DNA of 64,000 nt from IMG/VR virus record IMGVR_UViG_3300044625_001067, positions 159,473 through 223,472 of that record; one strand, 5' to 3'. Under the pieces are notes generated by a model. That model was not told the origin of the DNA and did not search any database. It saw nothing but the letters and a program-made list of their open reading frames with translations. This stretch comes from a virus. Of the stretch, positions 1-64,000 are shown in pieces. Numbering within the stretch: the first letter of the stretch is position 1; the number at the start of each line of letters is the position of its first letter. Position numbers and translations under genes: made by a program.

Positions 1-318
1 TACGACCCCTCCTACCTTCACTTATTTGCGATTGAGCCTCAGACCGAGAAGATTTTATCCACCTACATTAACTCCAAACTCCGTAATAAGGTGGTTAAGC
101 TTGAAGACACAATATACGACCAAGGGCAGAAACTTTGGACGCTAGGGCGAAACCTTGAGAAGTCCCAGAATGATGCTCGTGCCTTAGCAAACTCCCTTAA
201 GGTTACTGAAGGGAGGTTAGAACGGTACAGAAAAGAACCGCTGCTCAAGAGACTATGGATTGCCCTTCGACTCCGGCAAGACGGTTCTAACTGTGCGACC
301 TTGATGCCACACTTTTAA
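1..318 (+). CDS. Hypothetical protein, 5'-truncated by window edge
   Basis: The frame is open from base 1 to a TAA at 316-318, so the real start lies upstream. The visible 105 residues are mostly charged and helical, with a heptad-like stretch around the middle (EDTIYDQGQKL...EKSQNDARALANSL) suggesting a short coiled coil, and a basic tail (YRKEPLLKRLW). A GTG at 91 could serve as an internal start, but the upstream part is equally protein-like. I do not recognise the family. Confidence 0.55.
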   Translation, partial: YDPSYLHLFAIEPQTEKILSTYINSKLRNKVVKLEDTIYDQGQKLWTLGRNLEKSQNDARALANSLKVTEGRLERYRKEPLLKRLWIALRLRQDGSNCATLMPHF

Positions 319-348
319 CTCATTTGAGCAAACACCGAAGGTTCTAGT

Positions 349-540
349 ATGGAAGAAACTGACTACAAGACAGAGTATATGAGAATTTCAACCCTTGTCG
401 GGTCGCAATTCCCAGAATGCGAAGTTACTACGCCAGATATGGTAATACTTTTGATACACGAAAACGACACGTTGCGTATGGCACTAAATTTACCCACGAG
501 ACGTGAGGTTCTTTCCAAACTTGACAAGTTTTACGAATGA
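349..540 (+). CDS. Small hypothetical protein (63 aa)
   Basis: ATG start at 349; the stop overlaps the next gene by 4 nt (ATGA), the usual sign of translational coupling in this region. The protein is acidic and predicted helical (starts MEETDYKTEYMRIS). No family recognised. Confidence 0.6.
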   Translation: MEETDYKTEYMRISTLVGSQFPECEVTTPDMVILLIHENDTLRMALNLPTRREVLSKLDKFYE

Positions 541-1256
541 CAAACCGAGAAGAAAGAATTAAACTCCAAACAACCGTTACAGCAGTGATTCATCAGGAAG
601 GCCCATGGTGGGTGGGCCGGACTGAAGAGATTCCAAGGGTGGTTGCCCGGTGGCGTACTAGTGCGGGGTGTTTACACTACCTTGAGAAGGCGCTACGTGG
701 TGAATCAGCGAGTACACTTGACAGCTGGTCACCACAACCACAAACCCTTGAGCAAGTTGACGAAGGACTGCGCACAGCGTTTCGAGAGTCCCTAAAAGAG
801 TGGGCTTTGACTAAAGATGATGTCCCCCTTATTGGACCGAGAGTGTCTAATCCACTTGAACAAAATTCCGACGCAATGACTCAGCACAATCCGATTGAAG
901 TCCCCGACGAACTAGTTCATAGTTGGTGGCCTAGCGAGGGGTATTATGAGCGAGATGGTGATCTAAACATCCTCGCCGACAAAGCCGCACAATGGGGCGC
1001 CGACCAGGAGCTTGCTGCTTGCTGCGACTGGTTGCGCCTCCAAGAAGATCCTCAGTTTAGTTCCGACGACGGGTGGGTGGGTAAAGACCAGGAACTTCGT
1101 GAAGCACGCAGGCCCAACGTACCTACACTTAATGAAATCGCCCTGCAATTCATGGGGACTATTGTGAAAGACGGACGGTACCTACCCGAGATTACAAGCA
1201 CTATTGTGAAAGCTTTGATAGAAGGTGGCAAAGCTCTAAAAGAGCTCAATGGCTGA
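537..1256 (+). CDS. Hypothetical cyanophage-type protein (239 aa)
   Basis: Soluble, acidic, Trp-rich protein whose start overlaps the preceding stop and whose end overlaps the next gene by 8 nt. Around residues 152-165 it contains AAQWGADQELAACCDWL, a motif I recognise from small uncharacterised proteins of cyanophages (W-G-A-D-Q-E-L-x-A-C-C-x-W). No catalytic motif is evident. Function unknown. Confidence 0.7.
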   Translation: MTNREERIKLQTTVTAVIHQEGPWWVGRTEEIPRVVARWRTSAGCLHYLEKALRGESASTLDSWSPQPQTLEQVDEGLRTAFRESLKEWALTKDDVPLIGPRVSNPLEQNSDAMTQHNPIEVPDELVHSWWPSEGYYERDGDLNILADKAAQWGADQELAACCDWLRLQEDPQFSSDDGWVGKDQELREARRPNVPTLNEIALQFMGTIVKDGRYLPEITSTIVKALIEGGKALKELNG

Positions 1257-1485
1257 TAGATTGTACAAACAGGGGTGCCCGTGCTTTTATTGTGTCAAGG
1301 AAAGGGCAAACGCCACAGCGCAACCTTTGGTTCACCCTATGGCCGTTTGTCCAACTTGCGGCAACAAAAGGTGTCCAAAAGGAACTCACCACTCGTTCAA
1401 CTGCAGCGGAAGCAACGAAGCAGGGCAGTTGGGAAGCCGCTACACCTTACCTAGCATTACACACACTAACCTTTCTCCAGCATGA
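1249..1485 (+). CDS. Zinc-ribbon-like small protein (78 aa)
   Basis: Two clusters of metal-binding residues are visible: CPCFYC near residue 10 and CPTCGNKRCP...H..NC in the second half, followed by GSNEAGQ. The second cluster is the widespread phage small-protein pattern CPxCGNKRCP-(x)-H. It probably binds zinc; the biological role is unknown. It overlaps both neighbours (8 nt upstream, 4 nt downstream). Confidence 0.7.
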   Translation: MADRLYKQGCPCFYCVKERANATAQPLVHPMAVCPTCGNKRCPKGTHHSFNCSGSNEAGQLGSRYTLPSITHTNLSPA

Positions 1486-1691
1486 CGACGCAAGTACCCG
1501 TACCCTTTACCGAGCGGTACCCTGGACCGGAAGACTGTAGTACAAACGGGGAGTTTTGGGTGTTTTGCCCAGGAATCGGTTGTAGAGATTGTTGGACACT
1601 CATGCGGTACGACAGCCAGAACTTAGAATCTCGAGAGAAATACGGTCTCACTCATTGGTTGCCATACAACTCAATACCCTGCCCTGTTTAA
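1482..1691 (+). CDS. DUF551-like small protein (69 aa)
   Basis: The order of motifs, V-P-F-T-E-R-Y-P-G-P-E-D-C at the N-terminus and T-H-W-L-P-Y near the C-terminus, is the signature of the DUF551-type proteins common in phages (V-S-x-R-L-P ... T-H-W-x-P). Extra Cys residues (CPGIGCRDC) are unusual for the family. It is followed directly by a second, longer member of the same family. Function unknown. Confidence 0.65.
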   Translation: MTTQVPVPFTERYPGPEDCSTNGEFWVFCPGIGCRDCWTLMRYDSQNLESREKYGLTHWLPYNSIPCPV

Positions 1692-1692
1692 G

Positions 1693-2058
1693 ATGAACTT
1701 GCGTGACGCACGAGAGAAAGCCTTGCAGATTTCTGCTGAAACTGAGCATGGCTTATTGAAGGATAGAGAAGCTGAGAGTAAGCTCTACAGAGCTGCTCCC
1801 GGTGAAACCTTTGACCCTGTAAGTGTTTCTGACCGTCTACCTAAACTTTCCGATTCTGACGCCGAAGAACTATGTTGGTGGTGGAGAACCGACGCCGACG
1901 GGTCAGCAGTTGAGGGTATGTGGGAAATGCTACAATTTGACTGGCCAGTTAGAAAATATAACCTCTCAGGGAGCGGTTACAACTACACACACTGGCTGCC
2001 ACACTGGGCCATTGTAAATCCTAATGCCTCCTTAGTTAAAGAACATGGCAAACAATAG
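1693..2058 (+). CDS. DUF551-like protein (121 aa)
   Basis: An N-terminal 40-residue extension precedes a DUF551-type core: VSVSDRLPKL, then CWWW, then YTHWLPHWAI. It is a probable paralogue of the gene immediately upstream (1482-1691), giving a tandem pair. It starts 1 nt after the preceding stop and overlaps the next gene by 14 nt. Function unknown. Confidence 0.65.
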   Translation: MNLRDAREKALQISAETEHGLLKDREAESKLYRAAPGETFDPVSVSDRLPKLSDSDAEELCWWWRTDADGSAVEGMWEMLQFDWPVRKYNLSGSGYNYTHWLPHWAIVNPNASLVKEHGKQ

Positions 2059-2245
2059 ACAATGCTCAACTTGTTTTTACTCAGTTTCTACCCTAGTTAT
2101 AAACCCTGTACTAGCCTCGATTCCTAACACACACGGCCTGGTAGCGGAACGAATTTCCACAAAGTGCCACATACAAGGTCCACCGAAGGAAGTCAATGCC
2201 GATAAAGATTGGTTCTACCAGTGGCGATCCAGAGACCGCATATGA
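2045..2245 (+). CDS. Small Cys-containing protein (66 aa)
   Basis: Starts MANNRQCSTCFYS and has a later Cys-His pair (TKCHIQGPP), so C-x2-C ... C-x-H could bind a metal. The layout resembles the protein encoded at 3060-3287 (CGSCVYY ... C ... C). It sits in the overlapping early operon. Function unknown. Confidence 0.6.
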   Translation: MANNRQCSTCFYSVSTLVINPVLASIPNTHGLVAERISTKCHIQGPPKEVNADKDWFYQWRSRDRI

Positions 2246-2334
2246 AAAAGGCGACGAACTTTACCGGAAAAATCCCAAGCTATACTACCGGCATAGTTAA
2301 CCGTAGACCCCCATGCTCGCCCTACTTGCCGTAA
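2242..2334 (+). CDS. Possible 30-aa peptide
   Basis: ATG overlaps the preceding TGA as ATGA; the frame runs 30 codons to TAA and encodes a basic peptide (MKKATNFTGKIPSY...). The only support is the coupled start. The same DNA carries promoter-like -10 hexamers, so the reading frame may be incidental. Confidence 0.25.
   Translation: MKKATNFTGKIPSYTTGIVNRRPPCSPYLP
2281..2297 (+). promoter_or_regulatory. Possible early promoter (-10 elements)
   Basis: Contains TATACT (2281-2286) and CATAGT (2292-2297). The second lies in CCGGCATAGTT, matching the -10 contexts at 3018 (CCGGCATACTT) and 6161 (CCGGTATAGTT). No clear -35. It would drive the small membrane protein gene at 2313. Confidence 0.4.
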
Positions 2335-2492
2335 CTTACCTGCTTGTGGGCTTTGCAAGGCTCCTTTCCGCACTCCCAGACTACGATCTACCGGTTATCG
2401 GGCACAGAGTAAGAATTTTGGACGTCTGTGGTCACGTTTTACTCTGGCCCTGCCCAGCAACCGCAAAGTTTCTAAGGAAGCTACGCCGTTGA
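2313..2492 (+). CDS. Small membrane protein (59 aa)
   Basis: ATG at 2313, TGA at 2490-2492. The N-terminus (MLALLAVTYLLVGFARLL) is a strong hydrophobic segment, and a second hydrophobic patch (CGHVLLWPCPA) precedes a basic C-terminus (KFLRKLRR). One or two membrane segments are likely. It fills what would otherwise be a gap between 2245 and 2551, just downstream of promoter-like hexamers. Function unknown. Confidence 0.5.
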   Translation: MLALLAVTYLLVGFARLLSALPDYDLPVIGHRVRILDVCGHVLLWPCPATAKFLRKLRR

Positions 2493-2550
2493 CCCGCTGA
2501 TCCGGAACCTGGCTCCGCTCATTTAAACTTGAACACCACTAGACCCCAAG

Positions 2551-2934
2551 ATGAACGAAAAAACACCTCTACAGCAACTCCAAGAATGGCAAGAGCTTTG
2601 TGACCACTTTCGAACCTTGCACACGAAAGGTGTCGCTGCCCCCGAAAACTCACTGAGTGTTGGAGTTGAGGGGTACATAGATCCTCTTTCCAGGGAAACC
2701 ACACTAGAAGCAGGGTGGACCCTAAATGGAAAGAAATTCACACGATCTACAACTTTCTCAACCATTTTATCGGAGTACAAAAACGGGCGGTGTGAGGAGA
2801 GTGCAGAAGCCGTTTCAAGACTCGCCGGACTAATTGCTAAAGATGTCACAAGGGGGCTCGAAGAAGAAATGTACCGTCTTTTGCTGTCGTCTCCCAATTC
2901 AGTCCTACCTCGAAACTTTGCGCCACCGGAATAG
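2551..2934 (+). CDS. Hypothetical protein (127 aa)
   Basis: Helical, mildly acidic protein starting MNEKTPLQQLQEWQELCDHF. No motif recognised. It ends about 50 nt before the inverted repeat and -10 at 2983-3023, so it probably closes a small transcription unit. Confidence 0.6.
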   Translation: MNEKTPLQQLQEWQELCDHFRTLHTKGVAAPENSLSVGVEGYIDPLSRETTLEAGWTLNGKKFTRSTTFSTILSEYKNGRCEESAEAVSRLAGLIAKDVTRGLEEEMYRLLLSSPNSVLPRNFAPPE

Positions 2935-2982
2935 TCCTGTGTCCTTCCCTGTGTAAAGTACGGTTGACCGTTTACTTCGAGA

Positions 2983-3023
2983 CGGTTTCCCGCCTTTACT
3001 TCCCTGGTGAAAACCGGCATACT
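2983..3023 (+). promoter_or_regulatory. Early promoter with flanking inverted repeat
   Basis: CGGTTT (2983-2988) and AAACCG (3011-3016) form an inverted repeat; one base later comes the -10 CATACT (3018-3023). A TTTACT hexamer lies about 17 nt upstream of the -10, inside the loop. The layout matches that at 6126-6166. It precedes the gene at 3060. Confidence 0.55.
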
Positions 3024-3059
3024 TAGTGAAAGATGGCCTAACACGTGGGGGGCGAAGCA

Positions 3060-3287
3060 ATGAGCAAAAGCTGCGGGTCTTGTGTCTACTACACCAAGTG
3101 GAAAAAAGATTCCCTTGTGCAATCAAACGGCGGTGAAGGAGGTGAGTTAGCATCGGGACTGTGTGAGTTTCTCGACACACGCACAAAGCCCGACTGGGGT
3201 CACAGCTGCCCACACTGGGTTGGTAAGCGATACGACCGGACCTCCTTGAAAAGGCAAACACTGAGCGAAATCAACGAGAATGATTAA
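3060..3287 (+). CDS. Small zinc-finger-like protein (75 aa)
   Basis: The ATG at 3060 is chosen over an in-frame GTG at 3045. The protein begins MSKSCGSCVYY and later has GLCEFLDTR and SCPHW, giving a C-x2-C...C...C-P-H arrangement likely to bind zinc. It overlaps the next gene by 8 nt and is the first gene after the promoter at 2983-3023. Confidence 0.6.
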   Translation: MSKSCGSCVYYTKWKKDSLVQSNGGEGGELASGLCEFLDTRTKPDWGHSCPHWVGKRYDRTSLKRQTLSEINEND

Positions 3288-3795
3288 CCGAACTTTGATA
3301 GCGAGAATCCAGAGCTACTACCCGAACTGGTTCCAGGACACGAATTGGAGTGACGAGGACGTTCTCGATGCCATTGCCATAGCAAAGCGTGTTGAGTCCG
3401 GAGAAGAAAAAACATATTCCTTTGAGGAAGCAATGGAAGATCTCGAACTCACCGGGGAACTTGGGTTGGTGACCCGCACCGAGAGGGGATTTGAGGTCAT
3501 TGACTTTCAAGATCTATACAACAAGGAGTGCAGCCTGCAACAAAGCTCCCTTGCCGTTTATTGGGAGCCAGGGACGTCTGCGGTTTGGTTGGGCCAAGGG
3601 GAAGATAGAATGCACCTTGGGGAAGAACAGGTTCAGTCCCTGGTTACTGTTTTGCAAAGGTGGCTGGACACAGGTTCTTTCATTCCCTACCCTACTACAG
3701 AAGTATCACCCCTCTCAAAACTTGCTGGGCGCCTTAAGAACATTTTTGGGCTTGCCTTAAGACCACTCAAATCACTTACAAACCGAAACCAATGA
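3280..3795 (+). CDS. Hypothetical protein (171 aa)
   Basis: Soluble acidic protein with a basic, helical C-terminus (SKLAGRLKNIFGLALRPLKSL) that could be amphipathic. ATG at 3280 overlaps the upstream gene by 8 nt; its stop overlaps the next start by 4 nt. No family recognised. Confidence 0.65.
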   Translation: MINRTLIARIQSYYPNWFQDTNWSDEDVLDAIAIAKRVESGEEKTYSFEEAMEDLELTGELGLVTRTERGFEVIDFQDLYNKECSLQQSSLAVYWEPGTSAVWLGQGEDRMHLGEEQVQSLVTVLQRWLDTGSFIPYPTTEVSPLSKLAGRLKNIFGLALRPLKSLTNRNQ

Positions 3796-4085
3796 CTTAC
3801 GATGAAAAGACCCTTCAGTGTATTAAAGAGATTGGGGAGAAGGTTGATCTTAGGTTGGTTCAGGAATTCACCCTTGAGCAAGAGAGCTTTTTAAGGGCCA
3901 TCCTGAAACAGGAAACCTTAGCAGCTTTGGACGAGGGATTAGCCCTTGCGGTTCAAATGATAAGGGAATCCCCACCTGGCTTAACTCGTGACCAACTGGC
4001 TAATTTAATTGAGAACTGTATTGGCGACAAAAGAGCCTTAGAAGTTGTTTTACCCTCACTGGATCTTTTAACGACCCTAGACTAG
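3792..4085 (+). CDS. Hypothetical protein (97 aa)
   Basis: All-helical, acidic protein (MTYDEKTLQCIKEIGEKVDL...). The start overlaps the preceding stop (ATGA). No recognisable motif. Confidence 0.6.
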   Translation: MTYDEKTLQCIKEIGEKVDLRLVQEFTLEQESFLRAILKQETLAALDEGLALAVQMIRESPPGLTRDQLANLIENCIGDKRALEVVLPSLDLLTTLD

Positions 4086-4107
4086 TTTAAAACCAAATGG
4101 AAGCTTA

Positions 4108-4308
4108 ATGACACTACACCCTTACAGCTATTACACAAAGCCCGAAGAGTGGCAAACGTGTTACACCAAGCATTCAGAAGACAGAGAGTCTCCGACTCTG
4201 TGTTACGAAGACCTAATTGACACCATTGTAGACCTTTACGAAAAGATCGCTAAGCTAGAGGCGAGGCTGGACCAAGAAGACACCTATAGGCACGAACAAA
4301 ATGACTGA
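4108..4308 (+). CDS. Hypothetical protein (66 aa)
   Basis: Tyr-rich N-terminus (MTLHPYSYYTKPEEWQ) followed by a short coiled-coil-like helix (IVDLYEKIAKLEARLDQED). It overlaps the next gene by 8 nt. No family recognised. Confidence 0.6.
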   Translation: MTLHPYSYYTKPEEWQTCYTKHSEDRESPTLCYEDLIDTIVDLYEKIAKLEARLDQEDTYRHEQND

Positions 4309-4588
4309 CGGGGACAAACTACTTGCTGACTACGACTCCGAAATTTACGGAGAATATACACCCCTGGAACCACTTACTGTTGCATCTCTAATTGAGAGTC
4401 ACAGACACTTAAGACAAAAAAACTTAGAGTGGCACGGGGCGTATAACGAAGCAGGAAGAGAAGGTTATGAGCAAGGTTACTCCTTTGGACTGAAGAAGGC
4501 AACAGAAGCCATGATCATGATCGAAGACCTTCGCAAAATGACTATTCAGGAACTTGCAAATCTAATCGGAGACGAGAATGCCTACTGA
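4301..4588 (+). CDS. Hypothetical protein (95 aa)
   Basis: Acidic helical protein with EGYEQGYSFGLKKATEAM near the middle, a G/Y-rich turn between helices seen in assorted small phage proteins. It overlaps the flanking genes by 8 and 11 nt. Function unknown. Confidence 0.6.
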   Translation: MTDGDKLLADYDSEIYGEYTPLEPLTVASLIESHRHLRQKNLEWHGAYNEAGREGYEQGYSFGLKKATEAMIMIEDLRKMTIQELANLIGDENAY

Positions 4589-4820
4589 GTCATCTGAGAG
4601 CCTAAGTCCTGATGCACAGTCAATAGACGATGCTTTTAACGGGTACCATGAGCTGGTGAATCGTCGTGTAAAGATTGCCGCCGTACTCCGCGCAATTGCT
4701 GAGCTGTGCGAGCCCGACCTTGTGTTCGGGTTAAAGACAATTCGCCAGGGGAAACTAATATCTCTTGCCATCGAACTTGAGGGGTCAACGTCTCTCATTA
4801 CACCTTCAAACAATGATTAA
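4578..4820 (+). CDS. Hypothetical protein (80 aa)
   Basis: Starts MPTESSESLSPDAQSIDDAF; a helical core contains CEPDLVFGLKTI. It overlaps both neighbours, the downstream one through ATGATTAA. No family recognised. Confidence 0.6.
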   Translation: MPTESSESLSPDAQSIDDAFNGYHELVNRRVKIAAVLRAIAELCEPDLVFGLKTIRQGKLISLAIELEGSTSLITPSNND

Positions 4821-5052
4821 AACTCAAATCTCTAGGTTTTCTCTGGTTCAAGAAACTGAACAAACAGGAGTACCTGAGGTCTGGCTTAACGAACTAGAAG
4901 AGACTTTACAGTCTTTATTTTTGACTACGGTCGAAGAGTTACAACGGTACCACGAAAGTGATGCCGACACCACGGCAAGCGACGAGCTTGCTCGGGTAAT
5001 CGTCACCAACAAAGTGATTGACTACCTTAATTCATTTAGTTCAGCTGAATGA
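4813..5052 (+). CDS. Hypothetical protein (79 aa), end of operon
   Basis: The ATG at 4813, which overlaps the preceding stop by 8 nt, is preferred to an upstream in-frame start at 4765 that would overlap it by 56 nt. The protein is acidic and helical. A Rho-independent terminator begins 11 nt after the stop, so this is the last gene of the unit. Confidence 0.6.
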   Translation: MIKTQISRFSLVQETEQTGVPEVWLNELEETLQSLFLTTVEELQRYHESDADTTASDELARVIVTNKVIDYLNSFSSAE

Positions 5053-5063
5053 GCTAAAACACT

Positions 5064-5086
5064 AGCCCCTTAACGGGGGCTTTTTT
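5064..5086 (+). terminator. Rho-independent terminator
   Basis: AGCCCC (5064-5069) pairs with GGGGCT (5076-5081) around a short loop and is followed by a T6 tract. It ends the first early operon. Confidence 0.85.
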
Positions 5087-5144
5087 GTCCAGCAATTCCG
5101 CTGACACAGACTCCTCCTATGACTCAAACACACTAACATAAGAT

Positions 5145-5210
5145 AATGGTAACCGCAGAAGTTTACGCAGCAGCACAAAAGAAAGCTAGCATTCGGGGGC
5201 ACAATGGCTG
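5145..5210 (+). CDS. Possible 21-aa leader peptide
   Basis: ATG at 5145 opens a 21-codon frame (MVTAEVYAAAQKKASIRGHNG) that overlaps the start of the next gene at 5204. It could be a coupling leader; nothing beyond the overlap supports it. Confidence 0.25.
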
Positions 5211-5434
5211 AGAAAACTTTTCCGCTACAAGTAGTTGGGGTTGAGTATGAATGCGACGAGTGTGAAAGTGGAACAATGCAGCCTTACGGCACCGTTGCCT
5301 GGCTAACTGAACCCCTACAATACCCGCACAGGTGCTCAACCTGCGGAGCAACTAGGGGGCTTCCCGAGAAGTACCCCACCGTGCGTCACTTACGCATACT
5401 ACCCGTCGATGACATTCCTGTTGATGAATGGTGA
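5204..5434 (+). CDS. Zinc-ribbon protein (76 aa)
   Basis: Two Cys pairs, CDECESGTM near residue 18 and HRCSTCGATRGLPEKYP near residue 45, form a zinc ribbon. The tail PEKYPTVRHL is a pattern I recognise from small cyanophage and cyanobacterial proteins. It may bind nucleic acid or a protein partner; role unknown. First substantial gene after the terminator at 5064. Confidence 0.7.
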   Translation: MAEKTFPLQVVGVEYECDECESGTMQPYGTVAWLTEPLQYPHRCSTCGATRGLPEKYPTVRHLRILPVDDIPVDEW

Positions 5435-5439
5435 AGTAA

Positions 5440-5799
5440 ATGAGTAGCATCCCTGGTCTCACCCTTGAGTCCTACGTAATGTGGAACCATAATCTTGTCG
5501 TTATTGGGTATCTCAGTGCAAACACATCTCTTCAGATTGCTGAAGCACTCGGAGTAAACACCCGCAGGGTAAGCCTATCCAAGGCGCAATTTGACACGAT
5601 CCTCGCGATTTACGAACCGTACCGAACAACCGTGGAGACCCGGTTGGAAGACTTTGACGAAGAGACTCAGTCGTGGCGAACCTACGCTGGTTCCTGCTTC
5701 AATGACATAGAGGACGCCATTGGAGACGAGGTGTCACTGACTTTACACAATTTTTCTACTGAGAGGGCCATGAAACAACTGCCAGGCGACAATGTTTGA
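5440..5799 (+). CDS. Hypothetical protein (119 aa)
   Basis: Mixed alpha/beta protein with an ALGVNTRRVSLSKAQFDTI segment; acidic overall. It begins 6 nt after the preceding stop, and its last 8 nt overlap a tiny membrane protein gene. No family recognised. Confidence 0.6.
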   Translation: MSSIPGLTLESYVMWNHNLVVIGYLSANTSLQIAEALGVNTRRVSLSKAQFDTILAIYEPYRTTVETRLEDFDEETQSWRTYAGSCFNDIEDAIGDEVSLTLHNFSTERAMKQLPGDNV

Positions 5800-5884
5800 A
5801 ATTTTGTACCCAACTCTGGGCACGATTGCCAGTTGTTTCTTGCTGTCCATTCTAATTATCAACTTTCTGGGAATAAATGACTAA
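5792..5884 (+). CDS. Tiny single-span membrane protein (30 aa)
   Basis: ATG at 5792 and TAA at 5882-5884 encode a peptide almost entirely made of one transmembrane segment (TIASCFLLSILIINFLG). Both ends overlap neighbours by 8 nt, which is typical of real genes in this operon. Function unknown. Confidence 0.5.
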   Translation: MFEILYPTLGTIASCFLLSILIINFLGIND

Positions 5885-6110
5885 GCACAAACTCAGCCCT
5901 GAAGCCGAAGCCGCATGGAACGCCTACTGCGATGTTGCAGACCGAATCGGAGTTTTTGAAGACACCGGGGAAGCACTAGCTGCTTTTCTTCGAGAACTGA
6001 TAACGCAGATTGAATTTCGAGGTGAACTCGGACTTACACCGCTTGGCGCACACGGGCACTACCAAGAGAAGTTGTACGCGATTGCAACTGAGTTGGATGG
6101 GTACGGTTAA
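5877..6110 (+). CDS. Hypothetical protein (77 aa)
   Basis: Helical acidic protein (MTKHKLSPEAEAAWNAYCDV...). It overlaps the tiny membrane protein gene and is the last gene before the promoter/inverted-repeat element at 6126. No family recognised. Confidence 0.6.
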   Translation: MTKHKLSPEAEAAWNAYCDVADRIGVFEDTGEALAAFLRELITQIEFRGELGLTPLGAHGHYQEKLYAIATELDGYG

Positions 6111-6125
6111 CCGCTTGCTCTGGGG

Positions 6126-6166
6126 CGGTTTCCCGGCTAGGTTTCTCGAAGGGAAACCGGTATAGT
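6126..6166 (+). promoter_or_regulatory. Early promoter with 9-bp inverted repeat
   Basis: CGGTTTCCC (6126-6134) is perfectly repeated in inverse at 6151-6159, separated by 16 nt. One base later lies TATAGT (6161-6166), a good sigma-70 -10. The -35 position falls in the loop (TAGGTT). It drives the gene at 6203. Confidence 0.6.
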
Positions 6167-6202
6167 TGCCTTATACGTACTCGCGCAGACTCAACTTTTA
6201 AC

Positions 6203-6979
6203 ATGCAACCGGCAGACTTTTACGTTCGACTTTCGAAGTCCATTGAGTGGCTCGGGTCTATTTCCTCCAACGGTGGTGTTCTTGAAACTATTTGTCCGGA
6301 AATCACGTTCGTCACATCCGCGCACGAGTTCCGGTCCGAAATCAGGCGCATAGCCAAACGGGACGACTTTCACTCTCCTGAAGAGGGTTGGCCCTGGAAA
6401 TGGAAAACCAGCGCATCTACCGACTTTTGCTATGTCTTTACGAAGGACCAAGTGGAGGTCTACAAGTTTGGCCGAAAGAGGTCTTTCACCGAAGACGACA
6501 CCGCCGTATACTCTAGCCGAAAAGACACTTGGTTCCCGGACATGTCGAGTGCTAAGAGCACGGTTAGCCTCTCCGGCACTAGTACTCCAAAACTAGAGTA
6601 TCTTGAGCTATCCGCAGAAGTGCGGTACTGGGGAGACGCGACAGTCAATGAGACGATTGATAAAGAGGGGACACTCATCCCTTTAAGGACCGGTAAATGT
6701 TGGACTCCAACAATTCGCCTGAAAGACGGCCAGGTAATGGAGTGGCCCTACGGAGTCACCGCCGAAATTTACTACAAAGTGTGCGACCAAGGTGAGTACT
6801 GGCTCAGAGACTCGGAGCACCGCTTATTTAAGTACCGTGGGGAGTACGTTCCTGACGAGTATTTGTGCAAAGGTGACGCGGGGTTCGGCGACTACATTAT
6901 CTTGTCTATCGACAAAGCCGGTAAAGTTCGAAACTGGTGGCGACCGAAATTCAAGGCGAACGAGTGGGAGGCTGTATGA
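6203..6979 (+). CDS. Hypothetical protein (258 aa)
   Basis: Beta-rich, aromatic-rich soluble protein. The C-terminal half includes an ISIDKAGKVRNWWRPKFKANEW segment. There is no membrane segment or catalytic signature. It stands alone behind the promoter at 6126-6166. Function unknown. Confidence 0.65.
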   Translation: MQPADFYVRLSKSIEWLGSISSNGGVLETICPEITFVTSAHEFRSEIRRIAKRDDFHSPEEGWPWKWKTSASTDFCYVFTKDQVEVYKFGRKRSFTEDDTAVYSSRKDTWFPDMSSAKSTVSLSGTSTPKLEYLELSAEVRYWGDATVNETIDKEGTLIPLRTGKCWTPTIRLKDGQVMEWPYGVTAEIYYKVCDQGEYWLRDSEHRLFKYRGEYVPDEYLCKGDAGFGDYIILSIDKAGKVRNWWRPKFKANEWEAV

Positions 6980-7041
6980 GCTATCCCACAGGTATTAAGG
7001 AAGATTGTCCCATAACATTTCGCCTAGCATTTTCTAGGTAA
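6976..7041 (+). CDS. Possible 21-aa peptide
   Basis: ATG overlaps the preceding TGA (ATGA) and opens MSYPTGIKEDCPITFRLAFSR. Only the coupled start supports it. Confidence 0.2.
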   Translation: MSYPTGIKEDCPITFRLAFSR

Positions 7042-7056
7042 CACTACTGCAACACA

Positions 7057-8163
7057 ATGAAAACAAAAACCGCAAAAACCGCAGCAACTGTCTTGGCTTT
7101 GACTTTCGCCTTAGCAACCCTGCTCTCGGCAACACCGGCACTCGCAGCGTCAGCCGGACGAATAAGCGGACGGAGCTTTCGCAGTTCGTCTAGCTATAAC
7201 CGACCATCTCGGTCCCCAAGTTATAAGAGTAGCCGCTCCAGCTCTCCAAGCTATAGGGCCTCTCCCTCACCGGTGCTAAGAAGCATCCCTGCACCGGGGC
7301 TGAGTAGAAGTTCAAGCTACTACGGTGGCGGCCCTTCGAGAGCGTACCGAAAAACACTACCCTATAGCAACCCCGGAAACAACAGAACGAACATTATTGT
7401 CATGCCGGACATGACACCGAACGTTTATCCGATTGCTCCTCCACTTTATTCGTCGCAAGTGGCACCAGTGCCGCAAACACCTGTGAGCCCTGCGTTCTTT
7501 TTCGTACTCCTTGCTGTGTTGGGGGCTGGGGGCTTGGCTATCTTTCTGCTGGCTGGGGGTTGGGACGACTTTGTGAGCCCATGGGTGAGTACTCAGCGGG
7601 ACAAGCTTAGAAAGACGACCGTGGTGAGGCAGCGAGTGGCCTTGCTCGCCTCTGCAAAGGACCTACAAACAGACCTAATACGACTCGCTCGGCGAGGGGA
7701 CACGGACAGTGCTGAGGGTCTCTCGAAGATCCTGCAAGAAACTTCCCTCGCCCTTCTTCGCCACCCCGACAAAGTTGTTTACGCGTGGAGCAGTACTGAG
7801 CAGGTGGCGTCAGGAGAGGCAGAAAGCCGATTCGACCAACTTTCCATGGAAGAACGCTCGAAGGCATCAGAGGAAGTTCTCACGAATGTGGGCGGGAGCA
7901 TCTCAGAGCGTAAGGTCAAACCACAAAGAGACGTCACGGAAAACGAGTATATCCTTGTGAGCGTGCTTGTGGCATCGGACCGAAAGCTGGGTCTCAAACT
8001 GTCGGACTCGCATGAGAGCCTAAACGCCAATCTTGTAACCCTTGGTTCAGTCTCTCCTGAGGATCTGGTGGCACTGGAAGTTATTTGGCAGCCCGAAGAC
8101 GAGTTTGATGTTCTGTCAAAGGATGAACTTTTGAGCCTGTACCCTGACTTGAACGTGCTTTAA
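7057..8163 (+). CDS. DUF1517-family cyanobacterial membrane protein
   Basis: A 368-residue protein with an N-terminal signal sequence (hydrophobic core TVLALTFALATLL, AxA-type site near residue 30). Next come a Ser/Arg/Tyr-rich segment starting GRISGRSFRSS, a transmembrane span around residues 148-167 (FFFVLLAVLGAGGLAIFLLA) and a soluble C-terminal domain. That domain contains LLRHPDKVVYAW, EERSKASEEVLTNV and a terminal LSLYPDLNVL. This order (GRIGGxSFR, membrane, LLRHPxxWVY, ExLxNV, YPDL) is the DUF1517 family, otherwise known from cyanobacteria and plastids and of unknown function. A host-derived accessory gene is the simplest reading. It probably sits in the cytoplasmic or thylakoid membrane. 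Confidence 0.8.
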   Translation: MKTKTAKTAATVLALTFALATLLSATPALAASAGRISGRSFRSSSSYNRPSRSPSYKSSRSSSPSYRASPSPVLRSIPAPGLSRSSSYYGGGPSRAYRKTLPYSNPGNNRTNIIVMPDMTPNVYPIAPPLYSSQVAPVPQTPVSPAFFFVLLAVLGAGGLAIFLLAGGWDDFVSPWVSTQRDKLRKTTVVRQRVALLASAKDLQTDLIRLARRGDTDSAEGLSKILQETSLALLRHPDKVVYAWSSTEQVASGEAESRFDQLSMEERSKASEEVLTNVGGSISERKVKPQRDVTENEYILVSVLVASDRKLGLKLSDSHESLNANLVTLGSVSPEDLVALEVIWQPEDEFDVLSKDELLSLYPDLNVL

Positions 8164-8167
8164 GGAG

Positions 8168-8175
8168 GGGTAAAA
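8168..8175 (+). promoter_or_regulatory. GGGTAAAA motif (late-promoter candidate)
   Basis: GGGTAAAATAAAAA, 52 nt before the MNKLDH-family gene at 8220. The same extended sequence precedes the paralogue at 45604, so leader gene and promoter may have been copied together. Confidence 0.55.
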
Positions 8176-8219
8176 TAAAAACATAGGTGAACCCCCTCGT
8201 AACTTTCACACTTCCACCC

Positions 8220-8478
8220 ATGAACAAACTCGACCACTGTTACCTCGAAGCCCTTTCAGAAGCACTGAAAGGTAACTTAGGCGAAGCTTTAGAACTCCGC
8301 AATGAAGCGGATGCGTTAGCATCCGAAGGCTTCGCCTTCTCCGAAAATTACGGGAATAAATACCCATTCATTGAAGAAGCGGTGAATACACTCCTTGGCT
8401 CTTTTGACTTTACAAGATGTGTCCGAGCCGACGGCTCGGCCTATGGTACACGAGGAAAGTGTAAGAAGGGTACCGAAC
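8220..8478. repeat. Dispersed repeat, copy 1 (leader module)
   Basis: About 260 bp nearly identical at DNA level to 59186-59442, and for its first ~170 bp to 45604-45772. The three copies lie tens of kilobases apart in non-homologous contexts. Confidence 0.85.
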
Positions 8479-8699
8479 AGAGCTCAGCCAAGGGTCCGAA
8501 TAGTATTTACGGGGACATTCACGAGACCATTCTTAGAGGGCTTGAAAAACAGAGCTCAGTCAAGGTTCCGACTAGTGTTCTAAAGGCCCGTATTAGAAGG
8601 CTTGAAAAAGCTATGGACGACACCTATTCAACTACAGAACAAGAGAGAATTTCCACAGCCATTCGGAAACTCAAGAAGACAATAGATGAAGCAGGTTAG
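8220..8699 (+). CDS. MNKLDH-leader protein, copy 1 (159 aa)
   Basis: The ATG at 8220 is chosen because it aligns with the starts of two other genes (45604 and 59186) that share the first 80 residues almost exactly. The leader runs from MNKLDHCYLEALSEALKGNL to a short Cys motif, TRCVRADGSAYGTRGKCKKG (two Cys, YGT, GKC-KKGTE). After the leader the sequence diverges. Here it consists of two related segments (EQSSAKGPNSIY... and KQSSVKVPTSVL..., each ending in a G/R-LEK helix). It is outside the structural cluster but has the late-type motif upstream. Function unknown; the modular build suggests a shared targeting or processing tag on variable cargo (inference). Confidence 0.7.
   Translation: MNKLDHCYLEALSEALKGNLGEALELRNEADALASEGFAFSENYGNKYPFIEEAVNTLLGSFDFTRCVRADGSAYGTRGKCKKGTEQSSAKGPNSIYGDIHETILRGLEKQSSVKVPTSVLKARIRRLEKAMDDTYSTTEQERISTAIRKLKKTIDEAG
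8477..8610. repeat. Diverged tandem repeat (2 units of ~66 nt)
   Basis: ACAGAGCTCAG(C/T)CAAGG starts each unit (about 8477 and 8543) and each ends with a GGCTTGAAAAA segment. The reading frame is preserved. It encodes the two related C-terminal segments of the copy-1 leader protein. Confidence 0.65.
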
Positions 8700-8711
8700 G
8701 GCAAAAGAAAG

Positions 8712-8727
8712 AAAAAAAAAAAAAAAA
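8712..8727. repeat. A16 homopolymer
   Basis: Sixteen consecutive A immediately after the copy-1 leader gene, preceded by further A-rich sequence. No hairpin precedes it on the + strand, so it is not an obvious terminator. Confidence 0.8.
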
Positions 8728-8797
8728 GTCTAACTAAACCCCTTCTGAAGAAAAACTCCCCAAAGCTACAAACAATGAAAGAAACATAAGACTAGCA

Positions 8798-8989
8798 ATG
8801 GATCGTCGTAGTTTGGCGTTGATGAAGCAAATCTCGAAAGAACTAAACAAAGACGAGGGAAGTTTAGAGGTTTTAAAAGAACTAAGCAAACGACAAAAAA
8901 CTGATGAAAAGTTTACAGCTTTGCGTTCCAGAGCTGTAGAAATTGTTAAAGGACTAAGGGCACAACAAAAGAAAAAGACAGACCTTTGA
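8798..8989 (+). CDS. Small basic helical protein (63 aa)
   Basis: Lys/Arg- and Leu-rich helices (SLALMKQISKELNKDEGSL...; ends QQKKKTDL). No clear ribosome-binding site and no family recognised. It lies between the A16 tract and the gene at 9000. Confidence 0.5.
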   Translation: MDRRSLALMKQISKELNKDEGSLEVLKELSKRQKTDEKFTALRSRAVEIVKGLRAQQKKKTDL

Positions 8990-8999
8990 CTGGGGTTAA

Positions 9000-9197
9000 A
9001 TGAAAGGGGAAAGTGCCACTTGGCAGTGGGGTGACGAGCTACAAGAACGAAAGCTACCGTCTCCTGAGGAACAAGCCTTAGCTGACGCCGAGCACTCACT
9101 GCGAATGGTAGCGGCAGGCCTACAGCTAGAAAAAGCGGATAACCGCCCTGAGCGGGGCGGTTTAGGCCCTTGCTTTAACGCGACAAACACGCTATAA
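9000..9197 (+). CDS. Hypothetical protein (65 aa) overlapping terminator/promoter
   Basis: The first 45 residues look like a charged helical protein (MKGESATWQWGDELQERKL...). The last ~20 codons run through an inverted repeat at 9141-9162 and into the sigma-70 promoter at 9170-9198. The C-terminus may therefore be under little protein-level constraint, or the frame may be chance. Confidence 0.4.
   Translation: MKGESATWQWGDELQERKLPSPEEQALADAEHSLRMVAAGLQLEKADNRPERGGLGPCFNATNTL
9141..9163 (+). terminator. Probable terminator hairpin
   Basis: AACCGCCC (9141-9148) pairs with GGGCGGTT (9155-9162), an 8-bp GC-rich stem. Only TTT follows, so it is a weak intrinsic terminator or an attenuator just upstream of the next promoter. 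Confidence 0.45.
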
Positions 9198-9198
9198 T
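9170..9198 (+). promoter_or_regulatory. Sigma-70-type early promoter
   Basis: TTGCTT (9170-9175), 17-nt spacer, TATAAT (9193-9198). It is 22 nt before the GTG of the metallophosphoesterase gene. The same hexamers and spacing recur at 10764-10792. Confidence 0.8.
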
Positions 9199-9220
9199 AG
9201 TTTTTGTTTGGGGAACCACT

Positions 9221-9856
9221 GTGAAAATCAGATTCATCGGTGATGTTCATTGCAAATGGTCGAAGTATGAGAAGCTAATTAGAGAATGCAACCGCTCTCT
9301 TCAAGTCGGGGACTTCGGTGTGGGTTTCATCGACCCGAAGACCGAGAAGCCATACAGCAGCCCACCCTACGACGCGATGTCAAAAGGCGAGCACTTTTTC
9401 GTACGAGGAAACCACGACAGTCCCGGTGCCTGCAAAAGACACCCTTACTGGGTGAAAGACGGGGGCTCGATGTTCGGGCGCGACGACATTTTTTGTGTGG
9501 GTGGAGCTTACTCCATCGATAGGGACCGACGCACAGAGCGCTACGACTGGTGGCCTGACGAAGAGCTTTCTTACGGCGAGCTTTGCAACATTACGGACGC
9601 GTATGAGCTTGTGAAGCCGAAGGTTGTCGTCACGCATGAGTGCCCGGACTCTGTAATTTCTCTGGTTTGTCACAAAGTGGGGATGCACAAATTTGACATC
9701 CCTTCGGTAACACGAAGGTGTTTTGACAACATGCTCGAGATTCATAAACCGGACCTTTGGATTCATGGCCACTGGCATCTAAATCACCATACGGTGTACA
9801 AAGGTGTGGAATTTATTGGTCTTGGTGAGCTATCCTTCCTCGACATGGACGTTTAA
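9221..9856 (+). CDS. Metallophosphoesterase
   Basis: A 211-residue calcineurin-like phosphoesterase with GTG start. The metal-binding motifs appear in order: GDVH at residues 7-10, GDFG near 31, GNHD near 64, a TH-E near 139 and GHWH near 185. All residues needed for a two-metal active site are present. The substrate cannot be told from sequence; phage members act on phosphoprotein, nucleotide or nucleic-acid phosphoesters. It has its own sigma-70 promoter and is probably expressed early. Confidence 0.85.
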   Translation: MKIRFIGDVHCKWSKYEKLIRECNRSLQVGDFGVGFIDPKTEKPYSSPPYDAMSKGEHFFVRGNHDSPGACKRHPYWVKDGGSMFGRDDIFCVGGAYSIDRDRRTERYDWWPDEELSYGELCNITDAYELVKPKVVVTHECPDSVISLVCHKVGMHKFDIPSVTRRCFDNMLEIHKPDLWIHGHWHLNHHTVYKGVEFIGLGELSFLDMDV

Positions 9857-9915
9857 TCAAGCCCCCACTCATAGGGAACGTCGTACGAAGGTCAATTACA
9901 AGGAATCTACACCGC

Positions 9916-9921
9916 TATACT
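9916..9921 (+). promoter_or_regulatory. Possible -10 (TATACT)
   Basis: CCGCTATACTAAG, like the CGCTATA(A/G)T contexts of the neighbouring early promoters, 64 nt before the gene at 9985. No convincing -35. Confidence 0.4.
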
Positions 9922-9984
9922 AAGTTTGTGGCCCCCCCTTCTTTCTACCTATAAGCCTTAAATCAAAACCACCATTAAAGCAAA

Positions 9985-10554
9985 ATGACAACAGTAATTA
10001 ACCTCTTCGGCGGGTCCGGTTGCGGAAAATCAACCACAGCTGCGCTCCTCTTCGCCAGAATGAAGCTGGCCGGCATTCACGTTGAACTTGTAAGAGAGTA
10101 TGTGAAGTACTGGGCGTGGAACGACCGCAAAGTGCGTGAGTGGGACCAACTCTACCTCCTCGGTAAGCAAAGCGCCTACGAGAGCATGCTGTACGGCAAA
10201 GTTGACTACATTGTTACCGACAGCCCTATACTTCTGGCAGGAATCTACCAAGACTACCGGTCTCAAGGCAAAGACACGTACGTAAGTTCCGCCGCTCAAT
10301 CCTTCATGGCTCACGCAGAGGAAAGGGGTGTAACGTACAAGAATTTCTTCCTAAATCGCATCAAGCCCTTCGACCCTCGCGGACGTTACGAAACCGAAGA
10401 CCAAGCCAAAAGAGTTGACGAGTTTGTCTACGACTATCTGTGCAAGTACAGTGGGTTCCGTCCAATCTCAATATCTGGACCGGACGAACGCAGGGACACA
10501 GAGATTTTGAGCTATCTTGGTGAGCTACATTTTAAGGAGGCTCCCTCGCTGTGA
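9985..10554 (+). CDS. P-loop kinase-like ATPase (NadR/AAA_28 type)
   Basis: A 189-residue protein with a clear Walker A near the N-terminus (GGSGCGKST, residues ~9-17) and an acidic strand DYIVTDSPILL (about residues 73-83) that fits a Walker B/LID-type position. The overall plan resembles the NadR-like nucleoside kinase/AAA_28 ATPases found in many cyanophages. Probable role: phosphorylation of a nucleoside, nucleotide or small cofactor; the substrate is not predictable. It overlaps the next gene by 4 nt. Confidence 0.7.
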   Translation: MTTVINLFGGSGCGKSTTAALLFARMKLAGIHVELVREYVKYWAWNDRKVREWDQLYLLGKQSAYESMLYGKVDYIVTDSPILLAGIYQDYRSQGKDTYVSSAAQSFMAHAEERGVTYKNFFLNRIKPFDPRGRYETEDQAKRVDEFVYDYLCKYSGFRPISISGPDERRDTEILSYLGELHFKEAPSL

Positions 10555-10736
10555 CACTAACTTTCCGAGAACTTTTAGAAAGTTTGCAGACTTTTGCTAA
10601 CGATGACCTGGACAAGGACGCTACTGTGGAGGTAGACGGGGAATTTTTTGGAGTGTCGCACTTTGGAGTGTCCACCTGTTTGGATGACACACCGCTTGAT
10701 GAAGGGCACCCCTTTCTTTCAACTGCAACAAGGTAA
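10551..10736 (+). CDS. Hypothetical protein (61 aa)
   Basis: GTG start at 10551 with a strong AAGGAGG Shine-Dalgarno about 11 nt upstream, inside the preceding gene. The short acidic protein ends with QL-like phage early features but no known motif. Closely followed by the promoter at 10757-10792. Confidence 0.55.
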   Translation: MTLTFRELLESLQTFANDDLDKDATVEVDGEFFGVSHFGVSTCLDDTPLDEGHPFLSTATR

Positions 10737-10756
10737 AGTGTTGCCTTAGGATGGTT

Positions 10757-10792
10757 CCCCGGCTTGCTTTGCTGGGGCAAAACAGCTATAAT
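10757..10792 (+). promoter_or_regulatory. Sigma-70-type early promoter with inverted repeat
   Basis: TTGCTT (10764-10769), 17-nt spacer, TATAAT (10787-10792). CCCC and GC blocks on the left are mirrored by GC and GGGG (10757-10777), placing the -35 in the loop. It drives the gene at 10816. Confidence 0.75.
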
Positions 10793-10815
10793 ACGCTCAT
10801 AAATCCTGAAAACCA

Positions 10816-10992
10816 ATGTCATACAACCCGGACTCAGATACCTACCCCTTCAACGACAGCGAGACTCTGTTAAACTTCCTGGACCGTCTTCTACTGGAGT
10901 CCGTGTCGTGCGAAGGAGGCCTTGTGCCCCTCACTTCTTCTCGGTTTCAACGCCTTTCCAGGCTTGTTGAAGGTGTCTCAATTGACGATTGA
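10816..10992 (+). CDS. Hypothetical protein (58 aa)
   Basis: ATG at 10816, TGA at 10990-10992, 23 nt after a strong promoter. It begins MSYNPDSDTYPF. The next gene starts with the similar CAATGTCATTCAACCCAGAC (MSFNPDW), suggesting a duplicated start region. The rest is helical, with no family recognised. Confidence 0.6.
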   Translation: MSYNPDSDTYPFNDSETLLNFLDRLLLESVSCEGGLVPLTSSRFQRLSRLVEGVSIDD

Positions 10993-11049
10993 CCTTGACC
11001 CCCGTTGGGCGGTGAGCGGTTAGCCCCCTTGCCTTGGGCGGTTTCCCCG

Positions 11050-11078
11050 TTTGTTTTCCAGAAGGAAAACGCTATAGT
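11050..11078 (+). promoter_or_regulatory. Early promoter with hairpin
   Basis: GTTTTCC (11053-11059), AGAA, GGAAAAC (11064-11070) form a perfect 7-bp hairpin; TATAGT (11073-11078) follows two bases later. TTTGTT (11050-11055) is at -35 spacing (17 nt). It drives the gene at 11103. Confidence 0.65.
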
Positions 11079-11102
11079 ATTTACGTGACCTTCGAAGAAC
11101 CA

Positions 11103-11369
11103 ATGTCATTCAACCCAGACTGGGCTTCACCTCCAGGGTCTATCGTAAGGGAGTTACGTCTGGAGCGTAGAATTTCTCTTCACGACTTTGCGGGAGAAAC
11201 AGGGTTAACCGTACCCGAAGTTCTTGAACTTGAGGAAGGGAACCTTCGCATCGACCCTCATCTAGCGGAGCGCCTTGAGTACGTGTTCGGACAACCAACT
11301 GAAAAGTTTTGGCTCACCCTTCAACTAAACTACGACAATGACCTTAAAAGAGGAAGAAAGCATGATTGA
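11103..11369 (+). CDS. HigA-like XRE-family HTH protein (88 aa)
   Basis: The ATG at 11103, after the promoter, is preferred to an upstream in-frame codon at 11034. The sequence follows the HigA/VapI-type antitoxin plan: PPGSIVRELRLERRISLHDFA, then ETGLTVPEVLELEEG (helix-turn-helix), then an ERLEYVFGQPTEKFWLTLQ tail (typical xFWLNLQ ending) and basic C-terminus. No toxin-like HigB neighbour is visible. It may be a stand-alone regulator of early transcription or an antitoxin against a host toxin (inference). Confidence 0.75.
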   Translation: MSFNPDWASPPGSIVRELRLERRISLHDFAGETGLTVPEVLELEEGNLRIDPHLAERLEYVFGQPTEKFWLTLQLNYDNDLKRGRKHD

Positions 11370-11637
11370 GCTACTTGTAACGGAGAACAAAAGTATTGAT
11401 CCCGCACGATTTTACCGAAACCGAGTTCGTGTCTTTCTCGATAGAAACTACAACTATGGTATGTGGGTAGACGAAGACAAATTGTTTGACCTTTTGTCGC
11501 TGGAGCAGAAAAAACAGTACCTTGTTGACAGATCCTCTAGTGGATGCAAGTACAATGTTACACGAGAGGTAGCACAGAGGGTTCTTGCAGTGGGACACAC
11601 TCACCTCAGTAAGCAGAAACTTCGCCCATGCTTGTGA
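11362..11637 (+). CDS. Hypothetical protein (91 aa)
   Basis: The ATG at 11362 overlaps the HigA-like stop and has AGGAAG 6 nt upstream; an in-frame ATG at 11338 would overlap by 32 nt and is less likely. It starts MIELLVTENKSIDPARFYRN; basic, Tyr-rich, C-terminal TKLS-type helix. No family recognised. Its position after the HTH gene could fit a toxin-antitoxin partner, but no toxin signature is visible. Confidence 0.6.
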   Translation: MIELLVTENKSIDPARFYRNRVRVFLDRNYNYGMWVDEDKLFDLLSLEQKKQYLVDRSSSGCKYNVTREVAQRVLAVGHTHLSKQKLRPCL

Positions 11638-11843
11638 CTCCTCGCAGGGTCGGTGACGCTGCTAGAAAAGTTATTGAGACACTTCGCGAGCTTGGTCTAT
11701 CCCACTTGTACAAAGAGGACCAAGTTCTGAGAGAGATGCTGGAAAAGTTTAACAGCAAGGACTCGTGGGGTTGGACCTCCCAGACTCTTGCCGATCACTG
11801 GCTGCAGAGCAATGGCTTGTGGGATTTGAACGACAATAATTAA
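11628..11843 (+). CDS. Hypothetical protein (71 aa)
   Basis: Overlaps the previous gene by 10 nt. Starts MLVTPRRVGDAARKVIETL, helical throughout with Trp-rich centre (SWGWTSQTLADHWL). Last gene before the topoisomerase. No family recognised. Confidence 0.6.
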   Translation: MLVTPRRVGDAARKVIETLRELGLSHLYKEDQVLREMLEKFNSKDSWGWTSQTLADHWLQSNGLWDLNDNN

Positions 11844-11889
11844 TACACCCTTCTTTAACAACCAAATTAGCTCAGCAATTACCCTTGAA

Positions 11890-13911
11890 ATGACAAACAC
11901 TGTCAATGTAAACCTAGTCCAGCAAATTCAGGACGATTACCTTGCCTACTCGCTCAGTGTAATCGTGGGGCGAGCATTCCCCCGGTACACGGACGGGTGT
12001 AAGAGTATCTCTCGACGCATTGTAACAGCCATGAAGTGGCTCAACTTGAAGCCGGACGGTCGCTACATGAAGAGCGCTAGGGTAGAGGGGGAGGTTATGG
12101 GTAAATTGAGCCCCCACGGCGGAAGCTACAGCTCTATTGTCACTTTGGCTGCCCCATGGAATAATATGGCCCCGCTCGTAGACGGGCACGGGAATTGGGG
12201 GTCTTCGACAGACTCTGCGGCGTCGTCAAGGTACACTGAGTGCAAGCTCTCCCCTTTCGCCTGGGACTGCCTCCTCGACGACTCAGAAACCTGGGAGACG
12301 ATGTCAAACTACGACGGTACGCTGCAGGAGCCAATCGAGTTGAACGCAAAGATCCCTTACGTTTTGCTCAATGGTCAAGAGGGCATTGGCGTGGGATACG
12401 CCTGTAAAATCGCCTCTCACAGTCTCCGTTCGATTGTTGAAGCAACCAAGCTGGTTTGCAAGGAAGCAACAACGTTTGAGGCACGCGCAGAGAACCTACG
12501 AAAAGCACGGGAGGTTCTCTCCCCTGACTTTCCAACTGGGACCCAGATTGTAAAAGACGATCAGTTGGAACAGTACTCACTAACAGGTATTGGCAGCATT
12601 CGCTGCATGGCGAAGGTTGAGATTGGTACCCAGACCCGTAGTGGAAAGGCAAAGGACCGTCCTTCCTTATCCTTTACGAACTTACCGCCAGGAACCAATC
12701 CTGAGAAAATCGGTGAGCAAGTGAAAAATGAGGTTGAGAAGGGAAGGATTGATGGTGTCGCTGAAGTCAATGACCTGTCCGATCTTACGGGGGACTGCGT
12801 TCAAATTGTGGCCAAGCCCGGTGTGAGCCCGGAAAAGCTAAGAGATCAACTTTACGCCTACACAGACCTTGATTCCAAGTTTTCAGCGAGAACCTTAGTT
12901 ATCGACGGCACGAAGCCCGTAGAGCTCTCCCCGGTGGAAATTGTAGAGAAATGGGTGACATGGAGGTTGGGTAGATTACAAGTTAAATTCGAGAATGAGC
13001 TCACTCATCGAGAGGCTCGCCTGGAAATTGTTCAGGGACTGCTCAAGGCCATTGACACGATGGACTTGATTATTAAGCGTATTCGTGCGGCAAAAGACAA
13101 GTCTGAGGCGAAAGTCGCTCTAACGACTGCACCTCTGAAGTTCTCGGATAAGCAAGCTGAGGCCATTCTAGACATGCGCTTGCGCCAGCTTACGAACCTT
13201 GATCAAAACGATCTTATTGTCGAAGATAACTACCTTCAAGGCCGGATTCAAGAGCTGGTAGAGCTGTCCAGCGACGAAACCAGAGGGACTACCGCGAGAC
13301 AAGTGTATATGCTCAATGAGCTGACCGAGATAGGAAAACGCCACGGAGAGGCTCGCCGAAGCCCCCTCATAGACCCCCCAACTGGCGGTGTGACCCGTGC
13401 TCCTGGGGAAAGCGTGAAGCGCCCTGCAGCCGCACCAAAGCCACGATTCCTGAAGATTGACTCGAAGAAGGGCACTGTTGAGCAGGTGAAAGGGCCACGT
13501 GGAGCTCTTGTCGTAGACCCCAAAGACAAGGTTATTCTTATGACTGAGGACGGGACACTGAAAAAGGTGTCAGCAACCTTCAAGGGAGTTATCTCAACAG
13601 CGTACTCCGCTGTTTGCTTGGCGAAGAAGGAGTCCGACGTTTCCTCGAAAAAGTACCTAGTTGTGCTCGAACTCGACGGGCAGCTCAAGGCACTGACCCT
13701 GAGCGGAGAAGACCTTTGCAAGGTGACGAGTAAAGGCAAGAGATGGCTACCCGAAGGTTCCACACTGAGGCACTTTGGAGAGGGGGGTTTCACCCTGGAC
13801 TGGGTTTCAACTCGAAAGAAGGCAATGAAACTCGACCTGTCAGTAAAGCTCGGGAAGCCGGGGGGCAAAGGAATTAAAGTCGCAAATATAGATGAGGTGA
13901 AACTACCTTAG
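11890..13911 (+). CDS. Type IIA DNA topoisomerase subunit A (GyrA/ParC type)
   Basis: A 673-residue protein. Near the N-terminus, YLAYSLSVIVGRAFPRYTDG is the start of the breakage-reunion domain. VMGKLSPHGG lies near residue 70 and SSRYTECKL near 112-120, with the catalytic tyrosine at about Tyr115 preceded by Arg. The coiled-coil arm contains the conserved AILDMRLRQLTNLD near residue 425. The last ~150 residues form a basic C-terminal region where beta-pinwheel blades would be expected (VILMTEDGTLKKVS, LVVLELDGQLKAL). It cuts and rejoins both strands, relieving torsion during replication. The ATPase subunit (GyrB/ParE) is not in this window, so it must lie elsewhere in the phage genome or come from the host. 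Confidence 0.9.
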   Translation: MTNTVNVNLVQQIQDDYLAYSLSVIVGRAFPRYTDGCKSISRRIVTAMKWLNLKPDGRYMKSARVEGEVMGKLSPHGGSYSSIVTLAAPWNNMAPLVDGHGNWGSSTDSAASSRYTECKLSPFAWDCLLDDSETWETMSNYDGTLQEPIELNAKIPYVLLNGQEGIGVGYACKIASHSLRSIVEATKLVCKEATTFEARAENLRKAREVLSPDFPTGTQIVKDDQLEQYSLTGIGSIRCMAKVEIGTQTRSGKAKDRPSLSFTNLPPGTNPEKIGEQVKNEVEKGRIDGVAEVNDLSDLTGDCVQIVAKPGVSPEKLRDQLYAYTDLDSKFSARTLVIDGTKPVELSPVEIVEKWVTWRLGRLQVKFENELTHREARLEIVQGLLKAIDTMDLIIKRIRAAKDKSEAKVALTTAPLKFSDKQAEAILDMRLRQLTNLDQNDLIVEDNYLQGRIQELVELSSDETRGTTARQVYMLNELTEIGKRHGEARRSPLIDPPTGGVTRAPGESVKRPAAAPKPRFLKIDSKKGTVEQVKGPRGALVVDPKDKVILMTEDGTLKKVSATFKGVISTAYSAVCLAKKESDVSSKKYLVVLELDGQLKALTLSGEDLCKVTSKGKRWLPEGSTLRHFGEGGFTLDWVSTRKKAMKLDLSVKLGKPGGKGIKVANIDEVKLP

Positions 13912-13932
13912 GACGAAAAACGGAGTGAAACC

Positions 13933-13940
13933 GGGTAAAA
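13933..13940 (+). promoter_or_regulatory. GGGTAAAA motif (late-promoter candidate)
   Basis: CCGGGTAAAATTGGG lies 22 nt after the topoisomerase stop, ahead of the gene starting at 13990 or 14002. Confidence 0.45.
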
Positions 13941-14001
13941 TTGGGTACGGGACTTTACGTAGGATCTTGCCCGGCTAAACTCTTAATAGTTGAACAGAAC
14001 C

Positions 14002-14547
14002 ATGACTGTAGTCTATCCGGTTTCCAGGTTACTTTCAAACCCCCGAATTTTCCTAGCTATCTCAAATCATTTGGGAGGAGTTCTAGATGCAGAGGTACTG
14101 AGAGACGTTTTTTACGAACTCCTGGAAGTAGAAATTAACGGGTCTCCTGACGAAGAATGTGAGTTTTCCGCAGAAGAGGCGTGCTTTGAAGTTGAGGAGG
14201 ACGGGCTTGTTTACCATATCTACTTTGACACGGGTGCGTCGTTCAAACTCGAAGTTACAGAAGACGGTTTCCACCCTCAAATTTCCACCGAGTTTGAGTT
14301 GGCGACAGCATCTGCAGTGAACAACCGGCTCATCTCAGCAATCGAAGACTCCCACCCGGAGCTCAAAGACGATATTTCGTTCGAGCACCCCCCAACACCG
14401 GGAAACAGCTTCTTAAGTTCAAAAGACGGGGAAGGATTCTCCGGTAGTTTTCACCTTCGATCGGACCCCGACAAAAAGTTTTCCTTTACAATAACCTCAG
14501 TAGACCCTGAGTCTGACCACTTAGAAGCCAAAATCAAACCCCTTTAA
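14002..14547 (+). CDS. Hypothetical protein (181 aa)
   Basis: ATG at 14002 (MTVVYPVSRLLSNPRIF...); a TTG at 13990 is an alternative start adding four residues. Acidic alpha/beta protein with two similar beta-rich segments of the type FKLEVTEDGFHPQI / FTITSVDPESDHL. Located between topoisomerase and polymerase genes, so a replication-linked role is possible. Family not recognised. Confidence 0.6.
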   Translation: MTVVYPVSRLLSNPRIFLAISNHLGGVLDAEVLRDVFYELLEVEINGSPDEECEFSAEEACFEVEEDGLVYHIYFDTGASFKLEVTEDGFHPQISTEFELATASAVNNRLISAIEDSHPELKDDISFEHPPTPGNSFLSSKDGEGFSGSFHLRSDPDKKFSFTITSVDPESDHLEAKIKPL

Positions 14548-14559
14548 AGCGAAACACCC

Positions 14560-15426
14560 ATGATGGATAACATAGTGTTTGCAACCGATAGCATGAGGTC
14601 TTCGGTTTCTTCACTCAAGAAAAAAATATCAAATTTCAAGATCAGCATCGAACAACTCAGTTCGGAAGTAGAAAAAATTGATACAAAGTTTGACAAGCTT
14701 TTAACACAAACTGAGATATACAAGGCTAAGCTAGAACGAGAAATGGGTCGCGAGGTGAGGCGTCTTGAGCTTGAACTTACCAAGCTTCGAAAACAAGTGA
14801 AAGAGTCACTCCCCCCTGAATCTCCTTTGGAGGACGAGACAGAGCTCGGAATAGCGTCAACACTTGCCATTATCGAGTGCCTTCTGAGGCATATCTGCGA
14901 AGGAGCAGACGACTTTAGGCTAATGAGCTACTCCTTCCTCTTCCCGGCTGTGATAGAAAGAGTTGCATCGTCTGACGACCCCGCGTACTTCATGGAAACT
15001 CTCCCAGAGTCTGCACAAGTTGTGATTGACCGGGGGAGGCAGTACGTTGCATACCTAAGAGGAGACTGCAAAACTCACGTCACAGATCCCGACGCATGGG
15101 AGCAATACATAGACCAAGTTACAGACTGGTGGAGGAACGACGCTCTTCCTTTGCTTTACGGGCAACGAGACGAACAATGGGACACAGACGTCCCGCTCTC
15201 TCTTGTTGAGATTCTAATGTGGCGTGACGAACCGGGTGAGCGACCCCTACACTTCTCACCGATTTTCGACGCCTACGAAACCTACAAGCTTCACAAAGAC
15301 GCTGTTTACACAAGCAGCGGTGTTCGAGCTTTCGACCTAAAAATGCACAAATTCGACTCCGGAGCCCCCGAGGAAGAAGTGAAGCCCCCAGTCATTCTGA
15401 CACGACCTGTTTACAGGAAGCCTTAA
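14560..15426 (+). CDS. Hypothetical coiled-coil protein (288 aa)
   Basis: The first ~90 residues are a clear coiled coil (SSLKKKISNFKISIEQLSSEVEK ... REVRRLELELTKLRKQVKESL). A globular acidic domain follows (LAIIECLLRHICEGADDFRL...). It lies 12 nt after the preceding gene and just upstream of the polymerase. No domain recognised; it could be a polymerase accessory factor by position only. Confidence 0.65.
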   Translation: MMDNIVFATDSMRSSVSSLKKKISNFKISIEQLSSEVEKIDTKFDKLLTQTEIYKAKLEREMGREVRRLELELTKLRKQVKESLPPESPLEDETELGIASTLAIIECLLRHICEGADDFRLMSYSFLFPAVIERVASSDDPAYFMETLPESAQVVIDRGRQYVAYLRGDCKTHVTDPDAWEQYIDQVTDWWRNDALPLLYGQRDEQWDTDVPLSLVEILMWRDEPGERPLHFSPIFDAYETYKLHKDAVYTSSGVRAFDLKMHKFDSGAPEEEVKPPVILTRPVYRKP

Positions 15427-15482
15427 AGCTTCCGATACGACAACCCCCCCTACGATAAACTAAATCATAACAATTCAACGAC

Positions 15483-18413
15483 ATGAGAACCAGCGAACTC
15501 GGCTACCCTGTCCTGTCTACCCCACTGCACACTAAGGTTTTCGGCAAACAAAAGGCAGCTTCAATGGGAGTTAAGGCACGTCAAAAGGCCGAGCGACTCT
15601 TAAAGCAATTTGGTATATCTGTCCCTGTTGATCACCCGGACAACCTGTACGATGGTCCCTTGCCCCTTCCAAGCTTAAGGGGTAGCAATTTACAGGAGCA
15701 CTTTGAAAACATAGCAACAGAGCAGGTAGGGGTGTACAAAACCCTTGCGAATTCTCTAGCGGGGTGCAAACTCCCAAAACTCCCTGCAGTTTCCGACTTC
15801 GTCTATCAGGCGGGATGGACACGCTATGAGTTTGTAGACGGAAAGTTTCTTGTAGAGTCCGTACCATGCCCACTCGAAGAAGCTTTCACGTACGACACTG
15901 AAACCTTCGTAAAAGCGGGTGCGTTTCCGATTATTGGGACGGCGCTAAGTGAAAAAGCAACCTACATTTGGCTCGCGGCAGAGCTTATTGACCCAACCAT
16001 ACCGGAGGAAGAGTGGGACCAACACGATCTCATTCCCATTGGTGAGAACAGGTTTGTAGCGGGACACAATATTAGCTACGACCGAGTGAGAACACGGGAA
16101 GGATACTCACTTAGCCGTAACAAGCCTGAAAACTTCTACTTTGACACACTCTCCGCGCATATTGGAGTGTCGGGTTTGGCCTCAGGTCAACGGTGGTTGT
16201 ACCTTCTTGCGGCGAAAGACCCCGAAAACCTGACTGAAGAGGAAAAGAGAAAACTCAGGTATGCTCCAAAGTGGCTAGACGAGGGATCAACAAACAGTTT
16301 GGTGCAATGCTACAACTTTCACGTTTACGAGGTTCGTAAGTACTTCGGCGATGACACTGTCCGCCCACTCAACCAAGGGGACAAAAAGGTACGGGACATT
16401 TTTGTAGACGCTACGCATATCTCGCAAATCACCGCAGTTCTTGAGAAGGCCGTAGAATACGCGGTAAGGGATGCTTTTTACACGGCGGAGCTTTTTCAGG
16501 CTTTGTGGCCGAAGTATCTCGATAGCACTCCCTCAATGGTGGGCCTTTGCGGCCACTACCACTTAAACGGCTCGGTCGTACCCCTGGTAGAAAACTGGGC
16601 TGAGTGGATTCAGAACACAGAAAGAGTGTTCCATGAGCACAGCCAGGAAATGACTGAGTTGTGCAGGGAGCTCGTATGGAAGACGTACAACGAGTGGAAG
16701 GCTGTCCTCAACAGCGTGGAGGACCCGGAGCGGGGCCTCGCGAAAGCACAGGAGTGGGCAGAGCAAGACCCTTGGGTGTCTCAGCTTAATTGGGAGCTTT
16801 GGAGTAGAAAAGGTAAGTACGCGTGGGTCCCTACTTGGGTGCAACCCTTTGTGAAAGATCCGCAACAACACATCGGAGTGAAGTCTCAATTGGCTCACTT
16901 GCTGTTGAAGCTCAAATACGAGGGATCACACATTGTTCAAACCAAAACAGAGGGCTGGTGCTACTACGATGAAACAGGTAGCCTTGTAAAAGTTCCCCAC
17001 CCCAAAGGAACCGGGGATAATACCGGAGTGTTACTCAGCAAGGACTTTGTCCAAGATATGGAAACCGGGAGGCTAAGTAGCGATCTCCCTGAAGCTAAGA
17101 GAGCTCTGGAGATTTCAAACGCTATTTCTTACTGGACTTCTGTTCGTAAGCGGGTGATGGACCGGATCTTCCTCCGCGCTGAAAACCCGCATGGTTCATC
17201 CGCCCTGGTGACTCTTCCTGAGATTCTCTGCCACGGAACGGTAACTCGCAGAACAGTTGAAAGCTTGATGGCAACCATGTGCTCCACGAAAAACTGGAGA
17301 ATTGGCACGGAGTTGAAAACACGAGTGCAGGCCCCCGAAGGCTGGAAAATTGTAAGCGCCGACTACGATGGTCAAGAGCTTCAGATCGCATCCATATACA
17401 GCGATACTTGGGAAGGTGGCTTTGTCGGGTGCTCGCCGATGGGGTACAACGTCCTGTCTGGGTCCAAGGAAAACGGCACTGATCCTCACACCGCTCTTGC
17501 TCGTGCTATTCTCCCTGAGATGTATAAGGGGCTTGTGTGGGACAGGAAGCTAGGAATTTGTTACAGTCATGAGAGTGAACCGTTGAATGTACCAAATTGT
17601 GTAAAGGCTGGAGAAAAATGGTTAAGCCCAATTGAACCCCAGTTGTACAAACTCCTGGCGAAAGCCAGAGACCTGAGTAAGATTGTCGGTTTTGCAACCT
17701 TGTACGGGGGGAGCGTAAGAGCCCTGAGCACTCCAATTCGACGAACTTTTCCTGAGAAAGGAGAGAGAGAAGTTAAGGATTTCGCACTGAAAGCACTGTC
17801 CTCGAAAAAAGGTGTTCTTGTGAATGGAGTGTATGAAGGTGGTTCTGACTCCGGCGCATTCAACTTGATGGAGCAAATATCCATGAAGACAAAGGTCCCT
17901 CAGCTACCCTGCCTTGGTACCAAAATTTCGACTGCAATGCGACCTGCGGCAGTTGGGACCGACTTTAGGACAGGACGCACAAACTGGGCCATCCAGGCAT
18001 CGGGTGCCGAAATTCTATCCATAACGCTCACGGCTGTCGCGTGGCTAGCGGAAGAGTACAAAATTCCCTACCGCTTCATTATCAGCATTCATGATGAACT
18101 CCACTTCATGACCCCTGAGAGGTACGCCACTCAGTTTGCCGTGCTGTTTCAAATTGCCCATCTTTATACCTGGGCGAATTTCCATAGCGCAATGGACATA
18201 CCGGAGCTTCCACTGAGTCGTGCTTTCTTCTCCTCAGTAGCAATTGACTCTCGGATTCGTAAGTCCCCAAAAGAGTGCACGGTAACACCTTCAAACCCCC
18301 ACGGTGCGAAAGAACCTAACGGAGTTGAGTACTCGATGACCGAACTCGGTGAGATTGGGGCTGTAGACAAGCTAAAGACACGATACGAAGCTATTCAAAA
18401 AGGATTGATTTGA
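15483..18413 (+). CDS. DNA polymerase gamma-type family A DNA polymerase
   Basis: A 976-residue polymerase colinear with mitochondrial POLG. The N-terminal region has LPLPSLRGSNLQEHF and YQAGWTRY, matching POLG's LPPLYGDNLDQHF and WAEGWTRY. The 3'-5' exonuclease motifs are intact: Exo I D138/E140 (FTYDTETF), Exo II AGHNISYDR (D200), Exo III YAVRDAFYT (D330). The polymerase motifs are intact: A around D627 (SADYDGQEL), B RDLSKI..ATLYGG (R729, K733, Y741), C SIHDELHF (D871). The C-terminus (LPLSRAFFSSVAIDS, TPSNPHG) matches POLG's AFFSAVDID and TPSNPTG. About 45 residues (roughly 685-727) are inserted before motif B. It is a complete replicative, proofreading enzyme, presumably copying the phage genome. 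Confidence 0.93.
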   Translation: MRTSELGYPVLSTPLHTKVFGKQKAASMGVKARQKAERLLKQFGISVPVDHPDNLYDGPLPLPSLRGSNLQEHFENIATEQVGVYKTLANSLAGCKLPKLPAVSDFVYQAGWTRYEFVDGKFLVESVPCPLEEAFTYDTETFVKAGAFPIIGTALSEKATYIWLAAELIDPTIPEEEWDQHDLIPIGENRFVAGHNISYDRVRTREGYSLSRNKPENFYFDTLSAHIGVSGLASGQRWLYLLAAKDPENLTEEEKRKLRYAPKWLDEGSTNSLVQCYNFHVYEVRKYFGDDTVRPLNQGDKKVRDIFVDATHISQITAVLEKAVEYAVRDAFYTAELFQALWPKYLDSTPSMVGLCGHYHLNGSVVPLVENWAEWIQNTERVFHEHSQEMTELCRELVWKTYNEWKAVLNSVEDPERGLAKAQEWAEQDPWVSQLNWELWSRKGKYAWVPTWVQPFVKDPQQHIGVKSQLAHLLLKLKYEGSHIVQTKTEGWCYYDETGSLVKVPHPKGTGDNTGVLLSKDFVQDMETGRLSSDLPEAKRALEISNAISYWTSVRKRVMDRIFLRAENPHGSSALVTLPEILCHGTVTRRTVESLMATMCSTKNWRIGTELKTRVQAPEGWKIVSADYDGQELQIASIYSDTWEGGFVGCSPMGYNVLSGSKENGTDPHTALARAILPEMYKGLVWDRKLGICYSHESEPLNVPNCVKAGEKWLSPIEPQLYKLLAKARDLSKIVGFATLYGGSVRALSTPIRRTFPEKGEREVKDFALKALSSKKGVLVNGVYEGGSDSGAFNLMEQISMKTKVPQLPCLGTKISTAMRPAAVGTDFRTGRTNWAIQASGAEILSITLTAVAWLAEEYKIPYRFIISIHDELHFMTPERYATQFAVLFQIAHLYTWANFHSAMDIPELPLSRAFFSSVAIDSRIRKSPKECTVTPSNPHGAKEPNGVEYSMTELGEIGAVDKLKTRYEAIQKGLI

Positions 18414-18421
18414 GACTAACT

Positions 18422-18619
18422 ATGAAAACACCCATCAAGATCAAAAAGCCACGAGTTCAATCCGCAGACATATACCCATGCAGAACAAAAGTAGGCATGT
18501 ACTGGTGGCCGATCCCGTTTGACAAGAACGGAAGATTCATCCCGTCGTCTGTGGACTGTTTGTACTCACAAGAGTACTTCTCCCAAGGTGATGCAATTCG
18601 CATGCTTCGTTCTCTATAA
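18422..18619 (+). CDS. Hypothetical protein (65 aa)
   Basis: The ATG at 18422 (MKTPIKIKKPRVQ) is preferred to a TTG at 18410 overlapping the polymerase stop. Basic N-terminus, then a Tyr/Trp-rich middle (GMYWWPIPFDKNG). No family recognised. Confidence 0.55.
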   Translation: MKTPIKIKKPRVQSADIYPCRTKVGMYWWPIPFDKNGRFIPSSVDCLYSQEYFSQGDAIRMLRSL

Positions 18620-18636
18620 CTAACAAGAGCTTAATT

Positions 18637-19656
18637 GTGGGACACTACTTAGAAAAGCTACTAAAGTGGTTGGGGTTTGGTTCCTATGAGAGGGACTCAG
18701 TTTGCGCAGATTCGGGTAGCTCTATCGAGTTTTTAGAAAGCTGTGACGACTTTCTTGAGTGGGTGAATAACCCGACCACGTCTATCGCCGATCTTGAAAA
18801 TTACGGAAAAGACAATCCCATAACATTTTTTGATAAAACCCTAACTTTCCCACCAAACCCATCGAAAGGGCAAATATACCACTGTCCAGCCGAGGGTAGG
18901 AGGTATATTTGGATGGAGACCGCGAGTAGCTCAAACTGGGTGCCCCTGCTCGACCAAGCTTGTGTCTCACCTTTGGGGAGTCTTGTGCAGGGGTCCGGTG
19001 GTGCAGGTGGTGCTGGCGTAGTTAGTCTTATGCAGGGGTCCGGTGGCGCGGCGGGTGCGACGGGGATAGAGCTCGCGTACACTCCGTGGAACTACCTACC
19101 ACCCACAAAAGCTGTTACAATTCTGGCGCACGAGAGCGGCGACAGCAACCACCCACCTTCGGGATCCTACATAGATGGTTCCACATGGGTTCACCCGTTG
19201 TCAGAAGAATCCCACCTACTTGTACTTGTGGTGAAAGAGGGTAAATGGCGGCTCACTCATGAGTCAGCCGAAGAGTTAGAGACCTACTTGCGTTTGTATC
19301 CCAACACAAGATTCAACACTTACTTGACCGATGCGCAAATTAGAGATGCTGTGAAGTTACTCCTGCTCAACACCCTTGGGAGTTCAGGTATATCGGACTA
19401 CAACAGTTTAACTAAGCAGTTTGCAATTAGGGATGGAAAAGAGTCCTGGAGTTTATTTTGGGAGTTTTTACACGACCTAACCCCTTCTGCTTTTGTTGGG
19501 GATATAGAAAAGACTCGTATAGAGAAGGGGTTAAAGGGAAGGGAGTACGACCACTGGCTGGAGCGACAACCACTGACAAAACTCAATTCTCAAGAAGTAA
19601 AACAGCAGAAAATGCTCCATAAGCTGAAGAGAAGAGGTGCATTTATCAACCTTTAG
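18637..19656 (+). CDS. Hypothetical protein with Gly-rich repeat (339 aa)
   Basis: GTG start. Near residue 110 it contains two imperfect 14-15-residue repeats, LVQGSGGAGGAGVV and LMQGSGGAAGATG, a Gly-rich flexible linker. This separates an N-terminal domain with a beta-rich SKGQIYHCPAEGRRYIW segment from a helical, basic C-terminal domain. Position at the start of the structural region suggests a virion component, but I do not recognise it. Confidence 0.6.
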   Translation: MGHYLEKLLKWLGFGSYERDSVCADSGSSIEFLESCDDFLEWVNNPTTSIADLENYGKDNPITFFDKTLTFPPNPSKGQIYHCPAEGRRYIWMETASSSNWVPLLDQACVSPLGSLVQGSGGAGGAGVVSLMQGSGGAAGATGIELAYTPWNYLPPTKAVTILAHESGDSNHPPSGSYIDGSTWVHPLSEESHLLVLVVKEGKWRLTHESAEELETYLRLYPNTRFNTYLTDAQIRDAVKLLLLNTLGSSGISDYNSLTKQFAIRDGKESWSLFWEFLHDLTPSAFVGDIEKTRIEKGLKGREYDHWLERQPLTKLNSQEVKQQKMLHKLKRRGAFINL

Positions 19657-19678
19657 CCAACTTTCACACTTCCTTAAC

Positions 19679-19894
19679 ATGCCGTTCCCTATCCCCCTAG
19701 ACCCTGACTTTCGGAAAGAAGTCATACAGAGTTGGATCGAAGACATTTACGATCGCCTAGGTGGTGGTGACGTAGAAAGTGCGAAGAAAAGTTGGGAAAT
19801 AGCAAATAATCTTTATCTCTCCCTCCCAGTTGGGCAGGGGGATTTTTTCATTGAGGAAAGGCTCTTAGAAGCTAGGGTAAAACTAGAGCGGTAA
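19679..19894 (+). CDS. Hypothetical protein (71 aa)
   Basis: The ATG at 19679 is chosen over an upstream in-frame start at 19637 that overlaps the previous gene. Small acidic helical protein (MPFPIPLDPDFRKEVIQSW...) just upstream of the tail chaperones. No family recognised. Confidence 0.6.
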   Translation: MPFPIPLDPDFRKEVIQSWIEDIYDRLGGGDVESAKKSWEIANNLYLSLPVGQGDFFIEERLLEARVKLER

Positions 19895-19909
19895 AGATAC
19901 AACATCACC

Positions 19910-20233
19910 ATGCGAACTGTAACTACAGAACCAAACCCACCCGCAGAACCAAACACCCGTCACGATCTTCTAACCTTTAGCGGAGCCTTGTCGGACGGAA
20001 GGCAGATCACAGTTCGTGAAATGACTGGACGAGACCTGCTCTATATCGAGGACGAATTGTCGGCACTCGGGGAGACACGGCAGAGCTTTCACCTTGTTGA
20101 ACGACTAAACGTGGGGCCTGAAAAAGTGTCCTTTGACGAAGTTGCAGACATGGGTGCTCGAGACCTGAAGGTTGTAGTCGGGTTGATTAAACAGGCTAAC
20201 GGGTCCGACGAAGAAAAGAAAGACCCAAAATAA
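19910..20233 (+). CDS. Tail assembly chaperone (G-like, short product)
   Basis: A 107-residue acidic protein (LTFSGALSDGRQITVREMTGRDLLYIE...), the usual plan of the first tail assembly chaperone. Its last codons are CCA AAA TAA, with a C upstream, forming the slippery heptamer C-CCA-AAA at 20224-20230 directly before the stop. A -1 slip there reads into the next frame and gives a fusion of about 248 residues, as in lambda gpG/gpGT. The chaperones help assemble the tail around the tape measure and are not normally in the virion. Confidence 0.75.
   Translation: MRTVTTEPNPPAEPNTRHDLLTFSGALSDGRQITVREMTGRDLLYIEDELSALGETRQSFHLVERLNVGPEKVSFDEVADMGARDLKVVVGLIKQANGSDEEKKDPK
20224..20230 (+). promoter_or_regulatory. 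-1 ribosomal frameshift site (CCCAAAA)
   Basis: A canonical X-XXY-YYZ heptamer in the correct phase (C CCA AAA), followed immediately by the zero-frame TAA. The -1 frame is open from here to 20655. Confidence 0.85.
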
Positions 20234-20655
20234 CCGTTGAAGAACTCGAAGACTTTTCCTTTTTAGTCTCAGTAGGGCGAAACAAGGCAGTTCATGTTCG
20301 GGACATTGTTCCGAAAGACTTTATCTTCGCCAGAGTTCTACAAGACAAGGGTTTAAGTGCTATGGGGCTACTTGTCAGGTTAATAAAGAACCCTGAAAGT
20401 CTTGAGACTTTATCTTCCACCAACTTTCGAGCCCTCTACAAGTGGGTCACGGATAATATTCTCAACGAGAGTATTCTCACTCCGGAAAGTTGGATGGAGA
20501 TTTCGTTTCACTTGAACAAGCAACGCTGGGACGGCGGAATAGACTGGTTGGACTCTCAACCAATGGCACGAATAAAGCGCATGATTGAAATAAACCAGAA
20601 AGTCGCTGAGCAGCAGCAAGACGAGATCAAAAAGTCAAGGAGAGCAGGCCGCTAA
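20230..20655 (+). CDS. Tail assembly chaperone, frameshift extension (T-like)
   Basis: The -1 frame is open from before the slippery site and encodes ITVEELEDFSFLVSVGRNKA... through to a basic tail (KKSRRAGR). No start codon with a ribosome-binding site lies near its beginning; the first ATG in frame is at 20362. That is as expected if it is made only as a fusion to the upstream chaperone by programmed frameshifting. About 141 residues are added. Confidence 0.8.
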   Translation: MTVEELEDFSFLVSVGRNKAVHVRDIVPKDFIFARVLQDKGLSAMGLLVRLIKNPESLETLSSTNFRALYKWVTDNILNESILTPESWMEISFHLNKQRWDGGIDWLDSQPMARIKRMIEINQKVAEQQQDEIKKSRRAGR

Positions 20656-21065
20656 TGTTCAAGTTTAACCTAAGAACACCTTTCAGAGGTGAGCCATTCA
20701 ACCCGAATTGGTGGGAACCAACGAAGTTAGAGTGGGCTCCTGTACTCCTAAACGAAAACAAACCGTACTGGAAGAACCAAACTGACACGAACGGTCGAGC
20801 CTGGCGCCCACTTACAACACAGTACCGTGCTTGGAAGAGAAAGCAGTACGGCGATCTCCCAATTCTCAGGGTAACAGGAAAGATGCAGGATACTGCAAAA
20901 GTCTTATCTTACCTTAAAAACGATCGCTTTGCGGTCCTTACAACTAGTGTAGGACCCTACCACCAGTTTGGTACAAAAAACATGGCTGCAAGGCCGTGGA
21001 TGGGGGTGCCTAAGTCATCTCTCGAAAAACTTTCAGGAATCGCCTGGAAACACATTCTCAATTAA
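20655..21065 (+). CDS. Virion morphogenesis/tail completion protein (Mu gpG-like)
   Basis: A 136-residue protein with the family's features in order: RAWRPLTTQYRAWKRKQYG, then ILRVTGKMQDT, then VGPYHQFGTKNMAARPWMGV. This is the pattern W-x-PL ... IL-x-x-tG-x-L ... Y-x-x-xHQfG ... aRPfLG of the phage virion morphogenesis (tail S/gpG) family. It likely acts in head-tail joining or tail completion. It starts on the base where the chaperone fusion ends. Confidence 0.7.
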   Translation: MFKFNLRTPFRGEPFNPNWWEPTKLEWAPVLLNENKPYWKNQTDTNGRAWRPLTTQYRAWKRKQYGDLPILRVTGKMQDTAKVLSYLKNDRFAVLTTSVGPYHQFGTKNMAARPWMGVPKSSLEKLSGIAWKHILN

Positions 21066-21074
21066 CTCATCACC

Positions 21075-21488
21075 ATGACAAAGACAAGAGCGAAGGACGA
21101 CAAGGGACAATTTCTTGGAGACAACCCCGCAACGCCGGACGTAGACGAGGCGTGGGTCGAAGACAAGAGCGAAGTTGCACCTGCCGAGGGGAACAACGCC
21201 GATTCAACCGTTGAGGACAAGGTTGAGAAACTGTCGCAAGAGCCCGCCACGGTGGAGATTAAGACATCTGAAACGACCGCAGTGAAAGAAAAGCAGAGCA
21301 AGGAGTCCATTGAAGCTTCCGTACAAGAAAAGCTCTCAAAAAGACTAGACGGTGAAGTAGACCCCTTCATCCCGTCGGCACAGCTTCAAAAGGAAGTTAA
21401 AGAGATTGCAAGTCAGGAGGGTTTCCAACTCACACGTGGAACCGAAGCTGGTGCGGCTCTCATGGCCCGCGCACGTAGGTCTGCTTAA
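21075..21488 (+). CDS. Hypothetical acidic protein (137 aa)
   Basis: The first 90 residues are low-complexity acidic/Glu-Lys rich and probably disordered (SEVAPAEGNNADSTVEDKVE). The C-terminus is a short ordered segment (FIPSAQLQKEVKEIA...) ending in a basic ARARRSA. It sits between tail genes. Role unknown; a linker or assembly protein is possible. Confidence 0.55.
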   Translation: MTKTRAKDDKGQFLGDNPATPDVDEAWVEDKSEVAPAEGNNADSTVEDKVEKLSQEPATVEIKTSETTAVKEKQSKESIEASVQEKLSKRLDGEVDPFIPSAQLQKEVKEIASQEGFQLTRGTEAGAALMARARRSA

Positions 21489-21490
21489 TC

Positions 21491-21853
21491 GTGAAATCAT
21501 TTGTCTTCCAACCTGGAATGACCTGGAGAAAGCTAGGGTACGGGTTTCACTCGGACTCCTTGGCTTACCGGGAAGTTCTAAACTACAACCCCAAGTGGTC
21601 TGTCGTTGAGCTCCCCCCTCCAGGAACAGTTCTTCAAGAGGGGGCAAACACAGCAGGGTCAGGGGCATCACAGCAGTCCCCAATATTCGGTAGAAGTTCA
21701 GGGCAGACATCCTTGGACTTCTACCCCTTTTCAAGCGAAGCAGAATACTTTTTGTCCTTGTCATCCTACAATCGGTCCGCCCTTCGTGAAGTGAGCAGGT
21801 TGAACGGGTGGTCACTCGATAGCTCCGAAGTTGTTACCGGACAGGTAGGGTAA
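21491..21853 (+). CDS. Possible LysM-like/gpX-type tail protein (120 aa)
   Basis: GTG start 3 nt after the preceding stop. The N-terminal 45 residues (GMTWRKLGYGFHSDSLAYRE, VLNYNPKWSVVELPPPGTVL) match the LysM-like pattern of phage tail gpX and baseplate proteins, where a Y-R-x-x-x-x-N-P-x-W turn is followed by PPxG. The rest is Ser/Gly-rich. It may bind peptidoglycan or join tail parts. Moderate confidence only. Confidence 0.5.
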   Translation: MKSFVFQPGMTWRKLGYGFHSDSLAYREVLNYNPKWSVVELPPPGTVLQEGANTAGSGASQQSPIFGRSSGQTSLDFYPFSSEAEYFLSLSSYNRSALREVSRLNGWSLDSSEVVTGQVG

Positions 21854-21855
21854 AA
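21848..21855 (+). promoter_or_regulatory. GGGTAAAA motif (late-promoter candidate)
   Basis: TAGGGTAAAACCTCC spans the stop of the previous gene, 104 nt before the sheath ATG. Confidence 0.55.
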
Positions 21856-21951
21856 CCTCCAGGTATACACCCTAAACCTTTGGCCTACGGGCACCACCGC
21901 CGGACTTATCCTCGCCGGCACAAAGGTAAGGAAAAGGAGGAATCTACCCAA

Positions 21952-24900
21952 ATGGCAACTTTTTCTTTCGGCACCGGTATAGTCCCCGGAGCACCAGGTA
22001 CATATATCAACGAGCGTGTTGGAAATGTAGCTTCCGCAGGTATTGCCTCGTTCAACACAACTTACATGTTGGTTGAAACTGAGGAAGACGTCACTGTCGC
22101 ACGTTTCCCATTCAACACACCAGTTCCAGTATCTTCACTAACTGACTACAAAGCCTTGGTAGGGAAAGTTCCCGAAGCCCGAATCCCACTTCTTAGCTAC
22201 AACTGTGTGAATGCATTCTTTTTGAATGCGCAAGTTGGCGATCTTCGAGTAGTTCGTGTTGGAACTCCAAACCAGATCGTAGAAATTGAGATTCTTCCGT
22301 CGGGCTCCAAGATTAGTAGCACCGGCCTTCCATCTACCCTTAAAGCTGGCGACGTAGTTTATGCACAGCTCATCTTAAACGGATTGAAGCTTGTTGCTGG
22401 AGACGGCTCAAACGGATACACATCCGAAGGGGAATGGCTCGGCGTGCCAACAGTAATTCCTGTTGATTACATTTCCGGTGACAAGGTCAATAACCGCAAA
22501 ATTTCTGCCGCAATTTCAAGCTCAATCGCCGCAGCTATTCAAAGTAATCCAAGTGTAAGCAGTGCCATATTCGTTCGTGACTCGGGCCTCGCAAACGATT
22601 TGCTCCCTTCCTCAAACTCGGAAAGCGGCTACGTAACAATTGCAGCAGCCACCTACGACGGGAGTGTTTCCGTAGTAACCGAGCAGCTGCCAGTTGGAGC
22701 GCAAAAGGTCTTAATGCAGACCGCGTACAGTATTCAAAATGTCGTTGGCCTTCAAAACAATCTTGAGCGAGTTCCTCAGGATTACGTTCAGTGTATTAAC
22801 ACTGCCTTTGACGGACAAGCAAACCAAGGGTACCTTGTAACTCCCACCGCGTACGCTCAGTTCGACGCCGAAGGCCGGTCCCTAGTTGGAGCAGCAGCTG
22901 CCGCACACTGCCAGGACAACAACTTTATGTGGATGGCCGCAGCAGACCCAGGCTCCTTTCTTGTTACCGACGTAAACAAGTACAAAGAGTACACTCCGCA
23001 TCAGCCCGCAGAAGACCTTGTAACCGACAACCTGTACCTGGTTGATAACGCCATCTATCAGTGGAAGGGTGAAGAAGTAACATACGACCGTCTAAAACAC
23101 CAGACCCTAGTTCCCGGCTACGACCCTAAGGTTGCTGTTCAGTCGTCAGTGGAGGGAGTAGCGGAGGGCGAAACTGTTGGCCTCCTAGACTTAGCCAAGT
23201 TCACAGTCACATCCTCTGCCTCTCTAGCAAACCGGGGAGTCTTCGCCCTGGGGTCAAGCACAGTTTGGCCGGTAGACTACCAGATTCAACGAGTAACATT
23301 GAGTGGCCTTGGCGCGGATTTTCTGCCCCTACTTCCACTTGGAGAAACCTCAACTGAGGTGTACTTCGTAGCACCCCCACTTTCCAGTGCCCAATACGGA
23401 ACGTACCCATCAGACGGACAAGTACAATACGTGTATATCGCACAAACTTCTACTCAAGCTGTGTCAATTCTGGCTGAAGTTACAGCCTTGGGAGGTACCA
23501 GTGCTGCATTAAACGCACCTTTAACTCCCTCCGGAGCATTCAGTGTTGCATCCCCAACTTCAAGTACAGCTCAAGCGACTTACACCACACCCCAGTGGGA
23601 TTTACCTGCAACTATTGAGGGTCAGACCTCAAACTTGATTCACAATCTGACTGGTGCTCCTGCTTTTGTGAACACTCTCCACTTACCTGGAAGCTTACAG
23701 AACACCACCGATGACTACCGCCTATCCTTTGTAAGCCGCTCACTATTCAACCCCTCAACTGTGCTTTCCTCAAGCACTGTCCCAGGATACACCGGTGCCG
23801 CTTCCTTCGGAGTAACATCTCACAAATTAGTTAACGGACAGAAACTTTTCTTTACTAAGCCCATTCTGGCAGGCGCTGCAACCCTCTTTAAGGCAACAGT
23901 TAGAAACAATCTACAAGCTTATTATGTTAAGGTAATTGACCCCGATAAGTTTGTACTTGCAACTTCTAGCTCCAACTACCTTGCAGGTTCTTACGTTCCC
24001 TATCCTGTTGGGATGGTAAGCATTTCCACGAGTCCCACCATCTTATACACTTCGGTCCTGGGCGGTGGGTTAACTACTGTAAACCTCTCGGAGTTGAGCG
24101 TTGTTCCGTTGGTTCGAGGGAGAAAGTACGGACTGGCTTCGGGTACAATCGCAGACCGTGCGTACGATCACAACTTGCTCACGGCGAACGACGATCCAAC
24201 TGTATCCCTGTACCTGAACTCAAGTCCTTTAGTTATTGGGTCGGAGCACGTCTACCCGTACGGTGAAACTGCTAACGCGGGGTGGTTACCCTCTTTAGAA
24301 CTTGTGGGGCCTGGGGAAACCTCAACGAGTGTTGAGAACTTTCTTTGCACCCCCACTGTGGACCAAAACTTCTCCTCGGAAGCACACATCGTCCCGGTGA
24401 TTGATCCGATTTTCGGAGGAAACTTCAGCGCAAGTACCACTGTTGTCCTCGGAACGCTTGCTTCTGTAACGCCATACGTCACCGCTTGTGGTCTCCTCGT
24501 TGACAGCACTGGAGTTGAAATTCAAGCAGCTCTCTCAAAATTGAGCGGAGTTTATTTTAACGTTACGGTTGCACCGGCGAACTCCGTTGCCCCTGACGGA
24601 GTTACACGAGTCGTTGTCGGGGACAGGTTGGCGGTTACATTTGACGGCTCATCCTACAGTTGGGTTGTTGTGCCGGCGAACACCCTTGGCGGTGACTTGA
24701 GCACAGTTTCCACTGTTTGTTACGGTTCACAAGTTGAATTTGCCCTCACTCCTGAACAAACACCAAGCGCAAATCTGTGGAGATTCGAGACCATCACGTC
24801 TACCGAAATTATCGACGAAGCACTTCGTGGTGTTGGATTTGCAGGCGAACCCCAAGCTGTGTTTATCGAAGCAGGTGTTGACAATGTCAATAGACTATTC

Positions 24901-25605
24901 GAGGACAGCCAGCGCTACTTCAATGCCTTTGGCTTCATCGCTTTCTACGGCCCATACGTGGAGAACTCGGCAGGACAATTTGTCTCCCCCTCACCGTATG
25001 TGACCGGTATCGCAGCTCGCCGTTACCGCTCTGAAGGATTCCAGTTCCCACCTGCAGGTACCAAGTACCAACTCGCAGACGCTGCTGGCGTTCAAATTTC
25101 TGTGAACTCGGCTCAGCAAAACTTGCTCAACCCTGACGGCTGCAATGTTCTTCGTTCCTTGCCAGGGTACCCCAACACTGCGGTGTTTGTCTGGGGTGGC
25201 CGCACTCGAATCAAAAAGGCAGTTGCGGATCAGCGTAAGTTCCAATTTGTGAACACTCGTGTGATTCAGAATGTTGTTTACGGTTCTCTTCGCAATGCTT
25301 TCGACAACCAGATCTTCTCGGTTGTTGACGGGTTTGGTATTGTGTTCAACCAAATTGTTTCTATTGGGAACAGCGTTCTGAGCCAGCTTTACCTCTCCGG
25401 TGCACTCTTCGGTGCGAGACCCTCAGACGCATTCCAAGTGATTTGTGACGAGCGCATTAACAGCGGAGACAACCTCGAGAACGGTGTTGTGTTTGTGAAG
25501 GTGTTTGACACCCCCGTACCAACACTGGAAAGAATCGAGGTTGATCTTATTCGCGTCTCTGTTGGCCAAATGAACAGAGAACTTGATTCTCAGGGCCTAG
25601 GTTGA
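21952..25605 (+). CDS. Tail sheath protein, unusually long (1217 aa)
   Basis: The ATG at 21952 follows AAGGAGG with good spacing; a TTG at 21880 is an alternative with no clear RBS. The N-terminus (GIVPGAPGTYINERVGN...) and C-terminus (YPNTAVFVWGGRTR, FQFVNTRVIQNVVYGSLRNAF, EVDLIRVSV) are the conserved ends of contractile-tail sheath proteins. The C-terminal ~270 residues form the core domain. Between them lie roughly 700 residues rich in Ser/Thr/Ala/Val, probably inserted beta domains on the sheath surface. Typical sheaths are about 400-700 residues, so this one is enlarged. It polymerises around the tube and contracts on infection. Confidence 0.88.
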   Translation: MATFSFGTGIVPGAPGTYINERVGNVASAGIASFNTTYMLVETEEDVTVARFPFNTPVPVSSLTDYKALVGKVPEARIPLLSYNCVNAFFLNAQVGDLRVVRVGTPNQIVEIEILPSGSKISSTGLPSTLKAGDVVYAQLILNGLKLVAGDGSNGYTSEGEWLGVPTVIPVDYISGDKVNNRKISAAISSSIAAAIQSNPSVSSAIFVRDSGLANDLLPSSNSESGYVTIAAATYDGSVSVVTEQLPVGAQKVLMQTAYSIQNVVGLQNNLERVPQDYVQCINTAFDGQANQGYLVTPTAYAQFDAEGRSLVGAAAAAHCQDNNFMWMAAADPGSFLVTDVNKYKEYTPHQPAEDLVTDNLYLVDNAIYQWKGEEVTYDRLKHQTLVPGYDPKVAVQSSVEGVAEGETVGLLDLAKFTVTSSASLANRGVFALGSSTVWPVDYQIQRVTLSGLGADFLPLLPLGETSTEVYFVAPPLSSAQYGTYPSDGQVQYVYIAQTSTQAVSILAEVTALGGTSAALNAPLTPSGAFSVASPTSSTAQATYTTPQWDLPATIEGQTSNLIHNLTGAPAFVNTLHLPGSLQNTTDDYRLSFVSRSLFNPSTVLSSSTVPGYTGAASFGVTSHKLVNGQKLFFTKPILAGAATLFKATVRNNLQAYYVKVIDPDKFVLATSSSNYLAGSYVPYPVGMVSISTSPTILYTSVLGGGLTTVNLSELSVVPLVRGRKYGLASGTIADRAYDHNLLTANDDPTVSLYLNSSPLVIGSEHVYPYGETANAGWLPSLELVGPGETSTSVENFLCTPTVDQNFSSEAHIVPVIDPIFGGNFSASTTVVLGTLASVTPYVTACGLLVDSTGVEIQAALSKLSGVYFNVTVAPANSVAPDGVTRVVVGDRLAVTFDGSSYSWVVVPANTLGGDLSTVSTVCYGSQVEFALTPEQTPSANLWRFETITSTEIIDEALRGVGFAGEPQAVFIEAGVDNVNRLFEDSQRYFNAFGFIAFYGPYVENSAGQFVSPSPYVTGIAARRYRSEGFQFPPAGTKYQLADAAGVQISVNSAQQNLLNPDGCNVLRSLPGYPNTAVFVWGGRTRIKKAVADQRKFQFVNTRVIQNVVYGSLRNAFDNQIFSVVDGFGIVFNQIVSIGNSVLSQLYLSGALFGARPSDAFQVICDERINSGDNLENGVVFVKVFDTPVPTLERIEVDLIRVSVGQMNRELDSQGLG

Positions 25606-25607
25606 AA

Positions 25608-25889
25608 ATGAGTGAGTTAACAGACAAGGAAGTAAATCTACAGATTCCTGACTCACTCTTCCTTTCACTTACAAGAAAAGCAAAACAGCAGGGTGTCTCA
25701 ATTGAGGCACTCTGTGTTTCTCTACTTGAAGGAGAGCAAGTTTTCGTAGAGCCGTCCCTATACCCCTCAATGGGTAATGGGGACTTACGAGCGGAAATTC
25801 AAAAGCTTATGCAAAGCTCTCTACCGAAAGACGAGGTAAATAAGCGAGTGCGGAAGTTAGAAGCACAACTCTTAAGGCTAATACGATGA
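25608..25889 (+). CDS. Hypothetical protein (93 aa), possibly RHH-like N-terminus
   Basis: ATG at 25608, 3 nt after the sheath stop. The start KEVNLQIPDSLFLSLTRKAKQQGVSIEALC has the strand-helix-helix periodicity of ribbon-helix-helix proteins, followed by a coiled coil (KRVRKLEAQLLRLIR). Either a regulator or a small tail protein. It overlaps the next gene by 4 nt. Confidence 0.5.
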   Translation: MSELTDKEVNLQIPDSLFLSLTRKAKQQGVSIEALCVSLLEGEQVFVEPSLYPSMGNGDLRAEIQKLMQSSLPKDEVNKRVRKLEAQLLRLIR

Positions 25890-26263
25890 CGGTACCACAA
25901 ACTTTATCGCCGTCAGTGCGAGGCTTGTCTTACCCGTTGAGGGTGTTGAACGGAAACTTAGCCACAAGTACGGACTATGACTTGAAGACGCAGGAAATTC
26001 GAAGTGTCGTTGAAACGAGGTTCTTTGAGCGAGTAATGAGGGCGGACTACGGCGTCGGAGACCACACCCTCGACATAATCGACCCCGGACAAATTAACTC
26101 AGAGTTTCAAAATTCGATACAAACCCATGTGTCCGGGTTGTCGTCCCTCGTCGTGAAAGGGGACTGGATCACCTCGGGAGAGGACGGAATATACAAAGTG
26201 TACATAATTTACCAAGTCAACGGAATTCCTCAACCGCCGCTCGAATTCTCCCTCGGAAACTAA
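25886..26263 (+). CDS. Baseplate wedge protein, gp25/gpW-like
   Basis: A 125-residue protein with GLSYPLRVLNGNLATSTDYDLKTQEIRSVVETRFFERVMRADYG. That is the GPW/gp25 pattern of a GLsfPL start, an acidic helix, then T-xxGERvM-xxdfG. Here ERVMRADYG retains the conserved E-R-V-M. In contractile tails this protein holds the baseplate wedge to the sheath. Adjacent to the sheath gene, as is common. Confidence 0.8.
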   Translation: MTVPQTLSPSVRGLSYPLRVLNGNLATSTDYDLKTQEIRSVVETRFFERVMRADYGVGDHTLDIIDPGQINSEFQNSIQTHVSGLSSLVVKGDWITSGEDGIYKVYIIYQVNGIPQPPLEFSLGN

Positions 26264-26265
26264 GC

Positions 26266-26273
26266 GGGTAAAA
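26266..26273 (+). promoter_or_regulatory. GGGTAAAA motif (late-promoter candidate)
   Basis: GCGGGTAAAACCTAC, 58 nt before the portal TTG start. Between them an ATG at 26290 opens a 14-codon basic leader peptide (MPKPKRVKRGNFGK) that overlaps the portal start. Confidence 0.6.
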
Positions 26274-26323
26274 CCTACACAGGAAATAAATGCCGAAACC
26301 AAAACGTGTGAAAAGAGGTAACT

Positions 26324-27835
26324 TTGGCAAATAGGTTTAAGACTGCCCCGGTACCAAAGGGAGAGATTTCAAGTTATACGAGCGACCCCTATAACTTATC
26401 CAGTATTTACATGTTTGGGAGCTCTTCTCCCTTTACTGGATCCGGAAATAGCATCGTTCGACCAAGTGACGACCTTCTCATCCAGAAGGGAGGGAACCGT
26501 GCGCTTTCCGTCTATCAGCGGCTTTTCTTTGACGAGCACGTACAAAGTTCGTTCTCAAAGTTAGTTCAAGAGGTTGTATCGAGACCGTGGTACGTTGAGG
26601 AATACAGCTCAAAGCCTGGCGATACTGCAGTAAGGGACTTCGTAGCAGAAATCCTCGAAGAACTACCCTTAGATGAGATATATAAGGGACTTGCTGAAGC
26701 TCTTATCGTGGGGTTTAGTGTTGGCGAAATAATGTGGAAGAAATCAAAACGCGGGGTAATACCCTTTGACATTAGAATTAGAGACCAGCGCCGATTTGTT
26801 TTCCAAGAAGCGGAAGACTCACAAACAGGCTTCACAATGAGGTGCTTAACCTTCAATCGTATGTTTGAGGGGGTTGAGCTCCCTGCTCGAAAATTCGTCG
26901 TAAATCGCTACTGGACTCAGCACAACGGGGACCCATACGGAACTTCGCTAGGGCGAGTTCTTTACCCCCTGGTGAAATTCCGGAGAAGAGCCCTTGAGTC
27001 CTACGTTCTCTATGGGGACCGGTATGCGACACCCACAGCTGTTGCGACCGCACCCCTAAGCGCGTCTTCTGCTGAAATTGACACGATCTATGATCATATC
27101 TCAAACTTATCTCAGGAAACTGCGCTTATTTTGCCGGAAGGGTACAAGCTTGAGTTTGTTAACCCGAGCGGAACTCCGGATGTGTTTAAGGGACTGATTG
27201 ACTATATCGACAAGGAAATTAGCCTCATACTTTGCGGGGAAAACGAGGCTGGGCAAGCTGAGTCTGGATCCAGAGCTTCTTCGCAGGTTGCAAACGTTGT
27301 TCGAGTTGTGAAGGCAGCGGAAATTTCCGAAGCGATCTCTCACACTCTGACTCGCACTCTGGTACGATGGATTGTAGACCTTAACTTCGGTGTAGACGTT
27401 GCAGCGCCAACCCTCACAAGGGAGTTTCGAATTGAGGAGTCTTCCCTCACTGCCACCGACCTGGGTTCCCTTATCGACAAGGGGTACAAACCGCGTAGGG
27501 AGTGGGTTGAGAGGCATTTTCGTATTGAGCTTGAAGACGAAGCTCCTGAGTTCATGACGAAAGAGGAAGAAGGGAATACCACCTATAGCCCTGACGAGGA
27601 CGAGGACCTTTACGGATCTATTTTTGGTGCTGACGGGGAGTACCCCGAAGGAAGTCTGGAGGACGAGCCGGAGGGTGGCGACGAGCCAAAGCCGGAGGAA
27701 GAACCATCTGGTGAGCAAACCACGTACAACCCTGAAGAAGACGGAAACCTTTACGACTCAGTGTTCGGGAATGACTTAGAACCCGCTGAAGAAGGCGAAA
27801 AGAAGGGTAAAAACGTGTATGAGTACAACGAGTAG
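26324..27835 (+). CDS. Portal protein, Mu gp29-like (DUF935 type)
   Basis: A 503-residue protein with TTG start preceded by AGAGG. DUF935-type features appear in order: SVYQRLFFDEHVQSSFSKLVQ, ALIVGFSVGEIMWKK, NRYWTQHNGDPYGTSLGRVLYPLVKFRR, and LEFVNPSGTPDVFKGLIDYIDKE, followed by ILCGENEAGQAESGSRA. The last ~90 residues are acidic and hold an imperfect duplication (TTYSPDEDEDLYGSIFG / TTYNPEEDGNLYDSVFG). The portal forms the 12-fold ring at the head vertex through which DNA is packaged. It overlaps the protease gene by 17 nt. Confidence 0.85.
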   Translation: MANRFKTAPVPKGEISSYTSDPYNLSSIYMFGSSSPFTGSGNSIVRPSDDLLIQKGGNRALSVYQRLFFDEHVQSSFSKLVQEVVSRPWYVEEYSSKPGDTAVRDFVAEILEELPLDEIYKGLAEALIVGFSVGEIMWKKSKRGVIPFDIRIRDQRRFVFQEAEDSQTGFTMRCLTFNRMFEGVELPARKFVVNRYWTQHNGDPYGTSLGRVLYPLVKFRRRALESYVLYGDRYATPTAVATAPLSASSAEIDTIYDHISNLSQETALILPEGYKLEFVNPSGTPDVFKGLIDYIDKEISLILCGENEAGQAESGSRASSQVANVVRVVKAAEISEAISHTLTRTLVRWIVDLNFGVDVAAPTLTREFRIEESSLTATDLGSLIDKGYKPRREWVERHFRIELEDEAPEFMTKEEEGNTTYSPDEDEDLYGSIFGADGEYPEGSLEDEPEGGDEPKPEEEPSGEQTTYNPEEDGNLYDSVFGNDLEPAEEGEKKGKNVYEYNE

Positions 27836-30398
27836 CAAAGTGTTTTCAAAACGTGTTCATGTTTTTACGGCGGGACCCCAGGTTTCTGCCCAGGGCGTAG
27901 AAAGGGACTTCACACCCCAAGACCTTCAGCAAGTTGTTGATTCCTACGACCCCCAAACACATGAGGCACCCCTTGTTATTGGTCATACTGGGGACAACGA
28001 CAGTGTTCCTTCTTTTGGGTGGGTCAAAAAGTTGGTCAGAAGCGGAGAGAAGCTATACGCAGACGTTGACTTCACTGACACTGCTAAAGATTTAGTGAAA
28101 AAAGGGCATTACCGCAAAGTCTCCATATCCTTCTACTCTCCAAACTCTCCAATTAACCCGCATGAGGGACAGTGGAGCGTTCGGCACTTGGCACTTTTGG
28201 GAGCGTCGCCCCCTGCGGTTAAGGGCCTGGAGCCTTTCTCGTTCTCTGAGGAAGGTGACGGAGTGTTCAACTTCGCTTCAGCCCTCTCTCCCGAAGACAT
28301 CTTTGACGATGAGCTCGGCCCCACACTTCTTGTTGAGCGAGGCCCGTTGGAAATCCTAAAGGAAAAGCTTGAGGAAATTCGTGGAGACATGAGTTCTTCT
28401 CTTCAAGAGCTACAAGAAAACCAAGACGATCAGACTGAAACAGACGTCGATTCGACACAAACTACAAATTCGGCGGATGAAAGTACCGCCCCCGAAAACC
28501 CTAACCAGCAATTTTCCGAAATGAAAAAGAAAATGGGGCGTGAAGGAGCTGAAGTCTCCGAATCCGCTCAAAGTCTAGCAAACATGGAAGACAAATTTCC
28601 AGAAGAGAAGTTCGACGAAGGAGTCTCTCGCAAAGTTGCGAAAGGGGCTCACGGCCACCACGTACAAGTTGTGGAAGAGGTTTTTGAAGAGGGCGATGAA
28701 GAACTCTCGGACGAACACCGTGAGATTCCCGCTGCTTTCAAGAAAAATATCGCTAAGGTGAAGGCTAAGAACAAAGCCACCGATGATGGTGACGAAGGCG
28801 ACGAAGATGAACTTTCCGAGGAACACGGAGAAGTTCCTGCGGCATTCAAGAAAAATATCGCTAAGATGAAGGCCAAGAGCGCGAAAGTGGAAGAGTCTGA
28901 CGAGGAAGACTCTGAGGGCGACTACGCTGAGGTAGGCTACAAAACATCTGCAAATCGGAAGGCATCGTTTGGAAAACGTGCTGAGAAGGATCCAGGGGAT
29001 CCAGCTGGTCGTTCTAAAACAGCACGGTCATCCGACGATAGCTACGGGGACCGTCAGTCGGTTGGACAAGGGGGTGAGGAAGACCGCGAAGGTTTGACTT
29101 CAGACGTGGCGCAAGACACGGACCGTTTAAACACTGCTAAGGACGGTGACCAGGAGCAAGACCGAGAAGAGCTGGCGAAGGCACTCGACGGTGAAGGGGA
29201 CGAAGATTCCCGTTGGGCTGACCAACCTGAGGGTCGCCGCCGTTCAATGGAAGACGACCAGTACAACGATGGTGAGTACGGACTTCCAGGAAGAAACAAA
29301 CCGGGAACCTCCGATGGAAACGACCCCCACGGTCGCGACGGCGGGCCAACAACCGTCTCTGAGGACTCTGAGGAAGAGCCCGACACCGAGGACATTGCTG
29401 TGCCACTTCAGAGCACCAAGGGCAACAAAGTTTCTCGCGTTCTTCACCAAACCTCCGGACAAAAGAGGGCGTCGGTCAAAGGTAAGGAAATTGCGGATCA
29501 CAGCGAAGAGTCCGACGGTGTTACACGAACTGCGAAAAGGGCAGGTGTTTCTGCGGGGAACGACCCCCACGGTCGCGAAGACGGACCCACAAACTTCCCA
29601 GACCGGTCCGAGGAAGAGCCGGACGACCTCGACATTGCTGTCGACCTGGAAAATGTAGTGGGTAATCGCAAAGTTCGTGTGCTGCGTCAGAGATCGGGTG
29701 AAAAGCCTTCGATTGACCACGCTGAAGAAGACGATCTTGACGTTGAGGAGTGTGAGTCCACTGGGAGAGTTTCTCGCAAGTTTGCAGAACGCGATCCAAT
29801 GACTCGAACCGGGAAAGGCTCCACTTATGGGCAGAAGCGTCCCGTTATGGAAGAGGATCCGGACGAGGATGGCGACCGTGACGACAACGAATTCGCTGAA
29901 ACTGACGACTTCTGTGGAATGGGGTCAATGGGCCAGGCTAAGCCTATGGGTTATCCCACCCAAATGTTCGAAGAGTTCCAACGCGAGCTGGAAAATCTTA
30001 AGAGCGAAAATTCTCGCCTGAAGAAAGAGTACCAGGAGCATCAGACCAGAACACGTAAGCAACGCATCGCCGACTTTGTTGACAGCCTGTACACTGAAGG
30101 AAAAATGACTGACGGGGTAATTCCTCAGAGAGAGCTTCAAAACTACTGCGAAGGTCTTGAGTTCGGTACACTTGACTTCGCAGAAGGAGAAACTCCAACG
30201 ACCAAGTTGTTTGCGCTGCTTGAGCGTTTGCCCAACATGGTTCACTTCGGTGAAGTTGTCGCAGAGGGACGTTTCAGTGACCCTGAAGATGACGAAGATC
30301 TAGACCCCCATTCTCGTGCAATGAAGATGGTTCAGGCTGGAGAGTGCGACTATGTCGAGGCAATTAAGCGTTCCATTCCTTGGGGAGGTCGGGGCTGA
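27819..30398 (+). CDS. Mu I-type prohead protease fused to scaffold (859 aa)
   Basis: The N-terminal ~150 residues match the Mu-like protease family: DFTPQDLQQVVDSYDPQTHEAPLVIGHTGD, FGWVKKLVRSGEKLYADVDF, HYRKVSISFYSPNSP, RHLALLGASPPAVKGLEP. The middle ~500 residues are highly acidic with tandem repeats: two of the type (E/D)-H-x-E-(I/V)-P-A-A-F-K-K-N-I-A-K, and two ~90-residue units with GNDPHGR, EEEPD and DIAV. The C-terminus is a coiled coil (RELENLKSENSRLKKEYQEH) typical of scaffold. Protease and scaffold in one frame matches Mu gpI/gpZ. It would guide capsid assembly, then be cleaved out. Confidence 0.85.
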   Translation: MSTTSSKVFSKRVHVFTAGPQVSAQGVERDFTPQDLQQVVDSYDPQTHEAPLVIGHTGDNDSVPSFGWVKKLVRSGEKLYADVDFTDTAKDLVKKGHYRKVSISFYSPNSPINPHEGQWSVRHLALLGASPPAVKGLEPFSFSEEGDGVFNFASALSPEDIFDDELGPTLLVERGPLEILKEKLEEIRGDMSSSLQELQENQDDQTETDVDSTQTTNSADESTAPENPNQQFSEMKKKMGREGAEVSESAQSLANMEDKFPEEKFDEGVSRKVAKGAHGHHVQVVEEVFEEGDEELSDEHREIPAAFKKNIAKVKAKNKATDDGDEGDEDELSEEHGEVPAAFKKNIAKMKAKSAKVEESDEEDSEGDYAEVGYKTSANRKASFGKRAEKDPGDPAGRSKTARSSDDSYGDRQSVGQGGEEDREGLTSDVAQDTDRLNTAKDGDQEQDREELAKALDGEGDEDSRWADQPEGRRRSMEDDQYNDGEYGLPGRNKPGTSDGNDPHGRDGGPTTVSEDSEEEPDTEDIAVPLQSTKGNKVSRVLHQTSGQKRASVKGKEIADHSEESDGVTRTAKRAGVSAGNDPHGREDGPTNFPDRSEEEPDDLDIAVDLENVVGNRKVRVLRQRSGEKPSIDHAEEDDLDVEECESTGRVSRKFAERDPMTRTGKGSTYGQKRPVMEEDPDEDGDRDDNEFAETDDFCGMGSMGQAKPMGYPTQMFEEFQRELENLKSENSRLKKEYQEHQTRTRKQRIADFVDSLYTEGKMTDGVIPQRELQNYCEGLEFGTLDFAEGETPTTKLFALLERLPNMVHFGEVVAEGRFSDPEDDEDLDPHSRAMKMVQAGECDYVEAIKRSIPWGGRG

Positions 30399-31137
30399 TA
30401 GCTCCGAGACTTCTGCTCAGAGTGGAACTATGGACCTTCTAACTTTGGTCGGGCAGGTAACAAAAAAGCGAGCGGACTACTTCTCTCAAGCCGAGGTCTT
30501 AGCTCGCAAAGCGAAAACACAAGAGAAGCTGGAAAGTCTCATGACAAACCAGTCGAAAGTTCTTGTGAAGGCTTTGCGAGACAAGGACATTCGCTGGGAG
30601 GAGTACTCTCGAACTTTGATTGATAAGACACTGTCTGCAGCCCTCGCTGCCGTTCACCTAGGGGCAGGAAAAGCCTCGCCACAAGCAAAAGTCGAACGGG
30701 CATGGGGCACTGTAACCGGGCAAATGCTCCCACCTTTGTTGGAATTCTTGAGCCAAACCGAACTAGCACTAAACGACGGATCCCTAATGCTCGGCGACGA
30801 CCGCATAAATTTCTCGGAAATTGATCTTGAAGATATGTACGAAGGGGGCGAAGAGGTACTTCCACCGAAGCCGAAAATGTCTTGGCTGAGCCTTGTTACC
30901 AGAGTCGTTCGCTACCTTGCAAACCCTTCCTACTCATTTTTCAACCTTGGTGACTCCTACGTGAAACAAGAGCAGGGTTACCGGGAGATGCGACGAGTGC
31001 CAGTGTTGGACACGAGAACTTGTCCTGACTGCATAAAGTTTGGGGAGAAGGGGTGGCAGCCCTTTGGAACCCTGCCGATGCCGGGGCAAGAGTGCCGGTG
31101 CTACGATCGCTGCCGCTGCCGAATCGACTACCGTTGA
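30352..31137 (+). CDS. MuF-like minor head protein
   Basis: A 261-residue protein starting inside the protease gene (46-nt overlap); an ATG at 30430 is an alternative start with a better upstream AGAGTGG. The C-terminus carries the MuF/SPP1 gp7 signature: VLDTRTCPDCIKFGEKGWQP, then LPMPGQECRCYDRCRCRIDY, a Cys-rich end as in D-x-x-vCp-x-C ... lP-P-x-H-x-x-CRC. It probably sits at the portal inside the head. Order portal-protease-MuF is the Mu type. Confidence 0.8.
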   Translation: MSRQLSVPFLGEVGADSSETSAQSGTMDLLTLVGQVTKKRADYFSQAEVLARKAKTQEKLESLMTNQSKVLVKALRDKDIRWEEYSRTLIDKTLSAALAAVHLGAGKASPQAKVERAWGTVTGQMLPPLLEFLSQTELALNDGSLMLGDDRINFSEIDLEDMYEGGEEVLPPKPKMSWLSLVTRVVRYLANPSYSFFNLGDSYVKQEQGYREMRRVPVLDTRTCPDCIKFGEKGWQPFGTLPMPGQECRCYDRCRCRIDYR

Positions 31138-31168
31138 CGAACACACACTAACCCACTAACATACCATT

Positions 31169-31591
31169 ATGGCTATTCTAAAACCAGTTGTTGAATCCCA
31201 AGTAGAAATTTCACTGTCTCGAGACGACGGGAGTATGCGTTATGACCGGTCTTTCACAGCAATATCCGAGCTAATTGCTCACAGATTTGGAGCAGAAGTT
31301 ACTTACGACCCTATAACGATTGAGTCAGTCTTTGATCCTATTTTTCACAAAGATCTTCTTGCGTACTGCGTAGACGCTTTCAAAAACCCTGAAAAGCATG
31401 GGGAAACCTTCACGCTTGTTCTATCAATGCGTCATTCCCACGGAAGTGAACAAGGGACGCGAGCTCAGTACGAAATTACCGGTTGTCAGCTGATTGGGTT
31501 TTCCTTCCCTAAGTTCGACCGAAATGTCGGAGATGCGGCTAAGTTCAAACTATGCTTTAGACCCTCTGGATTGTCAAAACTTCTTACCTGA
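31169..31591 (+). CDS. Tail-tube-like protein, paralogue 1 (140 aa)
   Basis: Starts MAILKPVVESQVEISLSRDD, very like the protein at 36043 (MAILRPITKSQYEVSF), and shares the pattern of a mid-protein T-x-x-P-I-F-K/H-x-(L)-x-x-Y and a C-terminal GCQ-(L/F) segment. Both have the size and beta-rich character of contractile tail tube proteins (gp19/FII type). This copy lies between the MuF and decoration genes; the other follows the major capsid gene. Confidence 0.55.
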   Translation: MAILKPVVESQVEISLSRDDGSMRYDRSFTAISELIAHRFGAEVTYDPITIESVFDPIFHKDLLAYCVDAFKNPEKHGETFTLVLSMRHSHGSEQGTRAQYEITGCQLIGFSFPKFDRNVGDAAKFKLCFRPSGLSKLLT

Positions 31592-31595
31592 AGCA

Positions 31596-31603
31596 GGGTA
31601 AAA
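31596..31603 (+). promoter_or_regulatory. GGGTAAAA motif (late-promoter candidate)
   Basis: CAGGGTAAAACCTGA, imperfectly palindromic, 83 nt before the decoration protein ATG. Confidence 0.6.
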
Positions 31604-31678
31604 CCTGAATAACTAAGCTAGGTGAAAAACAAGTCCTAGAGGAAACAACAAAACCAATAACCCTTTGAAAATATCAAA

Positions 31679-32152
31679 ATGTCTTTGAACATCGCACCAG
31701 TTTACGGTAAGCAATTCATTCGTTACGCGGAGACTTTCACCGCTGCTACTGACAACCAAGGTGGAACGGCTGGAGTCGTTGAAATTCCTGAGTTTGCAGT
31801 TGTTGCTTACGCAACCTATGCCGGAGCAAACAAAGTTTGCGCCCCTGGCAACCTAACCGCGTTTGATGGGAAGATTGTAGGTGTGAACCAGGCCTACATT
31901 CCCACAGCCCTGTCTCAACCTCGCACCGCTCGTCAAGCTTCTGTGGCCACCAGTGGCTCCTTGCTTGTTGAAGTGAGTGCCAGCGCCGTGGCCCCCTTCG
32001 TACTCAACGCCCAGCTTTCAGTTGGTGCTGACGGCAAGGCGCTACCCACTGCGAATACCGGGACCAACGTCACTCTTGACGGTACTATCCCGCTCATTCG
32101 TGAAATCGTGCGAATCGGCGGTCGCACTGTCTTGCTGGTTTCATTCGCCTGA
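31679..32152 (+). CDS. Probable capsid decoration/stabilisation protein (157 aa)
   Basis: Gly/Ala/Val-rich beta protein without charged clusters (YIPTALSQPRTARQASVATSG...; VRIGGRTVLLVSFA end). It lies directly upstream of the major capsid gene, the usual position of head decoration proteins (DUF2190/gpD types). Composition and position support the call; no exact family signature is recognised. Confidence 0.55.
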   Translation: MSLNIAPVYGKQFIRYAETFTAATDNQGGTAGVVEIPEFAVVAYATYAGANKVCAPGNLTAFDGKIVGVNQAYIPTALSQPRTARQASVATSGSLLVEVSASAVAPFVLNAQLSVGADGKALPTANTGTNVTLDGTIPLIREIVRIGGRTVLLVSFA

Positions 32153-32161
32153 GAAAAGCTG

Positions 32162-32218
32162 ACGCATTTCGGTGCGTTTTCACTAAGAGCCTTCAACTTT
32201 CGAGTTGGGGGCTTTTTT
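32162..32218 (+). terminator. Terminator region (two hairpins)
   Basis: ACGCA-loop-TGCGT followed by TTT (32162-32180), then AGCC..CAACT-TTCG-AGTTG..GGCT (32188-32212) followed by a T-rich tract to 32218. It separates the decoration gene from the major capsid gene. Confidence 0.8.
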
Positions 32219-32230
32219 CGTGAAAAAGAA

Positions 32231-32238
32231 GGGTATAA
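32231..32238 (+). promoter_or_regulatory. GGGTATAA (variant of late motif)
   Basis: AAGGGTATAACTAC, 96 nt before the capsid ATG and just after a terminator. A one-base variant of GGGTAAAA, so the capsid gene could have its own promoter. Confidence 0.45.
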
Positions 32239-32326
32239 CTACAGTGACCCCAAAGTTTTAGGACTCGCGGGTCGGATTGCTTCGGCAATCTTTGAAGTCA
32301 ACTTTACACACAAGGAAACATCTATT

Positions 32327-35300
32327 ATGATGAATCATAAAGGTTCCACTCAGAGGTGACTCTGATTGAAAATCGGGTGAATTGCTGGGACACCTTAGTT
32401 TTGCTTTTGCAAAACAGGCAATCAGCAGCCAAGGCCCCTAGGGATAGGGGCAAGGTTCAACGACTAGGATAAGTAATCTAGAACAGAAGAAAGTCCCAAG
32501 AGCGCCCGACTCTTTGCTCAGGCAAAGATGATGATATAGTCTGAACTTTACAGAAATGTAGAGAAGTAAAGGATAAAGAGCCTTTACGATAACAAGTTGC
32601 TACAACAGACCTATGCAGGGGTCGATCCCATTTTTTAGAGTGGCTTTGTTTTAACAAAGAAAATCCGGTGAATTGCTGGGACACCTTAGTTTTGCTTTTG
32701 CAAAATAGGCAATCAGCAGCCAAGTTTACTTAGGGTCTTTACTAGCTATAGTAGAGTTAGGTAAAAAGGTTCAACGACTAGAAGATGACTGACCCAAGAA
32801 TAACTCTTCCACGAGCGCCGGGACTCACTAGTTACAGACAACTAAACAGATACTTTTTCTTCTTAGAAAAATTCGGTTCCCTCGAAAAGTTTAAATGCTG
32901 TCACGAACACCACATCCACCCAACTAAAATGGGAGGAAGTGATGCCAAAGTGAACTTAATTTACCTTACACCCAGGGCCCATTACATCGCCCATCAGCTC
33001 CTCTTTAGAGCATTTACGGGAAACCAACAAGCCCAACGGGCTGCTTGGCTTATGTCCCACACGATTGACGAAGCTTTCGTCAATTCTAGGGTGTATGAGT
33101 TTCTAAAAAATAACTACATTTTTTCTGAAGAGACCCGTAATAAACTTTCTGAAGCAGGTAGGAATAGGAAACTTAGTTTCGAGTCCAGAGAAAAAATCTC
33201 TAACTCAAACAAAGAAACCTACAGAAACACCTCTAAAGAAGTTCTACTAGAGAGAATTGAAAGGATGAGGGAGACTAAGAGAGGTACCCCGTGGAATGAG
33301 AGTCATAGAAACTCTATCCCCCCTTCTCTTCCTAGGGGGAGAGATCACTGGAGACTAAAAGATAGTCCATTATGGGGTGTATCCGATGAAATACTCAAAG
33401 TATGGCTAGAGAATGGTAAACCATCTTATGTTATGCTTTGTAGATTGTTAGGAATCCCCAAAACTAAATCTGTTATGTCTGTAATAAAGAGTATGATATA
33501 GTCTGAACTCTTTGGAAACAAGGAGAAGTAGAGGATAAAGAGCCTTTACGATAACAAATGTCTTACAACCCTTGCACAAGGTTTTATGCTTCCGTCAACA
33601 AATATTGCGAATTTTATCGCACCGGTTGTTGACACTCCTACCAGAGCTGGGAGAATTCTCAGATTTGGGAAGGAACAGTTTGCTATAAACGATTTCCGTC
33701 GTGCTTACGGAACTAACATCCCATACGTCCAAAGCCGCTACGACTCTGAGCCTTATGCTCTAGAGCAGGAAGTGGTCGCCTGGGAATTGCCTGAAGAGGT
33801 TGAATCAATAGCCTCCATCAGTTGAGAAACTGAAAGAAAAACTGGGTGAATTGCTGGGAAGCCTACGGCTTCAAACGAGAGTTTGAAACTATGGTAATCA
33901 GCAGCGAAGCGTTTTCGGGAGAAAACGAACGTTCAACGACTAACAGCATACCACTAGAACAGTGATGAAGCTGACAAGAGCGCCTAGCACCCTAACAAGG
34001 GTGAAGATATAGTCTGAACTTTCTGGAAACAGAAAGAAGTAAAGGATAAAGAGCCTTTACGATAACAGTATTGAATTGAAAACGCTGGCGAGGGTTGTTT
34101 GGCTCTTGCTGTGGCAGCTTAACCACAAATTAACTGGGTGAATTGCTGGGATCCCTGAATTTCCATTAAAGAAACAGGCAATCAGCAGCCAAGTTTACTA
34201 CGTCGAGAAGTCACTATGATTTCTGTGGTGAAAAGGTTCAACGACTAGACGATGAGTTTCGACAACAATAACTCGTCCACGAGCGCCCAGAGCAACATAA
34301 CGTGCCATTACCGTAACAAATACGAAAAGTGGTACTGGACTTTAATCAACAAGTTTGAAAATAGAGACTACCTTCCAAAAAAGTTCGAAAATCACCACCC
34401 GGTACCAAAAGAGATCTGGCCCAAAGACTGGGATAGTCGTGAGATTATAACCACTGTTGGAGTTAGTGTGAGGGAGCACTTCATACTACACCTACTACTA
34501 ACCAAAGTGGGATTCAGCCACTCTTCCCTTATCAGATTTCTAAAAGGTTTTCGAAGGGGCCAACAAAGGGGCTTACACGCTACCAACTTAAAAAAGTTGT
34601 GGGATCGCTACCAGTTTAAGGGAGACAATCTTCCGGATAAACCTTGGGAGCACAGCTACAGGGAAGATTTAAGTTTTCTCGACCTTTGGGTAGACGCTGA
34701 CTACTTTTATTGGGTGTGGTTGAACATACTTCCTACCCCCCTGGGGAAAGGATCCGGCTACCCCGGAAACGGCTATCGAAATCTGTCGAAAGCGGTTGGA
34801 GTTAAACCCACAAAGTCGATCAGAAGGATGGTAATCTATTTCAAGGCAGGATGGGATCCCTTAAAGGACCCAAGTTGGTTAGATTTCGTTGCTAAGATAT
34901 AGTCTGAACTTTCTGGAAACAGAAAGAAGTAAAGGATAAAGAGCCTTTACGATAACAATTTGCCTGCACAAGTAGATCTTCGTGCGATTGAAACAAGGAA
35001 TGCGATGTCGAGGCTAAACACATTGGCCCTATGAGCTTAAGCTCATTTAGAAAATTGGGTGAATTGCTGGGAAACCTGACGGTTTCAGGAATGACTTCTC
35101 TGAAACACAAGGCAATCAGCAGCCAAGTTTACTACGTCGAGAAATCGCTATGATTTCTGTGGTGAAAAGGTTCAACGACTAGACGATGAGTTTCGACAAC
35201 AATAACTCGTCCACGAGCGCCCAACTCTTTGCTTAGGCAAAGATGATGATATAGTCTGAGCTTCATGGAAACATGAAGATGTGGGGGATAAAAAGCCTTC

Positions 35301-36014
35301 ACGATAACACAATGAATGAACAGCTACGAGTACACCGTTGCTCAAGCTGTTTCCGTCACCGCGACTTACAACCCTTACGAGCCCTATAACGGAACCGCAG
35401 GTTCCCAGACCGGACTCGGTTTCACAACCTGGACAAACTTCAAGACAGCTTACGGCTCCGTTGCTGGAGACGCCGCCTGGTCTGGTGCTACTTCTAACCC
35501 AATTGAAGACATCCTAACCCTCAAGCGTGCAGTCGCCAACCAAATCGGTATCCGTCCAAACTCCGCAGTCGTCGGTACTGCCGTGTTTGACCTCTTGCTG
35601 ACCAACGAGAAGATCCTTGATCGTATCAAGTACACATCTGCAGACAGCGTCGACACTGACGTCATTGCTCGCTACTTCGGTCTTGAGCGTGGCCTACGTG
35701 TTGCCGAAGGTCGTTACTTAGCGCAAGATGGAACCCTACAGCCGGTATTCCCAGCTAACGGTATCCTTCTGTTCTACAGCCCTAACGGTCCTTCTGATTC
35801 CATCATGCCTGCTGGTGGTGCGAATGCTGCGACTCCTGCCTTCTCTTACACATATCAGCTCACAGGCACCCCCGCCGTCCGTCCCGAATACTACATTCGT
35901 GAACGTCGCGTTGTGCGTGCTGAAATCACAATTGAACGTGTGGTTAACCTGGTTGGCCTCGGCGCAACTGGTCTTATCGGTTCTGGCGCTATGATCACCA
36001 ACATCCTATCCTGA
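32327..36014 (+). CDS. Major capsid protein, split by five group I introns
   Basis: Six exons: 32327-32345, 32598-32634, 33561-33809, 34069-34099, 34963-35030, 35315-36014. They join in frame to 1104 nt (367 residues). The start is ATG at 32327 with AAGGA 10 nt upstream. The spliced N-terminal part contains HFLTTLAQGFMLPSTNIANF, then ILRFGKEQFAINDFRRAYGT and YALEQEVVAWELPEEVES. That matches a common capsid family (LTNLAxGY...; RFGKExFRxYxxxRAxGA; HALE-x-E). Exon 6 gives the C-terminal 232 residues. Exon ends were set by reading frame, a U.G-closed P1 pairing (clear for introns 2, 3, 4) and a terminal intron G. The exon 1/intron 1 and exon 5/intron 5 junctions are the least certain. Confidence 0.8.
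32346..32597 (+). ncRNA. Group I intron 1 (no ORF, ~252 nt)
   Basis: It contains the core elements in order: P (AATTGCTGGGA, 32380-32390), Q (AATCAGCAGCC), R (GTTCAACGACTAG) and S (GATATAGTC), then a P9-like hairpin and a tail ACGATAACAAG ending in G. Hairpin CTGATT-GAA-AATCGG fits P2. The proposed P1 (exon GGTT with intron GACT, U.G-closed) is only 4 bp, so the 5' boundary is tentative. Confidence 0.8.
32635..33560 (+). ncRNA. Group I intron 2 with HNH gene (~926 nt)
   Basis: P1 is well supported: exon CCATTT pairs with intron GAGTGG, closed by U.G. P2 is CTTTGT-TTTA-ACAAAG. The P/Q half is nearly identical to intron 1 (GGTGAATTGCTGGGACACC...). The HNH gene sits between R and S, in the P8 region, and its TAG stop is part of the S element GATATAGTC. 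The tail ACGATAACAAATG ends in G. Confidence 0.85.
32785..33501 (+). CDS. HNH homing endonuclease in intron 2
   Basis: A 238-residue protein with an HNH core near residues 40-75: CHEHHIHPTKMGG, then NLIYLTPRAHYIAHQLL (H-H...N...H). The middle has two NUMOD3-like DNA-binding motifs (SEETRNKLSEAGRNRKLS, SFESREKISNSNK). A helix-turn-helix-like C-terminus follows (PSYVMLCRLLGIPKTKSV). It would cut intron-lacking capsid alleles and spread the intron by homing. It starts right after the R element and ends within S. Confidence 0.85.
   Translation: MTDPRITLPRAPGLTSYRQLNRYFFFLEKFGSLEKFKCCHEHHIHPTKMGGSDAKVNLIYLTPRAHYIAHQLLFRAFTGNQQAQRAAWLMSHTIDEAFVNSRVYEFLKNNYIFSEETRNKLSEAGRNRKLSFESREKISNSNKETYRNTSKEVLLERIERMRETKRGTPWNESHRNSIPPSLPRGRDHWRLKDSPLWGVSDEILKVWLENGKPSYVMLCRLLGIPKTKSVMSVIKSMI
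33561..33809 (+). CDS. Major capsid protein, exon 3
   Basis: Encodes 83 codons of the capsid N-terminal arm/E-loop region, including MLPSTNIANFIAPVV and GRILRFGKEQFAINDFRRAY. The ORF continues past 33809 to a TGA at 33827, but the last codons belong to intron 3: the splice site after TCAAT pairs with intron GTTGA as P1. Confidence 0.75.
33810..34068 (+). ncRNA. Group I intron 3 (no ORF, ~259 nt)
   Basis: P1 is exon TCAAT with intron GTTGA (five pairs, terminal U.G). Core P starts near 33846 (GAATTGCTGGGAAGCC); Q, R and S follow (GATATAGTC near 34007). The 3' part from S to the tail (ACGATAACAG) is almost identical to intron 4. Confidence 0.82.
34100..34962 (+). ncRNA. Group I intron 4 with HNH gene (~863 nt)
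   Basis: P1 is exon GTTGTT with intron GGCAGC (six pairs, U.G at the splice site). Core P at about 34138; the ORF begins right after R (GTTCAACGACTAG) and its stop overlaps S. Long stretches between Q and the ORF start are nearly identical to intron 5. Confidence 0.85.
34252..34902 (+). CDS. HNH-type homing endonuclease in intron 4
   Basis: A 216-residue protein. FENHHPVPKEIWPKDWDS followed by VSVREHFILHLLLTKVGF gives the H-H...(N)...H arrangement of an HNH nuclease, although the central Asn position is not obvious. The first ~20 codons are read from P8 sequence that also occurs, without an ORF, in intron 5. The stop TAG lies in GATATAGTC. A second, different nuclease from that of intron 2. 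Confidence 0.75.
   Translation: MSFDNNNSSTSAQSNITCHYRNKYEKWYWTLINKFENRDYLPKKFENHHPVPKEIWPKDWDSREIITTVGVSVREHFILHLLLTKVGFSHSSLIRFLKGFRRGQQRGLHATNLKKLWDRYQFKGDNLPDKPWEHSYREDLSFLDLWVDADYFYWVWLNILPTPLGKGSGYPGNGYRNLSKAVGVKPTKSIRRMVIYFKAGWDPLKDPSWLDFVAKI
35031..35314 (+). ncRNA. Group I intron 5 (no ORF, ~284 nt)
   Basis: Core P at about 35058. From Q through P8 it is nearly identical to intron 4 (GTTTACTACGTCGAGAA..., GTTTCGACAACAATAACTCG). Its S-proximal part (ACTCTTTGCT.AGGCAAAGATGATG) matches intron 1, so it looks like a mosaic. Hairpin ATGAGC-TTAA-GCTCAT follows the 5' junction. I could not find a good U.G-closed P1, so the 5' boundary rests on reading frame. Confidence 0.78.
35315..36014 (+). 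CDS. Major capsid protein, exon 6 (C-terminal 232 aa)
   Basis: Open from the intron 5 end to TGA at 36012-36014. It encodes the capsid A- and P-domain region (DILTLKRAVANQIGIRPNSAVVG, FDLLLTNEKILDRIKY, VRPEYYIRERRVVRAEITIE). The ATG at 35316 is an internal methionine codon of the spliced message rather than a true start. Confidence 0.85.
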
Positions 36015-36042
36015 TAAGGGAAGGTACTAAGGAGGTGACCCA

Positions 36043-36486
36043 ATGGCAATTCTCAGACCGATTACAAAGTCTCAGTACGAAGTTAGCTTCGTAGCTCCTG
36101 ACGGACCCACACTAATCGCCACGTTTACAAAATTCAGCGGAATCAAAGATTCCTCAAGTAGCAGTGACTACGCCAATGGTACTGGTAACCGTATTTACAA
36201 AGTTGTAGGCCCCAAAAAGGTAGACAACATCTCCCTTTCTGCTCCGTACGATCCCACGATCTTCAAGCAGTTGGAAATTTACTGGTTGCAGTATAATTGC
36301 AGAGAAATCACAGTTACAGTCACTCCGAAGGACTGTGTTGGAAACGGATCAGCCCCCGCTGGCGGCCAATACACTTGCTACGGATGTCAGTTCATGTCTC
36401 TTAATACCGCCGATGTTGACCGTGAAAGCGGCAATGTTCAGGAAATTGAGATTCAACTAACCGTGAACTCTTGGGACCGAACCTGA
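36043..36486 (+). CDS. Tail-tube-like protein, paralogue 2 (147 aa)
   Basis: The start is fixed by TAAGGAGGTGA, a full complement of the 16S 3' end, 5 nt before the ATG; very strong translation is expected. Starts MAILRPITKSQYEVSFVAPD and contains DPTIFKQLEIYWLQYNCREITVTV. Paralogous to the protein at 31169. Size, beta-rich sequence and predicted high expression fit the tail tube (gp19/FII type). A terminator follows directly. Confidence 0.6.
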   Translation: MAILRPITKSQYEVSFVAPDGPTLIATFTKFSGIKDSSSSSDYANGTGNRIYKVVGPKKVDNISLSAPYDPTIFKQLEIYWLQYNCREITVTVTPKDCVGNGSAPAGGQYTCYGCQFMSLNTADVDRESGNVQEIEIQLTVNSWDRT

Positions 36487-36500
36487 TTCTCAACTCGAAA

Positions 36501-36544
36501 AGCCCCCTAACCGGGGCTTTTTTTTTTTTTTTTTTTTTTTTTTT
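36501..36544 (+). terminator. Rho-independent terminator with T27 tract
   Basis: AGCCCC (36501-36506), short loop, GGGGCT (36513-36518), then 27 consecutive T (36518-36544). The tract is far longer than a terminator needs. Confidence 0.9.
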
Positions 36545-36556
36545 GTGCCTACAAGA

Positions 36557-36564
36557 GGGTAAAA
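36557..36564 (+). promoter_or_regulatory. GGGTAAAA motif (late-promoter candidate)
   Basis: GAGGGTAAAACCTC, a near palindrome, immediately after the T27 terminator and 36 nt before the next ATG. Its position right after a terminator is strong support for promoter function. Confidence 0.65.
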
Positions 36565-36592
36565 CCTCTGTAAGAACGAACCTTAAGAAGAA

Positions 36593-37069
36593 ATGGCCAA
36601 AACTCTGTTTTCAAGTGGCGTTGTCGTAACAAGCGAGTGGCTAAATGGTGCAAGGAACATTGTTTTCGACGGCCAAGACCTTGACTGGCACTACGACCCC
36701 TTGGGTCTCGACGACCTTGAAAAAACAGGGCCCACAGGCTTAGACAGCCGCTACGTCACACTAACCACTGAGCAACCCACGTTGTCTGGCACCGGCCTAC
36801 TTCTGTCGGGTACTCCGGTTTCCGGTTCAAAAGTTGTCACAGGGTACTGGGGGTTCGGCTTTGACCCTGCTTCAAACCCCACTCTCACTCAGAACTACAA
36901 CAAGGCCCCGCGAAGTTTTCTAACAAACCTTAAGTATAGCAACGCCAACGGCATCAGCCCTTCCTCGGCTAGCCAGAAATTCGCAGCGTTAGCAGACGCA
37001 GACTTGGTAACGAAAAAAGTATTGTCCGACCAGCTCAACGCTCTTGTGGTGGATAACGGTACATACTGA
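36593..37069 (+). CDS. Hypothetical structural protein (158 aa)
   Basis: First gene of the unit starting at the 36557 motif. Beta-rich, Gly/Ser/Thr-rich (RYVTLTTEQPTLSGTGLLLSG...); the C-terminus is helical (KFAALADADLVTKKVLSDQL). It directly precedes the baseplate J gene. A tail or baseplate component is likely; family not recognised. Confidence 0.6.
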   Translation: MAKTLFSSGVVVTSEWLNGARNIVFDGQDLDWHYDPLGLDDLEKTGPTGLDSRYVTLTTEQPTLSGTGLLLSGTPVSGSKVVTGYWGFGFDPASNPTLTQNYNKAPRSFLTNLKYSNANGISPSSASQKFAALADADLVTKKVLSDQLNALVVDNGTY

Positions 37070-37082
37070 ACGGAGAATCTAA

Positions 37083-39908
37083 ATGCCACGTTATTCACCG
37101 CTACCGTCGGTTTCCATTGACCCGCGCAATGAAGCTGACTTGGTCCAAGCAGCGGCTCAAACCGTTTACGAAGCGTCCAACAAAACCCTGAACGACTTCA
37201 GTGCGGGAAACCCCCTAGCAGTCCTCCTTGAGGGGCAAGCTTTTGCTCAGGGAGAATTCTTGTACTGGGCCAACCAGCTCCCTGACAAAATCCTCATCGA
37301 GTGGATCGGACCCTTCTTAGGTGCCATGAGAAGGCTTGGGACAACCTCAACAGCTGAGCTGGTAATTTCGGTCCCGCCAACAAAGAGCTCCACGGTTATT
37401 CCCGCAGGGTCCCTATTCTCTACGAACCCTCAGCTAACAGCAGGAGAAAGCTACGAGTTTGTTACAAGTTCCGACCTGGTGATTCCGCCTGGAGACCTCA
37501 CCGGTAGAGTCCCAGTTTACTCAAAGTTTGTAGGATCCGCCTATAACGTTCCCGCAAACTCAATCACCGGAACTTCAAACACAGGAACACTCAACTTATC
37601 CGCAACAAACCCTCAACCGTCTGTCGGCGGAAGTGACGTCGAGACTTTTCAGGAAGTTCAGGAAAGGTTCTTCACTCTAATTCGCAGGAGAAACCCCGTC
37701 AGTGGGTCCGACTGGCAAGATTTTTTCACTGACTTGTATGGCATAGGCACTTTGACATCTGTCCAGCCGAACCGCTCCAGCTTCTACGGATACAACTACA
37801 CACAAGACTACCTTCGCCCCAATGGGCAGGTGTCTTTTTTCGTGCTTGGGCCAAACGGTCAAGAACTTACAACTCAGCAACTGTCGCTGGGCCAAAACGC
37901 AGTAAATTTCTCTGTCCCGATTGAGAATCAAGGACACTTGTTCCCCATTACGCTCAGCCAAGTTCAATACAACTTAACCGTAGAAGTAGACTCCAACGGG
38001 ACTTTCGGGTCAAACTTTAAGGAGTCTGCACTCAATTTTCGAGACCGTCTCTTCTCAGTCTTCACTCCTGGGCAAGTTTTTCCTGCGAACGTGACTCCGA
38101 CTGTGAGCGACATCGACGCAGCGTTCTACGCAACTTTCGACACGAACACAAGGTTCAAAGATCCATCTGTAAAAGTATCGACCGCTTACAACACTCCGAA
38201 CTCTCTCAATAAGGACGCGTCGGTATACACAAACATCTACGATTTTTCCGCGTCTGACAACCTGCTGGAAGAGGGTAACCTTATACTCGTCAATAGCCCC
38301 GCACCAACCTTCTACCCGGTAGAGTCAAATTTTACACCCTACTCTTCGAACAAGAAAGATCAGACGGTTTACGGTAACCTTACGCTTAAACAGATTAGAC
38401 CGCTAACCTCCGGGTCCTACTCCGTTGGTGACATAGTATATCATGATGGATCCGGGGATCTAGCCCAGCAAGGGTTGCATATTGTCCTGGAAAACATAAG
38501 CATCGGATCTTCTTCCGCTGTTTCTTCGTACATTCTGAACGGGAAGATCTCCGCAGTGAAAACCTTTTCGCCGTGGGAAATTGGAAACTCTTTCACATAT
38601 TCCTCTGGCGGTACACTAGACCCTGAAATTGTGGAGTATGACTACTCCTCAGGAGAGTTCGTTCCTCAAAGTCCCTCTGCAGTACCCTTAAATAGCCGTG
38701 CAGGAGGATTTGCCTGGCTAGTTTCAAAAAACTTTACACTCAACCCGTCCACCAACGATATTACTGGTGCTCAGGCAGAGTTTTTAGTCGGGCTTCCCGT
38801 GGTTCCTGCTCAGCTCACTGAAGGGTTGTCCTATGCCCAAGGAACGTGGGTTTCCACTCCCCAAGTGGGGGGAGGGCCCAATCCCGTTGTTGACCCTTAC
38901 TACAACTACGTTGACTTAACAAAAGGCGCAATTGTGAAGTATGCCCGTGTCAATGCAGGCTTCACCTTTAACCCAAACCAGCTACCCATTAAGGAGTACT
39001 TTAGTAATCTTGTTGACAAGGGAATCCTATCTGAGACTCTCGTGTTCGACGGGAACGGTGGATTACCTTTGTACAAGTATAAAGCTCGGTTCAAGCCAGG
39101 GCAGTACCTGTTGTATAAGGAAACTTCATCTTCTTCAGCCACTTACTACGTTGCGTCTTCGCACTTCACCCCCAGTAGCACCAACATACAAGATTTGCTT
39201 AGCGAGGGTGTGGTTTACAACCTTGCTCCTAACCCTGCGCTTCAAACTCAGCTAGCTTCAGAACTAACGAACAACCCGCTCCTGCGAAAATTTGACAGAA
39301 TGTTCACCTTTTTTCAGGGTGATCGCACGTTCTTTCGAGAAGGTTCCGATGTGCAATCCTACACCGCCACCTCCGCAGTCACCCCCCTATTTGACTTTAG
39401 CATATATCTGAATAACGGCGTGTTCGTAAAGTCCGAGGAATTCGGCCCATCCCTTCTCCCCGTAGACGACTACATTCCTTACTTCAACCCTGCTTACTTA
39501 AACGCCACGGAAGACACGATCTTGAGTGAAGACGGTCGGAACTATTACAGAGTCATGAAGTCATTCACACCCCAGAAAACAGTGACGAACTGGTCCGGCC
39601 TGCCCGCAGACAACACCGCGAGGTACGAAGAGTACGCGGGCAACTTACTACGGTACGTAGTTTCCTATCGCTGTGAAGAGCCGGTGCTGTCCCAGTACGG
39701 TGTGGAAACATCTTCAATTAAGCTTGGATCCTGCCAAATAACTGTTGTTCCTCGGAACTCCGGAAGGAACTTTAGCTCGTCACCAAGTTTAGCATACGTG
39801 TGGGAAAACACCTCAACCTTGAGTCAAATTCCTGACTTATCCTGGTACACGGGAACAACTTTTGCGCTTAGCCCGCCGAACTACGGGGAGGGGACGTTAG
39901 CACTATGA
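37083..39908 (+). CDS. Baseplate J-like wedge protein (941 aa)
   Basis: The N-terminal ~280 residues follow the baseplate J/gp47/gp6 plan: FSAGNPLAVLLEGQAFAQGEFLYWAN, LGAMRRLGTTSTAELVISV, VIPAGSLFSTNP, VPVYSKFVGSAYNVPANSI, then QERFFTLIRRRNPVSGSDWQ (the (R)-x-xAVT-xxDYE-like segment). The remaining ~650 residues are a large Ser/Tyr-rich beta region. Standard J proteins are about 300-400 residues, so this is a greatly extended version. It forms part of the baseplate wedge. It overlaps the next gene by 4 nt. Confidence 0.8.
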   Translation: MPRYSPLPSVSIDPRNEADLVQAAAQTVYEASNKTLNDFSAGNPLAVLLEGQAFAQGEFLYWANQLPDKILIEWIGPFLGAMRRLGTTSTAELVISVPPTKSSTVIPAGSLFSTNPQLTAGESYEFVTSSDLVIPPGDLTGRVPVYSKFVGSAYNVPANSITGTSNTGTLNLSATNPQPSVGGSDVETFQEVQERFFTLIRRRNPVSGSDWQDFFTDLYGIGTLTSVQPNRSSFYGYNYTQDYLRPNGQVSFFVLGPNGQELTTQQLSLGQNAVNFSVPIENQGHLFPITLSQVQYNLTVEVDSNGTFGSNFKESALNFRDRLFSVFTPGQVFPANVTPTVSDIDAAFYATFDTNTRFKDPSVKVSTAYNTPNSLNKDASVYTNIYDFSASDNLLEEGNLILVNSPAPTFYPVESNFTPYSSNKKDQTVYGNLTLKQIRPLTSGSYSVGDIVYHDGSGDLAQQGLHIVLENISIGSSSAVSSYILNGKISAVKTFSPWEIGNSFTYSSGGTLDPEIVEYDYSSGEFVPQSPSAVPLNSRAGGFAWLVSKNFTLNPSTNDITGAQAEFLVGLPVVPAQLTEGLSYAQGTWVSTPQVGGGPNPVVDPYYNYVDLTKGAIVKYARVNAGFTFNPNQLPIKEYFSNLVDKGILSETLVFDGNGGLPLYKYKARFKPGQYLLYKETSSSSATYYVASSHFTPSSTNIQDLLSEGVVYNLAPNPALQTQLASELTNNPLLRKFDRMFTFFQGDRTFFREGSDVQSYTATSAVTPLFDFSIYLNNGVFVKSEEFGPSLLPVDDYIPYFNPAYLNATEDTILSEDGRNYYRVMKSFTPQKTVTNWSGLPADNTARYEEYAGNLLRYVVSYRCEEPVLSQYGVETSSIKLGSCQITVVPRNSGRNFSSSPSLAYVWENTSTLSQIPDLSWYTGTTFALSPPNYGEGTLAL

Positions 39909-41179
39909 GTCAGAATCTGGTCGCATTGAACGGGGGGACTGCGCAAATTGAAACATCTTCCACTTTCGAGCAGGGTGTGAACCTTTCCCCCCAGTACGTG
40001 AATGCGCTTAAACTCCACCCCCACCCCACTGAGTGGGTTGAAAACGGGAGGCCAATCTACGCACGTTTACCGTCGGCTTCGCAGCTTTACAAACTGGACT
40101 TCGGACTCGAGGACGAGTTTGCCTACACTTACCTTCCCGTGAGCGATGGCCGCACGGGAACAGGGTCGCTTCAGGTTCAGTCTTCCGGGGAGAACAAGTT
40201 CCTGACAGTTCAGTCCGGAGTTGTGGTTTGGAAGTATGGGAGCTTAACGGTTGACCCTGTTATCATAAGCTTGGAAGAAATGGAAATGGTAAGTACGAAG
40301 TATCTTCTGGCCTACCAACTTTATTACGACGACTCACCCTTTGTCGCTGAGTACTCTGTCAATAAATTTTCCTTATCTGGATACGACATAAGAGTAGAAA
40401 GTAGCACAGATGCTGTGCCAGGGTGGAGGTACAGTCCCGCTTTTGCTTTCACAGATCTTGAGTCTCAAGCGTGGAGAAACTTTGACGGTGTATTTCCGTC
40501 TTACGCGGGGCAAGCCTACCTGTCGTGGCAAAGCCCGCACCCCGCCGCTTACACCGAAGTTGAACTACGGTGCCCCGATGGCTCCTCGGTAACAGGCTCA
40601 GCGTCGCTTTATGTGTCGTCCAGCCCCCCCGAAAACGACGACGACCCCTACTGCTCAGATCCGGTATGGATCTTACAAGGTGCTTCCAATGTTGCTTCCG
40701 ACGCTAACGGGCAGTACTTCAAGTTTTCAATTCCTGAACCCTCGTACAACCATGGGTGGAAAGTAGTATGGACGGATACCAAAGTGGCGATCAATCGGGT
40801 GCTTGTGAGTGGTACCCTGTCCTTGCTTAGAAAGCCCGCAGCAGCAACCTCCGTCATCAACCTAGTTGCTTATCCTGAAAACAGCGTACCGAAAACCGTC
40901 AGGAACAGCACAGGAAAGGAAGTACCGGTTACTCTGTGCAAACTGGCCTACGTGAGTATTGACGGGGCTTACCGTGTTGAAAAGATCACAGACCTGAGAG
41001 AGGTGGTTCACACAGACCACCAGCCCCTGGCTGATTGGCTTACACGTGCCCTGGATACAAATCTTATCAACCTGTTCTCGCAGGTGAACGGGTACTCGTC
41101 TTTGTGGATGAGCCCGCAAAACTGCATGAGACACGAATACGCCACTTTGCAGAACAATCTTGTAGCAGTGAAGGAGTGA
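39905..41179 (+). CDS. Putative baseplate/tail protein (424 aa)
   Basis: Coupled to the J-like gene by ATGA. Beta-rich and aromatic-rich. Near residue 350 LVAYPENSVPKTVRNSTGKEV precedes a helical end (LADWLTRALDTNLINLFSQV). No specific family is recognised; position between J-like and gpV-like genes suggests a wedge or peripheral baseplate protein. Confidence 0.55.
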   Translation: MSQNLVALNGGTAQIETSSTFEQGVNLSPQYVNALKLHPHPTEWVENGRPIYARLPSASQLYKLDFGLEDEFAYTYLPVSDGRTGTGSLQVQSSGENKFLTVQSGVVVWKYGSLTVDPVIISLEEMEMVSTKYLLAYQLYYDDSPFVAEYSVNKFSLSGYDIRVESSTDAVPGWRYSPAFAFTDLESQAWRNFDGVFPSYAGQAYLSWQSPHPAAYTEVELRCPDGSSVTGSASLYVSSSPPENDDDPYCSDPVWILQGASNVASDANGQYFKFSIPEPSYNHGWKVVWTDTKVAINRVLVSGTLSLLRKPAAATSVINLVAYPENSVPKTVRNSTGKEVPVTLCKLAYVSIDGAYRVEKITDLREVVHTDHQPLADWLTRALDTNLINLFSQVNGYSSLWMSPQNCMRHEYATLQNNLVAVKE

Positions 41180-41180
41180 G

Positions 41181-43253
41181 ATGACCGACTTAAACCCCTC
41201 GTTCAGTATTAGTGACTTTGAGGACTACGGTACCACAAACCTTTACCTAACTGCCGAGCAACTTAACTCAGTGGCTCTAACCGAGAGCCGTGTAAACGAC
41301 CAGCTTGACTGGCTCGCCCAGCTTTTGGGCTGGAGTGGTCCTGAATACTGGGCCAATCTTGCCTCAACAGTGACCCAAAAGCGAAACCTTTTGACGGGAT
41401 CCTTCGGTGTGTACGACAGGTACATTCACCCAGAAGTTGTCGAAGTTCGCAACTGTAACGGCACAGTAATTATAAAGGCAGACCCAAGGATACAAGTCGG
41501 TCAGACCTTTTACTTAGGGGACTTCTCGTACTTGCTGAAGGAAGTGTCTCAAGCTGGGGCCAACTATGCTCTAACTTTCGAAGGTTTGGGGGGACAGTTC
41601 TTCACTGACCTTTCAGAAAATAAGCAGCTCAAGGTGATGGCCCCTGGCGATTTGCCCAGCCCATTTTTTCGCCCCGAGCCTGGCTCGACCGCTGACGCTT
41701 CCTTCCTTTGCGAAGTCCAGGGGTCCGACCTTGTCCTGTTCCCGAAGTACAACACAGCGAGGACAATACCTTACAAGTTTAACACATTTTTAGCGGGTGC
41801 ACGGTACTTTTTCAGCCTCCCTGTAACTTTCACCACCTCTTCAGTATCAATTGACCCGACCTACGACTTTTCGAGGGAGAGTTGGTACCTTGATATTCCC
41901 TCAGATCTTTCCTCTAACGGGTTCGGTCTCGAAGGGGAGCTAACGTACGAAAGTTCCACCTTGCGAGTGAGGGTATCCCCTTGGTCAAACCCTTCTGACT
42001 GGGCCACTCGAGAAAAGATCGATAACTTTTACGGAGTATGGTCGAACAAAGGTGGAAGGTTGCCCTTTAACTTTGTTTTTGATGCCCTAGGTATCCACGG
42101 GTTTAACGAAAAGGTCTCTGTCCATACGAGCGATGTTGACAAGTACGTAAGTTTTTACGATGTCTTGGCTTACATAGAAAGTGAGAACGGTGGGCCAGTT
42201 CCTGACTTCGGGAGCTTTGGCGCAGCTGTAATTCACTGTGACGGAGAGAGGGTCTTTGAAGGAGTTTCTCACGTCTCAGACAACTTTCAGTTTCTGTACG
42301 ATATTGACTCCCCGTCTCAAACTTTTCGCTTTGTTTACACACCCTTGACTTACACAGGATCTGTGGTAGGCCCCGTAATAAGCATATCTGACTCGCTAGC
42401 ATCGAGCTTCAACTGCAAAATATCCGACCTCGTACTCAGTGGCCGCACTCACTACATGTCTCCGAATGTGGAAGATAGCGGGACCCTCTTAAGGCCATGG
42501 AAAAGTGAAGCTTTGCAGGTAATTAACTCTCCGAGCGATCTTGAGCTTCTTCGGAGCCCTAACTCTCTTCGGGCCGACACAAACCACGGGCCTAGTGACT
42601 CGAACTGGGAGCGGTACTTTGTGCGCCTTCCACCTGAGTATGGAAGAAACGATAGTACATGGCAAAAGGTAAACCTTGTGTGCAAGAATTTCGGGTACTG
42701 GGGCTCGTCACTCAACCCTGAGAAGATGTCATGCCCCCCGGAACAGTCGGAGCCACTTGTGTACGAACAAGTGGTTTTGTACGGTGGTGAAAAAGGGTTG
42801 ATACCGTTTTTGTACTCGGAACCTTACCTATTCTCAGACATTTTGTACGGCCAAGGGACGTCGGACGACTACGACAATTCGGATATTGCCCCTGGTTTTG
42901 ACACTCCCTACGACGACTTTGATGAGGCCGAACTGGTGAGCTACGACCTTCTTCATAATCGCACAGTAAACACATCCTTGCCTGGGGAGACTTACGGTGA
43001 CTGGGACGGGGAGTACTTACGCTCGTCTTCCTCTGAGAACTTACGTGGCTTTCTTGTCAACGACCTCAATGAAGAAACACTCGAAGTCGTTCCAGCACCA
43101 TTGTGGGACGCGAGCATTTATAAGTATCCGCCAGTCTGCAAAGATGGGGGTGCCTCGTCAACTGTCGACGCGAACCACTACAAAGTGGGGTACTCACTAT
43201 TTGCAGCCGATCTGTCTGCGTCAGAAGAAGGCGTTTTCGACTTTGAGACTTGA
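41181..43253 (+). CDS. Putative baseplate/tail structural protein (690 aa)
   Basis: Starts 1 nt after the preceding stop and ends just before a GGGTAAAA motif. It begins with a helix-rich 60 residues (QLNSVALTESRVNDQLDWLAQLL), then long beta-rich sequence high in Tyr, Ser and Asp. No family recognised; size and location point to a baseplate or tail-fibre attachment protein. Confidence 0.55.
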   Translation: MTDLNPSFSISDFEDYGTTNLYLTAEQLNSVALTESRVNDQLDWLAQLLGWSGPEYWANLASTVTQKRNLLTGSFGVYDRYIHPEVVEVRNCNGTVIIKADPRIQVGQTFYLGDFSYLLKEVSQAGANYALTFEGLGGQFFTDLSENKQLKVMAPGDLPSPFFRPEPGSTADASFLCEVQGSDLVLFPKYNTARTIPYKFNTFLAGARYFFSLPVTFTTSSVSIDPTYDFSRESWYLDIPSDLSSNGFGLEGELTYESSTLRVRVSPWSNPSDWATREKIDNFYGVWSNKGGRLPFNFVFDALGIHGFNEKVSVHTSDVDKYVSFYDVLAYIESENGGPVPDFGSFGAAVIHCDGERVFEGVSHVSDNFQFLYDIDSPSQTFRFVYTPLTYTGSVVGPVISISDSLASSFNCKISDLVLSGRTHYMSPNVEDSGTLLRPWKSEALQVINSPSDLELLRSPNSLRADTNHGPSDSNWERYFVRLPPEYGRNDSTWQKVNLVCKNFGYWGSSLNPEKMSCPPEQSEPLVYEQVVLYGGEKGLIPFLYSEPYLFSDILYGQGTSDDYDNSDIAPGFDTPYDDFDEAELVSYDLLHNRTVNTSLPGETYGDWDGEYLRSSSSENLRGFLVNDLNEETLEVVPAPLWDASIYKYPPVCKDGGASSTVDANHYKVGYSLFAADLSASEEGVFDFET

Positions 43254-43254
43254 C

Positions 43255-43262
43255 GGGTAAAA
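43255..43262 (+). promoter_or_regulatory. GGGTAAAA motif (late-promoter candidate)
   Basis: GACGGGTAAAAACTC, overlapping the end of the 690-aa gene's stop region, 29 nt before the next ATG. Confidence 0.6.
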
Positions 43263-43283
43263 ACTCTTAGCTACCTAACTGAA

Positions 43284-43547
43284 ATGACCACACGAAGAAA
43301 AAGTACTCCCGACACAGAAACAGTTCCCCCGGATAACACCGAGGAGACAACCACTGTGACAACTGCACCTGAACACCCTATCAAGGAACTAGGCGAGTCT
43401 CACCAGGAAATCCCCCAGGAGGACCACCCTGAGGCAAGCTCTGAGGTGCCCCCTGTGAAAGAAGCAGAGGCGGCACTACGACCACCCGCACTCGCTAAGC
43501 GACTACCGTCAAAAAACACTCCGAAGTTTTCCCTCAAGATACGGTAA
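43284..43547 (+). CDS. Low-complexity Pro/Glu/Thr-rich protein (87 aa)
   Basis: Almost entirely disordered-looking (TETVPPDNTEETTTVTTAPE...) with a basic, ordered C-terminus (KNTPKFSLKIR). Directly upstream of the gpV-like gene. Possibly a linker or assembly factor; unknown. Confidence 0.5.
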   Translation: MTTRRKSTPDTETVPPDNTEETTTVTTAPEHPIKELGESHQEIPQEDHPEASSEVPPVKEAEAALRPPALAKRLPSKNTPKFSLKIR

Positions 43548-43550
43548 ACT

Positions 43551-44747
43551 ATGGCCCAAAGCCTGAGAAACATTCCATGGATTCGACAACAGGCCGAGAT
43601 GGCGAAAGCCATCGAAGCCAACGCGAGGTACTCCGGGTCACCCAGGGGAACTGTTCGTGGGACCATAATTAGTGTTGAAGACCCTGAAGACTTGGGAAGA
43701 GTCAAGGTTCTGTTCGACGCCATGAACCCTCAGGACATTCCGTCAGTCGAAGGTGCTGGGGAGTTTTCTCTACCGAGGCCAGGAGAGTCAAGCAACTTGT
43801 CACACTGGCTCGATGTTTCCCCGGCTTTCAAGGGAAAGCAGCCGAAGACACTCGAAGGAAAGAGAGTGAATATTTCTCTGAGCAACGGGGAGTACCACTA
43901 TGCAGTTTTGCAAGACGTACTGTACGACCCTCAGAATTTAACCGACGGCTCTCAGCAAGCTCTACAGATTCCGAGCAACAGCACAATGACTCGGCTGCCG
44001 ATATACGAAGCTGGCGGTCTGCCCCCAGCATGCAAGGAGAACCACGGTTGCACTGTTGTTGAAGAAAACGGTCCAATGAACTCAGATTGGGTGTGTATTT
44101 GTCTGAAGAGAGACGGACAGTACATATGGGTAAGGCACGCAGATTTAGCGCACGGGCACGCAGGCGGAAACGATGTTACATCGCAGGTTGACTCTGCTGG
44201 AAATCGTCTCAGCCCTGGACAAATGGCTGCAACATACGACCACGTCTTTGTTACAAGTCATCAGGAAATGAAAAAAGAGGGGCGAACCGGGTACTCTACT
44301 GCTCCTGCGGGAAACCCTTGGGGATCTGCTGCAGCGTGGGCACCGCCCCCGATGAGCACGATACAAGCGTTCAAGTTTGTGGAAGGGCCTTTGTTCAGCC
44401 AAGACACTGCCCTTAGCTTTGCACGAAATTCTGGGTTTATCGATAATATTACCGGGTCGTTCATAACCACCTACAACCCCGAAATTCTTGCTGCAGTTGA
44501 GAGTGTCCCAGGGTCGAATTTTACGAAGACAGCGATTCAGCAAGCACAAAAAGTTCTAAACTTCTCAGAAGTTCTTAGAAAAGTCATAGCAGACCCCACC
44601 GACTTTGTGAAAAATGCGGCAGAAAAGTCGCTGCCGTCCTATGTTCCGGGTGCCACCAAGTTTGTCATTTCGACGCTTCAGAACCCTGCGGCAACAATAA
44701 AAACTGTTTTCTCTAAGCTACCATCCTTACCAAACCCATTCAAATGA
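43551..44747 (+). CDS. Baseplate assembly protein, gpV/gp5-like (398 aa)
   Basis: Residues ~30-60 (SPRGTVRGTIISVEDPEDLGRVKVLFDA) are the OB-fold pattern of gpV/gp5-type spike proteins (G-x-V-x-x-V-x-D-P-x-x-x-G-R-V-x-V). It is followed by SLPRPGESSNLSHWLDVS, a less usual central domain, and a C-terminal helical segment. No lysozyme active-site pattern is visible. Likely the central spike/hub of the baseplate. It overlaps the next gene by 4 nt. Confidence 0.7.
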   Translation: MAQSLRNIPWIRQQAEMAKAIEANARYSGSPRGTVRGTIISVEDPEDLGRVKVLFDAMNPQDIPSVEGAGEFSLPRPGESSNLSHWLDVSPAFKGKQPKTLEGKRVNISLSNGEYHYAVLQDVLYDPQNLTDGSQQALQIPSNSTMTRLPIYEAGGLPPACKENHGCTVVEENGPMNSDWVCICLKRDGQYIWVRHADLAHGHAGGNDVTSQVDSAGNRLSPGQMAATYDHVFVTSHQEMKKEGRTGYSTAPAGNPWGSAAAWAPPPMSTIQAFKFVEGPLFSQDTALSFARNSGFIDNITGSFITTYNPEILAAVESVPGSNFTKTAIQQAQKVLNFSEVLRKVIADPTDFVKNAAEKSLPSYVPGATKFVISTLQNPAATIKTVFSKLPSLPNPFK

Positions 44748-45115
44748 CTTTCACCGATGATTACGACCCAGGCTTTGTCAACTCTCCAGGGTTCGGCCAG
44801 AGTGCTACAAACCCGTTGGCACCAGTGTTCTACAAATCTCTCGGAGTAGTTGAGAACCTCTGTGTATACGACTCAATTTACGCGGCCAACTCTGTAAGTG
44901 CCCACGTTTCTTTCTCCATCGGGAAAAGCTTCCTGAGTCAGGAAAGATTCTATGTTGCTGTGCCCACTACTTTTCTTGAGCCGGTGACTTGCGAACAGGA
45001 CCTGAGAGTCGAAGCAATAACCAACACGGATCGGCTCATTGTGGACGGAAAAGAGTACCGGGACCGGGTTATTGTCGCTAGGAACGGAACTTTCCACGCA
45101 CTGGTGAGAGTCTAA
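44744..45115 (+). CDS. Hypothetical tail-region protein (123 aa)
   Basis: Coupled by ATGA to the gpV-like gene; shares its last base with the next start. Beta-rich (VSAHVSFSIGKSFLSQERFYVAV...). No family recognised. Confidence 0.55.
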   Translation: MTFTDDYDPGFVNSPGFGQSATNPLAPVFYKSLGVVENLCVYDSIYAANSVSAHVSFSIGKSFLSQERFYVAVPTTFLEPVTCEQDLRVEAITNTDRLIVDGKEYRDRVIVARNGTFHALVRV

Positions 45116-45525
45116 TGGCAGTACGTCGCCCATCGGTCTATCGTCAAGGGGAGTTTATCTTTCAGGACTTCTTGTACTTTCAGGACGGGGCAAGTGAGCT
45201 GCGGTATATCCTGGGAAAGTATGATGGGGAGCCCTACGAGTCCGTTGCTCAAACTTTCGATTACCCTCCACCAGGTTTAAGGGGAGGGAGCATAGTATCC
45301 CGAGTAGACTACACAGTGAGCGGTAAGTCGCTCACGATAGACAATTGGGAAGTCAACTGGAGAGACGAGTGGCCCCTTCGATTGGCCTTTCAATTCCTCG
45401 CAAATTGTCTATACTCCGCAGCTCAGGGGTACTCGGTGCGAGTTCACAAGGATGTTTACTCGTTCTGGGTGTCCGAGAATCTATTTCCCATGACAAACGG
45501 TCCGAACGACTTCCTGCTGCGTTGA
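45115..45525 (+). CDS. Hypothetical tail-region protein (136 aa)
   Basis: ATG shares a base with the preceding stop (TAATG). Mixed beta protein with NWEVNWRDEWPLRLAFQFLANCL. Last gene of the baseplate run. No family recognised. Confidence 0.55.
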   Translation: MAVRRPSVYRQGEFIFQDFLYFQDGASELRYILGKYDGEPYESVAQTFDYPPPGLRGGSIVSRVDYTVSGKSLTIDNWEVNWRDEWPLRLAFQFLANCLYSAAQGYSVRVHKDVYSFWVSENLFPMTNGPNDFLLR

Positions 45526-45547
45526 CTACCTAGACCTGGTCCGCAGA

Positions 45548-45555
45548 GGGTAAAA
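45548..45555 (+). promoter_or_regulatory. GGGTAAAA motif (late-promoter candidate)
   Basis: AGAGGGTAAAATAAAAA, 56 nt before the leader gene at 45604; the same 14-base core precedes copy 1 at 8168. Confidence 0.6.
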
Positions 45556-45603
45556 TAAAAAGATGGGGTGAAAACACTCCCTGAAATTTTCACAACATCA
45601 GAC

Positions 45604-45772
45604 ATGAATAAACTCGACCACTGTTACCTCGAAGCCCTTTCTGAAGCACTGAAAGGTAACCTTGGAGAGGCTTTAGAACTCCGCAATGAAGCGGATGCGT
45701 TAGCATCCGAAGGCTTCTCCTTCTCCGAAAATTACGGGAATAAATACCCGTTCATTGAAGAGGCTGTAAATA
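45604..45772. repeat. Dispersed repeat, copy 2 (leader module)
   Basis: About 170 bp nearly identical to 8220-8388 and 59186-59354; identity fades before the Cys-motif codons. Confidence 0.8.
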
Positions 45773-46215
45773 CCCTGATTAATTCGTACGAATTCACACG
45801 CTGCGTAAAACCGTCCGGTGAAGCGTACGGAACAGCGGGGCAGTGTAGAAAAGGAACTGAAGAAGCTAAACTGGTAAAGGCGACTTCTCCCACCAGGCGA
45901 ACCAAGGTAGAAAGAGACATGGCTGCCCAATCCACTCTCAAAAGACTCGCAGCCAAAGGTCCGGATACTTCCGTAAGAAAGCAGGGTAACAGGGTAGTGG
46001 TCAGTAAGGGGTCTGAGTTCAAGGCTGTTCTACACCCCGAGCACCAGACTGCCCTTGGAAAGTTAAAGGAGGGGGAAAGGTTCAAATTTGAGGACGAAAG
46101 TGGCACCCATTGGTCGGCGACACGGTCCGGAAATAGTATACGCTTAGAGGGGGGAGATACAAGGCATGGCAGCAAACCTTACAAAATGTCAATGGGTAGG
46201 GACAAACTGATGTGA
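45604..46215 (+). CDS. MNKLDH-leader protein, copy 2 (203 aa)
   Basis: Same ~80-residue leader as the genes at 8220 and 59186; DNA near-identity extends over the first ~170 bp. The Cys motif is slightly changed (TRCVKPSGEAYGTAGQCRKG). The C-terminal ~110 residues are unique: basic N-part, then a compact beta-rich domain (GNRVVVSKGSEFKAVLHPEHQ, HWSATRSGNSIRLEG). Here the gene is embedded among tail genes, under a late-type motif. A start GTG at 45568 is possible but does not align with the paralogues. Confidence 0.7.
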   Translation: MNKLDHCYLEALSEALKGNLGEALELRNEADALASEGFSFSENYGNKYPFIEEAVNTLINSYEFTRCVKPSGEAYGTAGQCRKGTEEAKLVKATSPTRRTKVERDMAAQSTLKRLAAKGPDTSVRKQGNRVVVSKGSEFKAVLHPEHQTALGKLKEGERFKFEDESGTHWSATRSGNSIRLEGGDTRHGSKPYKMSMGRDKLM

Positions 46216-46253
46216 GGTAGCTTTCGTGGGGCTCCTGCTTTCCTTGGGCAGCA

Positions 46254-46261
46254 GGGTAAAA
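46254..46261 (+). promoter_or_regulatory. GGGTAAAA motif (late-promoter candidate)
   Basis: CAGGGTAAAACCTTG, 30 nt before the gp36-like gene. Confidence 0.6.
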
Positions 46262-46283
46262 CCTTGTACAAGGAAATAGCCGA

Positions 46284-47363
46284 ATGCCAGTTCCGCAGAT
46301 AAAGGAGGCCATACTCTCAGCACCAAGTACGGTTGTCCTATACTTCGATAGCCCACTTGACACTCGGGTCAGTGTCCCCATAAGTTCTTTCACTGTGAAC
46401 TACGGCCAGTACGGAGTAGAGACATTCGTGTACTCCTCGGACACAATGGTATCCCTTGGGCTAGACAGCTGCTTGTCTGCGTGGGACGAGGTATTTGTTT
46501 CCTATGAGCCCCCCGTCGCCTTAGCGTCCTGCATGAGGGGGCCAGTTCCCTCCACAGCCAGCGATGTAGTCAAGAAAAGAAACGCAGTAAGGGGATTTTA
46601 CCGAGTTTCAGTCAGAAACACACTTACGCCAAGCGAACAGACAGAAAACTCTCGCAAGGGGTCCAACCTCGGGCAAACCATCGGCGGTTACGGTTACCCA
46701 CACCAAGATCGCTCAGGTGTTTTAACGCCAAACAGGTCCGACCCACGAAGTGCGTCGCCCGACGACTTCATTATCGCGTACGGACTCAAAGAGGCCATAC
46801 AACTTACGAACATTGACGACGCGAGTGCAAACTCGGTGAATGTTGCCAAGATGCGAATGGCAATCGAGGATGCAAACGCTCTCATAGACTCTTACATTGA
46901 GCAGTCAGGGAAAGCGGGAAAGGTCCTAATTACGAGCAACCGCCGCCGAACAGCACTAATTATAGCCCGATACTACCTAGATAATGTCCGGCGAAGAGAA
47001 GATGTTTTCAAGGACTATGCTGAGGCACTGAAGCAACTCGACGCTGAACGAGAAATGACTTCGGTTCGTGCGGGCCACGGTGACTCAGCTATTGATACCA
47101 AGGCAGGAATCATGCGCTCCTGGCGTGTCCCGCAGCGGTACAACGGGGTTTCGGGGAAAGGTTTCGGGGGGTGGAATACAGACATGGCGGGAGACCAGGC
47201 TCCGGACTTTCGTGCTGGTTTCGGGGCAACGGGGCAAAACAACTCTGAAACTAATTGGATCTCAGCACGAAACTACGAAGACTTAGGTGGGACTCCACAA
47301 ATTACAGAGCCGAACGACGCAGGCGGCTATCGCGTTAACGGCTCTGATACGATCTACCCTTAA
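46284..47363 (+). CDS. Head-tail connector, Mu gp36-like, with N-terminal beta domain (359 aa)
   Basis: The central ~105 residues match the DUF1320/gp36 plan: DDFIIAYGLKEAIQLTNID, MRMAIEDANALIDSYIEQSG, RRTALIIARYYLDNVRR, then FKDYAEALKQLD. Family members are normally about 140 residues. Here an extra ~110-residue N-terminal domain (VVLYFDSPLDTRVSVPISSFTVN...WDEVFVSYEPP) resembles an Ig-like SwmB-type repeat, and a Gly-rich tail follows. It would close the head-tail interface. Confidence 0.7.
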   Translation: MPVPQIKEAILSAPSTVVLYFDSPLDTRVSVPISSFTVNYGQYGVETFVYSSDTMVSLGLDSCLSAWDEVFVSYEPPVALASCMRGPVPSTASDVVKKRNAVRGFYRVSVRNTLTPSEQTENSRKGSNLGQTIGGYGYPHQDRSGVLTPNRSDPRSASPDDFIIAYGLKEAIQLTNIDDASANSVNVAKMRMAIEDANALIDSYIEQSGKAGKVLITSNRRRTALIIARYYLDNVRRREDVFKDYAEALKQLDAEREMTSVRAGHGDSAIDTKAGIMRSWRVPQRYNGVSGKGFGGWNTDMAGDQAPDFRAGFGATGQNNSETNWISARNYEDLGGTPQITEPNDAGGYRVNGSDTIYP

Positions 47364-47375
47364 GTCCTAACCTAA

Positions 47376-48599
47376 ATGGAACTGAATACAATAACGAAAA
47401 TAGAGCAATTCCTCTGCGACTCTCTTATTGCCTCCCCCCTCATACCAATTGGGGTTAATGTATTGCGTTTGGCTGACGCGGTTGAGAATGAGGGCGTTGT
47501 AACTCAGACGAACAACATTGTTGTGCGCTACGAAAGCTCAACAAGCAATGTTAAGAACCGAGTGCCTTTCATATACGAAGACACTCTCAATTTTGAGCTT
47601 AACTTTTCGTGCCAAAACTACCTGACGAGTTCCGGACACGACTTTGCTACGCAACTCCTTATGGGTGCGAAAATCACACTGTCGGGGAGTGCCCCTTCAG
47701 GTGCTTACGTGCAAGTTTTGGAACCTTTTCGATGCTCTACGTCCCAGTTCACAGGCTTAAGCCCGGAGTCTCAGTACACCTACACTCAAAGCTGGTCCGT
47801 AACTATAGAGGAAACCCTGCCGTATATAGCACTCGACCCCTGTGTTCAACGTGGTGATTGCCGCCAAATTTTCCCCACTCGAAATGTCCTAACTTCTTTA
47901 CCTTTGGCTGGTGTTCTTGATGAAGCAACGGGGAGTGTGTATGTGCCATGGTACCCTGAGACGAATCCCCTAGAGGCCGCGTTCACAGACGCACTCGGAG
48001 TGCAGTGGAGCGAAGAACTTACGCAGTCAGGGGATTGGGTCTATGTATGCAGCCCGAGTGAGGTATTCCTCGAAGACCCTCTAAATCAGCCAATCTACTT
48101 ATTAAGCAATAAGAATTTCACGGCGGACGGTCGCTTGGTTGTAACAATTTGGAACGCCACAACAAAGCAGCCCATAAAGGAAGTTTTCTACGTTAACTCC
48201 GGGAAAAGGCTTGCTCGTTACGCTGTGGATCTTTGGAGGAACACGGTTTCTGGCGCAGCCAAGGGAGGAATAGACCCGCTAAGTGTGAAGGATGCGTCGT
48301 GGTCGTCGAGACTCACCTACGGAGAGTTCGCAATTGTGAGAGGGGCGAACCGAACCCTGTACTCAGACCCCCTAGATCCGAACGGCAAGACGCAAACTTT
48401 GATGGGTGGAACACTCGTCGGTGTGAAACCTGACACGTTTATTCAAACACCGCAGGGACGGTTCTACTTTGTAGCTCAGTCTCCGCAGGGTAAAGGTTGG
48501 TTGATACAAGATTCCTTCGAGCTTGCGTCGATTAATTCCTTGTGGAAGCTCGGCTGCATTCCTTGCGAAGGCGGGCCAAATCCTCCGAGTCTCTGTTAA
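47376..48599 (+). CDS. Putative tail terminator/connector, gp37-like N-terminus (407 aa)
   Basis: Follows the gp36-like gene, where Mu-type phages carry gp37. The first ~150 residues (ITKIEQFLCDSLIASPLIPIGVNVLRL, then a beta-rich VRYESSTSNV and WSVTIEETLPY) fit such a fold loosely. The C-terminal half is unrelated beta-rich sequence. Call based largely on position and length. Confidence 0.45.
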   Translation: MELNTITKIEQFLCDSLIASPLIPIGVNVLRLADAVENEGVVTQTNNIVVRYESSTSNVKNRVPFIYEDTLNFELNFSCQNYLTSSGHDFATQLLMGAKITLSGSAPSGAYVQVLEPFRCSTSQFTGLSPESQYTYTQSWSVTIEETLPYIALDPCVQRGDCRQIFPTRNVLTSLPLAGVLDEATGSVYVPWYPETNPLEAAFTDALGVQWSEELTQSGDWVYVCSPSEVFLEDPLNQPIYLLSNKNFTADGRLVVTIWNATTKQPIKEVFYVNSGKRLARYAVDLWRNTVSGAAKGGIDPLSVKDASWSSRLTYGEFAIVRGANRTLYSDPLDPNGKTQTLMGGTLVGVKPDTFIQTPQGRFYFVAQSPQGKGWLIQDSFELASINSLWKLGCIPCEGGPNPPSLC

Positions 48600-48601
48600 G
48601 T

Positions 48602-48754
48602 ATGGCAACTCCCGCACAGCTCTGGGCACAGTACGACGTTGCTGTTAAGTCCAACAACTCGGCCTTGGCACAGGCCATCCTTAAACAATTGCAAAACTTC
48701 CGGAGTTACCCCACTTCAAATACGGGGTGCTCACGATGCAGAAAAACACTATGA
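48602..48754 (+). CDS. Small hypothetical protein (50 aa)
   Basis: ATG at 48602, 2 nt after the preceding stop; TGA overlaps the next start. Helical (MATPAQLWAQYDVAVKSNNS) with a C-terminal CSRCRK. Often such short genes precede the terminase small subunit; function unknown. Confidence 0.5.
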   Translation: MATPAQLWAQYDVAVKSNNSALAQAILKQLQNFRSYPTSNTGCSRCRKTL

Positions 48755-49026
48755 CAACAACTTCGAACGACAAAATCCTGAGGCAGAAAGAGACCCTTGC
48801 CGCAGCAGCATTGCAGGTTGCTGAAGACGCTCTTGAGCTACTTCAAGACCACTTGGAGGAGTGCAGCACTCGAGATCTTGTGACTGTGTTCAACTCGGCT
48901 GTGAAAGCGCACCGCGAGATTGTGTCGGATATTGTGAGTCTGACCGATTCAGAAAGCAAACAGGAGCAGATACTGGCGAAAGAATATAACGGGACACTTA
49001 CGAAATTGCTGAAAAGTATTGAGTGA
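48751..49026 (+). CDS. Putative terminase small subunit (91 aa)
   Basis: The ATG at 48751 overlaps the preceding stop (ATGA); an in-frame ATG at 48736 is an alternative. All-helical protein (LRQKETLAAAALQVAEDALELL...) located immediately upstream of the terminase large subunit, the usual small-subunit position. No DNA-binding motif is clear, so the call is positional. Confidence 0.45.
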   Translation: MTTTSNDKILRQKETLAAAALQVAEDALELLQDHLEECSTRDLVTVFNSAVKAHREIVSDIVSLTDSESKQEQILAKEYNGTLTKLLKSIE

Positions 49027-49055
49027 GAGACCCGTAAAACGTGTAACAGTGTAAT

Positions 49056-50819
49056 ATGAACTTTCGCACCCCGTCTATAACGCACGCTTCTCAGCTAGAG
49101 GAAAAATCCCGGTGGAGAAAATATACGAAAGGTATTCGAGAGCTTGAACTTCTTGAAGCACCTCGATCTGTAATTCAGGAGTTCAGGTTTAAGGCTGCCC
49201 GAGATTGTTTCCTGGCCTTTTGTGACATTATGAAAAATGGGGACTTAAACGTTTCCCCCTTTCACGAGATCATCGCAAGTGCCTTTGAGGATCTTTACGA
49301 ACGTCGATACAATCGTCTTATTATATCCTGCCCACCACGTTCAGGGAAGTCAATGCTTTCCACTATGTTTTTAGCGTGGTTGCTCGGAAAAGACGAAAGA
49401 ACTCAGCACATCTTGGCTTCCTACGGGGCTTCTTTATCTCAAAAGTTTCACAGAGAAGCTGTCGTAATGATGAAGACCCCTTCATTTAGGAAGGTCTTTC
49501 CTGAATTTTCAGGGTTTAACCGTGACTCGAAATATGACTTAGTCGGGGGTGGTTATGTACTTGCGACGTCCGTTGGAGGTATTCTCACTGGTTTCACGTC
49601 TGGAACCATAGACATGGAATCCACGGGTATTGGTGCGGCACTAATTGACGACCCCCTGAAATCGTCTGACTCTAAAGCAGCGCTGGACAACTTAGAAAGT
49701 TGGTGGGCAGAGCAAATGTCCACACGAAGGACAAATCACTACGCCCAAGTCATTATAGCAACCCGTTTTCATGAAAAAGACCTTCATGGGGTCTTAATGG
49801 ACGGTGATGGTTTATATGACCCTGAAGATAATCCTTTCGGATGGAGGTGGATAAACATAGCAGGGCTCTGTGAGGACCCTGACAATGATCCTCTAGGTAG
49901 AGAGATGGGAGAGAGCCACTGGCCCGACAACCCAGCCTTCTCTGTTCCGATGCTTGAGTCCCAGAAAAAGATAATGGGTAGCTTTAAGTTCGCAGCTCTT
50001 TACCAAGGGGTTCCTGTATCGGCTGAGGGACAGATTGTAAAGAATAGCTGGGTGGAGGTGATTGGGGAAGAAGACTGCCCCCCCTTGGACGTTGTATGGT
50101 TTGGAGTTGACTGCGCTTTCTCCGAGCGAGAGAAAGCTGATGAGAGCGCAATATGCGTCGCTGGTATAAACACTCGTAACCCAGATACTGTTTACATTCG
50201 TGAGATTGTTAAGGGTAAGTGGGGCTTTCCTGACTTGATTGACTCGGTAAAGCAGCATTACGCTCTGTATAACGCAAAAGTTCTGTGCATTGAAAAAGCA
50301 GCATCGGGGCACTCTCTCATTCAAATGCTGAAGCGAGAGGCTAAGATACCTATCGAGGAAATGAGGCCGCTGAAGTCAAAGACGACTCGCCTTCAGGCAG
50401 TCTGCCCTTTACTCGAAAACCACCGAGTTATACTGGTGCGGGGCCTGTGGACTGACGCGTTCGTAAAGGAACTAACTTCTTTCCCGTATGTTCGCCACGA
50501 CGATAGTACTGACGCCATGGTGTGGGCGCTGACTTACTACTCGCTCAAAATTGACTCCGTTGACCGGGGTATACAAGACTCGATAATTCAGAGTCGAAAA
50601 TGGGCTGGTGACCTACGCAGACCAATGTTTCGGGATGGTCACTCTTACGGTGGGCTTTTCGAAGAGCGAAATGTGTCGGTCGGGGGCCGAAGAGCTCCCC
50701 GCAGTATGGGCTTCAACGACCCTGATCCTAAGTCTGCCGAGGTACCTGATAGGGGCATTTTCCGAGGTGGCCGCAGCCGAGGTCTTCGAAGTGTATCCGG
50801 CTACGACCTTTTTAATTAA
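49056..50819 (+). CDS. terL: Terminase large subunit (intact copy)
   Basis: A 587-residue packaging motor. Walker A is CPPRSGKSM near residues 92-99; a Walker B-like GAALIDDPLKS near 195; then the nuclease domain with VVWFGVDCAF (first Asp), KVLCIEKAASG (Glu) and DDSTDAMVWAL (last Asp). The ATPase translocates DNA through the portal and the nuclease cuts it. It starts with ITHASQLEEKSRWRKY, almost the same as the following gene (ITHASQLAEHSSWRSY), showing the two are paralogues. The last ~90 residues are Arg/Gly-rich and absent from the second copy. Confidence 0.9.
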   Translation: MNFRTPSITHASQLEEKSRWRKYTKGIRELELLEAPRSVIQEFRFKAARDCFLAFCDIMKNGDLNVSPFHEIIASAFEDLYERRYNRLIISCPPRSGKSMLSTMFLAWLLGKDERTQHILASYGASLSQKFHREAVVMMKTPSFRKVFPEFSGFNRDSKYDLVGGGYVLATSVGGILTGFTSGTIDMESTGIGAALIDDPLKSSDSKAALDNLESWWAEQMSTRRTNHYAQVIIATRFHEKDLHGVLMDGDGLYDPEDNPFGWRWINIAGLCEDPDNDPLGREMGESHWPDNPAFSVPMLESQKKIMGSFKFAALYQGVPVSAEGQIVKNSWVEVIGEEDCPPLDVVWFGVDCAFSEREKADESAICVAGINTRNPDTVYIREIVKGKWGFPDLIDSVKQHYALYNAKVLCIEKAASGHSLIQMLKREAKIPIEEMRPLKSKTTRLQAVCPLLENHRVILVRGLWTDAFVKELTSFPYVRHDDSTDAMVWALTYYSLKIDSVDRGIQDSIIQSRKWAGDLRRPMFRDGHSYGGLFEERNVSVGGRRAPRSMGFNDPDPKSAEVPDRGIFRGGRSRGLRSVSGYDLFN

Positions 50820-50852
50820 CTCGATCCAAGACAACACAAACACAATCACAGG

Positions 50853-51830
50853 ATGTCACTTAAACACCAAAAAATAACGCACGCTTCTCAACTAGCAGAG
50901 CACTCAAGCTGGAGGAGCTACCGACGAAAACTCCTTGAACTGAAACTTGAGGGGTTTCCTCAAGAGGCTTACGCTAAGGAAAGTGCAAAAAATAGCTTTC
51001 TTGCTTTCTGCGATCTTGTCTCCGATGCAGGAGGTTTCGCACTCGAAAACGCACCGCTCGATGCAAAAGCATACGAAGTGATAGGGTCCGCCTTTGAGGA
51101 CATTTCCGAAGGAAGGTACCCAATTCTCCTCGCGTCGATGCCTCCCCGCACAGGGAAAACCACTCTAGGGGTTCACTTGCTGTCCTGGCTCCTTAGCAAA
51201 GACCCCATTGCTAACCACTTTGTAACCTCGTACACACAGAATCTGGCCGCGTCGGTAGTTCACAAGACTAAGCATTTGGTTCAGTCCCCTCCGTTCCGGA
51301 CGTACTCCTCTGTGGTTCCCCCACTTGCATCGTTTCATGTTTTACCAGTCTCCTTTGGGGGGTCTGTGTGCGGGGACTATTACGGTAGCTTATACGAAAC
51401 GCCAGGCGTATGGCTAATCGACGACTGCCACGACGGTGTTTCGGACGGAAGTGTCAACGAGAAACAGATACGCGAGATAGGAGACCATTACGTAGGCAAA
51501 AATGCAATAGTCGTTCTCGGGTCTCGAAGAGGTGAGGGAGATATTTTCAGCTACTTTCTGGAAAAGTACGGTGTCTTTGACCCAGTCTCAAACCCGAACG
51601 GAGCCGTTCACATTAACTTATCCGCCATCATTGAGAGCGAAGAAGAAGCCAAGGTTGATATTCTCGGTAGGAAAGTTGGGCAGGGTATCAATGACGCTAA
51701 CTCCACATTTAGCCCGAAGAATCTTCAGGACTTGCGGAAAACAATAGGGGATGTAAAGTTCTCGTGGTTGTACAAAGGGGTGCTCTCCACTGGGTTCGGA
51801 GTCTGCTCCGAGGTACCCCCCTCTAGATAA
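50853..51830 (+). CDS. Second terminase large-subunit-like gene, ATPase part
   Basis: A 325-residue frame starting 34 nt after the intact terL. It has its own Walker A (MPPRTGKTT) and Walker B-like GVWLIDDCHDG, and shares the terL N-terminal motif and FLAFCD. It terminates at TAA 51828-51830 just after a C6 run. The nuclease half continues in the +1 frame (51877-52272). Read with one base skipped at the C run, GAG GTA CCC CCT CTA joins EV-P-P-L-D, matching terL's CPPLDVVW. Either a frameshifted relic, a programmed +1 shift, or a sequence error. Confidence 0.75.
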   Translation: MSLKHQKITHASQLAEHSSWRSYRRKLLELKLEGFPQEAYAKESAKNSFLAFCDLVSDAGGFALENAPLDAKAYEVIGSAFEDISEGRYPILLASMPPRTGKTTLGVHLLSWLLSKDPIANHFVTSYTQNLAASVVHKTKHLVQSPPFRTYSSVVPPLASFHVLPVSFGGSVCGDYYGSLYETPGVWLIDDCHDGVSDGSVNEKQIREIGDHYVGKNAIVVLGSRRGEGDIFSYFLEKYGVFDPVSNPNGAVHINLSAIIESEEEAKVDILGRKVGQGINDANSTFSPKNLQDLRKTIGDVKFSWLYKGVLSTGFGVCSEVPPSR

Positions 51831-51876
51831 GGTCATTATCTCTATTGACCCCTCTTGCTCGCCAGGCAACGCGGAT

Positions 51877-52272
51877 ATGACTGGAATTTGTGTGGCTGGA
51901 TCCACGAAGGAAAAGGACTGTGTGTACGTTCTCGACGCGTACCAGGCGAATTGGGACTTGGAGACTGTTGGCGTAATTGTTTTTCTAGCCGCTAAAGCCT
52001 ACAGTGTTACAGAAGTTGTTATCGAGTCGTCCATGGCGAGTGAGCACTGGAGACAGTACCTAGAGAAGCTAGGTTTACCTGTTCGAGTGAGCAAGGAGAG
52101 AGTGGTGGCTAAGGCACTTGCGACCAATCTAATGGTAAAGTCGGGGAAAGTAGCATCCAACCCAGATATACACAACGTGTTGTTTAAAAGTTGGGACTGC
52201 ATTGGATCGTACTCAGATATAATGGATGCTATTTTGGTTAGCTTCATGGAACTGCTTCCACCTGCTGTTTAA
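51877..52272 (+). CDS. Second terminase-like gene, nuclease part (+1 frame)
   Basis: Homology begins upstream of this ATG, at about 51820 (PPLDKVIISIDPSCSPGN), so the first catalytic Asp is encoded before 51877. All three acidic sites are kept: SIDPS, VVIESS and DIMDAILVSF. The fused product would be about 472 residues. Retention of both ATPase and nuclease residues argues against long-standing decay. Confidence 0.7.
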   Translation: MTGICVAGSTKEKDCVYVLDAYQANWDLETVGVIVFLAAKAYSVTEVVIESSMASEHWRQYLEKLGLPVRVSKERVVAKALATNLMVKSGKVASNPDIHNVLFKSWDCIGSYSDIMDAILVSFMELLPPAV

Positions 52273-52334
52273 TTCCGGTGTAGATTGCGATTCGCAACCG
52301 CACAAAAAGTTTCTATTGTTTCTCAACAGTTAAA

Positions 52335-52487
52335 ATGGCTATTTCACCAACTGATAAAAACACTGCAATAATGCAGGAGCTACACGGGACTCGTTGTCTC
52401 ATCACAAGTCCTTCCTCGGACAAGTACCTTCGTCAAGCGAAGACGCGAAAAGAGTACCCGATTCCCGAAGACTCCTACTCTCGGTGA
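52335..52487 (+). CDS. Small hypothetical protein (50 aa)
   Basis: ATG at 52335, TGA at 52485-52487. Basic, soluble (MAISPTDKNTAIMQELHGTR...; ends EYPIPEDSYSR). It has no obvious RBS. It lies in the otherwise gene-free stretch between terminase and PhoH. The putative structured RNA starts at its stop. Confidence 0.4.
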   Translation: MAISPTDKNTAIMQELHGTRCLITSPSSDKYLRQAKTRKEYPIPEDSYSR

Positions 52488-52551
52488 TGTGGCGGGGCCG
52501 ACGGTTTTGATCTATTCGTAGAAAGAGTTCACGAGTGAGTTGAACGCCACA
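52488..52551 (+). ncRNA. Possible cloverleaf-like structured RNA
   Basis: Outer stem TGTGGC (52488-52493)/GCCACA (52546-52551). Inside are three hairpins: GGCC-GAC-GGTT, TCTA-TTCG-TAGA with a stable UUCG loop, and GTTCA-N9-TGAAC abutting the outer stem. The topology is tRNA-like, but the anticodon arm is 4 bp with a 4-nt loop and the T-loop consensus is missing, so it is not a normal tRNA. An A9G8 run follows at 52560-52576. Confidence 0.35.
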
Positions 52552-52581
52552 CTTCAGTCAAAAAAAAAGGGGGGGGCCAGC

Positions 52582-52589
52582 GGGTAAAG
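52582..52589 (+). promoter_or_regulatory. GGGTAAAG motif (late-promoter candidate)
   Basis: GCGGGTAAAGTCAC just after the A9G8 run. No other gene is convincing between it and PhoH at 52714, giving a long 5' leader if used. Confidence 0.5.
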
Positions 52590-52713
52590 TCACTCGTAGG
52601 GTTTCCCTTTCACAATAAACTCTACCATTCGTTTCGAAAGGGGGAAGGATTATGTAGTCCTGGTTATCAACGAAGAATACACGCTATCCACTGTTGTCAA
52701 ATCCCCTTATACC

Positions 52714-53436
52714 ATGTTGAAAAGTCGAGACAAGCGCAAGTCACGTCGCGCTGAAACAGCTCAAACGGTTGAACGTTCCTATGGCCGGGGTATGGATGTC
52801 ATGCCCTTCTACTCAAAGTCTGACCGCCAAGAAGATCTTTGGACTTCTTTGAATAAAAATACAGTTACCATAGCTATTGGACCGTCCGGAGTTGGGAAAA
52901 CTCTTGTGGCCCTGTGGTGGGGTTTGACTGAGATTTCAAAGGGTAATATACAGAAAGTTTACTACATTCGAAGTGATGTAGGATGCTCTCATCAAAGAAG
53001 TAGGGGTGCCTTGCCTGGAACGCTTGAGGAAAAGATGAAACCTCTTGTTGGACCAGTATACGACAATTTGGTTGTAATGACTAAGAGTAGGGGGGCTGCT
53101 GACTACTTGGTTGATAAGAAAATTGTAGAGCCCACTCTTCTAGAGGACTTACGGGGAAGATCGCTAAATGAGTGTCTGATTCTTTTTGATGAGGCTCAGA
53201 ACTCTATGCCCGAAAACGTCAAAACCGTCATTAGTAGGGTTGGAAAAGATTCAAAAGTTATCATTACAGGGGACACTAGACAAATTGACCTCGATGTGTT
53301 TAAACCTGAAAACGGACTCTTAGACTGCTACCATCGACTTTCCTCCATTAGGGGTGTAGGGAGAGTTAAGTTTGAAAGAGAGGATATTGTAAGAAATGGA
53401 ATTATAGCTGAAATCTTGGAGGCTTACGAGGCTTAG
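52714..53436 (+). CDS. phoH: PhoH-like ATPase
   Basis: A 240-residue PhoH-family P-loop protein: Walker A GPSGVGKT near residues 53-60, YYIRSDVGCSHQRSRGALPGTLEEKM, Walker B LILFDEAQNS and sensor-like VIITGDTRQIDLD. All key residues are present. PhoH is frequent in cyanophages; its role is not settled (RNA- or phosphate-stress-linked ATPase/helicase). Followed by a terminator, so it is a single-gene unit. Confidence 0.88.
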   Translation: MLKSRDKRKSRRAETAQTVERSYGRGMDVMPFYSKSDRQEDLWTSLNKNTVTIAIGPSGVGKTLVALWWGLTEISKGNIQKVYYIRSDVGCSHQRSRGALPGTLEEKMKPLVGPVYDNLVVMTKSRGAADYLVDKKIVEPTLLEDLRGRSLNECLILFDEAQNSMPENVKTVISRVGKDSKVIITGDTRQIDLDVFKPENGLLDCYHRLSSIRGVGRVKFEREDIVRNGIIAEILEAYEA

Positions 53437-53472
53437 TAATTCGTACCTTAGCTAGGTAACACGACTGAGACA

Positions 53473-53497
53473 AGGGGCCGAAAGGCCCCTCTTTTTT
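53473..53497 (+). terminator. Rho-independent terminator
   Basis: AGGGGCC (53473-53479), GAAA loop, GGCCCCT (53484-53490), then CTTTTTT. It ends the PhoH unit. Confidence 0.9.
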
Positions 53498-53509
53498 CGG
53501 GGCAGGGTG

Positions 53510-53517
53510 GGGTAAAA
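53510..53517 (+). promoter_or_regulatory. GGGTAAAA motif (late-promoter candidate)
   Basis: GTGGGGTAAAATTCATC, 12 nt after the terminator T tract and 71 nt before the next ATG; a second case of the motif placed directly behind a terminator. Confidence 0.65.
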
Positions 53518-53587
53518 TTCATCATAGCCAGTAAAACAATAGCACCGTGATTTGTGCCCCCCCAAAGCCCAGCCTTGAGGCAAAACC

Positions 53588-53923
53588 ATGAGGAGAGACA
53601 CTCGCTTCCCTCGCCCCGACCGCTTGGCCTTAGAACAAAGCCTGCCACCTGGCTCCCTCAGCCACCCTCAATCCTACGGGGTATGGTCCGTTTTCTTGCA
53701 GTGTGACGACCCCTCAGATGTTGCACACAAGTTTCGTTCCTACCGCGACAGCAACCTGTGCACAATCCCCCGCGAACAACTCCGAGCAATGCGAGACACC
53801 TTGATTCTTGGTATGAGAGAGTCAAACAAAGCATCAGCAAAGCCACTCAAGGAAAAGCAAAGGGGCCGGCATTACGCCGACTACGACAAAGAATGGGTAG
53901 AAAAGCCCCGCAATGGAGCCTAA
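53588..53923 (+). CDS. Hypothetical protein (111 aa)
   Basis: Basic protein (MRRDTRFPRPDRLALEQSL...). Contains SDVAHKFRSYRDSNLCTIPREQL and a very basic C-terminus (KEKQRGRHYADY). First gene of the unit behind the 53510 motif. No family recognised. Confidence 0.55.
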   Translation: MRRDTRFPRPDRLALEQSLPPGSLSHPQSYGVWSVFLQCDDPSDVAHKFRSYRDSNLCTIPREQLRAMRDTLILGMRESNKASAKPLKEKQRGRHYADYDKEWVEKPRNGA

Positions 53924-53925
53924 CT

Positions 53926-54291
53926 GTGATAAAGACCAAAGACAAAATTGAGAAGCTATACCGCGTACCTTGCGGTCCGATGGACATATCCGCCAACGCT
54001 ATCTGTCGCCGCTCACTTCGAGACCACTTCGATAAGTTGCTTGATCGTTTAACTCTTGAGGTGAATCCGAATCCTGCTGCCCCGGCGAAGCTACAAAGCG
54101 ACCTTGAAGTTACCGCAGATGGACGACTTATTGAAAAGTCTGAAGAGACCCAAGAAGAACGCAAGAGAAAGCTTGTCGAGGAAGGAAAGTTCCGCGCCGA
54201 TGTCCAGTCCGAGATCAAAAAATACCGAGAGAACCTCCAAGGTAACGGAAAATTGCTGCAGGATGTTTCAGGCAAGTACGAATCGATCTGA
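53926..54291 (+). CDS. Hypothetical charged protein (121 aa)
   Basis: A GTG at 53926 with GGAG 8 nt upstream, right after the preceding TAA, is chosen over an in-frame ATG at 53758 that lies inside the previous gene. The N-terminal YRVPCGPMDISANAICRRSLRDHF is followed by a long charged helix (EKSEETQEERKRKLVEEGKF...). No family recognised. Confidence 0.55.
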   Translation: MIKTKDKIEKLYRVPCGPMDISANAICRRSLRDHFDKLLDRLTLEVNPNPAAPAKLQSDLEVTADGRLIEKSEETQEERKRKLVEEGKFRADVQSEIKKYRENLQGNGKLLQDVSGKYESI

Positions 54292-54301
54292 GGTAAGCGG
54301 A

Positions 54302-54309
54302 GGGTAAAG
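54302..54309 (+). promoter_or_regulatory. GGGTAAAG motif (late-promoter candidate)
   Basis: GGAGGGTAAAGTTTAG, 31 nt before the ATG at 54333. Confidence 0.6.
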
Positions 54310-54332
54310 TTTAGCAGTCCACAAACCATACA

Positions 54333-54938
54333 ATGTCCAACAAAATCAACGGTGACTTCGACACTGACTCGATTGAAGCGTTCAGAGCTGCCTACGCAGC
54401 ACAAATCCTCGAACCGGAAGACCAAGAGACCGACAAATACACGGGCCTTCCAACCAACTTAGTTCTGAACACATCGCCGTGGATTCAGCACACTGGTCTG
54501 TGGAAGGCGAACGACGGGTCAAACAAAGACTTTCAGGCCAATCAAGTTCTTGTTCCAGGAATTGAAGAACCCGAGAAAGAGCTCTCCGACGAAGAGCTTG
54601 AGGAGCTTATTGATCAGCTTCTTGCAGAGGGCGGCGGCGATGAGCTTTCTGAGGATTCGCTCGAAGATGACGACTACGACGATGACGCTTACTTTGACAC
54701 AGGGGAAGAGGAGGAGCCGGAGCTTACCGATGACGAAGTAGAACGGTTAATCGACGAGCTCTTGAGCGAAGAATCCGAGCTGGATGAGTTGGACGAACTG
54801 GAAGAACTGGAAGACGACTATGACGAAGAGCTATCTGACGAGGATATTGACCGCATAGTGGACGAGCTCTTGAGTGAAAGCGAAGACGAACTCTTCGAAG
54901 ACGACCTTGACTCTGACCTTGACTCTGACCTTGACTAA
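54333..54938 (+). CDS. Highly acidic protein with helical repeats (201 aa)
   Basis: The C-terminal two thirds are Asp/Glu/Leu-rich with three related helical units, ELSDEELEELIDQLLAE, ELTDDEVERLIDELLSE and ELSDEDIDRIVDELLSE, separated by acidic linkers, and an LDSDLDSDLD tail. The N-terminal ~80 residues are ordinary (TGLPTNLVLNTSPWIQHTGL). Extreme acidity suggests a DNA mimic, a scaffold-like internal protein or a chaperone; none is proven. Confidence 0.6.
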   Translation: MSNKINGDFDTDSIEAFRAAYAAQILEPEDQETDKYTGLPTNLVLNTSPWIQHTGLWKANDGSNKDFQANQVLVPGIEEPEKELSDEELEELIDQLLAEGGGDELSEDSLEDDDYDDDAYFDTGEEEEPELTDDEVERLIDELLSEESELDELDELEELEDDYDEELSDEDIDRIVDELLSESEDELFEDDLDSDLDSDLD

Positions 54939-54950
54939 GGGGAACAATCA

Positions 54951-55631
54951 GTGGGTAACCCTAGGAAAAAATGCACAGCAGGAAAGTCTTGCTCGGCAAC
55001 TTGCATAAGCAAGGGGTTTAAATGCAAGAAAAAGTTGCCGTCACCAGTTAGCGACAGTCTCACACGTAACAGTGAGAAGTTGTTGCACCTTGGTGAGCAT
55101 GTTGGGGCCAACGTGACGTCTTGGAAAGTTGGGAAAGTTGTTGGCCCCCTGGTATCAAAGTACCTGGAAACTCGCTACGGCATACCACCGGAAACCACAG
55201 AAAAGCTGTCGGAAACTATTGTTCAAGCGGTGGTTGCCACGGGACTTCACTCTCGACATTTAAGGTCGAGTGAGGACTTTGTAAGAGACCTACTCACAGA
55301 AGCTTCTGCCGCGTTCCTGGGGAAAAGTGCCCACACAGGTGTGGAAAGTTTCCTAACCCACCAGGAAAGTCGCGAGATTGTCCAACAAGCTTTGCCCCTA
55401 CTTGCAGGAAAGTTCACCGGAATTGGTGCAGCTTTTGCAGGGTCAAAACTTCCCAAAGTGGCCCAAATTTCGGGCGCCATATCACGAAAGTACAACTCCG
55501 ACCTTTTGAAGCTACAGAGGCTATTCAGAAGATCTGAAGCTTCATTTTCTGAGCAAACCAACCAGGTAACCTCAGCTAAGCTTCTCGGAGACCTTTCTCT
55601 TCTCTCGGTTTTACTGTCCTTGAACGGGTAA
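54951..55631 (+). CDS. Cys-motif (CxxGKSC) protein (226 aa)
   Basis: GTG start. The N-terminus carries KKCTAGKSCSATCISKGFKC, matching the start of the kinase-like protein at 60178 (KRCTKGKSCGGTCISREAKC). The rest is helical with small-residue-rich segments (LPLLAGKFTGIGAAFAGSKL) that could associate with membranes. The shared leader suggests a common tag or metal-binding knuckle on different bodies. Function unknown. Confidence 0.6.
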   Translation: MGNPRKKCTAGKSCSATCISKGFKCKKKLPSPVSDSLTRNSEKLLHLGEHVGANVTSWKVGKVVGPLVSKYLETRYGIPPETTEKLSETIVQAVVATGLHSRHLRSSEDFVRDLLTEASAAFLGKSAHTGVESFLTHQESREIVQQALPLLAGKFTGIGAAFAGSKLPKVAQISGAISRKYNSDLLKLQRLFRRSEASFSEQTNQVTSAKLLGDLSLLSVLLSLNG

Positions 55632-55633
55632 AA
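55626..55633 (+). promoter_or_regulatory. GGGTAAAA motif (late-promoter candidate)
   Basis: AACGGGTAAAACTG, overlapping the preceding stop, 29 nt before the ATG at 55655. Confidence 0.6.
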
Positions 55634-55654
55634 CTGTTTACTGGCGAAATAAGC

Positions 55655-55975
55655 ATGACTCAGTTCAACGAGAGAGCTCTTCTTATTCGAGCATTAGCGG
55701 GTATATTCCTGATTCAGTTTCTAATTGTAGGGTATCAAACGTGGTCCTGCCAATCCTATGCAGAACGTGACAAAGACTCCACAAAAGTAACCCTCATCTG
55801 TAACAATGCGACCAACACATTTAACGAGACCGGGAAGCTAGCACTCACTACAATTTTAGCACTTTTGGTCCCTTCTTCAGGGCAAAATGTTTCAGAAATA
55901 ATTTCAACTGTGCGAGGGGGCCGCAAGCGCAAGACTAAAGAAGATGATGGCCTGGACGGAGAAAGTAAGGTCTAA
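55655..55975 (+). CDS. Small membrane protein, holin candidate (106 aa)
   Basis: A strong N-terminal membrane segment (ALAGIFLIQFLIVGYQTW) and a weaker second one (LALTTILALLVPSSG), with a short Cys-containing loop between and a basic/acidic tail (RGGRKRKTKEDD). Two-span topology and a charged tail fit a class II-like holin, but no lysin gene is nearby, so the call is tentative. Confidence 0.5.
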   Translation: MTQFNERALLIRALAGIFLIQFLIVGYQTWSCQSYAERDKDSTKVTLICNNATNTFNETGKLALTTILALLVPSSGQNVSEIISTVRGGRKRKTKEDDGLDGESKV

Positions 55976-56023
55976 CGTTCCCGTGGGGAAGTAAACCCTG
56001 GAGTCCGTTTCTGAGCGAAAAGA

Positions 56024-56031
56024 GGGTAAAG
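56024..56031 (+). promoter_or_regulatory. GGGTAAAG motif (late-promoter candidate)
   Basis: AGAGGGTAAAGTTAAG, 31 nt before the ATG at 56055; nearly the same extended sequence occurs at 57225 and 58626. Confidence 0.6.
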
Positions 56032-56054
56032 TTAAGTATCAACGTAAGACCCCT

Positions 56055-56849
56055 ATGTACGGTGCTAACTTAGACTTTTCGTCTGTAACCCTGCCGGGAG
56101 TTGGCGGTTCCATAAATGCGGCTACAGCTATTTCCACAGACAAACTTGAGGAAATGAACCGCACAGGAAAAAAGTGGCGAACTGACAAAGATGGTAATAT
56201 GTCTTTTCACAACGAAGCCCTCTTAGAAGCCAATAAGGCTAGCCGCCAAAAGAAAGAGAATCTGGTTAATCGTGACCGAGACGCTCACGCGGATGGAAAA
56301 GCTGCTATGAAAGAGATTTTCGGTCGCAAGCGGGCGAGAATGGAGGCATTTCGAGAAATAAAGAGAAAAGAGTATAACTTTGCCGATGACACTGAGCTAA
56401 TGTCTATGCCTCAGCCCTTCTCACAAGCGACTTGCAAGGGAGTGGGCAAATGCAAATGTGACTCTTGCAAAGCAGCAGCGAAAAGCGACGCAGACTTTCG
56501 AGAGTGGTCCGCGAGTAAAAGGCAGAAGTTGCAGTCCGGAGAGGAGCGGGGAGAGTTTGCTGGGCCCGGTATGTCCTTTCCCGTCGCAAGCGCTCAAGAT
56601 GTGTCAGCAGCGTGGTCTTCCGTGGGCAGGGCAGCGAACCCTCGCAAAATTATGTCAGAGATTATTCGCATTGCTAAGAAATACGGTTGGGAGTCGGGTC
56701 TCCCCCAAACGGTGAAAGATCGAATGGGACAAGGGGAGTCAGGCTTGCCTTCCCCGGACTTCCGCGAAGGGGCACCGAATGCAAGAAAGAGTTCGAGGAA
56801 AGCAGCTAGAGCAGCGGCCGAAGTTGGCAAGTCAAGGTTGCCGGAGTAA
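56055..56849 (+). CDS. Hypothetical basic protein with Cys cluster (264 aa)
   Basis: Strongly basic; a central CKGVGKCKCDSC cluster could bind metal. The segment MSFPVASAQDVSAAWSSVGRA...RKIMSEIIRIAKKYGWE resembles the FPI-x-x-x-x-DVxxA-x-x-x-x-GR...I-x-RIA-xx sequence that ends many cyanophage prohead or virion proteins. A virion-associated role is plausible. Ends in an Ala/Arg/Lys-rich tail. Confidence 0.55.
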   Translation: MYGANLDFSSVTLPGVGGSINAATAISTDKLEEMNRTGKKWRTDKDGNMSFHNEALLEANKASRQKKENLVNRDRDAHADGKAAMKEIFGRKRARMEAFREIKRKEYNFADDTELMSMPQPFSQATCKGVGKCKCDSCKAAAKSDADFREWSASKRQKLQSGEERGEFAGPGMSFPVASAQDVSAAWSSVGRAANPRKIMSEIIRIAKKYGWESGLPQTVKDRMGQGESGLPSPDFREGAPNARKSSRKAARAAAEVGKSRLPE

Positions 56850-56851
56850 AC

Positions 56852-57223
56852 ATGGGACTTTTTGAAATACCACTCATAATCTGCGGCTGGATTTTCACAG
56901 CTGGTCTTGCGGGTGTCGGTGGCACCTTTATGATTCAAGGTAAGAACGAGAAAAGAGTTCAGTACCTGAGAAACAACGCAGACCAAAAGATAGAACGTCT
57001 TATTGAGGAAAACGACAAAAGAATTAACGCTCTGATTGCAGCGAATACTGTCCAGAACGAGAATGTCCTTTCCCACATTAAGAATGTTGAGAAAGCTCTT
57101 AATGACATGAGAGCGGAACTTCCTGAGAAGTACACACTGAAGACAGACCACAACCGTCTTGTCGACAAGGTGGAAGAGCTTTCTATGCAGTTTTACAGGC
57201 ATAGGGAGAACGCTAATAGCTAG
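56852..57223 (+). CDS. Membrane-anchored coiled-coil protein (123 aa)
   Basis: One N-terminal membrane segment (IPLIICGWIFTAGLAGVGGTF) and a long coiled coil (KIERLIEENDKRINALIAANTV...KNVEKALNDMRAEL). Topology resembles small phage membrane proteins linked to lysis or superinfection exclusion. Coupled to the previous gene (3-nt gap). Confidence 0.55.
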   Translation: MGLFEIPLIICGWIFTAGLAGVGGTFMIQGKNEKRVQYLRNNADQKIERLIEENDKRINALIAANTVQNENVLSHIKNVEKALNDMRAELPEKYTLKTDHNRLVDKVEELSMQFYRHRENANS

Positions 57224-57224
57224 G

Positions 57225-57232
57225 GGGTAAAG
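57225..57232 (+). promoter_or_regulatory. GGGTAAAG motif (late-promoter candidate)
   Basis: GGGGGTAAAGTTAGG, 32 nt before the ATG at 57257. Confidence 0.6.
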
Positions 57233-57256
57233 TTAGGTAGTTAACCACTTACAGAA

Positions 57257-57637
57257 ATGAGTCACTGGGGATCCTTTTCACCGGAAGCTTACAGAGCTTA
57301 CAAGTACGGGGTTGAAAACCCCAGCAACTTCATGGGAGTTGCTCCAGCATTTGAGAAAGAGCCAGGGAGGGACCCTGACACCTTCTTTATGGGTGAGGAC
57401 GACGAGGATGACTACGACTCCGACTCTGAATACGAAGACGCTGCCGAAGACGACAGGGAAGTCGAACCGAACGGCAGCATGGCCATTTCTCAGTTGCGAT
57501 CTATGAGGGACAATATTGAAACTATACTGGAACTGGTTGGGCCTTACACGAATCTGAGTCCGTGGATGGCGGCAAAGTTGGCTGAGGCTGAGAACAGCAT
57601 GACCTCAGTTGCCGACGCGTTGCAATACGAAGATTGA
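57257..57637 (+). CDS. Acidic protein with cyanophage C-terminal helix pair (126 aa)
   Basis: Acidic linker in the middle (DDEDDYDSDSEYEDAAEDD). The C-terminal ~50 residues (MAISQLRSMRDNIETILELV...LSPWMAAKLAEAENSMTSVADAL) match a small helical module I recognise from cyanophage and other marine phage proteins (M-x-x-x-QL-xx-I ... W-xx-xK-xx-A-xx-x-xx-V). Role unknown; probably virion- or assembly-associated. Confidence 0.6.
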   Translation: MSHWGSFSPEAYRAYKYGVENPSNFMGVAPAFEKEPGRDPDTFFMGEDDEDDYDSDSEYEDAAEDDREVEPNGSMAISQLRSMRDNIETILELVGPYTNLSPWMAAKLAEAENSMTSVADALQYED

Positions 57638-57641
57638 GACA

Positions 57642-57983
57642 ATGTGGGGATCCTTTGACAATTCATCCTACGCTTCTTTTCGAGAGGCTGCACTGGAAAA
57701 GTATGCAGAACAGGTAGACAAAAGCTCTCTCGACTGTAACGACCCCCGCGCCACACCGAGTCACCCAACAAAATCTCACATTGTAAAGTCGTGCTACCCT
57801 GGCGCACCAAAAGGGGGCAAACTGATTCGATTCGGACAACAAGGCGTGAAAGGGTCGCCAAAGAAAGATGGTGAGTCAGAGTCTTATAAAGCCAGACGGC
57901 AGTCATTTAAAGCGAGGCATGCTGCTAATATTGCGAAGGGGAAGTCTTCTGGTAGTTATTGGGCCAATTTGGAAAAATGGTAA
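57642..57983 (+). CDS. Cyanophage conserved small basic protein (113 aa)
   Basis: The ATG at 57642, just after the preceding stop, replaces an upstream in-frame codon at 57609. The C-terminal half (KLIRFGQQGVKGSP, then SFKARHAANIAKGK, then SYWANLEKW) is a signature I recognise from conserved cyanophage proteins (LIRFGxxGxxxS...RHxxNIAKGKxSxxYWAN). Basic; function unknown. Confidence 0.65.
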   Translation: MWGSFDNSSYASFREAALEKYAEQVDKSSLDCNDPRATPSHPTKSHIVKSCYPGAPKGGKLIRFGQQGVKGSPKKDGESESYKARRQSFKARHAANIAKGKSSGSYWANLEKW

Positions 57984-58080
57984 GTTAAACTAAAGAATTC
58001 TCCCTGGACATATGGGGAATGTAACTTCTGTAGAGGTGAGACCTAATGCGACAAAATACCTCAAACCATGTGATGTGACG

Positions 58081-58088
58081 GGGTAAAA
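58081..58088 (+). promoter_or_regulatory. GGGTAAAA motif (late-promoter candidate)
   Basis: ACGGGGTAAAACAAC, 29 nt before the ATG at 58110. Confidence 0.6.
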
Positions 58089-58109
58089 CAACTTAGTTGA
58101 GCCACGGGA

Positions 58110-58610
58110 ATGATAGGAGACTTTAGCGTACCCAACGTAGATCACCTCACAGAGGGAGTGCATTACCATGTTGTAGACTGGGACTTTGCGGCATGTGAAC
58201 CCGACGAGAAGATGGTATACGGTATATGTAGGAAAGTTGGGGGGACCGGGGAAAAAGATTTCGACACGTCAAAAAGAAGCAAGCAAGAAGAGCAGCTAGG
58301 CAACGAAGCCCAAAAGCAAGGTGCCGGGGCGTCAACAAAAGAGCAAGCGTCCGCAGCCAATAAAAAGGCTTTTACGGTTGAGGGGAAGAAGTTCGGGTGG
58401 GCCATCAAGGGAGGCAAGCCAGTAATCGTAGCCTGGGGATCTGTTGCAGGAGAGGCAAAGGTGGGCCCGAAGCAAAGAGTTTCACCCCAGCCGCAGTCCC
58501 CCGCAGTTCAAACGAACAGGATGGAAGGGCTTAAGAAAGCCTTAGCGAGTCAAACCACCGAGAGTGGGCGCCAGGCCATACAGAATCAAATTCGTCAGCT
58601 CGGCGGGTGA
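58110..58610 (+). CDS. Hypothetical protein (166 aa)
   Basis: N-terminal CEPDEKMVYGICRKVGGTG, then a low-complexity Lys/Gln/Ala stretch, a small ordered FTVEGKKFGWAIKGGKPVIVAWG segment and a Gln-rich tail. The FGWAxKxGKPVxVxWG part recurs in small phage proteins. Function unknown. Confidence 0.55.
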   Translation: MIGDFSVPNVDHLTEGVHYHVVDWDFAACEPDEKMVYGICRKVGGTGEKDFDTSKRSKQEEQLGNEAQKQGAGASTKEQASAANKKAFTVEGKKFGWAIKGGKPVIVAWGSVAGEAKVGPKQRVSPQPQSPAVQTNRMEGLKKALASQTTESGRQAIQNQIRQLGG

Positions 58611-58625
58611 GACAACAGTAGTGAA

Positions 58626-58633
58626 GGGTAAAG
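58626..58633 (+). promoter_or_regulatory. GGGTAAAG motif (late-promoter candidate)
   Basis: GAAGGGTAAAGTTATG, 48 nt before the ATG at 58674. Confidence 0.6.
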
Positions 58634-58673
58634 TTATGTACAACAAGAATCTCTTTTCTCAAGAAGGGAACCC

Positions 58674-59108
58674 ATGAATCCTAACTTCCCCGAGAACGAA
58701 CTTCAGCTCGAAGGTTTCTCCCACATTCCAACGGATTACTACCGGGGAACTGTGATGGAACCCTCAGCCACCTCGACTCTCCGCCCCAGCTTCGGGGAGT
58801 ACGGCGCTATGGGCGAGCGGCACGAAGCGATATCGAGAGCAATTGCTGACTTGGGCTTTGCCATGAAACTCTCTCGACAGCGTGGAGCGTTTCAAGAACT
58901 TCAAAGGCAGATGGCTGCGACAAAGAAACTTGTGAAAGAGCGCGAGGAAATTGACGGCAAAATGGCAACGCTTGACCTGGCCCGAAAGAACACTGACGAC
59001 CACAATATTGCTGCTGGTATGGAAACTTCCTACTCAGAGCGGATAGACTCTGTGAGCACCCGTATTAACCGTCTCCAAGAGCTGCTATCCAACTTTAGCG
59101 ACTTTTAG
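58674..59108 (+). CDS. Hypothetical coiled-coil protein (144 aa)
   Basis: After a Pro/Ser-rich N-terminus, most of the protein is a coiled coil (FQELQRQMAATKKLVKEREEI...RIDSVSTRINRLQELLS). No family recognised. Located among the small late genes. Confidence 0.55.
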   Translation: MNPNFPENELQLEGFSHIPTDYYRGTVMEPSATSTLRPSFGEYGAMGERHEAISRAIADLGFAMKLSRQRGAFQELQRQMAATKKLVKEREEIDGKMATLDLARKNTDDHNIAAGMETSYSERIDSVSTRINRLQELLSNFSDF

Positions 59109-59185
59109 TCCTTATACTCGCCCTACGGAAACCAACCGTTAAACGATAAGATGTACTCGCTTCCACAATTTTCTCACTGTCAACC

Positions 59186-59442
59186 ATGAACAAACTCGAC
59201 CATTGTTACCTCGAAGCCCTTTCAGAAGCACTGAAAGGTAACTTAGGCGAAGCTTTAGAACTCCGCAACGAAGCGGATGCGTTAGCATCCGAAGGTTTCT
59301 CCTTCTCTGAGGACTACGGGAGTAAATACCCATTCATTGAAGAAGCTGTAAACACTTTACTTGATTCGTACGAATTCACTCGATGCGTCCGAGCCGACGG
59401 CTCGGCCTATGGTACACGCGGGAAGTGTAAGAAGGGCACAGA
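59186..59442. repeat. Dispersed repeat, copy 3 (leader module)
   Basis: About 255 bp nearly identical to 8220-8478, including the stretch CGAGCCGACGGCTCGGCC, and for its first ~170 bp to 45604-45772. Confidence 0.85.
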
Positions 59443-59557
59443 GGCTGGAGCGGCTGACCAGAGGGGTGTAGGTAAGAAGGGTTCCATTAAGGAAAGAAAG
59501 GTAGCACGACTTTACGAAGCCCTTAAAGAAAAGAAACTTACGAGTAACGCGACCTAG
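59186..59557 (+). CDS. MNKLDH-leader protein, copy 3 (123 aa to amber stop)
   Basis: Same leader as at 8220 and 45604, with TRCVRADGSAYGTRGKCKKG identical to copy 1. The frame ends at TAG 59555-59557 after a short Lys-rich helix (KVARLYEALKEKKLTSNAT). The same frame stays open beyond the TAG, through the gene at 59564, to 60172. So this may be one ~328-codon gene interrupted by an amber codon. No GGGTAAA motif was found directly upstream; GTTAAACGATAAGA at 59140 is the nearest A-rich element. Confidence 0.7.
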   Translation: MNKLDHCYLEALSEALKGNLGEALELRNEADALASEGFSFSEDYGSKYPFIEEAVNTLLDSYEFTRCVRADGSAYGTRGKCKKGTEAGAADQRGVGKKGSIKERKVARLYEALKEKKLTSNAT

Positions 59558-59563
59558 CGATTA

Positions 59564-60172
59564 ATGAGACAGATGCTTGACACTCCAGAAGTTAAGAGCC
59601 AGTTTTCAAGTCTAGAAAAGAAAGGCGACGTGGAAGGGGCGAGAGCCCTTTACTCCAAGATTGAAGCTGAGGCTGGAAAAAGGGCGAGTGCAGGGGAAGG
59701 GAGACTGGCCAAGGGCGACAGTAGGACACCTGCCAGTGCGGACAGGGCTCGTGCGTCAGAGAAAGCAGAAAGCAGAAAGAGTCCGATGAAGTTAGGGAAA
59801 GAACAGCCACAGGCCGGGAAAGACATATCACCACGAAGAAGAAAAACTACAGCAGAGTATAAGGCAGTAGCGGTACAACTATTTGATCTTTATAAAATTG
59901 CTCAGCGAAAAGAGCGAGAAGCGGAAAAGGCACTAAAAAGCGTTGAGAAAGAAACCAAAGGCGACAATAGTCGTGAAGCGAGGCTAAAACGCTCTACTGC
60001 AGAGAAAGCTTTAATGAAGGCGTACTCAAGTGGAGAAAGAGCTATGAAGGCTGAACTCAAAGCAAACTCATCCTATATGAAATCACTCAAGAAGGACGTA
60101 CGAGCTAAGATGAGTCCCCAACAAAAGGCCGCTGAAAAGGAGATTGATAAAATAATACAGGAACGAGGTTGA
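59564..60172 (+). CDS. Basic helical protein in frame after amber stop (202 aa)
   Basis: ATG at 59564, 6 nt after the TAG of copy 3 and in the same reading frame, without a Shine-Dalgarno. Lys/Ala/Glu-rich, helical (LFDLYKIAQRKEREAEKALKS...). Production may need stop-codon readthrough or re-initiation. No family recognised. It overlaps the kinase-like gene region only at the TTG alternative start. Confidence 0.55.
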   Translation: MRQMLDTPEVKSQFSSLEKKGDVEGARALYSKIEAEAGKRASAGEGRLAKGDSRTPASADRARASEKAESRKSPMKLGKEQPQAGKDISPRRRKTTAEYKAVAVQLFDLYKIAQRKEREAEKALKSVEKETKGDNSREARLKRSTAEKALMKAYSSGERAMKAELKANSSYMKSLKKDVRAKMSPQQKAAEKEIDKIIQERG

Positions 60173-60177
60173 GTCTA

Positions 60178-61440
60178 GTGAAACGCTGCACCAAGGGAAA
60201 GAGCTGTGGAGGTACCTGCATTAGCCGCGAGGCTAAGTGCAGAGCCTCCTTGACCCCCAAACTATCCCACCAAGTAGAAAACTTACAGGGATCATTAGCA
60301 GGCAAAGTTGCTAAGAGTGGCGAGACAAACCCGCTGGTCAAGGACCTTATTGAGGCGTTAGCGTCCAACTCAAAGGTCAGGGTGGGTAATGACTTCCCAT
60401 CGTTAAAGCGGGAGGCAGAGCGCCAGCTTGCTGAGCTGCGCAGTAAAGAGTATATGACGGACGAGGAAATAAATAGGGCCACGAAAGTTGAAAAGGCACT
60501 CTTTGACACATGGGCCAAGCACACCAGGGCGGATCGCCCAGCTATTCAAGAACGTCAAAATGCACTCGAATTCGACTCCGAGTTTACACCAACCCTAAAG
60601 TTAGGGGGTAGCTACGACTGGAAACAGTCGTACGAATCAGGATCAAAGGGGTTAGGATCAGGTTTGTACGGAGCGGTAATTGCATCCAAACCACCCCCGT
60701 CCGTAGTCGTGAAAAGGGGGGAGGTGGGGGAAAATGAAGTGAGAATTCTTGAGAAATTAAGTGGAAAGGATATCACCCCCAGGCTAATCTCGGCTGAGAT
60801 GAATAAATCTGCTGAGTTCAACAACGCTGGGTACTACCCTGGAAGAATAGCAATGTCCCGTGTAAGGGGTAAGCCGGCTGAAGACTTTGAATCCTACGAA
60901 AGCCCAGTCGGAAGCACAACTGTGGGAGACTCTTACTACGCTCTACGAAAGAAGCTCCATGAGCAAGGTGTTGCCCATAATGACGCCCACGTAGGAAACG
61001 TAATTATCGATGACAAGGGGAAAGCACGTTTTGTTGACTTCGGTGTTTCACAGGATGACCCTCGTGCAGCTCTCTCAGAGGCCATTGGAGTTTTATCGGT
61101 GAGGTACTTACTACCCCCTGGTGCAATGCTCAGAAAGCCACTCAATGAAAACTCAGGGGATTTTCAGGCACGAGACAACAAGCAGTTTTACTTGCCACCA
61201 TCCACTACAGTTACTCCTAAGGGAACTACCCCCAAAACGAACCTTGGGAAGATTATACGAAACCGAATCAAAGTTTACTCCGAGATGGAAAAGCTTGGTC
61301 TTAACAAAGACGATATTGCTGAGGTGGTGACCCACAGTTTAGACCAACCACTTAGCTCTTACAACAAAGGTGCTTGGGGTAAGATCGGCAAAGACGACGC
61401 TGCAAGGCTTATTTCCATACTTTACGAAGGGGTTAGTTAA
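60178..61440 (+). CDS. Protein-kinase-like protein with CxxGKSC leader (420 aa)
   Basis: The GTG at 60178 is preferred to TTG 60169, which overlaps the previous stop. The N-terminus has KRCTKGKSCGGTCISREAKC, as in the gene at 54951. From about residue 157 a kinase fold is visible: glycine loop GLGSGLYGAV, lysine strand SVVVKRG (about K179), ENEVRILEKL helix, catalytic loop AHNDAHVGNVIID (D at about 269, N at about 274) and Mg-binding VDFG (D at about 287). The HxD-x4-N loop and DFG are complete, so activity on protein or a small molecule is possible. The family is closer in feel to RIO/ABC1/Bud32-type kinases than to classical Ser/Thr kinases. Confidence 0.75.
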   Translation: MKRCTKGKSCGGTCISREAKCRASLTPKLSHQVENLQGSLAGKVAKSGETNPLVKDLIEALASNSKVRVGNDFPSLKREAERQLAELRSKEYMTDEEINRATKVEKALFDTWAKHTRADRPAIQERQNALEFDSEFTPTLKLGGSYDWKQSYESGSKGLGSGLYGAVIASKPPPSVVVKRGEVGENEVRILEKLSGKDITPRLISAEMNKSAEFNNAGYYPGRIAMSRVRGKPAEDFESYESPVGSTTVGDSYYALRKKLHEQGVAHNDAHVGNVIIDDKGKARFVDFGVSQDDPRAALSEAIGVLSVRYLLPPGAMLRKPLNENSGDFQARDNKQFYLPPSTTVTPKGTTPKTNLGKIIRNRIKVYSEMEKLGLNKDDIAEVVTHSLDQPLSSYNKGAWGKIGKDDAARLISILYEGVS

Positions 61441-61601
61441 TGGACAAAGACCAAAAGTACCTCGACCTCATGTCACTCTACAAAAGGGTAAGGAGAAACC
61501 CAAGCGAAAGAGATCGTGCTCGGGGAATTCTTAACACGGCAATAGAGCTTGGGAAACGCGGAGTGAGCTCTGAGGCGAAAGAGGCAGTGAGGTACATCTA
61601 A
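61440..61601 (+). CDS. Small basic protein (53 aa)
   Basis: ATG overlaps the kinase-like gene's stop (TAATG); TAA at 61599-61601. Helical and basic (MDKDQKYLDLMSLYKRVRRN...). Coupled to the kinase-like gene. Function unknown. Confidence 0.5.
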   Translation: MDKDQKYLDLMSLYKRVRRNPSERDRARGILNTAIELGKRGVSSEAKEAVRYI

Positions 61602-61610
61602 GGGAGAGGG

Positions 61611-61618
61611 GGGTAAAA
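61611..61618 (+). promoter_or_regulatory. GGGTAAAA motif (late-promoter candidate)
   Basis: GGGGGGTAAAAGTAGG, 48 nt before the fibre gene at 61659. Confidence 0.6.
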
Positions 61619-61658
61619 GTAGGAGTGCCTCTGCACACAGTCTTAAGCTCTTTAGCAA

Positions 61659-64000
61659 ATGTCAGCAAAAGCCAAACGAATAGTTCTGAAGCGTTCTTCA
61701 ATCGCCGGAAAGAGGCCGAGTCCGTCGCACCTTCCGCCAGGTGAAATCGGCCTAAACACAAACAGCGAAGAACCAGGGCTTTTCTTCTCAGTCACTGACG
61801 GTCAAGTAATTAAAGTTGGGCCCCCCTCAGTGCTACCCCTTCCTCCTACGAACCTCCCTGAAAAGGGTGAGTTGTGGTTCGACACCGAGGACGGCACACT
61901 CAATGTGGGGGACGCAACGAGTCAGTGGCGCACGGTGTCCGCTCCTTTCCTCGGTGGTGGGGGGAGCATAGTGTTTGTTGCGCCTGAGTTTAAGTACTCA
62001 ACGGATTCTCTTCGAAACGACGGGCAAGCCTTGCCCTTTCAGACTTTATCCCGAGCAATACTTGAGCTTTCAAAGATATACATAAGCCGCGTTTTAGCTG
62101 GTTTCTCCACTTCGAACGAAAGCAATCGCTATACGATCCTTCTCTCCTCCTCCATCATAACAGCCAACAATGGCCCCGGTGTTAGCCTCGATGACTTCAC
62201 TGTAAATTTCTCTTCTTCAGGCGACAAAGTTACAACTGCGCAACTCCAGCAGTTCAACCCCCTAAGTGGAGGGATAATTGTCCCCTTCGGTATCTCGATT
62301 ATAGGGCTCGATCTAAAAAAGTGCGTTGTTTCCCCGGCATTTGTTCCGTCATATTTCAACCCGGCATTTCCTGCAGCTTACCAAGGAATTGACCAACCCT
62401 TAAGCTCAATTTTCAAATGCGTAGGAAATTCTGTAGCTGAGTCCTTCTCCGTAGTTGACAAATTGTCATCGAGAACTGTTATTTCAGTTACAGAAGAAAA
62501 CGGACTAGCCGTTTTTATTTCCGAAAGACCGCACGGACACTTATTCAATGATGTCGCGTCCGTAAGTTTCGAGCCGACTGTGGATCAGAGCACAGGGACA
62601 TTCACCGCAGGGAACTACTATGTTGTCCCCATTGATACTGACCGCTTTTACTTATCTTTCGGGTCTCAAACAGAGACTCCCGCTGCGGAGTACGTACCTT
62701 TCTCCTCTTTACCGGCATTCAGTGATAAGACAACGCCGAAGTTTTTAGTGGAAAACACTCTAAAGTCTGCTCACAGGCTCAAGGTGTTCGAAAACGCAAC
62801 TTTATTTGAGATTGGTGAGTACTTCACGAAAGTTCAGAAGGCATTTCCTGACTTCTTTGGCGGGAAAGTCACAAAGGGCATGTCCCTAGTAGATAGCGGG
62901 GACTATACAATCGTAGCCCCAGTTGGGGCCTACCCTAACAACGAGGAATCAAACACCACGAGAAACTCGCCGTTTTACGCAAAAGACGTTGTTCTCAGAT
63001 CCGACTATGGCATGAACTGGGGGGATTTCGACGGGGCGTCTGTTTCCGGGTTTAAGTCGGTAGTTGCAGTCTCTTGCACAGCGGTTTCTTTACAGAACGA
63101 CCCGTGCGTGTACGAAATTTACACAACCCTCGTAAACCCGGCCACGAAGCTACCAGAGCAAAAGTGGTGGAATTTGACTGAAGCGAAGTTTCTATCGACT
63201 CCAGTGGAGCTTCGCCCTTCTTCGCTGTCCGACGTTACAGTGAAGGATCAACTTTCCTTGTTAAACTCCACTCCCGTAAATAACATACGGTATTACTACA
63301 AGAGCCTCACGGAGCCAGGCGGCAAAAGCATAGGAATTGTAGACATTGAGAGGGACTTCCGGCATTTCGGGTTTCGAGTTAGGAACGGGGCCCACGGACA
63401 GTTTCAATCTGTGTACAGTATCGGCCCTGCAATTGGGGTCTGGGCGCTAAACGGCGGAACCTGCAGCCTAACAAATAGCACGACAAACTTCGGATCGGTT
63501 GCGTTTAAGTCTGAGGGTTTCCTCGGAATCAACACAATCGGAGGTGCAAAACCGAACGGAAGGGGATTCGTTCTTGAGGGTGTTCAAAGGCCACTGGCCC
63601 TGCTTAAGTCTCAGGTAGAGAACCCAGACAATAAGAGAATACTTTCCCTTGGGGGAAAGATTAAGGCGATTTACATTGACCCCGAGGACCCGAACACGCA
63701 AATACTAGAGCTGAGCTCAGACTTTTCCCCGTGTCACTTACTTCCTTACTCCTTAGGGCCGGGGACAGCACTCTGGGTTGAAACTGAGTCCTGCACCTAC
63801 CGTGGATTTTTTGCCGCAGACGGGGGGCCAACGGTTATTACTGGCCTTGGGGACCCCGTAAACTTCGCTAAACTCCGCTTAAGGTCCTCAGACAGTACGA
63901 TACCGAATGATGAGAGTCTACTACCCATTCTTGGTGTCCCTTATATTCGAAGGTTTACGGACCCAAGACAAGACTTTGAAAGATCGTATAGTCTGTTCAT
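61659..64000 (+). CDS. Large cyanophage-type tail/fibre structural protein, 3'-truncated by window edge
   Basis: ATG at 61659; open to the end of the window (780 codons seen). The N-terminus (VLKRSSIAGKRPSPSHLPPGEIGLN, then GELWFDTEDGTLNVGD) is the usual start of phage fibre/appendage proteins (KRS-xxxG-K-P-xxxxL-xxGElalN). The following region (LPFQTLSRAILELSKIY, GISIIGLDLKKCVVSPAFVP) matches the very large virion structural proteins of T4-like cyanophages. Probably a tail fibre or baseplate appendage that contacts the host. Confidence 0.8.
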   Translation, partial: MSAKAKRIVLKRSSIAGKRPSPSHLPPGEIGLNTNSEEPGLFFSVTDGQVIKVGPPSVLPLPPTNLPEKGELWFDTEDGTLNVGDATSQWRTVSAPFLGGGGSIVFVAPEFKYSTDSLRNDGQALPFQTLSRAILELSKIYISRVLAGFSTSNESNRYTILLSSSIITANNGPGVSLDDFTVNFSSSGDKVTTAQLQQFNPLSGGIIVPFGISIIGLDLKKCVVSPAFVPSYFNPAFPAAYQGIDQPLSSIFKCVGNSVAESFSVVDKLSSRTVISVTEENGLAVFISERPHGHLFNDVASVSFEPTVDQSTGTFTAGNYYVVPIDTDRFYLSFGSQTETPAAEYVPFSSLPAFSDKTTPKFLVENTLKSAHRLKVFENATLFEIGEYFTKVQKAFPDFFGGKVTKGMSLVDSGDYTIVAPVGAYPNNEESNTTRNSPFYAKDVVLRSDYGMNWGDFDGASVSGFKSVVAVSCTAVSLQNDPCVYEIYTTLVNPATKLPEQKWWNLTEAKFLSTPVELRPSSLSDVTVKDQLSLLNSTPVNNIRYYYKSLTEPGGKSIGIVDIERDFRHFGFRVRNGAHGQFQSVYSIGPAIGVWALNGGTCSLTNSTTNFGSVAFKSEGFLGINTIGGAKPNGRGFVLEGVQRPLALLKSQVENPDNKRILSLGGKIKAIYIDPEDPNTQILELSSDFSPCHLLPYSLGPGTALWVETESCTYRGFFAADGGPTVITGLGDPVNFAKLRLRSSDSTIPNDESLLPILGVPYIRRFTDPRQDFERSYSLF

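Follow-up and report, generated by a model that had tools for sequence, protein, structure and literature searches.

It is well established that phage genes can contain group I introns. The Staphylococcus phage Twort gene orf142 contains three introns (Landthaler and Shub 1999, as cited in PMC11878797 and PMC3073962). In the crAss-like Zeta-group phage OLRF01000054, insertions divide the major capsid protein (MCP) gene into five fragments, and three of the four insertions have domains typical of group I introns (PMC7886860). Splicing of an intron in the major capsid gene of LittleE, a Cluster J mycobacteriophage, was demonstrated by RT-PCR (PMC3706429). The large Jug phages have many group I introns in essential genes, 18.5 per genome, and metatranscriptome reads back the splicing of 37 out of 76 predicted introns (PMC12363816). 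In phage PhiPA3, an intron-borne homing nuclease acts in the competition between co-infecting phages (PMC11620839).

The gene described here is an MCP gene with five group I introns, located at 32327-36014 on the plus strand of a 64,000-nt stretch (the window), which corresponds to positions 159,473-223,472 of IMG/VR record IMGVR_UViG_3300044625_001067, a 277-kb, psbA-bearing cyanophage record. Like orf142, it is a phage structural gene that holds several group I introns similar to one another; splicing of orf142 was proven by experiment, whereas splicing of the window gene is predicted. OLRF01000054 belongs to a gut phage group and its four insertions were found by their endonuclease domains, whereas the window gene has five ribozymes whose joints are exactly placed, and its relatives have 0 to 11 introns. 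Like LittleE, the window gene has homing endonuclease open reading frames (ORFs) within its introns, but LittleE has one intron, its LAGLIDADG-like ORF is on the other strand, and its group I class is "likely" rather than certain (PMC3706429). Jug introns are scattered over many genes, and those of our record that reach the Rfam gathering score are all in a single gene. The closest named MCP, that of Synechococcus phage S-CBWM1 (MG450654; 66.7% amino acid identity), is encoded in the same head-gene neighborhood (portal, peptidase, and structural genes) by an uninterrupted gene. Based on sequence comparison, we consider it very likely (probability of roughly 0.93) that the window contains a working MCP gene colonized by five self-splicing, homing group I introns.

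Exon map and capsid protein

The exon joints were set by alignment to intron-free relatives, among them the orthologue L019, whose MCP shows 93% amino acid identity to that of the window over exon 6. The features are as follows.

32327-32335, +, MCP exon 1, 9 nt, ATGATGAAT; joined to exon 2 exactly as in L019
32336-32599, +, group I intron 1, 264 nt, CDS site 9, no ORF, RF00028 91.0 bits; IGS 32343-32346, in-frame stop 32357-32359, core from 32375, P7 strands from 32455 and 32533
32600-32631, +, MCP exon 2, 32 nt, by comparison with intron-free L019
32632-33560, +, group I intron 2, 929 nt, CDS site 41, HNH gene, RF00028 50.7 bits; IGS 32640-32643, in-frame stop 32636-32638, core from 32667, P7 strands from 32769 and 33495
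32785-33501, +, predicted HNH homing endonuclease gene of intron 2, 238 aa; phrog_655 E 6.6e-28, NUMOD3 E 2e-5
33561-33800, +, MCP exon 3, 240 nt, by comparison with intron-free L019
33801-34073, +, group I intron 3, 273 nt, CDS site 281, no ORF, RF00028 107.2 bits; IGS 33811-33815, in-frame stop 33823-33825, core from 33844, P7 strands from 33931 and 34006
34074-34095, +, MCP exon 4, 22 nt, by comparison with intron-free L019
34096-34962, +, group I intron 4, 867 nt, CDS site 303, HNH-like gene, RF00028 69.3 bits; IGS 34102-34109, in-frame stop 34120-34122, core from 34136, P7 strands from 34236 and 34896
34252-34902, +, predicted HNH-type homing endonuclease gene of intron 4, 216 aa; phrog_655 E 5e-13
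34963-35015, +, MCP exon 5, 53 nt, by comparison with intron-free L019
35016-35314, +, group I intron 5, 299 nt, CDS site 356, no ORF, RF00028 95.5 bits; IGS 35025-35028, in-frame stop 35032-35034, core from 35057, P7 strands from 35170 and 35248
35315-36014, +, MCP exon 6, 700 nt including the stop; Phage_cap_E, phrog_1005

Joined, the exons (9, 32, 240, 22, 53, and 700 nt) encode a protein of 351 aa, with predicted junction peptides QTYAGVDPILTTLAQGFMLPSTNIANF across exons 2-3 and LPEEVIENAGEGPAQVDLR across exons 3-5. The spliced protein matches phrog_1005 over residues 2-335 (E 1.8e-52) and shows a sequence match to PDB 3bjq (E 4e-28), and exon 6 alone already matches Phage_cap_E (PF03864; E 1.2e-10) and phrog_1005. 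The match of the spliced protein, together with the head-gene context, places it in the phage major capsid protein E family (PF03864/phrog_1005). A preliminary description of this DNA, made from the letters alone, had recognized a known capsid family, which the phrog_1005 match confirms, and had proposed six exons, two of them of 31 and 37 nt, in a frame of 367 codons. The number of exons and the presence of tiny exons between introns (32, 22, and 53 nt among the inner ones) hold; the two sizes and the frame length were wrong and are corrected by the comparison with L019. Two exact searches of IMG/VR for junctions of the spliced window allele found none, which is no surprise with DNA contigs.

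Ribozymes and splice sites

Introns were called at or above the Rfam RF00028 gathering score of 50 bits. All five reach it (E 6e-10 to 7e-27), intron 2 only barely (50.7 versus 50); nothing else in the 277-kb record does. The preliminary description had claimed five group I introns and suggested this covariance search, which now supports the claim (50.7 to 107.2 bits). In each of the five, a U precedes the 5' splice site, the intron ends with G, and P1 contains a G.U pair; the earlier statement that a P1 with U.G is clear in introns 2 to 4 is correct for these three but too narrow. Among 15 ORF-less introns, compensatory double changes occur in 29 of 43 predicted pairs, in P3, P4, P5, P6, P6a, P9, and other helices. 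The strands of P7, the helix of the guanosine site (GACTA and TAGTC in all five window introns), are nearly invariant, so covariation is uninformative for this pairing. At sites 93, 281, and 303, exon changes are compensated by changes in P1/P10, and swapping exons of the same site had a small effect on P1/P10 pairing, mostly in the expected direction, although this is a weak test.

In the proposed mechanism, the internal guide of each ribozyme would pair with its own upstream exon (P1, with the G.U) and often with the downstream exon as well (P10), after which the ribozyme would excise itself and join the exons, restoring the 351-aa capsid protein. An in-frame stop lies ahead of the core in all 35 distinct introns, compared to 32 of 70 in the other frames (p 0.019 with one allele per site). 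Such a stop, read in the upstream exon's frame shortly after the intron begins, should halt ribosomes before the core is unfolded. As the capsid protein is needed in high copy, splicing must be efficient and must be accurate among similar ribozymes. P1 is only 4 bp long in introns 1, 2, and 5, and the guide of intron 5 scores higher in pairing with the end of exon 4 (12) than in pairing with exon 5, its own (10), so that mis-splicing is possible.

Introns and homing genes in related phages

Introns are present in 23 of 131 distinct related MCP loci, at 13 sites, of which 12 fall in the first third of the gene, and 100 of the 116 relatives with a full-length MCP gene have none. One relative (IMGVR_UViG_3300042691_044235) has eleven introns in its MCP gene, whose inner exons measure 5 to 57 nt apart from a single longer one of 113 nt, and this rules out five as a maximum. 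The preliminary description had called five introns exceptional, which is true in degree, as the known phage cases that we found have three introns or five fragments, but five is not extreme in these phages given the relative with eleven. Eleven introns in one essential gene is beyond anything in the literature that we searched. The introns at site 75 are of a different, shorter group I type. Some of the sample sets behind the contigs may be metatranscriptomes; no papers that name the source metagenomes were found. Internal stops are absent from all 170 full-length spliced or intron-free MCP coding sequences, and dN/dS between the window and the eleven-intron relative is 0.064, and 0.033 over the intron-rich first 357 nt; the spliced frames are under strong purifying selection.

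Phages that are approximately 99% identical downstream of the intron-rich part hold different introns. The window and L012 differ at 38 of 357 positions in the intron-rich part versus 3 of 699 downstream (p 1e-15). L017 has neither intron 5 nor the HNH gene of intron 4; it shows 9 differences from the window in nt 324-357, at the edge of intron 5, and 4 in the other 1022 nt, so that the last ~33 nt of exon 5 form a co-conversion tract relative to L017. This clustering of exon divergence around intron sites is, as read from the alignments, a mark of homing. As in mobile (homing) introns, close relatives differ in which introns are present, flanking exon sequence is co-converted, and endonuclease genes are encoded. 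During co-infection, the introns would move into intron-free MCP copies: the site-specific HNH endonuclease of some introns would cut the empty site, and repair would copy the intron plus flanking exon sequence. At many sites the endonuclease gene would later be lost, leaving short introns.

The two introns that had been described as carrying HNH genes, introns 2 and 4, do so according to their phrog_655 matches. The TAG stop of the intron 2 gene sits within the 3' strand of P7 (GATATAGTC). The alignment shows no evident counterpart of the canonical motif's middle Asn in the intron 4 family, and the intron 4 protein has no Pfam match. HNH genes cluster by site, with a mean identity of 0.67 within a site versus 0.24 between sites. 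Judging from these comparisons, the HNH families are bound to sites, and ribozyme cores can be common to different sites: introns at sites 9 and 93 of different phages have 95.5% identical cores, and introns 4 and 5 of the window are 87% identical over shared parts.

Alternative readings

Could the intron-bearing gene be a decaying copy or an assembly artefact, with capsid made from another gene? Short-read assembly does seem to break or join at the repeated ribozyme cores: L010 begins inside an intron, and in L011 the start of a site-9 intron is fused to the end of a site-93 intron, a hybrid that we set aside as a probable assembly join of similar introns or a deletion (the sites 41, 84, and 93 given to L011 by the aligner were spurious and were dropped). 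However, the frame is open and under purifying selection, the independent contig L018 has the same five-intron gene as the window, and a search of the 277-kb record turned up no further MCP gene; the preliminary description had regarded a separate intact capsid gene as evidence against its reading. The idea is largely refuted, and we give it almost no weight. Only slightly more probable, and still very unlikely, is that the introns act as a timing or alternative-splicing device that limits capsid synthesis or makes exon-skipping isoforms. Skipping of exon 5 is plausible from the likeness of introns 4 and 5 and from the fit of the intron 5 guide to the end of exon 4, and exon skipping is known for a SIOphi gene and for Twort orf142 (PMC11878797). 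But skipping the 53-nt exon 5 would shift the frame, and with most relatives intron-free and near-identical phages differing in their intron sets, no intron is conserved for a function. Such variation is expected of selfish elements rather than of a conserved switch, and the earlier suggestion that splicing gates late assembly finds no support.

Within the reading of self-splicing, homing introns, the route by which cores moved between sites is a matter of likelihood. We think it unlikely that reverse splicing into sites whose 5' exon ends are alike, instead of endonuclease homing, was the main route of spread within the gene. Such a route would fit the similar cores at sites 9 and 93, which both end in GAAT, and at sites 303 (AGGGT) and 356 (AGGCT), but across sites core identity correlates only weakly with 5' exon match (rho 0.165, permutation p 0.05, site 75 introns left out), co-conversion tracts point to DNA-level homing between phages, and shared cores would also be explained by gene conversion among the introns of a single gene. 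More speculative than the homing reading itself, but somewhat easier to accept than reverse splicing, is the tentative idea that the capsid gene is a battlefield of co-infecting cyanophages, where site-bound HNH families may cut the MCP gene of intron-less competitors, a phage's own introns may immunize it, and nuclease-less introns may be kept as immunity alleles. If true, this would explain the up to eleven introns and their crowding in the most conserved third of the gene. PhiPA3 has one intron and nuclease, whereas here several site-bound HNH families are aimed at one capsid gene, with cleavage predicted.

The MCP gene of these phages is a natural hot spot in which the invasion of an essential gene by selfish introns can be studied. 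The series of 0 to 11 introns in close relatives makes old questions directly testable, namely fidelity among similar ribozymes, minimum exon length, the separation of nuclease and ribozyme in evolution, and whether intron nucleases play a part in phage competition. As a marker gene, the MCP gene is in these cyanophages too fragmented for the usual gene callers to recognize.

Five group I introns in the capsid gene

The major capsid protein (MCP) gene of the window contains five group I introns on the + strand, from 32322 to 35278, detected with the Rfam covariance model RF00028 (91.0, 50.7, 107.2, 69.3 and 95.5 bits for introns 1 to 5; gathering score 50 bits). They are the sole gathering-level introns of the whole 277,244-base virus record, in which the window occupies bases 159473-223472. 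Intron 2 is close to the cut-off, yet its core elements are the same as those of the others and its joints are exact. The joints were set by L019, an intron-free orthologue spanning all six exons, and at these joints a U precedes every 5' splice site and a G ends every intron. The introns measure 264, 929, 273, 867 and 299 nt and make up 71% of the gene.

MCP exons in the window (every joint matches L019)
32327-32335, + strand, exon 1, 9 nt
32600-32631, + strand, exon 2, 32 nt
33561-33800, + strand, exon 3, 240 nt
34074-34095, + strand, exon 4, 22 nt
34963-35015, + strand, exon 5, 53 nt
35315-36014, + strand, exon 6, 700 nt

The preliminary description had proposed an MCP gene with five group I introns, and both the exact joints and the covariance search it suggested, with all five at gathering level, bear this out. 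A search of the record for a second MCP gene found none. Its frame of 367 codons and its exons of 31 and 37 nt were wrong: the spliced frame encodes 351 amino acids, of which residues 2-335 match the phage major head protein family phrog_1005 (E 1.8e-52).

The virus is most likely a cyanophage, because its record carries psbA (E 8.6e-86) and, among named phages, Synechococcus phage S-CBWM1 has the closest MCP (66.7% amino acid identity). The S-CBWM1 MCP gene is uninterrupted, unlike that of the window; the neighbouring genes are similar in both. Outside the window, a weak group I intron match (30.9 bits, near 248642; L007, G000:C1:247142-250304) adjoins a GIY-YIG-like ORF within a further gene of this phage that is also interrupted.

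Related loci and an eleven-intron gene

Three scans of IMG/VR followed by splice-aware alignment of every locus gave a sample of metagenomic contigs, biased towards relatives of the window, with introns in 23 of 131 distinct MCP sequences and in 16 of the 116 loci with a full-length gene. Insertions occur at 13 sites, after CDS nt 9, 36, 41, 75, 93, 150, 160, 273, 281, 303, 318, 356 and 895. The first 357 of 1056 CDS nt, where the protein sequence hardly varies, hold 12 of them (p 2e-5). One locus (L018) has an intron set identical to that of the window, L017 has four of the five, and L015 has five introns with only site 9 in common.

The MCP gene of IMGVR_UViG_3300042691_044235 (L033/L095; L095 517-7532) carries eleven group I introns between exons of 9, 27, 5, 52, 57, 10, 113, 8, 22, 15, 38 and 700 nt; RF00028 also detects each of the eleven, some in parts only or under the cut-off. 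It is the most intron-rich phage gene that we met. The frame is open in all 170 full-length CDS, spliced or intron-free, and dN/dS between the window and L095 is 0.064 for the whole CDS and 0.033 for its first 357 nt. Selection of this kind over eleven joints can be understood only if the exons get joined.

Single introns in capsid genes (PMC3706429), several introns within one phage gene (PMC11878797) and an MCP in five fragments (PMC7886860) have been published, and beside these the five introns of the window are a modest advance. We found no phage gene with more introns than the published cases in the open-licence papers searched. New here are the eleven-intron relative with its exon of 5 nt, the clustering of 13 sites in a hot spot, and the apparently separate inheritance of ribozyme and nuclease.

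The intron at site 75 (L012, L015, L016, L022) is 215 nt long and belongs to another group I type, with core AACTGCGGG, GTTCAGAGACTA; it is not related to the other introns of the gene. In L011 (805-1736) the intron opens as the site-9 type and closes at site 93, with CDS nt 10-93 missing in frame; this may be an assembly join, which repeated ribozyme cores can produce, or a real deletion between two similar introns. At its end (5742-5837) the L019 contig carries part of the exon 6 region once more, probably an assembly repeat.

Predicted splicing and mobility of the introns

In each of the 35 distinct introns, which cover all 13 sites, a stop in the frame of the upstream exon precedes the ribozyme core, compared with 32 of 70 in the other two frames (p 2.5e-9); with one allele per site, as alleles are not independent, the random-frame p is 0.019. 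This provides independent support for the joints and the frame. According to a review, most group I introns carry such a stop, which keeps ribosomes out (PMC3073962).

The internal guide of each intron pairs with the upstream exon, with a G.U at the splice site, and scores higher than at most other U positions of the gene, with a median rank of 0.07 over 44 alleles. At site 93, synonymous exon changes are tracked by the P10 strand (TTTATC/GATAAG, TTTATT/AATAAG, TTCATC/AATGAG), and at site 281 by both P1 (GAGGT/GCCTC vs GAAGT/GCTTC) and P10 (AATTG/CAATA vs AATCG/CGATA). An alignment of the 15 introns without ORFs supports helices P3, P4, P5, P6, P6a, P9 and further ones, with double compensatory changes in 29 of 43 pairs; the P7 strands are present and invariant. 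An extra helix between P7 and P3 points to subgroup IA, which is common among phage introns.

Phages that are near-identical over nt 358-1056 (98.3-100%) diverge in the intron-rich part. The window and L012 differ at 38 of 357 positions there vs 3 of 699 downstream (p 1e-15), almost throughout at third codon positions; compared with L017, which lacks intron 5, nine differing positions fall in nt 324-357 and four elsewhere. Judged by sequence, these clusters beside intron sites are co-conversion tracts, like those of phage T4 td intron homing (PMC2988022). The HNH genes cluster by site (mean identity 0.67 within and 0.24 between sites), and between L015 at site 9 and L016 at site 93 the intron cores are 95.5% identical and the nuclease bodies, at about 26% identity, largely unrelated. 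It thus appears that sites of one gene have exchanged ribozymes and that nucleases have stayed with their targets. At sites 9, 93, 281, 303, 318 and 356 some introns have a nuclease gene and others lack it, and decayed genes occur at site 41 of L095, in an intron of 462 nt, and as truncated ORFs in L111 and L151, as would be expected of a cycle of gain and decay.

Most likely, five selfish introns, each predicted to self-splice, persist in an essential gene at a cost held low by splicing, early stops and exon-matched guides, and spread by homing between co-infecting phages. Splicing as a gate on assembly, suggested earlier, has no support, because intron content differs among the closest relatives. 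Similar ribozymes within one transcript would bring a risk of mis-splicing. The guide of intron 5 fits the end of exon 4 better than its own exon, and some skipping of exon 5 is therefore predicted; exon skipping is documented for Twort and SIOphi (PMC11878797).

Other features of the window

An N-terminal module (MNKLDHCYLEALSEALKGNLGEALELRNEADALASEG) is almost identical in three proteins (8187-8699, 45568-46215, 59186-59557); a TRCV..AYGT.G.C.KGTE motif comes after it in each, and their C-terminal parts differ. A similar Cys-rich motif (KCTAGKSCSATCISKGFKC / RCTKGKSCGGTCISREAKC) opens two others (54951-55631 and 60169-61440, the latter of which looks kinase-like). The region 49056-52272 holds a full gene for the terminase large subunit and, after it, terminase-like fragments (50853-51830, 51877-52272) that may be a split second copy. 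Finally, a run of about 26 T (36519-36544) after a GC-rich hairpin, 3' of the gene next after MCP, is terminator-like and unusually long.

What the first reader, a model, noticed from the sequence alone, without database searches (positions are those of the whole stretch)
50853..52272. Second, frameshifted terminase large subunit next to the intact one
Two tandem paralogues share N-terminal motif, Walker A and three nuclease acids. The second is split by a +1 shift exactly at GTACCCCCCTCT; with five instead of six C it would read through into P-P-L-D as in the first copy. Both halves keep their active-site residues, so decay, if any, is recent, or the shift is programmed. A phage with two packaging motors, or a nuclease-split one, would be unusual.
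Basis: partly seen in the sequence, partly recalled or inferred. Interest (0 to 1): 0.72.

Follow-up and report, generated by a model that had tools for sequence, protein, structure and literature searches.

The report
Accessory second terminase, broken here only

Summary
In detail: window 49056-50819 encodes an intact large terminase (TerL1), and 50853-52272 a tandem paralogue (TerL2, 32% identical) split by a +1 shift at a six-C run (51816-51821). The programmed-shift reading fails. All 26 IMG/VR relatives that cover this spot read through in one frame; four have the same DNA with five C, and no other IMG/VR contig holds the six-C version. Among 64 genes compared with a 95%-identical relative, TerL2 is the only one frame-broken. 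The shift is a private mutation or a sequence error.

The paralogue itself is the interesting part. It sits between TerL1 and a small gene before PhoH in one clade and is absent from sister lineages and from Synechococcus phage S-CBWM1. It keeps its ATPase motifs but lacks TerL1's hinge stretch and C-terminal tail; one nuclease acid is lost in 14 of 25 complete relatives. It evolves faster than TerL1 under weaker purifying selection, and its ATPase core occurs as swapped allelic cassettes. Two other contigs share a different one-base break near its start. Best reading: an accessory, dispensable terminase-like protein rather than a second packaging motor; its precise role is inferred, not shown.

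The parts
49056..50819 (+). TerL1, intact large terminase subunit, 587 aa
   Evidence: ORF; PHROG 38 E 5e-82; Terminase_6C E 2e-16 and Terminase_6N E 9e-5
50853..51830 (+). TerL2 first half (ATPase part), 325 aa, ends at a premature stop 9 bases after the frame break
   Evidence: 32% identity to TerL1, E 3e-46; PHROG 4758/38
51138..51164 (+). TerL2 Walker A (MPPRTGKTT)
   Evidence: sequence; PPR.GK invariant in TerL1 and TerL2
51204..51512 (+). Allelic cassette of TerL2 between Walker A and motif III
   Evidence: 43-70% DNA identity inside flanks of 99-100% between L036 and L035; cassette dN 0.59 against 0.015 outside, L003 vs L007
51411..51425 (+). TerL2 Walker B (WLIDD)
   Evidence: sequence; IDD invariant in TerL1 and TerL2
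51513..51527 (+). TerL2 motif III region (VLGSR, ATR in TerL1)
   Evidence: sequence; R invariant
51816..51821 (+). Run of six C, the frame break; private to this record
51757..52272 (+). TerL2 second half (RNase H-like nuclease part), +1 frame, homologous from about 51814
   Evidence: Terminase_6C E 2e-4; PHROG 38 E 7e-9
51847..51849 (+). First nuclease acid (D of SIDPS)
   Evidence: invariant in TerL1 and TerL2
52024..52026 (+). Second nuclease acid (E of VIES)
   Evidence: invariant in TerL1 and TerL2
52216..52227 (+). DxxD motif (DIMD); second D is C, Y or S in 14 of 25 complete relatives
52335..52487 (+). Small conserved 50 aa gene that follows TerL2, or TerL1 directly where TerL2 is absent
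52714..53436 (+). PhoH-like protein, right-hand synteny anchor
   Evidence: Pfam PhoH E 8e-50

Best explanation
The second gene is an accessory terminase-like protein that belongs to one clade of large phages, probably of freshwater cyanobacteria. In relatives it is one intact ORF of 465-476 aa with a terminase ATPase domain and an RNase H-like nuclease domain, next to the canonical terminase. In this record alone it is interrupted by a single-base lengthening of a C run, which is a private recent mutation or a sequence error and not a programmed frameshift (shown by comparison; which of the two is not resolved). Most likely it is not a second self-sufficient motor: it keeps ATP-binding residues but lacks TerL1's hinge stretch and C-terminal tail, and often one nuclease acid (shown). 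I infer that it acts beside TerL1 on the same DNA or packaging partners, modulating packaging or interfering with the motors of co-infecting relatives, which would explain its rapid change, cassette swapping and occasional loss.
For: 26 of 26 relatives covering the site are in frame; 4 share the DNA with C5; C6 found nowhere else. Only frame-broken gene among 64 matched against a 95%-identical relative. TerL2 is syntenic between TerL1 and the small gene in 15 of 22 TerL1 loci and absent in 7 more divergent ones and in S-CBWM1. Fold matches are all terminases at the top: PhiV-1 terminase E 5e-12, T4 gp17 E 2e-7, D6E TerL, on a model of modest confidence (pLDDT 62). Purifying selection: dN below dS in all TerL2 pairs where dS could be estimated, outside the cassette ratio about 0.1-0.5, against about 0.02-0.13 in TerL1. 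Cassette exchange. Two contigs (L009/L053, L010) share a one-base A insertion after codon 6 in otherwise nearly identical DNA, so real inactivation seems to occur. Hinge and tail absent, DxxD eroded.
Against: No functional data. The window's allele still has every recognised catalytic residue, so a motor or nuclease role is not excluded. The function-of-the-tail argument rests on general knowledge of terminases, not on a test here. Mosaicism is not confined to TerL2 (PhoH and part of TerL1 are swapped too), so diversification may reflect generally high recombination.
Confidence: 0.6

Rival explanations
1. Sequencing or assembly error: the genome really has the same intact TerL2 as its relatives, and the split is an artefact of the consensus.
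For: C6 seen in no other contig, C5 in four near-identical ones; the record is a metagenome contig; other homopolymer-length differences exist, such as a 27-T run where the relative has 7.
Against: Otherwise no frame-broken gene among 64 comparable ones, so the consensus is clean; two other contigs from different metagenomes carry a different homopolymer break in the same gene, so true breaks do occur.
Confidence: 0.45
2. Programmed +1 frameshift on CCC CCC U producing both a short ATPase-only and a full-length protein.
For: The site is a proline run of the kind on which +1 slippage is known (general knowledge, for example Listeria phage PSA), followed closely by a stop; both halves keep their residues.
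Against: All 26 relatives covering the site are in a single frame, several without any C run (CTCTGAGATCCCACACCTGGAC), so nothing is conserved at the site.
Confidence: 0.03
3. TerL2 is a second full packaging motor or a subunit of a mixed TerL1-TerL2 ring.
For: All ATPase motifs invariant across TerL2; adjacent and same-strand with TerL1; dN/dS below 1.
Against: Lacks the hinge and C-terminal tail; DxxD lost in 14 of 25; evolves far faster than TerL1 at similar dS; broken in the window record and in two other contigs, with TerL1 intact.
Confidence: 0.2
4. TerL2 is a decoy against host sensors that recognise terminase, such as Avs-type proteins, or an interference factor against rival phages.
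For: The best fold match is a terminase bound by Avs3; rapid change and allelic cassettes in the ATPase core fit an arms race.
Against: The fold match only shows that TerL2 is terminase-like; host Avs was not looked for; an intact TerL fold could trigger rather than block the sensor.
Confidence: 0.2
5. TerL2 is a decaying duplicate with no function.
For: Local compensated frame changes (codons 173-175), loss of a nuclease acid in a subfamily, and frame breaks in three contigs including the window.
Against: Open in all other complete relatives, in alleles down to about 52% identity, with dN well below dS.
Confidence: 0.12

Closest known systems
Canonical phage large terminase of PHROG 38 / Pfam Terminase_6 (TerL1 here; Synechococcus phage S-CBWM1 gp103; cyanophage S-TIM5 TerL)
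   Same: ATPase with Walker A/B followed by RNase H-like nuclease; shared N-terminal motif ITHASQL with TerL1 and S-CBWM1; PHROG 38 match E 2e-24 for an intact TerL2
   Different: About 30% identity to TerL1; shorter; no hinge stretch, no C-terminal tail; one nuclease acid lost in a subfamily; weak Pfam scores
Tandem large terminase homologues of RaK2-like jumbo phages (Xanthomonas phage XaC1 ORF353/354, PMC11273794; RaK2 gp110/gp111)
   Same: A terminase paralogue directly adjacent to the working TerL; XaC1 ORF353 is 31% identical to the ATPase part of ORF354, E 1e-19
   Different: That paralogue is upstream, only 239 aa, ATPase part only, with the Walker A lysine replaced (RQAGTTT; RQTGTTT in RaK2). 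TerL2 here is downstream, two-domain, keeps the lysine, and shows no similarity to it
Large terminase split into two genes (Parabacteroides phage phiPDS1, PMC10773633)
   Same: ATPase and nuclease halves annotated as separate reading frames; those authors also raise an assembly problem or a different codon table
   Different: There it is described as the large terminase's two domains split between two CDS; here a separate intact TerL is adjacent, and relatives show the split copy unsplit

Membership tests
Large terminase (PHROG 38 / Terminase_6) | Profile match over ATPase and nuclease | tested here: met
   Intact relative: PHROG 38 E 2e-24 over 33-444; window halves E 1e-11 and 7e-9. Pfam Terminase_6C only at its cut-off
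Large terminase (PHROG 38 / Terminase_6) | Walker A lysine and Walker B acids | tested here: met
   PPR.GK and IDD invariant in 21 aligned TerL1/TerL2 sequences
Large terminase (PHROG 38 / Terminase_6) | RNase H-like nuclease acids D, E, DxxD | tested here: inconclusive
   All present in the window allele and 11 relatives; last D replaced by C, Y or S in 14 of 25 complete relatives; outgroup TerLs have D..DA
Large terminase (PHROG 38 / Terminase_6) | Hinge between domains and C-terminal tail as in TerL1 | tested here: not met
   Both absent in every TerL2 aligned
Large terminase (PHROG 38 / Terminase_6) | Terminase fold | tested here: met
   Foldseek top matches PhiV-1 terminase, T4 gp17, D6E and Sf6 TerL; model pLDDT 62, so a coarse match only
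Large terminase (PHROG 38 / Terminase_6) | DNA packaging into procapsids | not testable with these tools
   needs experiment
Programmed +1 frameshift gene | Split frames and shift site conserved in relatives | tested here: not met
   26 of 26 relatives covering the site in one frame; C6 unique
RaK2/XaC1-type terminase-adjacent ATPase-only paralogue | ATPase-only, Walker A lysine lost, upstream of TerL | tested here: not met

The most novel reading that the evidence does not exclude
A lineage of large cyanophages maintains a second, non-docking terminase whose ATPase core is exchanged as allelic cassettes and which is switched off by homopolymer indels: a dedicated interference or decoy factor built from a packaging motor.
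Probability: 0.2. Interest if true: 0.72.

Novelty: new variant of a known kind. Interest (0 to 1): 0.42.

Why it matters
A tailed phage needs one large terminase, and a maintained full-domain paralogue next to it is rare: with the TerL1 query, 2,410 annotated phage records gave 2,411 places. A fast-evolving paralogue beside a nearly frozen one is a natural experiment in what a packaging motor can be turned into, and could bear on packaging control, competition between co-infecting phages or evasion of terminase-sensing defence. It also shows why a single frame break in a metagenomic contig should be checked in relatives before a programmed shift is proposed.

Tried and rejected
Programmed +1 shift: rejected by 26 in-frame relatives and by absence of C6 elsewhere. 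General poor consensus quality: rejected, 1 frame-broken gene among 64 comparable ones. A phage tRNA that would decode a four-base codon: no tRNA found in the window; the rest of the record was not scanned. Recent duplication of TerL1 inside the carrier clade: disfavoured (AU p 0.014) but long branches are involved; the tree puts TerL2 as sister to all TerL1 including S-CBWM1. TerL2 in bacterial or archaeal genomes: none found. Solved structures by sequence: no terminase hit. Two structure models gave only modest confidence, so active-site geometry was not interpreted. Literature on nuclease residue numbering: nothing held; literature on paired TerL in cyanophages: nothing found.

Full report
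What is in the window. The window is bases 159473-223472 of a 277,244-base IMG/VR virus record. Window 49056-50819 encodes TerL1 (587 aa; PHROG 38 E 5e-82; Terminase_6C and 6N above cut-off). Thirty-three bases downstream, 50853-51830 encodes a 325 aa protein 32% identical to TerL1, and a second frame, open from 51757 to 52272, encodes the nuclease half. The join is GAG GTA CCC CCC TCT AGA TAA, with six C at 51816-51821. The nearest isolate by TerL1 is Synechococcus phage S-CBWM1 (60.5% identity), so the host is probably a picocyanobacterium (inference).

The frame break is private. Searches with each half and with an alignment of intact copies gave 28 IMG/VR contigs with TerL2. Twenty-five have the complete gene and three are cut by contig ends; all 26 that cover the junction are in one frame. 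Four contigs (behind L012-L015) have the same junction DNA with five C; others have quite different DNA there. An exact scan of IMG/VR found the five-C version in those four contigs and the six-C version in none (the window's own record may be left out of such scans). Compared with a 190 kb relative that is 95% identical over 61 kb, 64 genes could be matched and TerL2 was the only one broken by a frame change. So the shift is neither conserved nor part of a generally noisy sequence. It is a private mutation or an isolated consensus error; I cannot tell which without reads.

A second, independent break. Contigs behind L009/L053 and L010, from two different metagenomes, have one extra A in an A run after codon 6 of TerL2. 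L026 (same contig as L009) and L035 differ at only two positions through TerL1 and TerL2: that A and one substitution in TerL1. Because two assemblies agree, this break is likely real; it makes a real break in the window more plausible too and suggests TerL2 is dispensable in some lineages.

Distribution. Of 22 TerL1 loci found, 15 have TerL2 between TerL1 and a 50 aa gene before PhoH; these are the loci with TerL1 at least 84% identical to the window's. Seven with TerL1 at 66-79% go straight from TerL1 to the small gene, as does S-CBWM1. More divergent TerL2 genes (about 51-55% identical) occur in further carriers. No relative was found in 84,980 prokaryote genomes. In a tree, TerL2 is one clade (100/100) on a long stem, sister to all TerL1. 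Holding TerL2 with the carriers' TerL1 as one clade is disfavoured (AU p 0.014), but long-branch effects are possible, so an old duplication, or gain from a related phage, against a recent duplication with acceleration, is open.

Anatomy. Across 21 aligned sequences PPR.GK (Walker A), IDD (Walker B), the first nuclease D, the E and one D of the last motif are invariant. TerL2 lacks about 20 residues of the hinge between domains and the whole C-terminal tail of about 80 residues. The last nuclease motif is DxxDA in all TerL1 aligned and in three of four outgroup terminases checked. It is DxxDA in the window TerL2 and 11 relatives, but DxxCA, DxxYA or DxxSA in 14 of 25 complete relatives. By analogy with RuvC-type nucleases (general knowledge) such a change should weaken the nuclease; this was not tested. 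A model of an intact TerL2 (pLDDT 62) matched terminases first: PhiV-1 terminase (in complex with Avs3) E 5e-12, T4 gp17 E 2e-7, D6E TerL E 2e-6.

Evolution. For L003 against L007, TerL1 has dN 0.004 and dS 0.26, while TerL2 has dN 0.109 and dS 0.20. Most of that lies in a cassette between Walker A and motif III (dN 0.59 inside, 0.015 outside), flanked by 99-100% identical DNA in L036 against L035, the same two contigs: an allelic replacement by recombination. Elsewhere TerL2 dN/dS is about 0.1-0.5, below 1, against about 0.02-0.13 for TerL1. A compensated pair of one-base changes distinguishes codons 173-175 of the window and L003 copies from L012's. So TerL2 is maintained but under weaker constraint, with a core that is exchanged. 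Mosaicism is not confined to TerL2: PhoH and the first half of TerL1 are swapped between carriers too.

Interpretation. Best supported: an accessory terminase-like protein, conserved in a clade, not a stand-alone motor, broken in this record. Shown: paralogy, synteny, intact relatives, loss of tail and hinge, eroded nuclease motif, weaker constraint, cassettes. Inferred: that it acts beside TerL1 as a modulator or interference factor. The closest described arrangement is the pair of tandem large terminase homologues in Xanthomonas phages XaC1 and XbC2 (PMC11273794). In XaC1 I found the first of the pair to be an ATPase-only paralogue of its neighbour, lacking the Walker A lysine, with a similar short gene in RaK2. 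It is not homologous in detail to TerL2, but shows that terminase-adjacent terminase paralogues arise more than once in large phages.

Noticed in passing
window 45585-45860 and 59167-59442: 276 bases repeated at 81% identity: two otherwise different proteins (45568-46215 and 59186-59557) share an N-terminal module SDMNKLDHCYLEALSEALKGNLGEALELRNEADALASEGFSFSE; no Pfam match to either.
   Followed up: partly
window 54951-55631 and 60169-61440: Two proteins begin with the same cysteine motif, KKCTAGKSCSATCISKGFKCKKK and KRCTKGKSCGGTCISREAKC; the second continues as a kinase-like protein.
   Followed up: no
window about 36522-36548: A run of 27 T where a 95%-identical relative has 7; possibly a consensus artefact or a length-variable site.
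   Followed up: no
L035 8664-9380 and L036 8672-9388: PhoH-like gene of a clearly different allele (59% identity to the window's) in genomes whose TerL1 is 98% identical; other carriers have 99%.
   Followed up: partly
L026 and L010, start of TerL2: One extra A after codon 6 breaks TerL2 near its start in two contigs from different metagenomes.
   Followed up: yes
L075 1856-2575 (Xanthomonas phage XaC1 ORF353) and L088 1786-2466 (RaK2 gp110): Terminase ATPase-only paralogues without the Walker A lysine, overlapping the start of the real TerL gene.
   Followed up: partly
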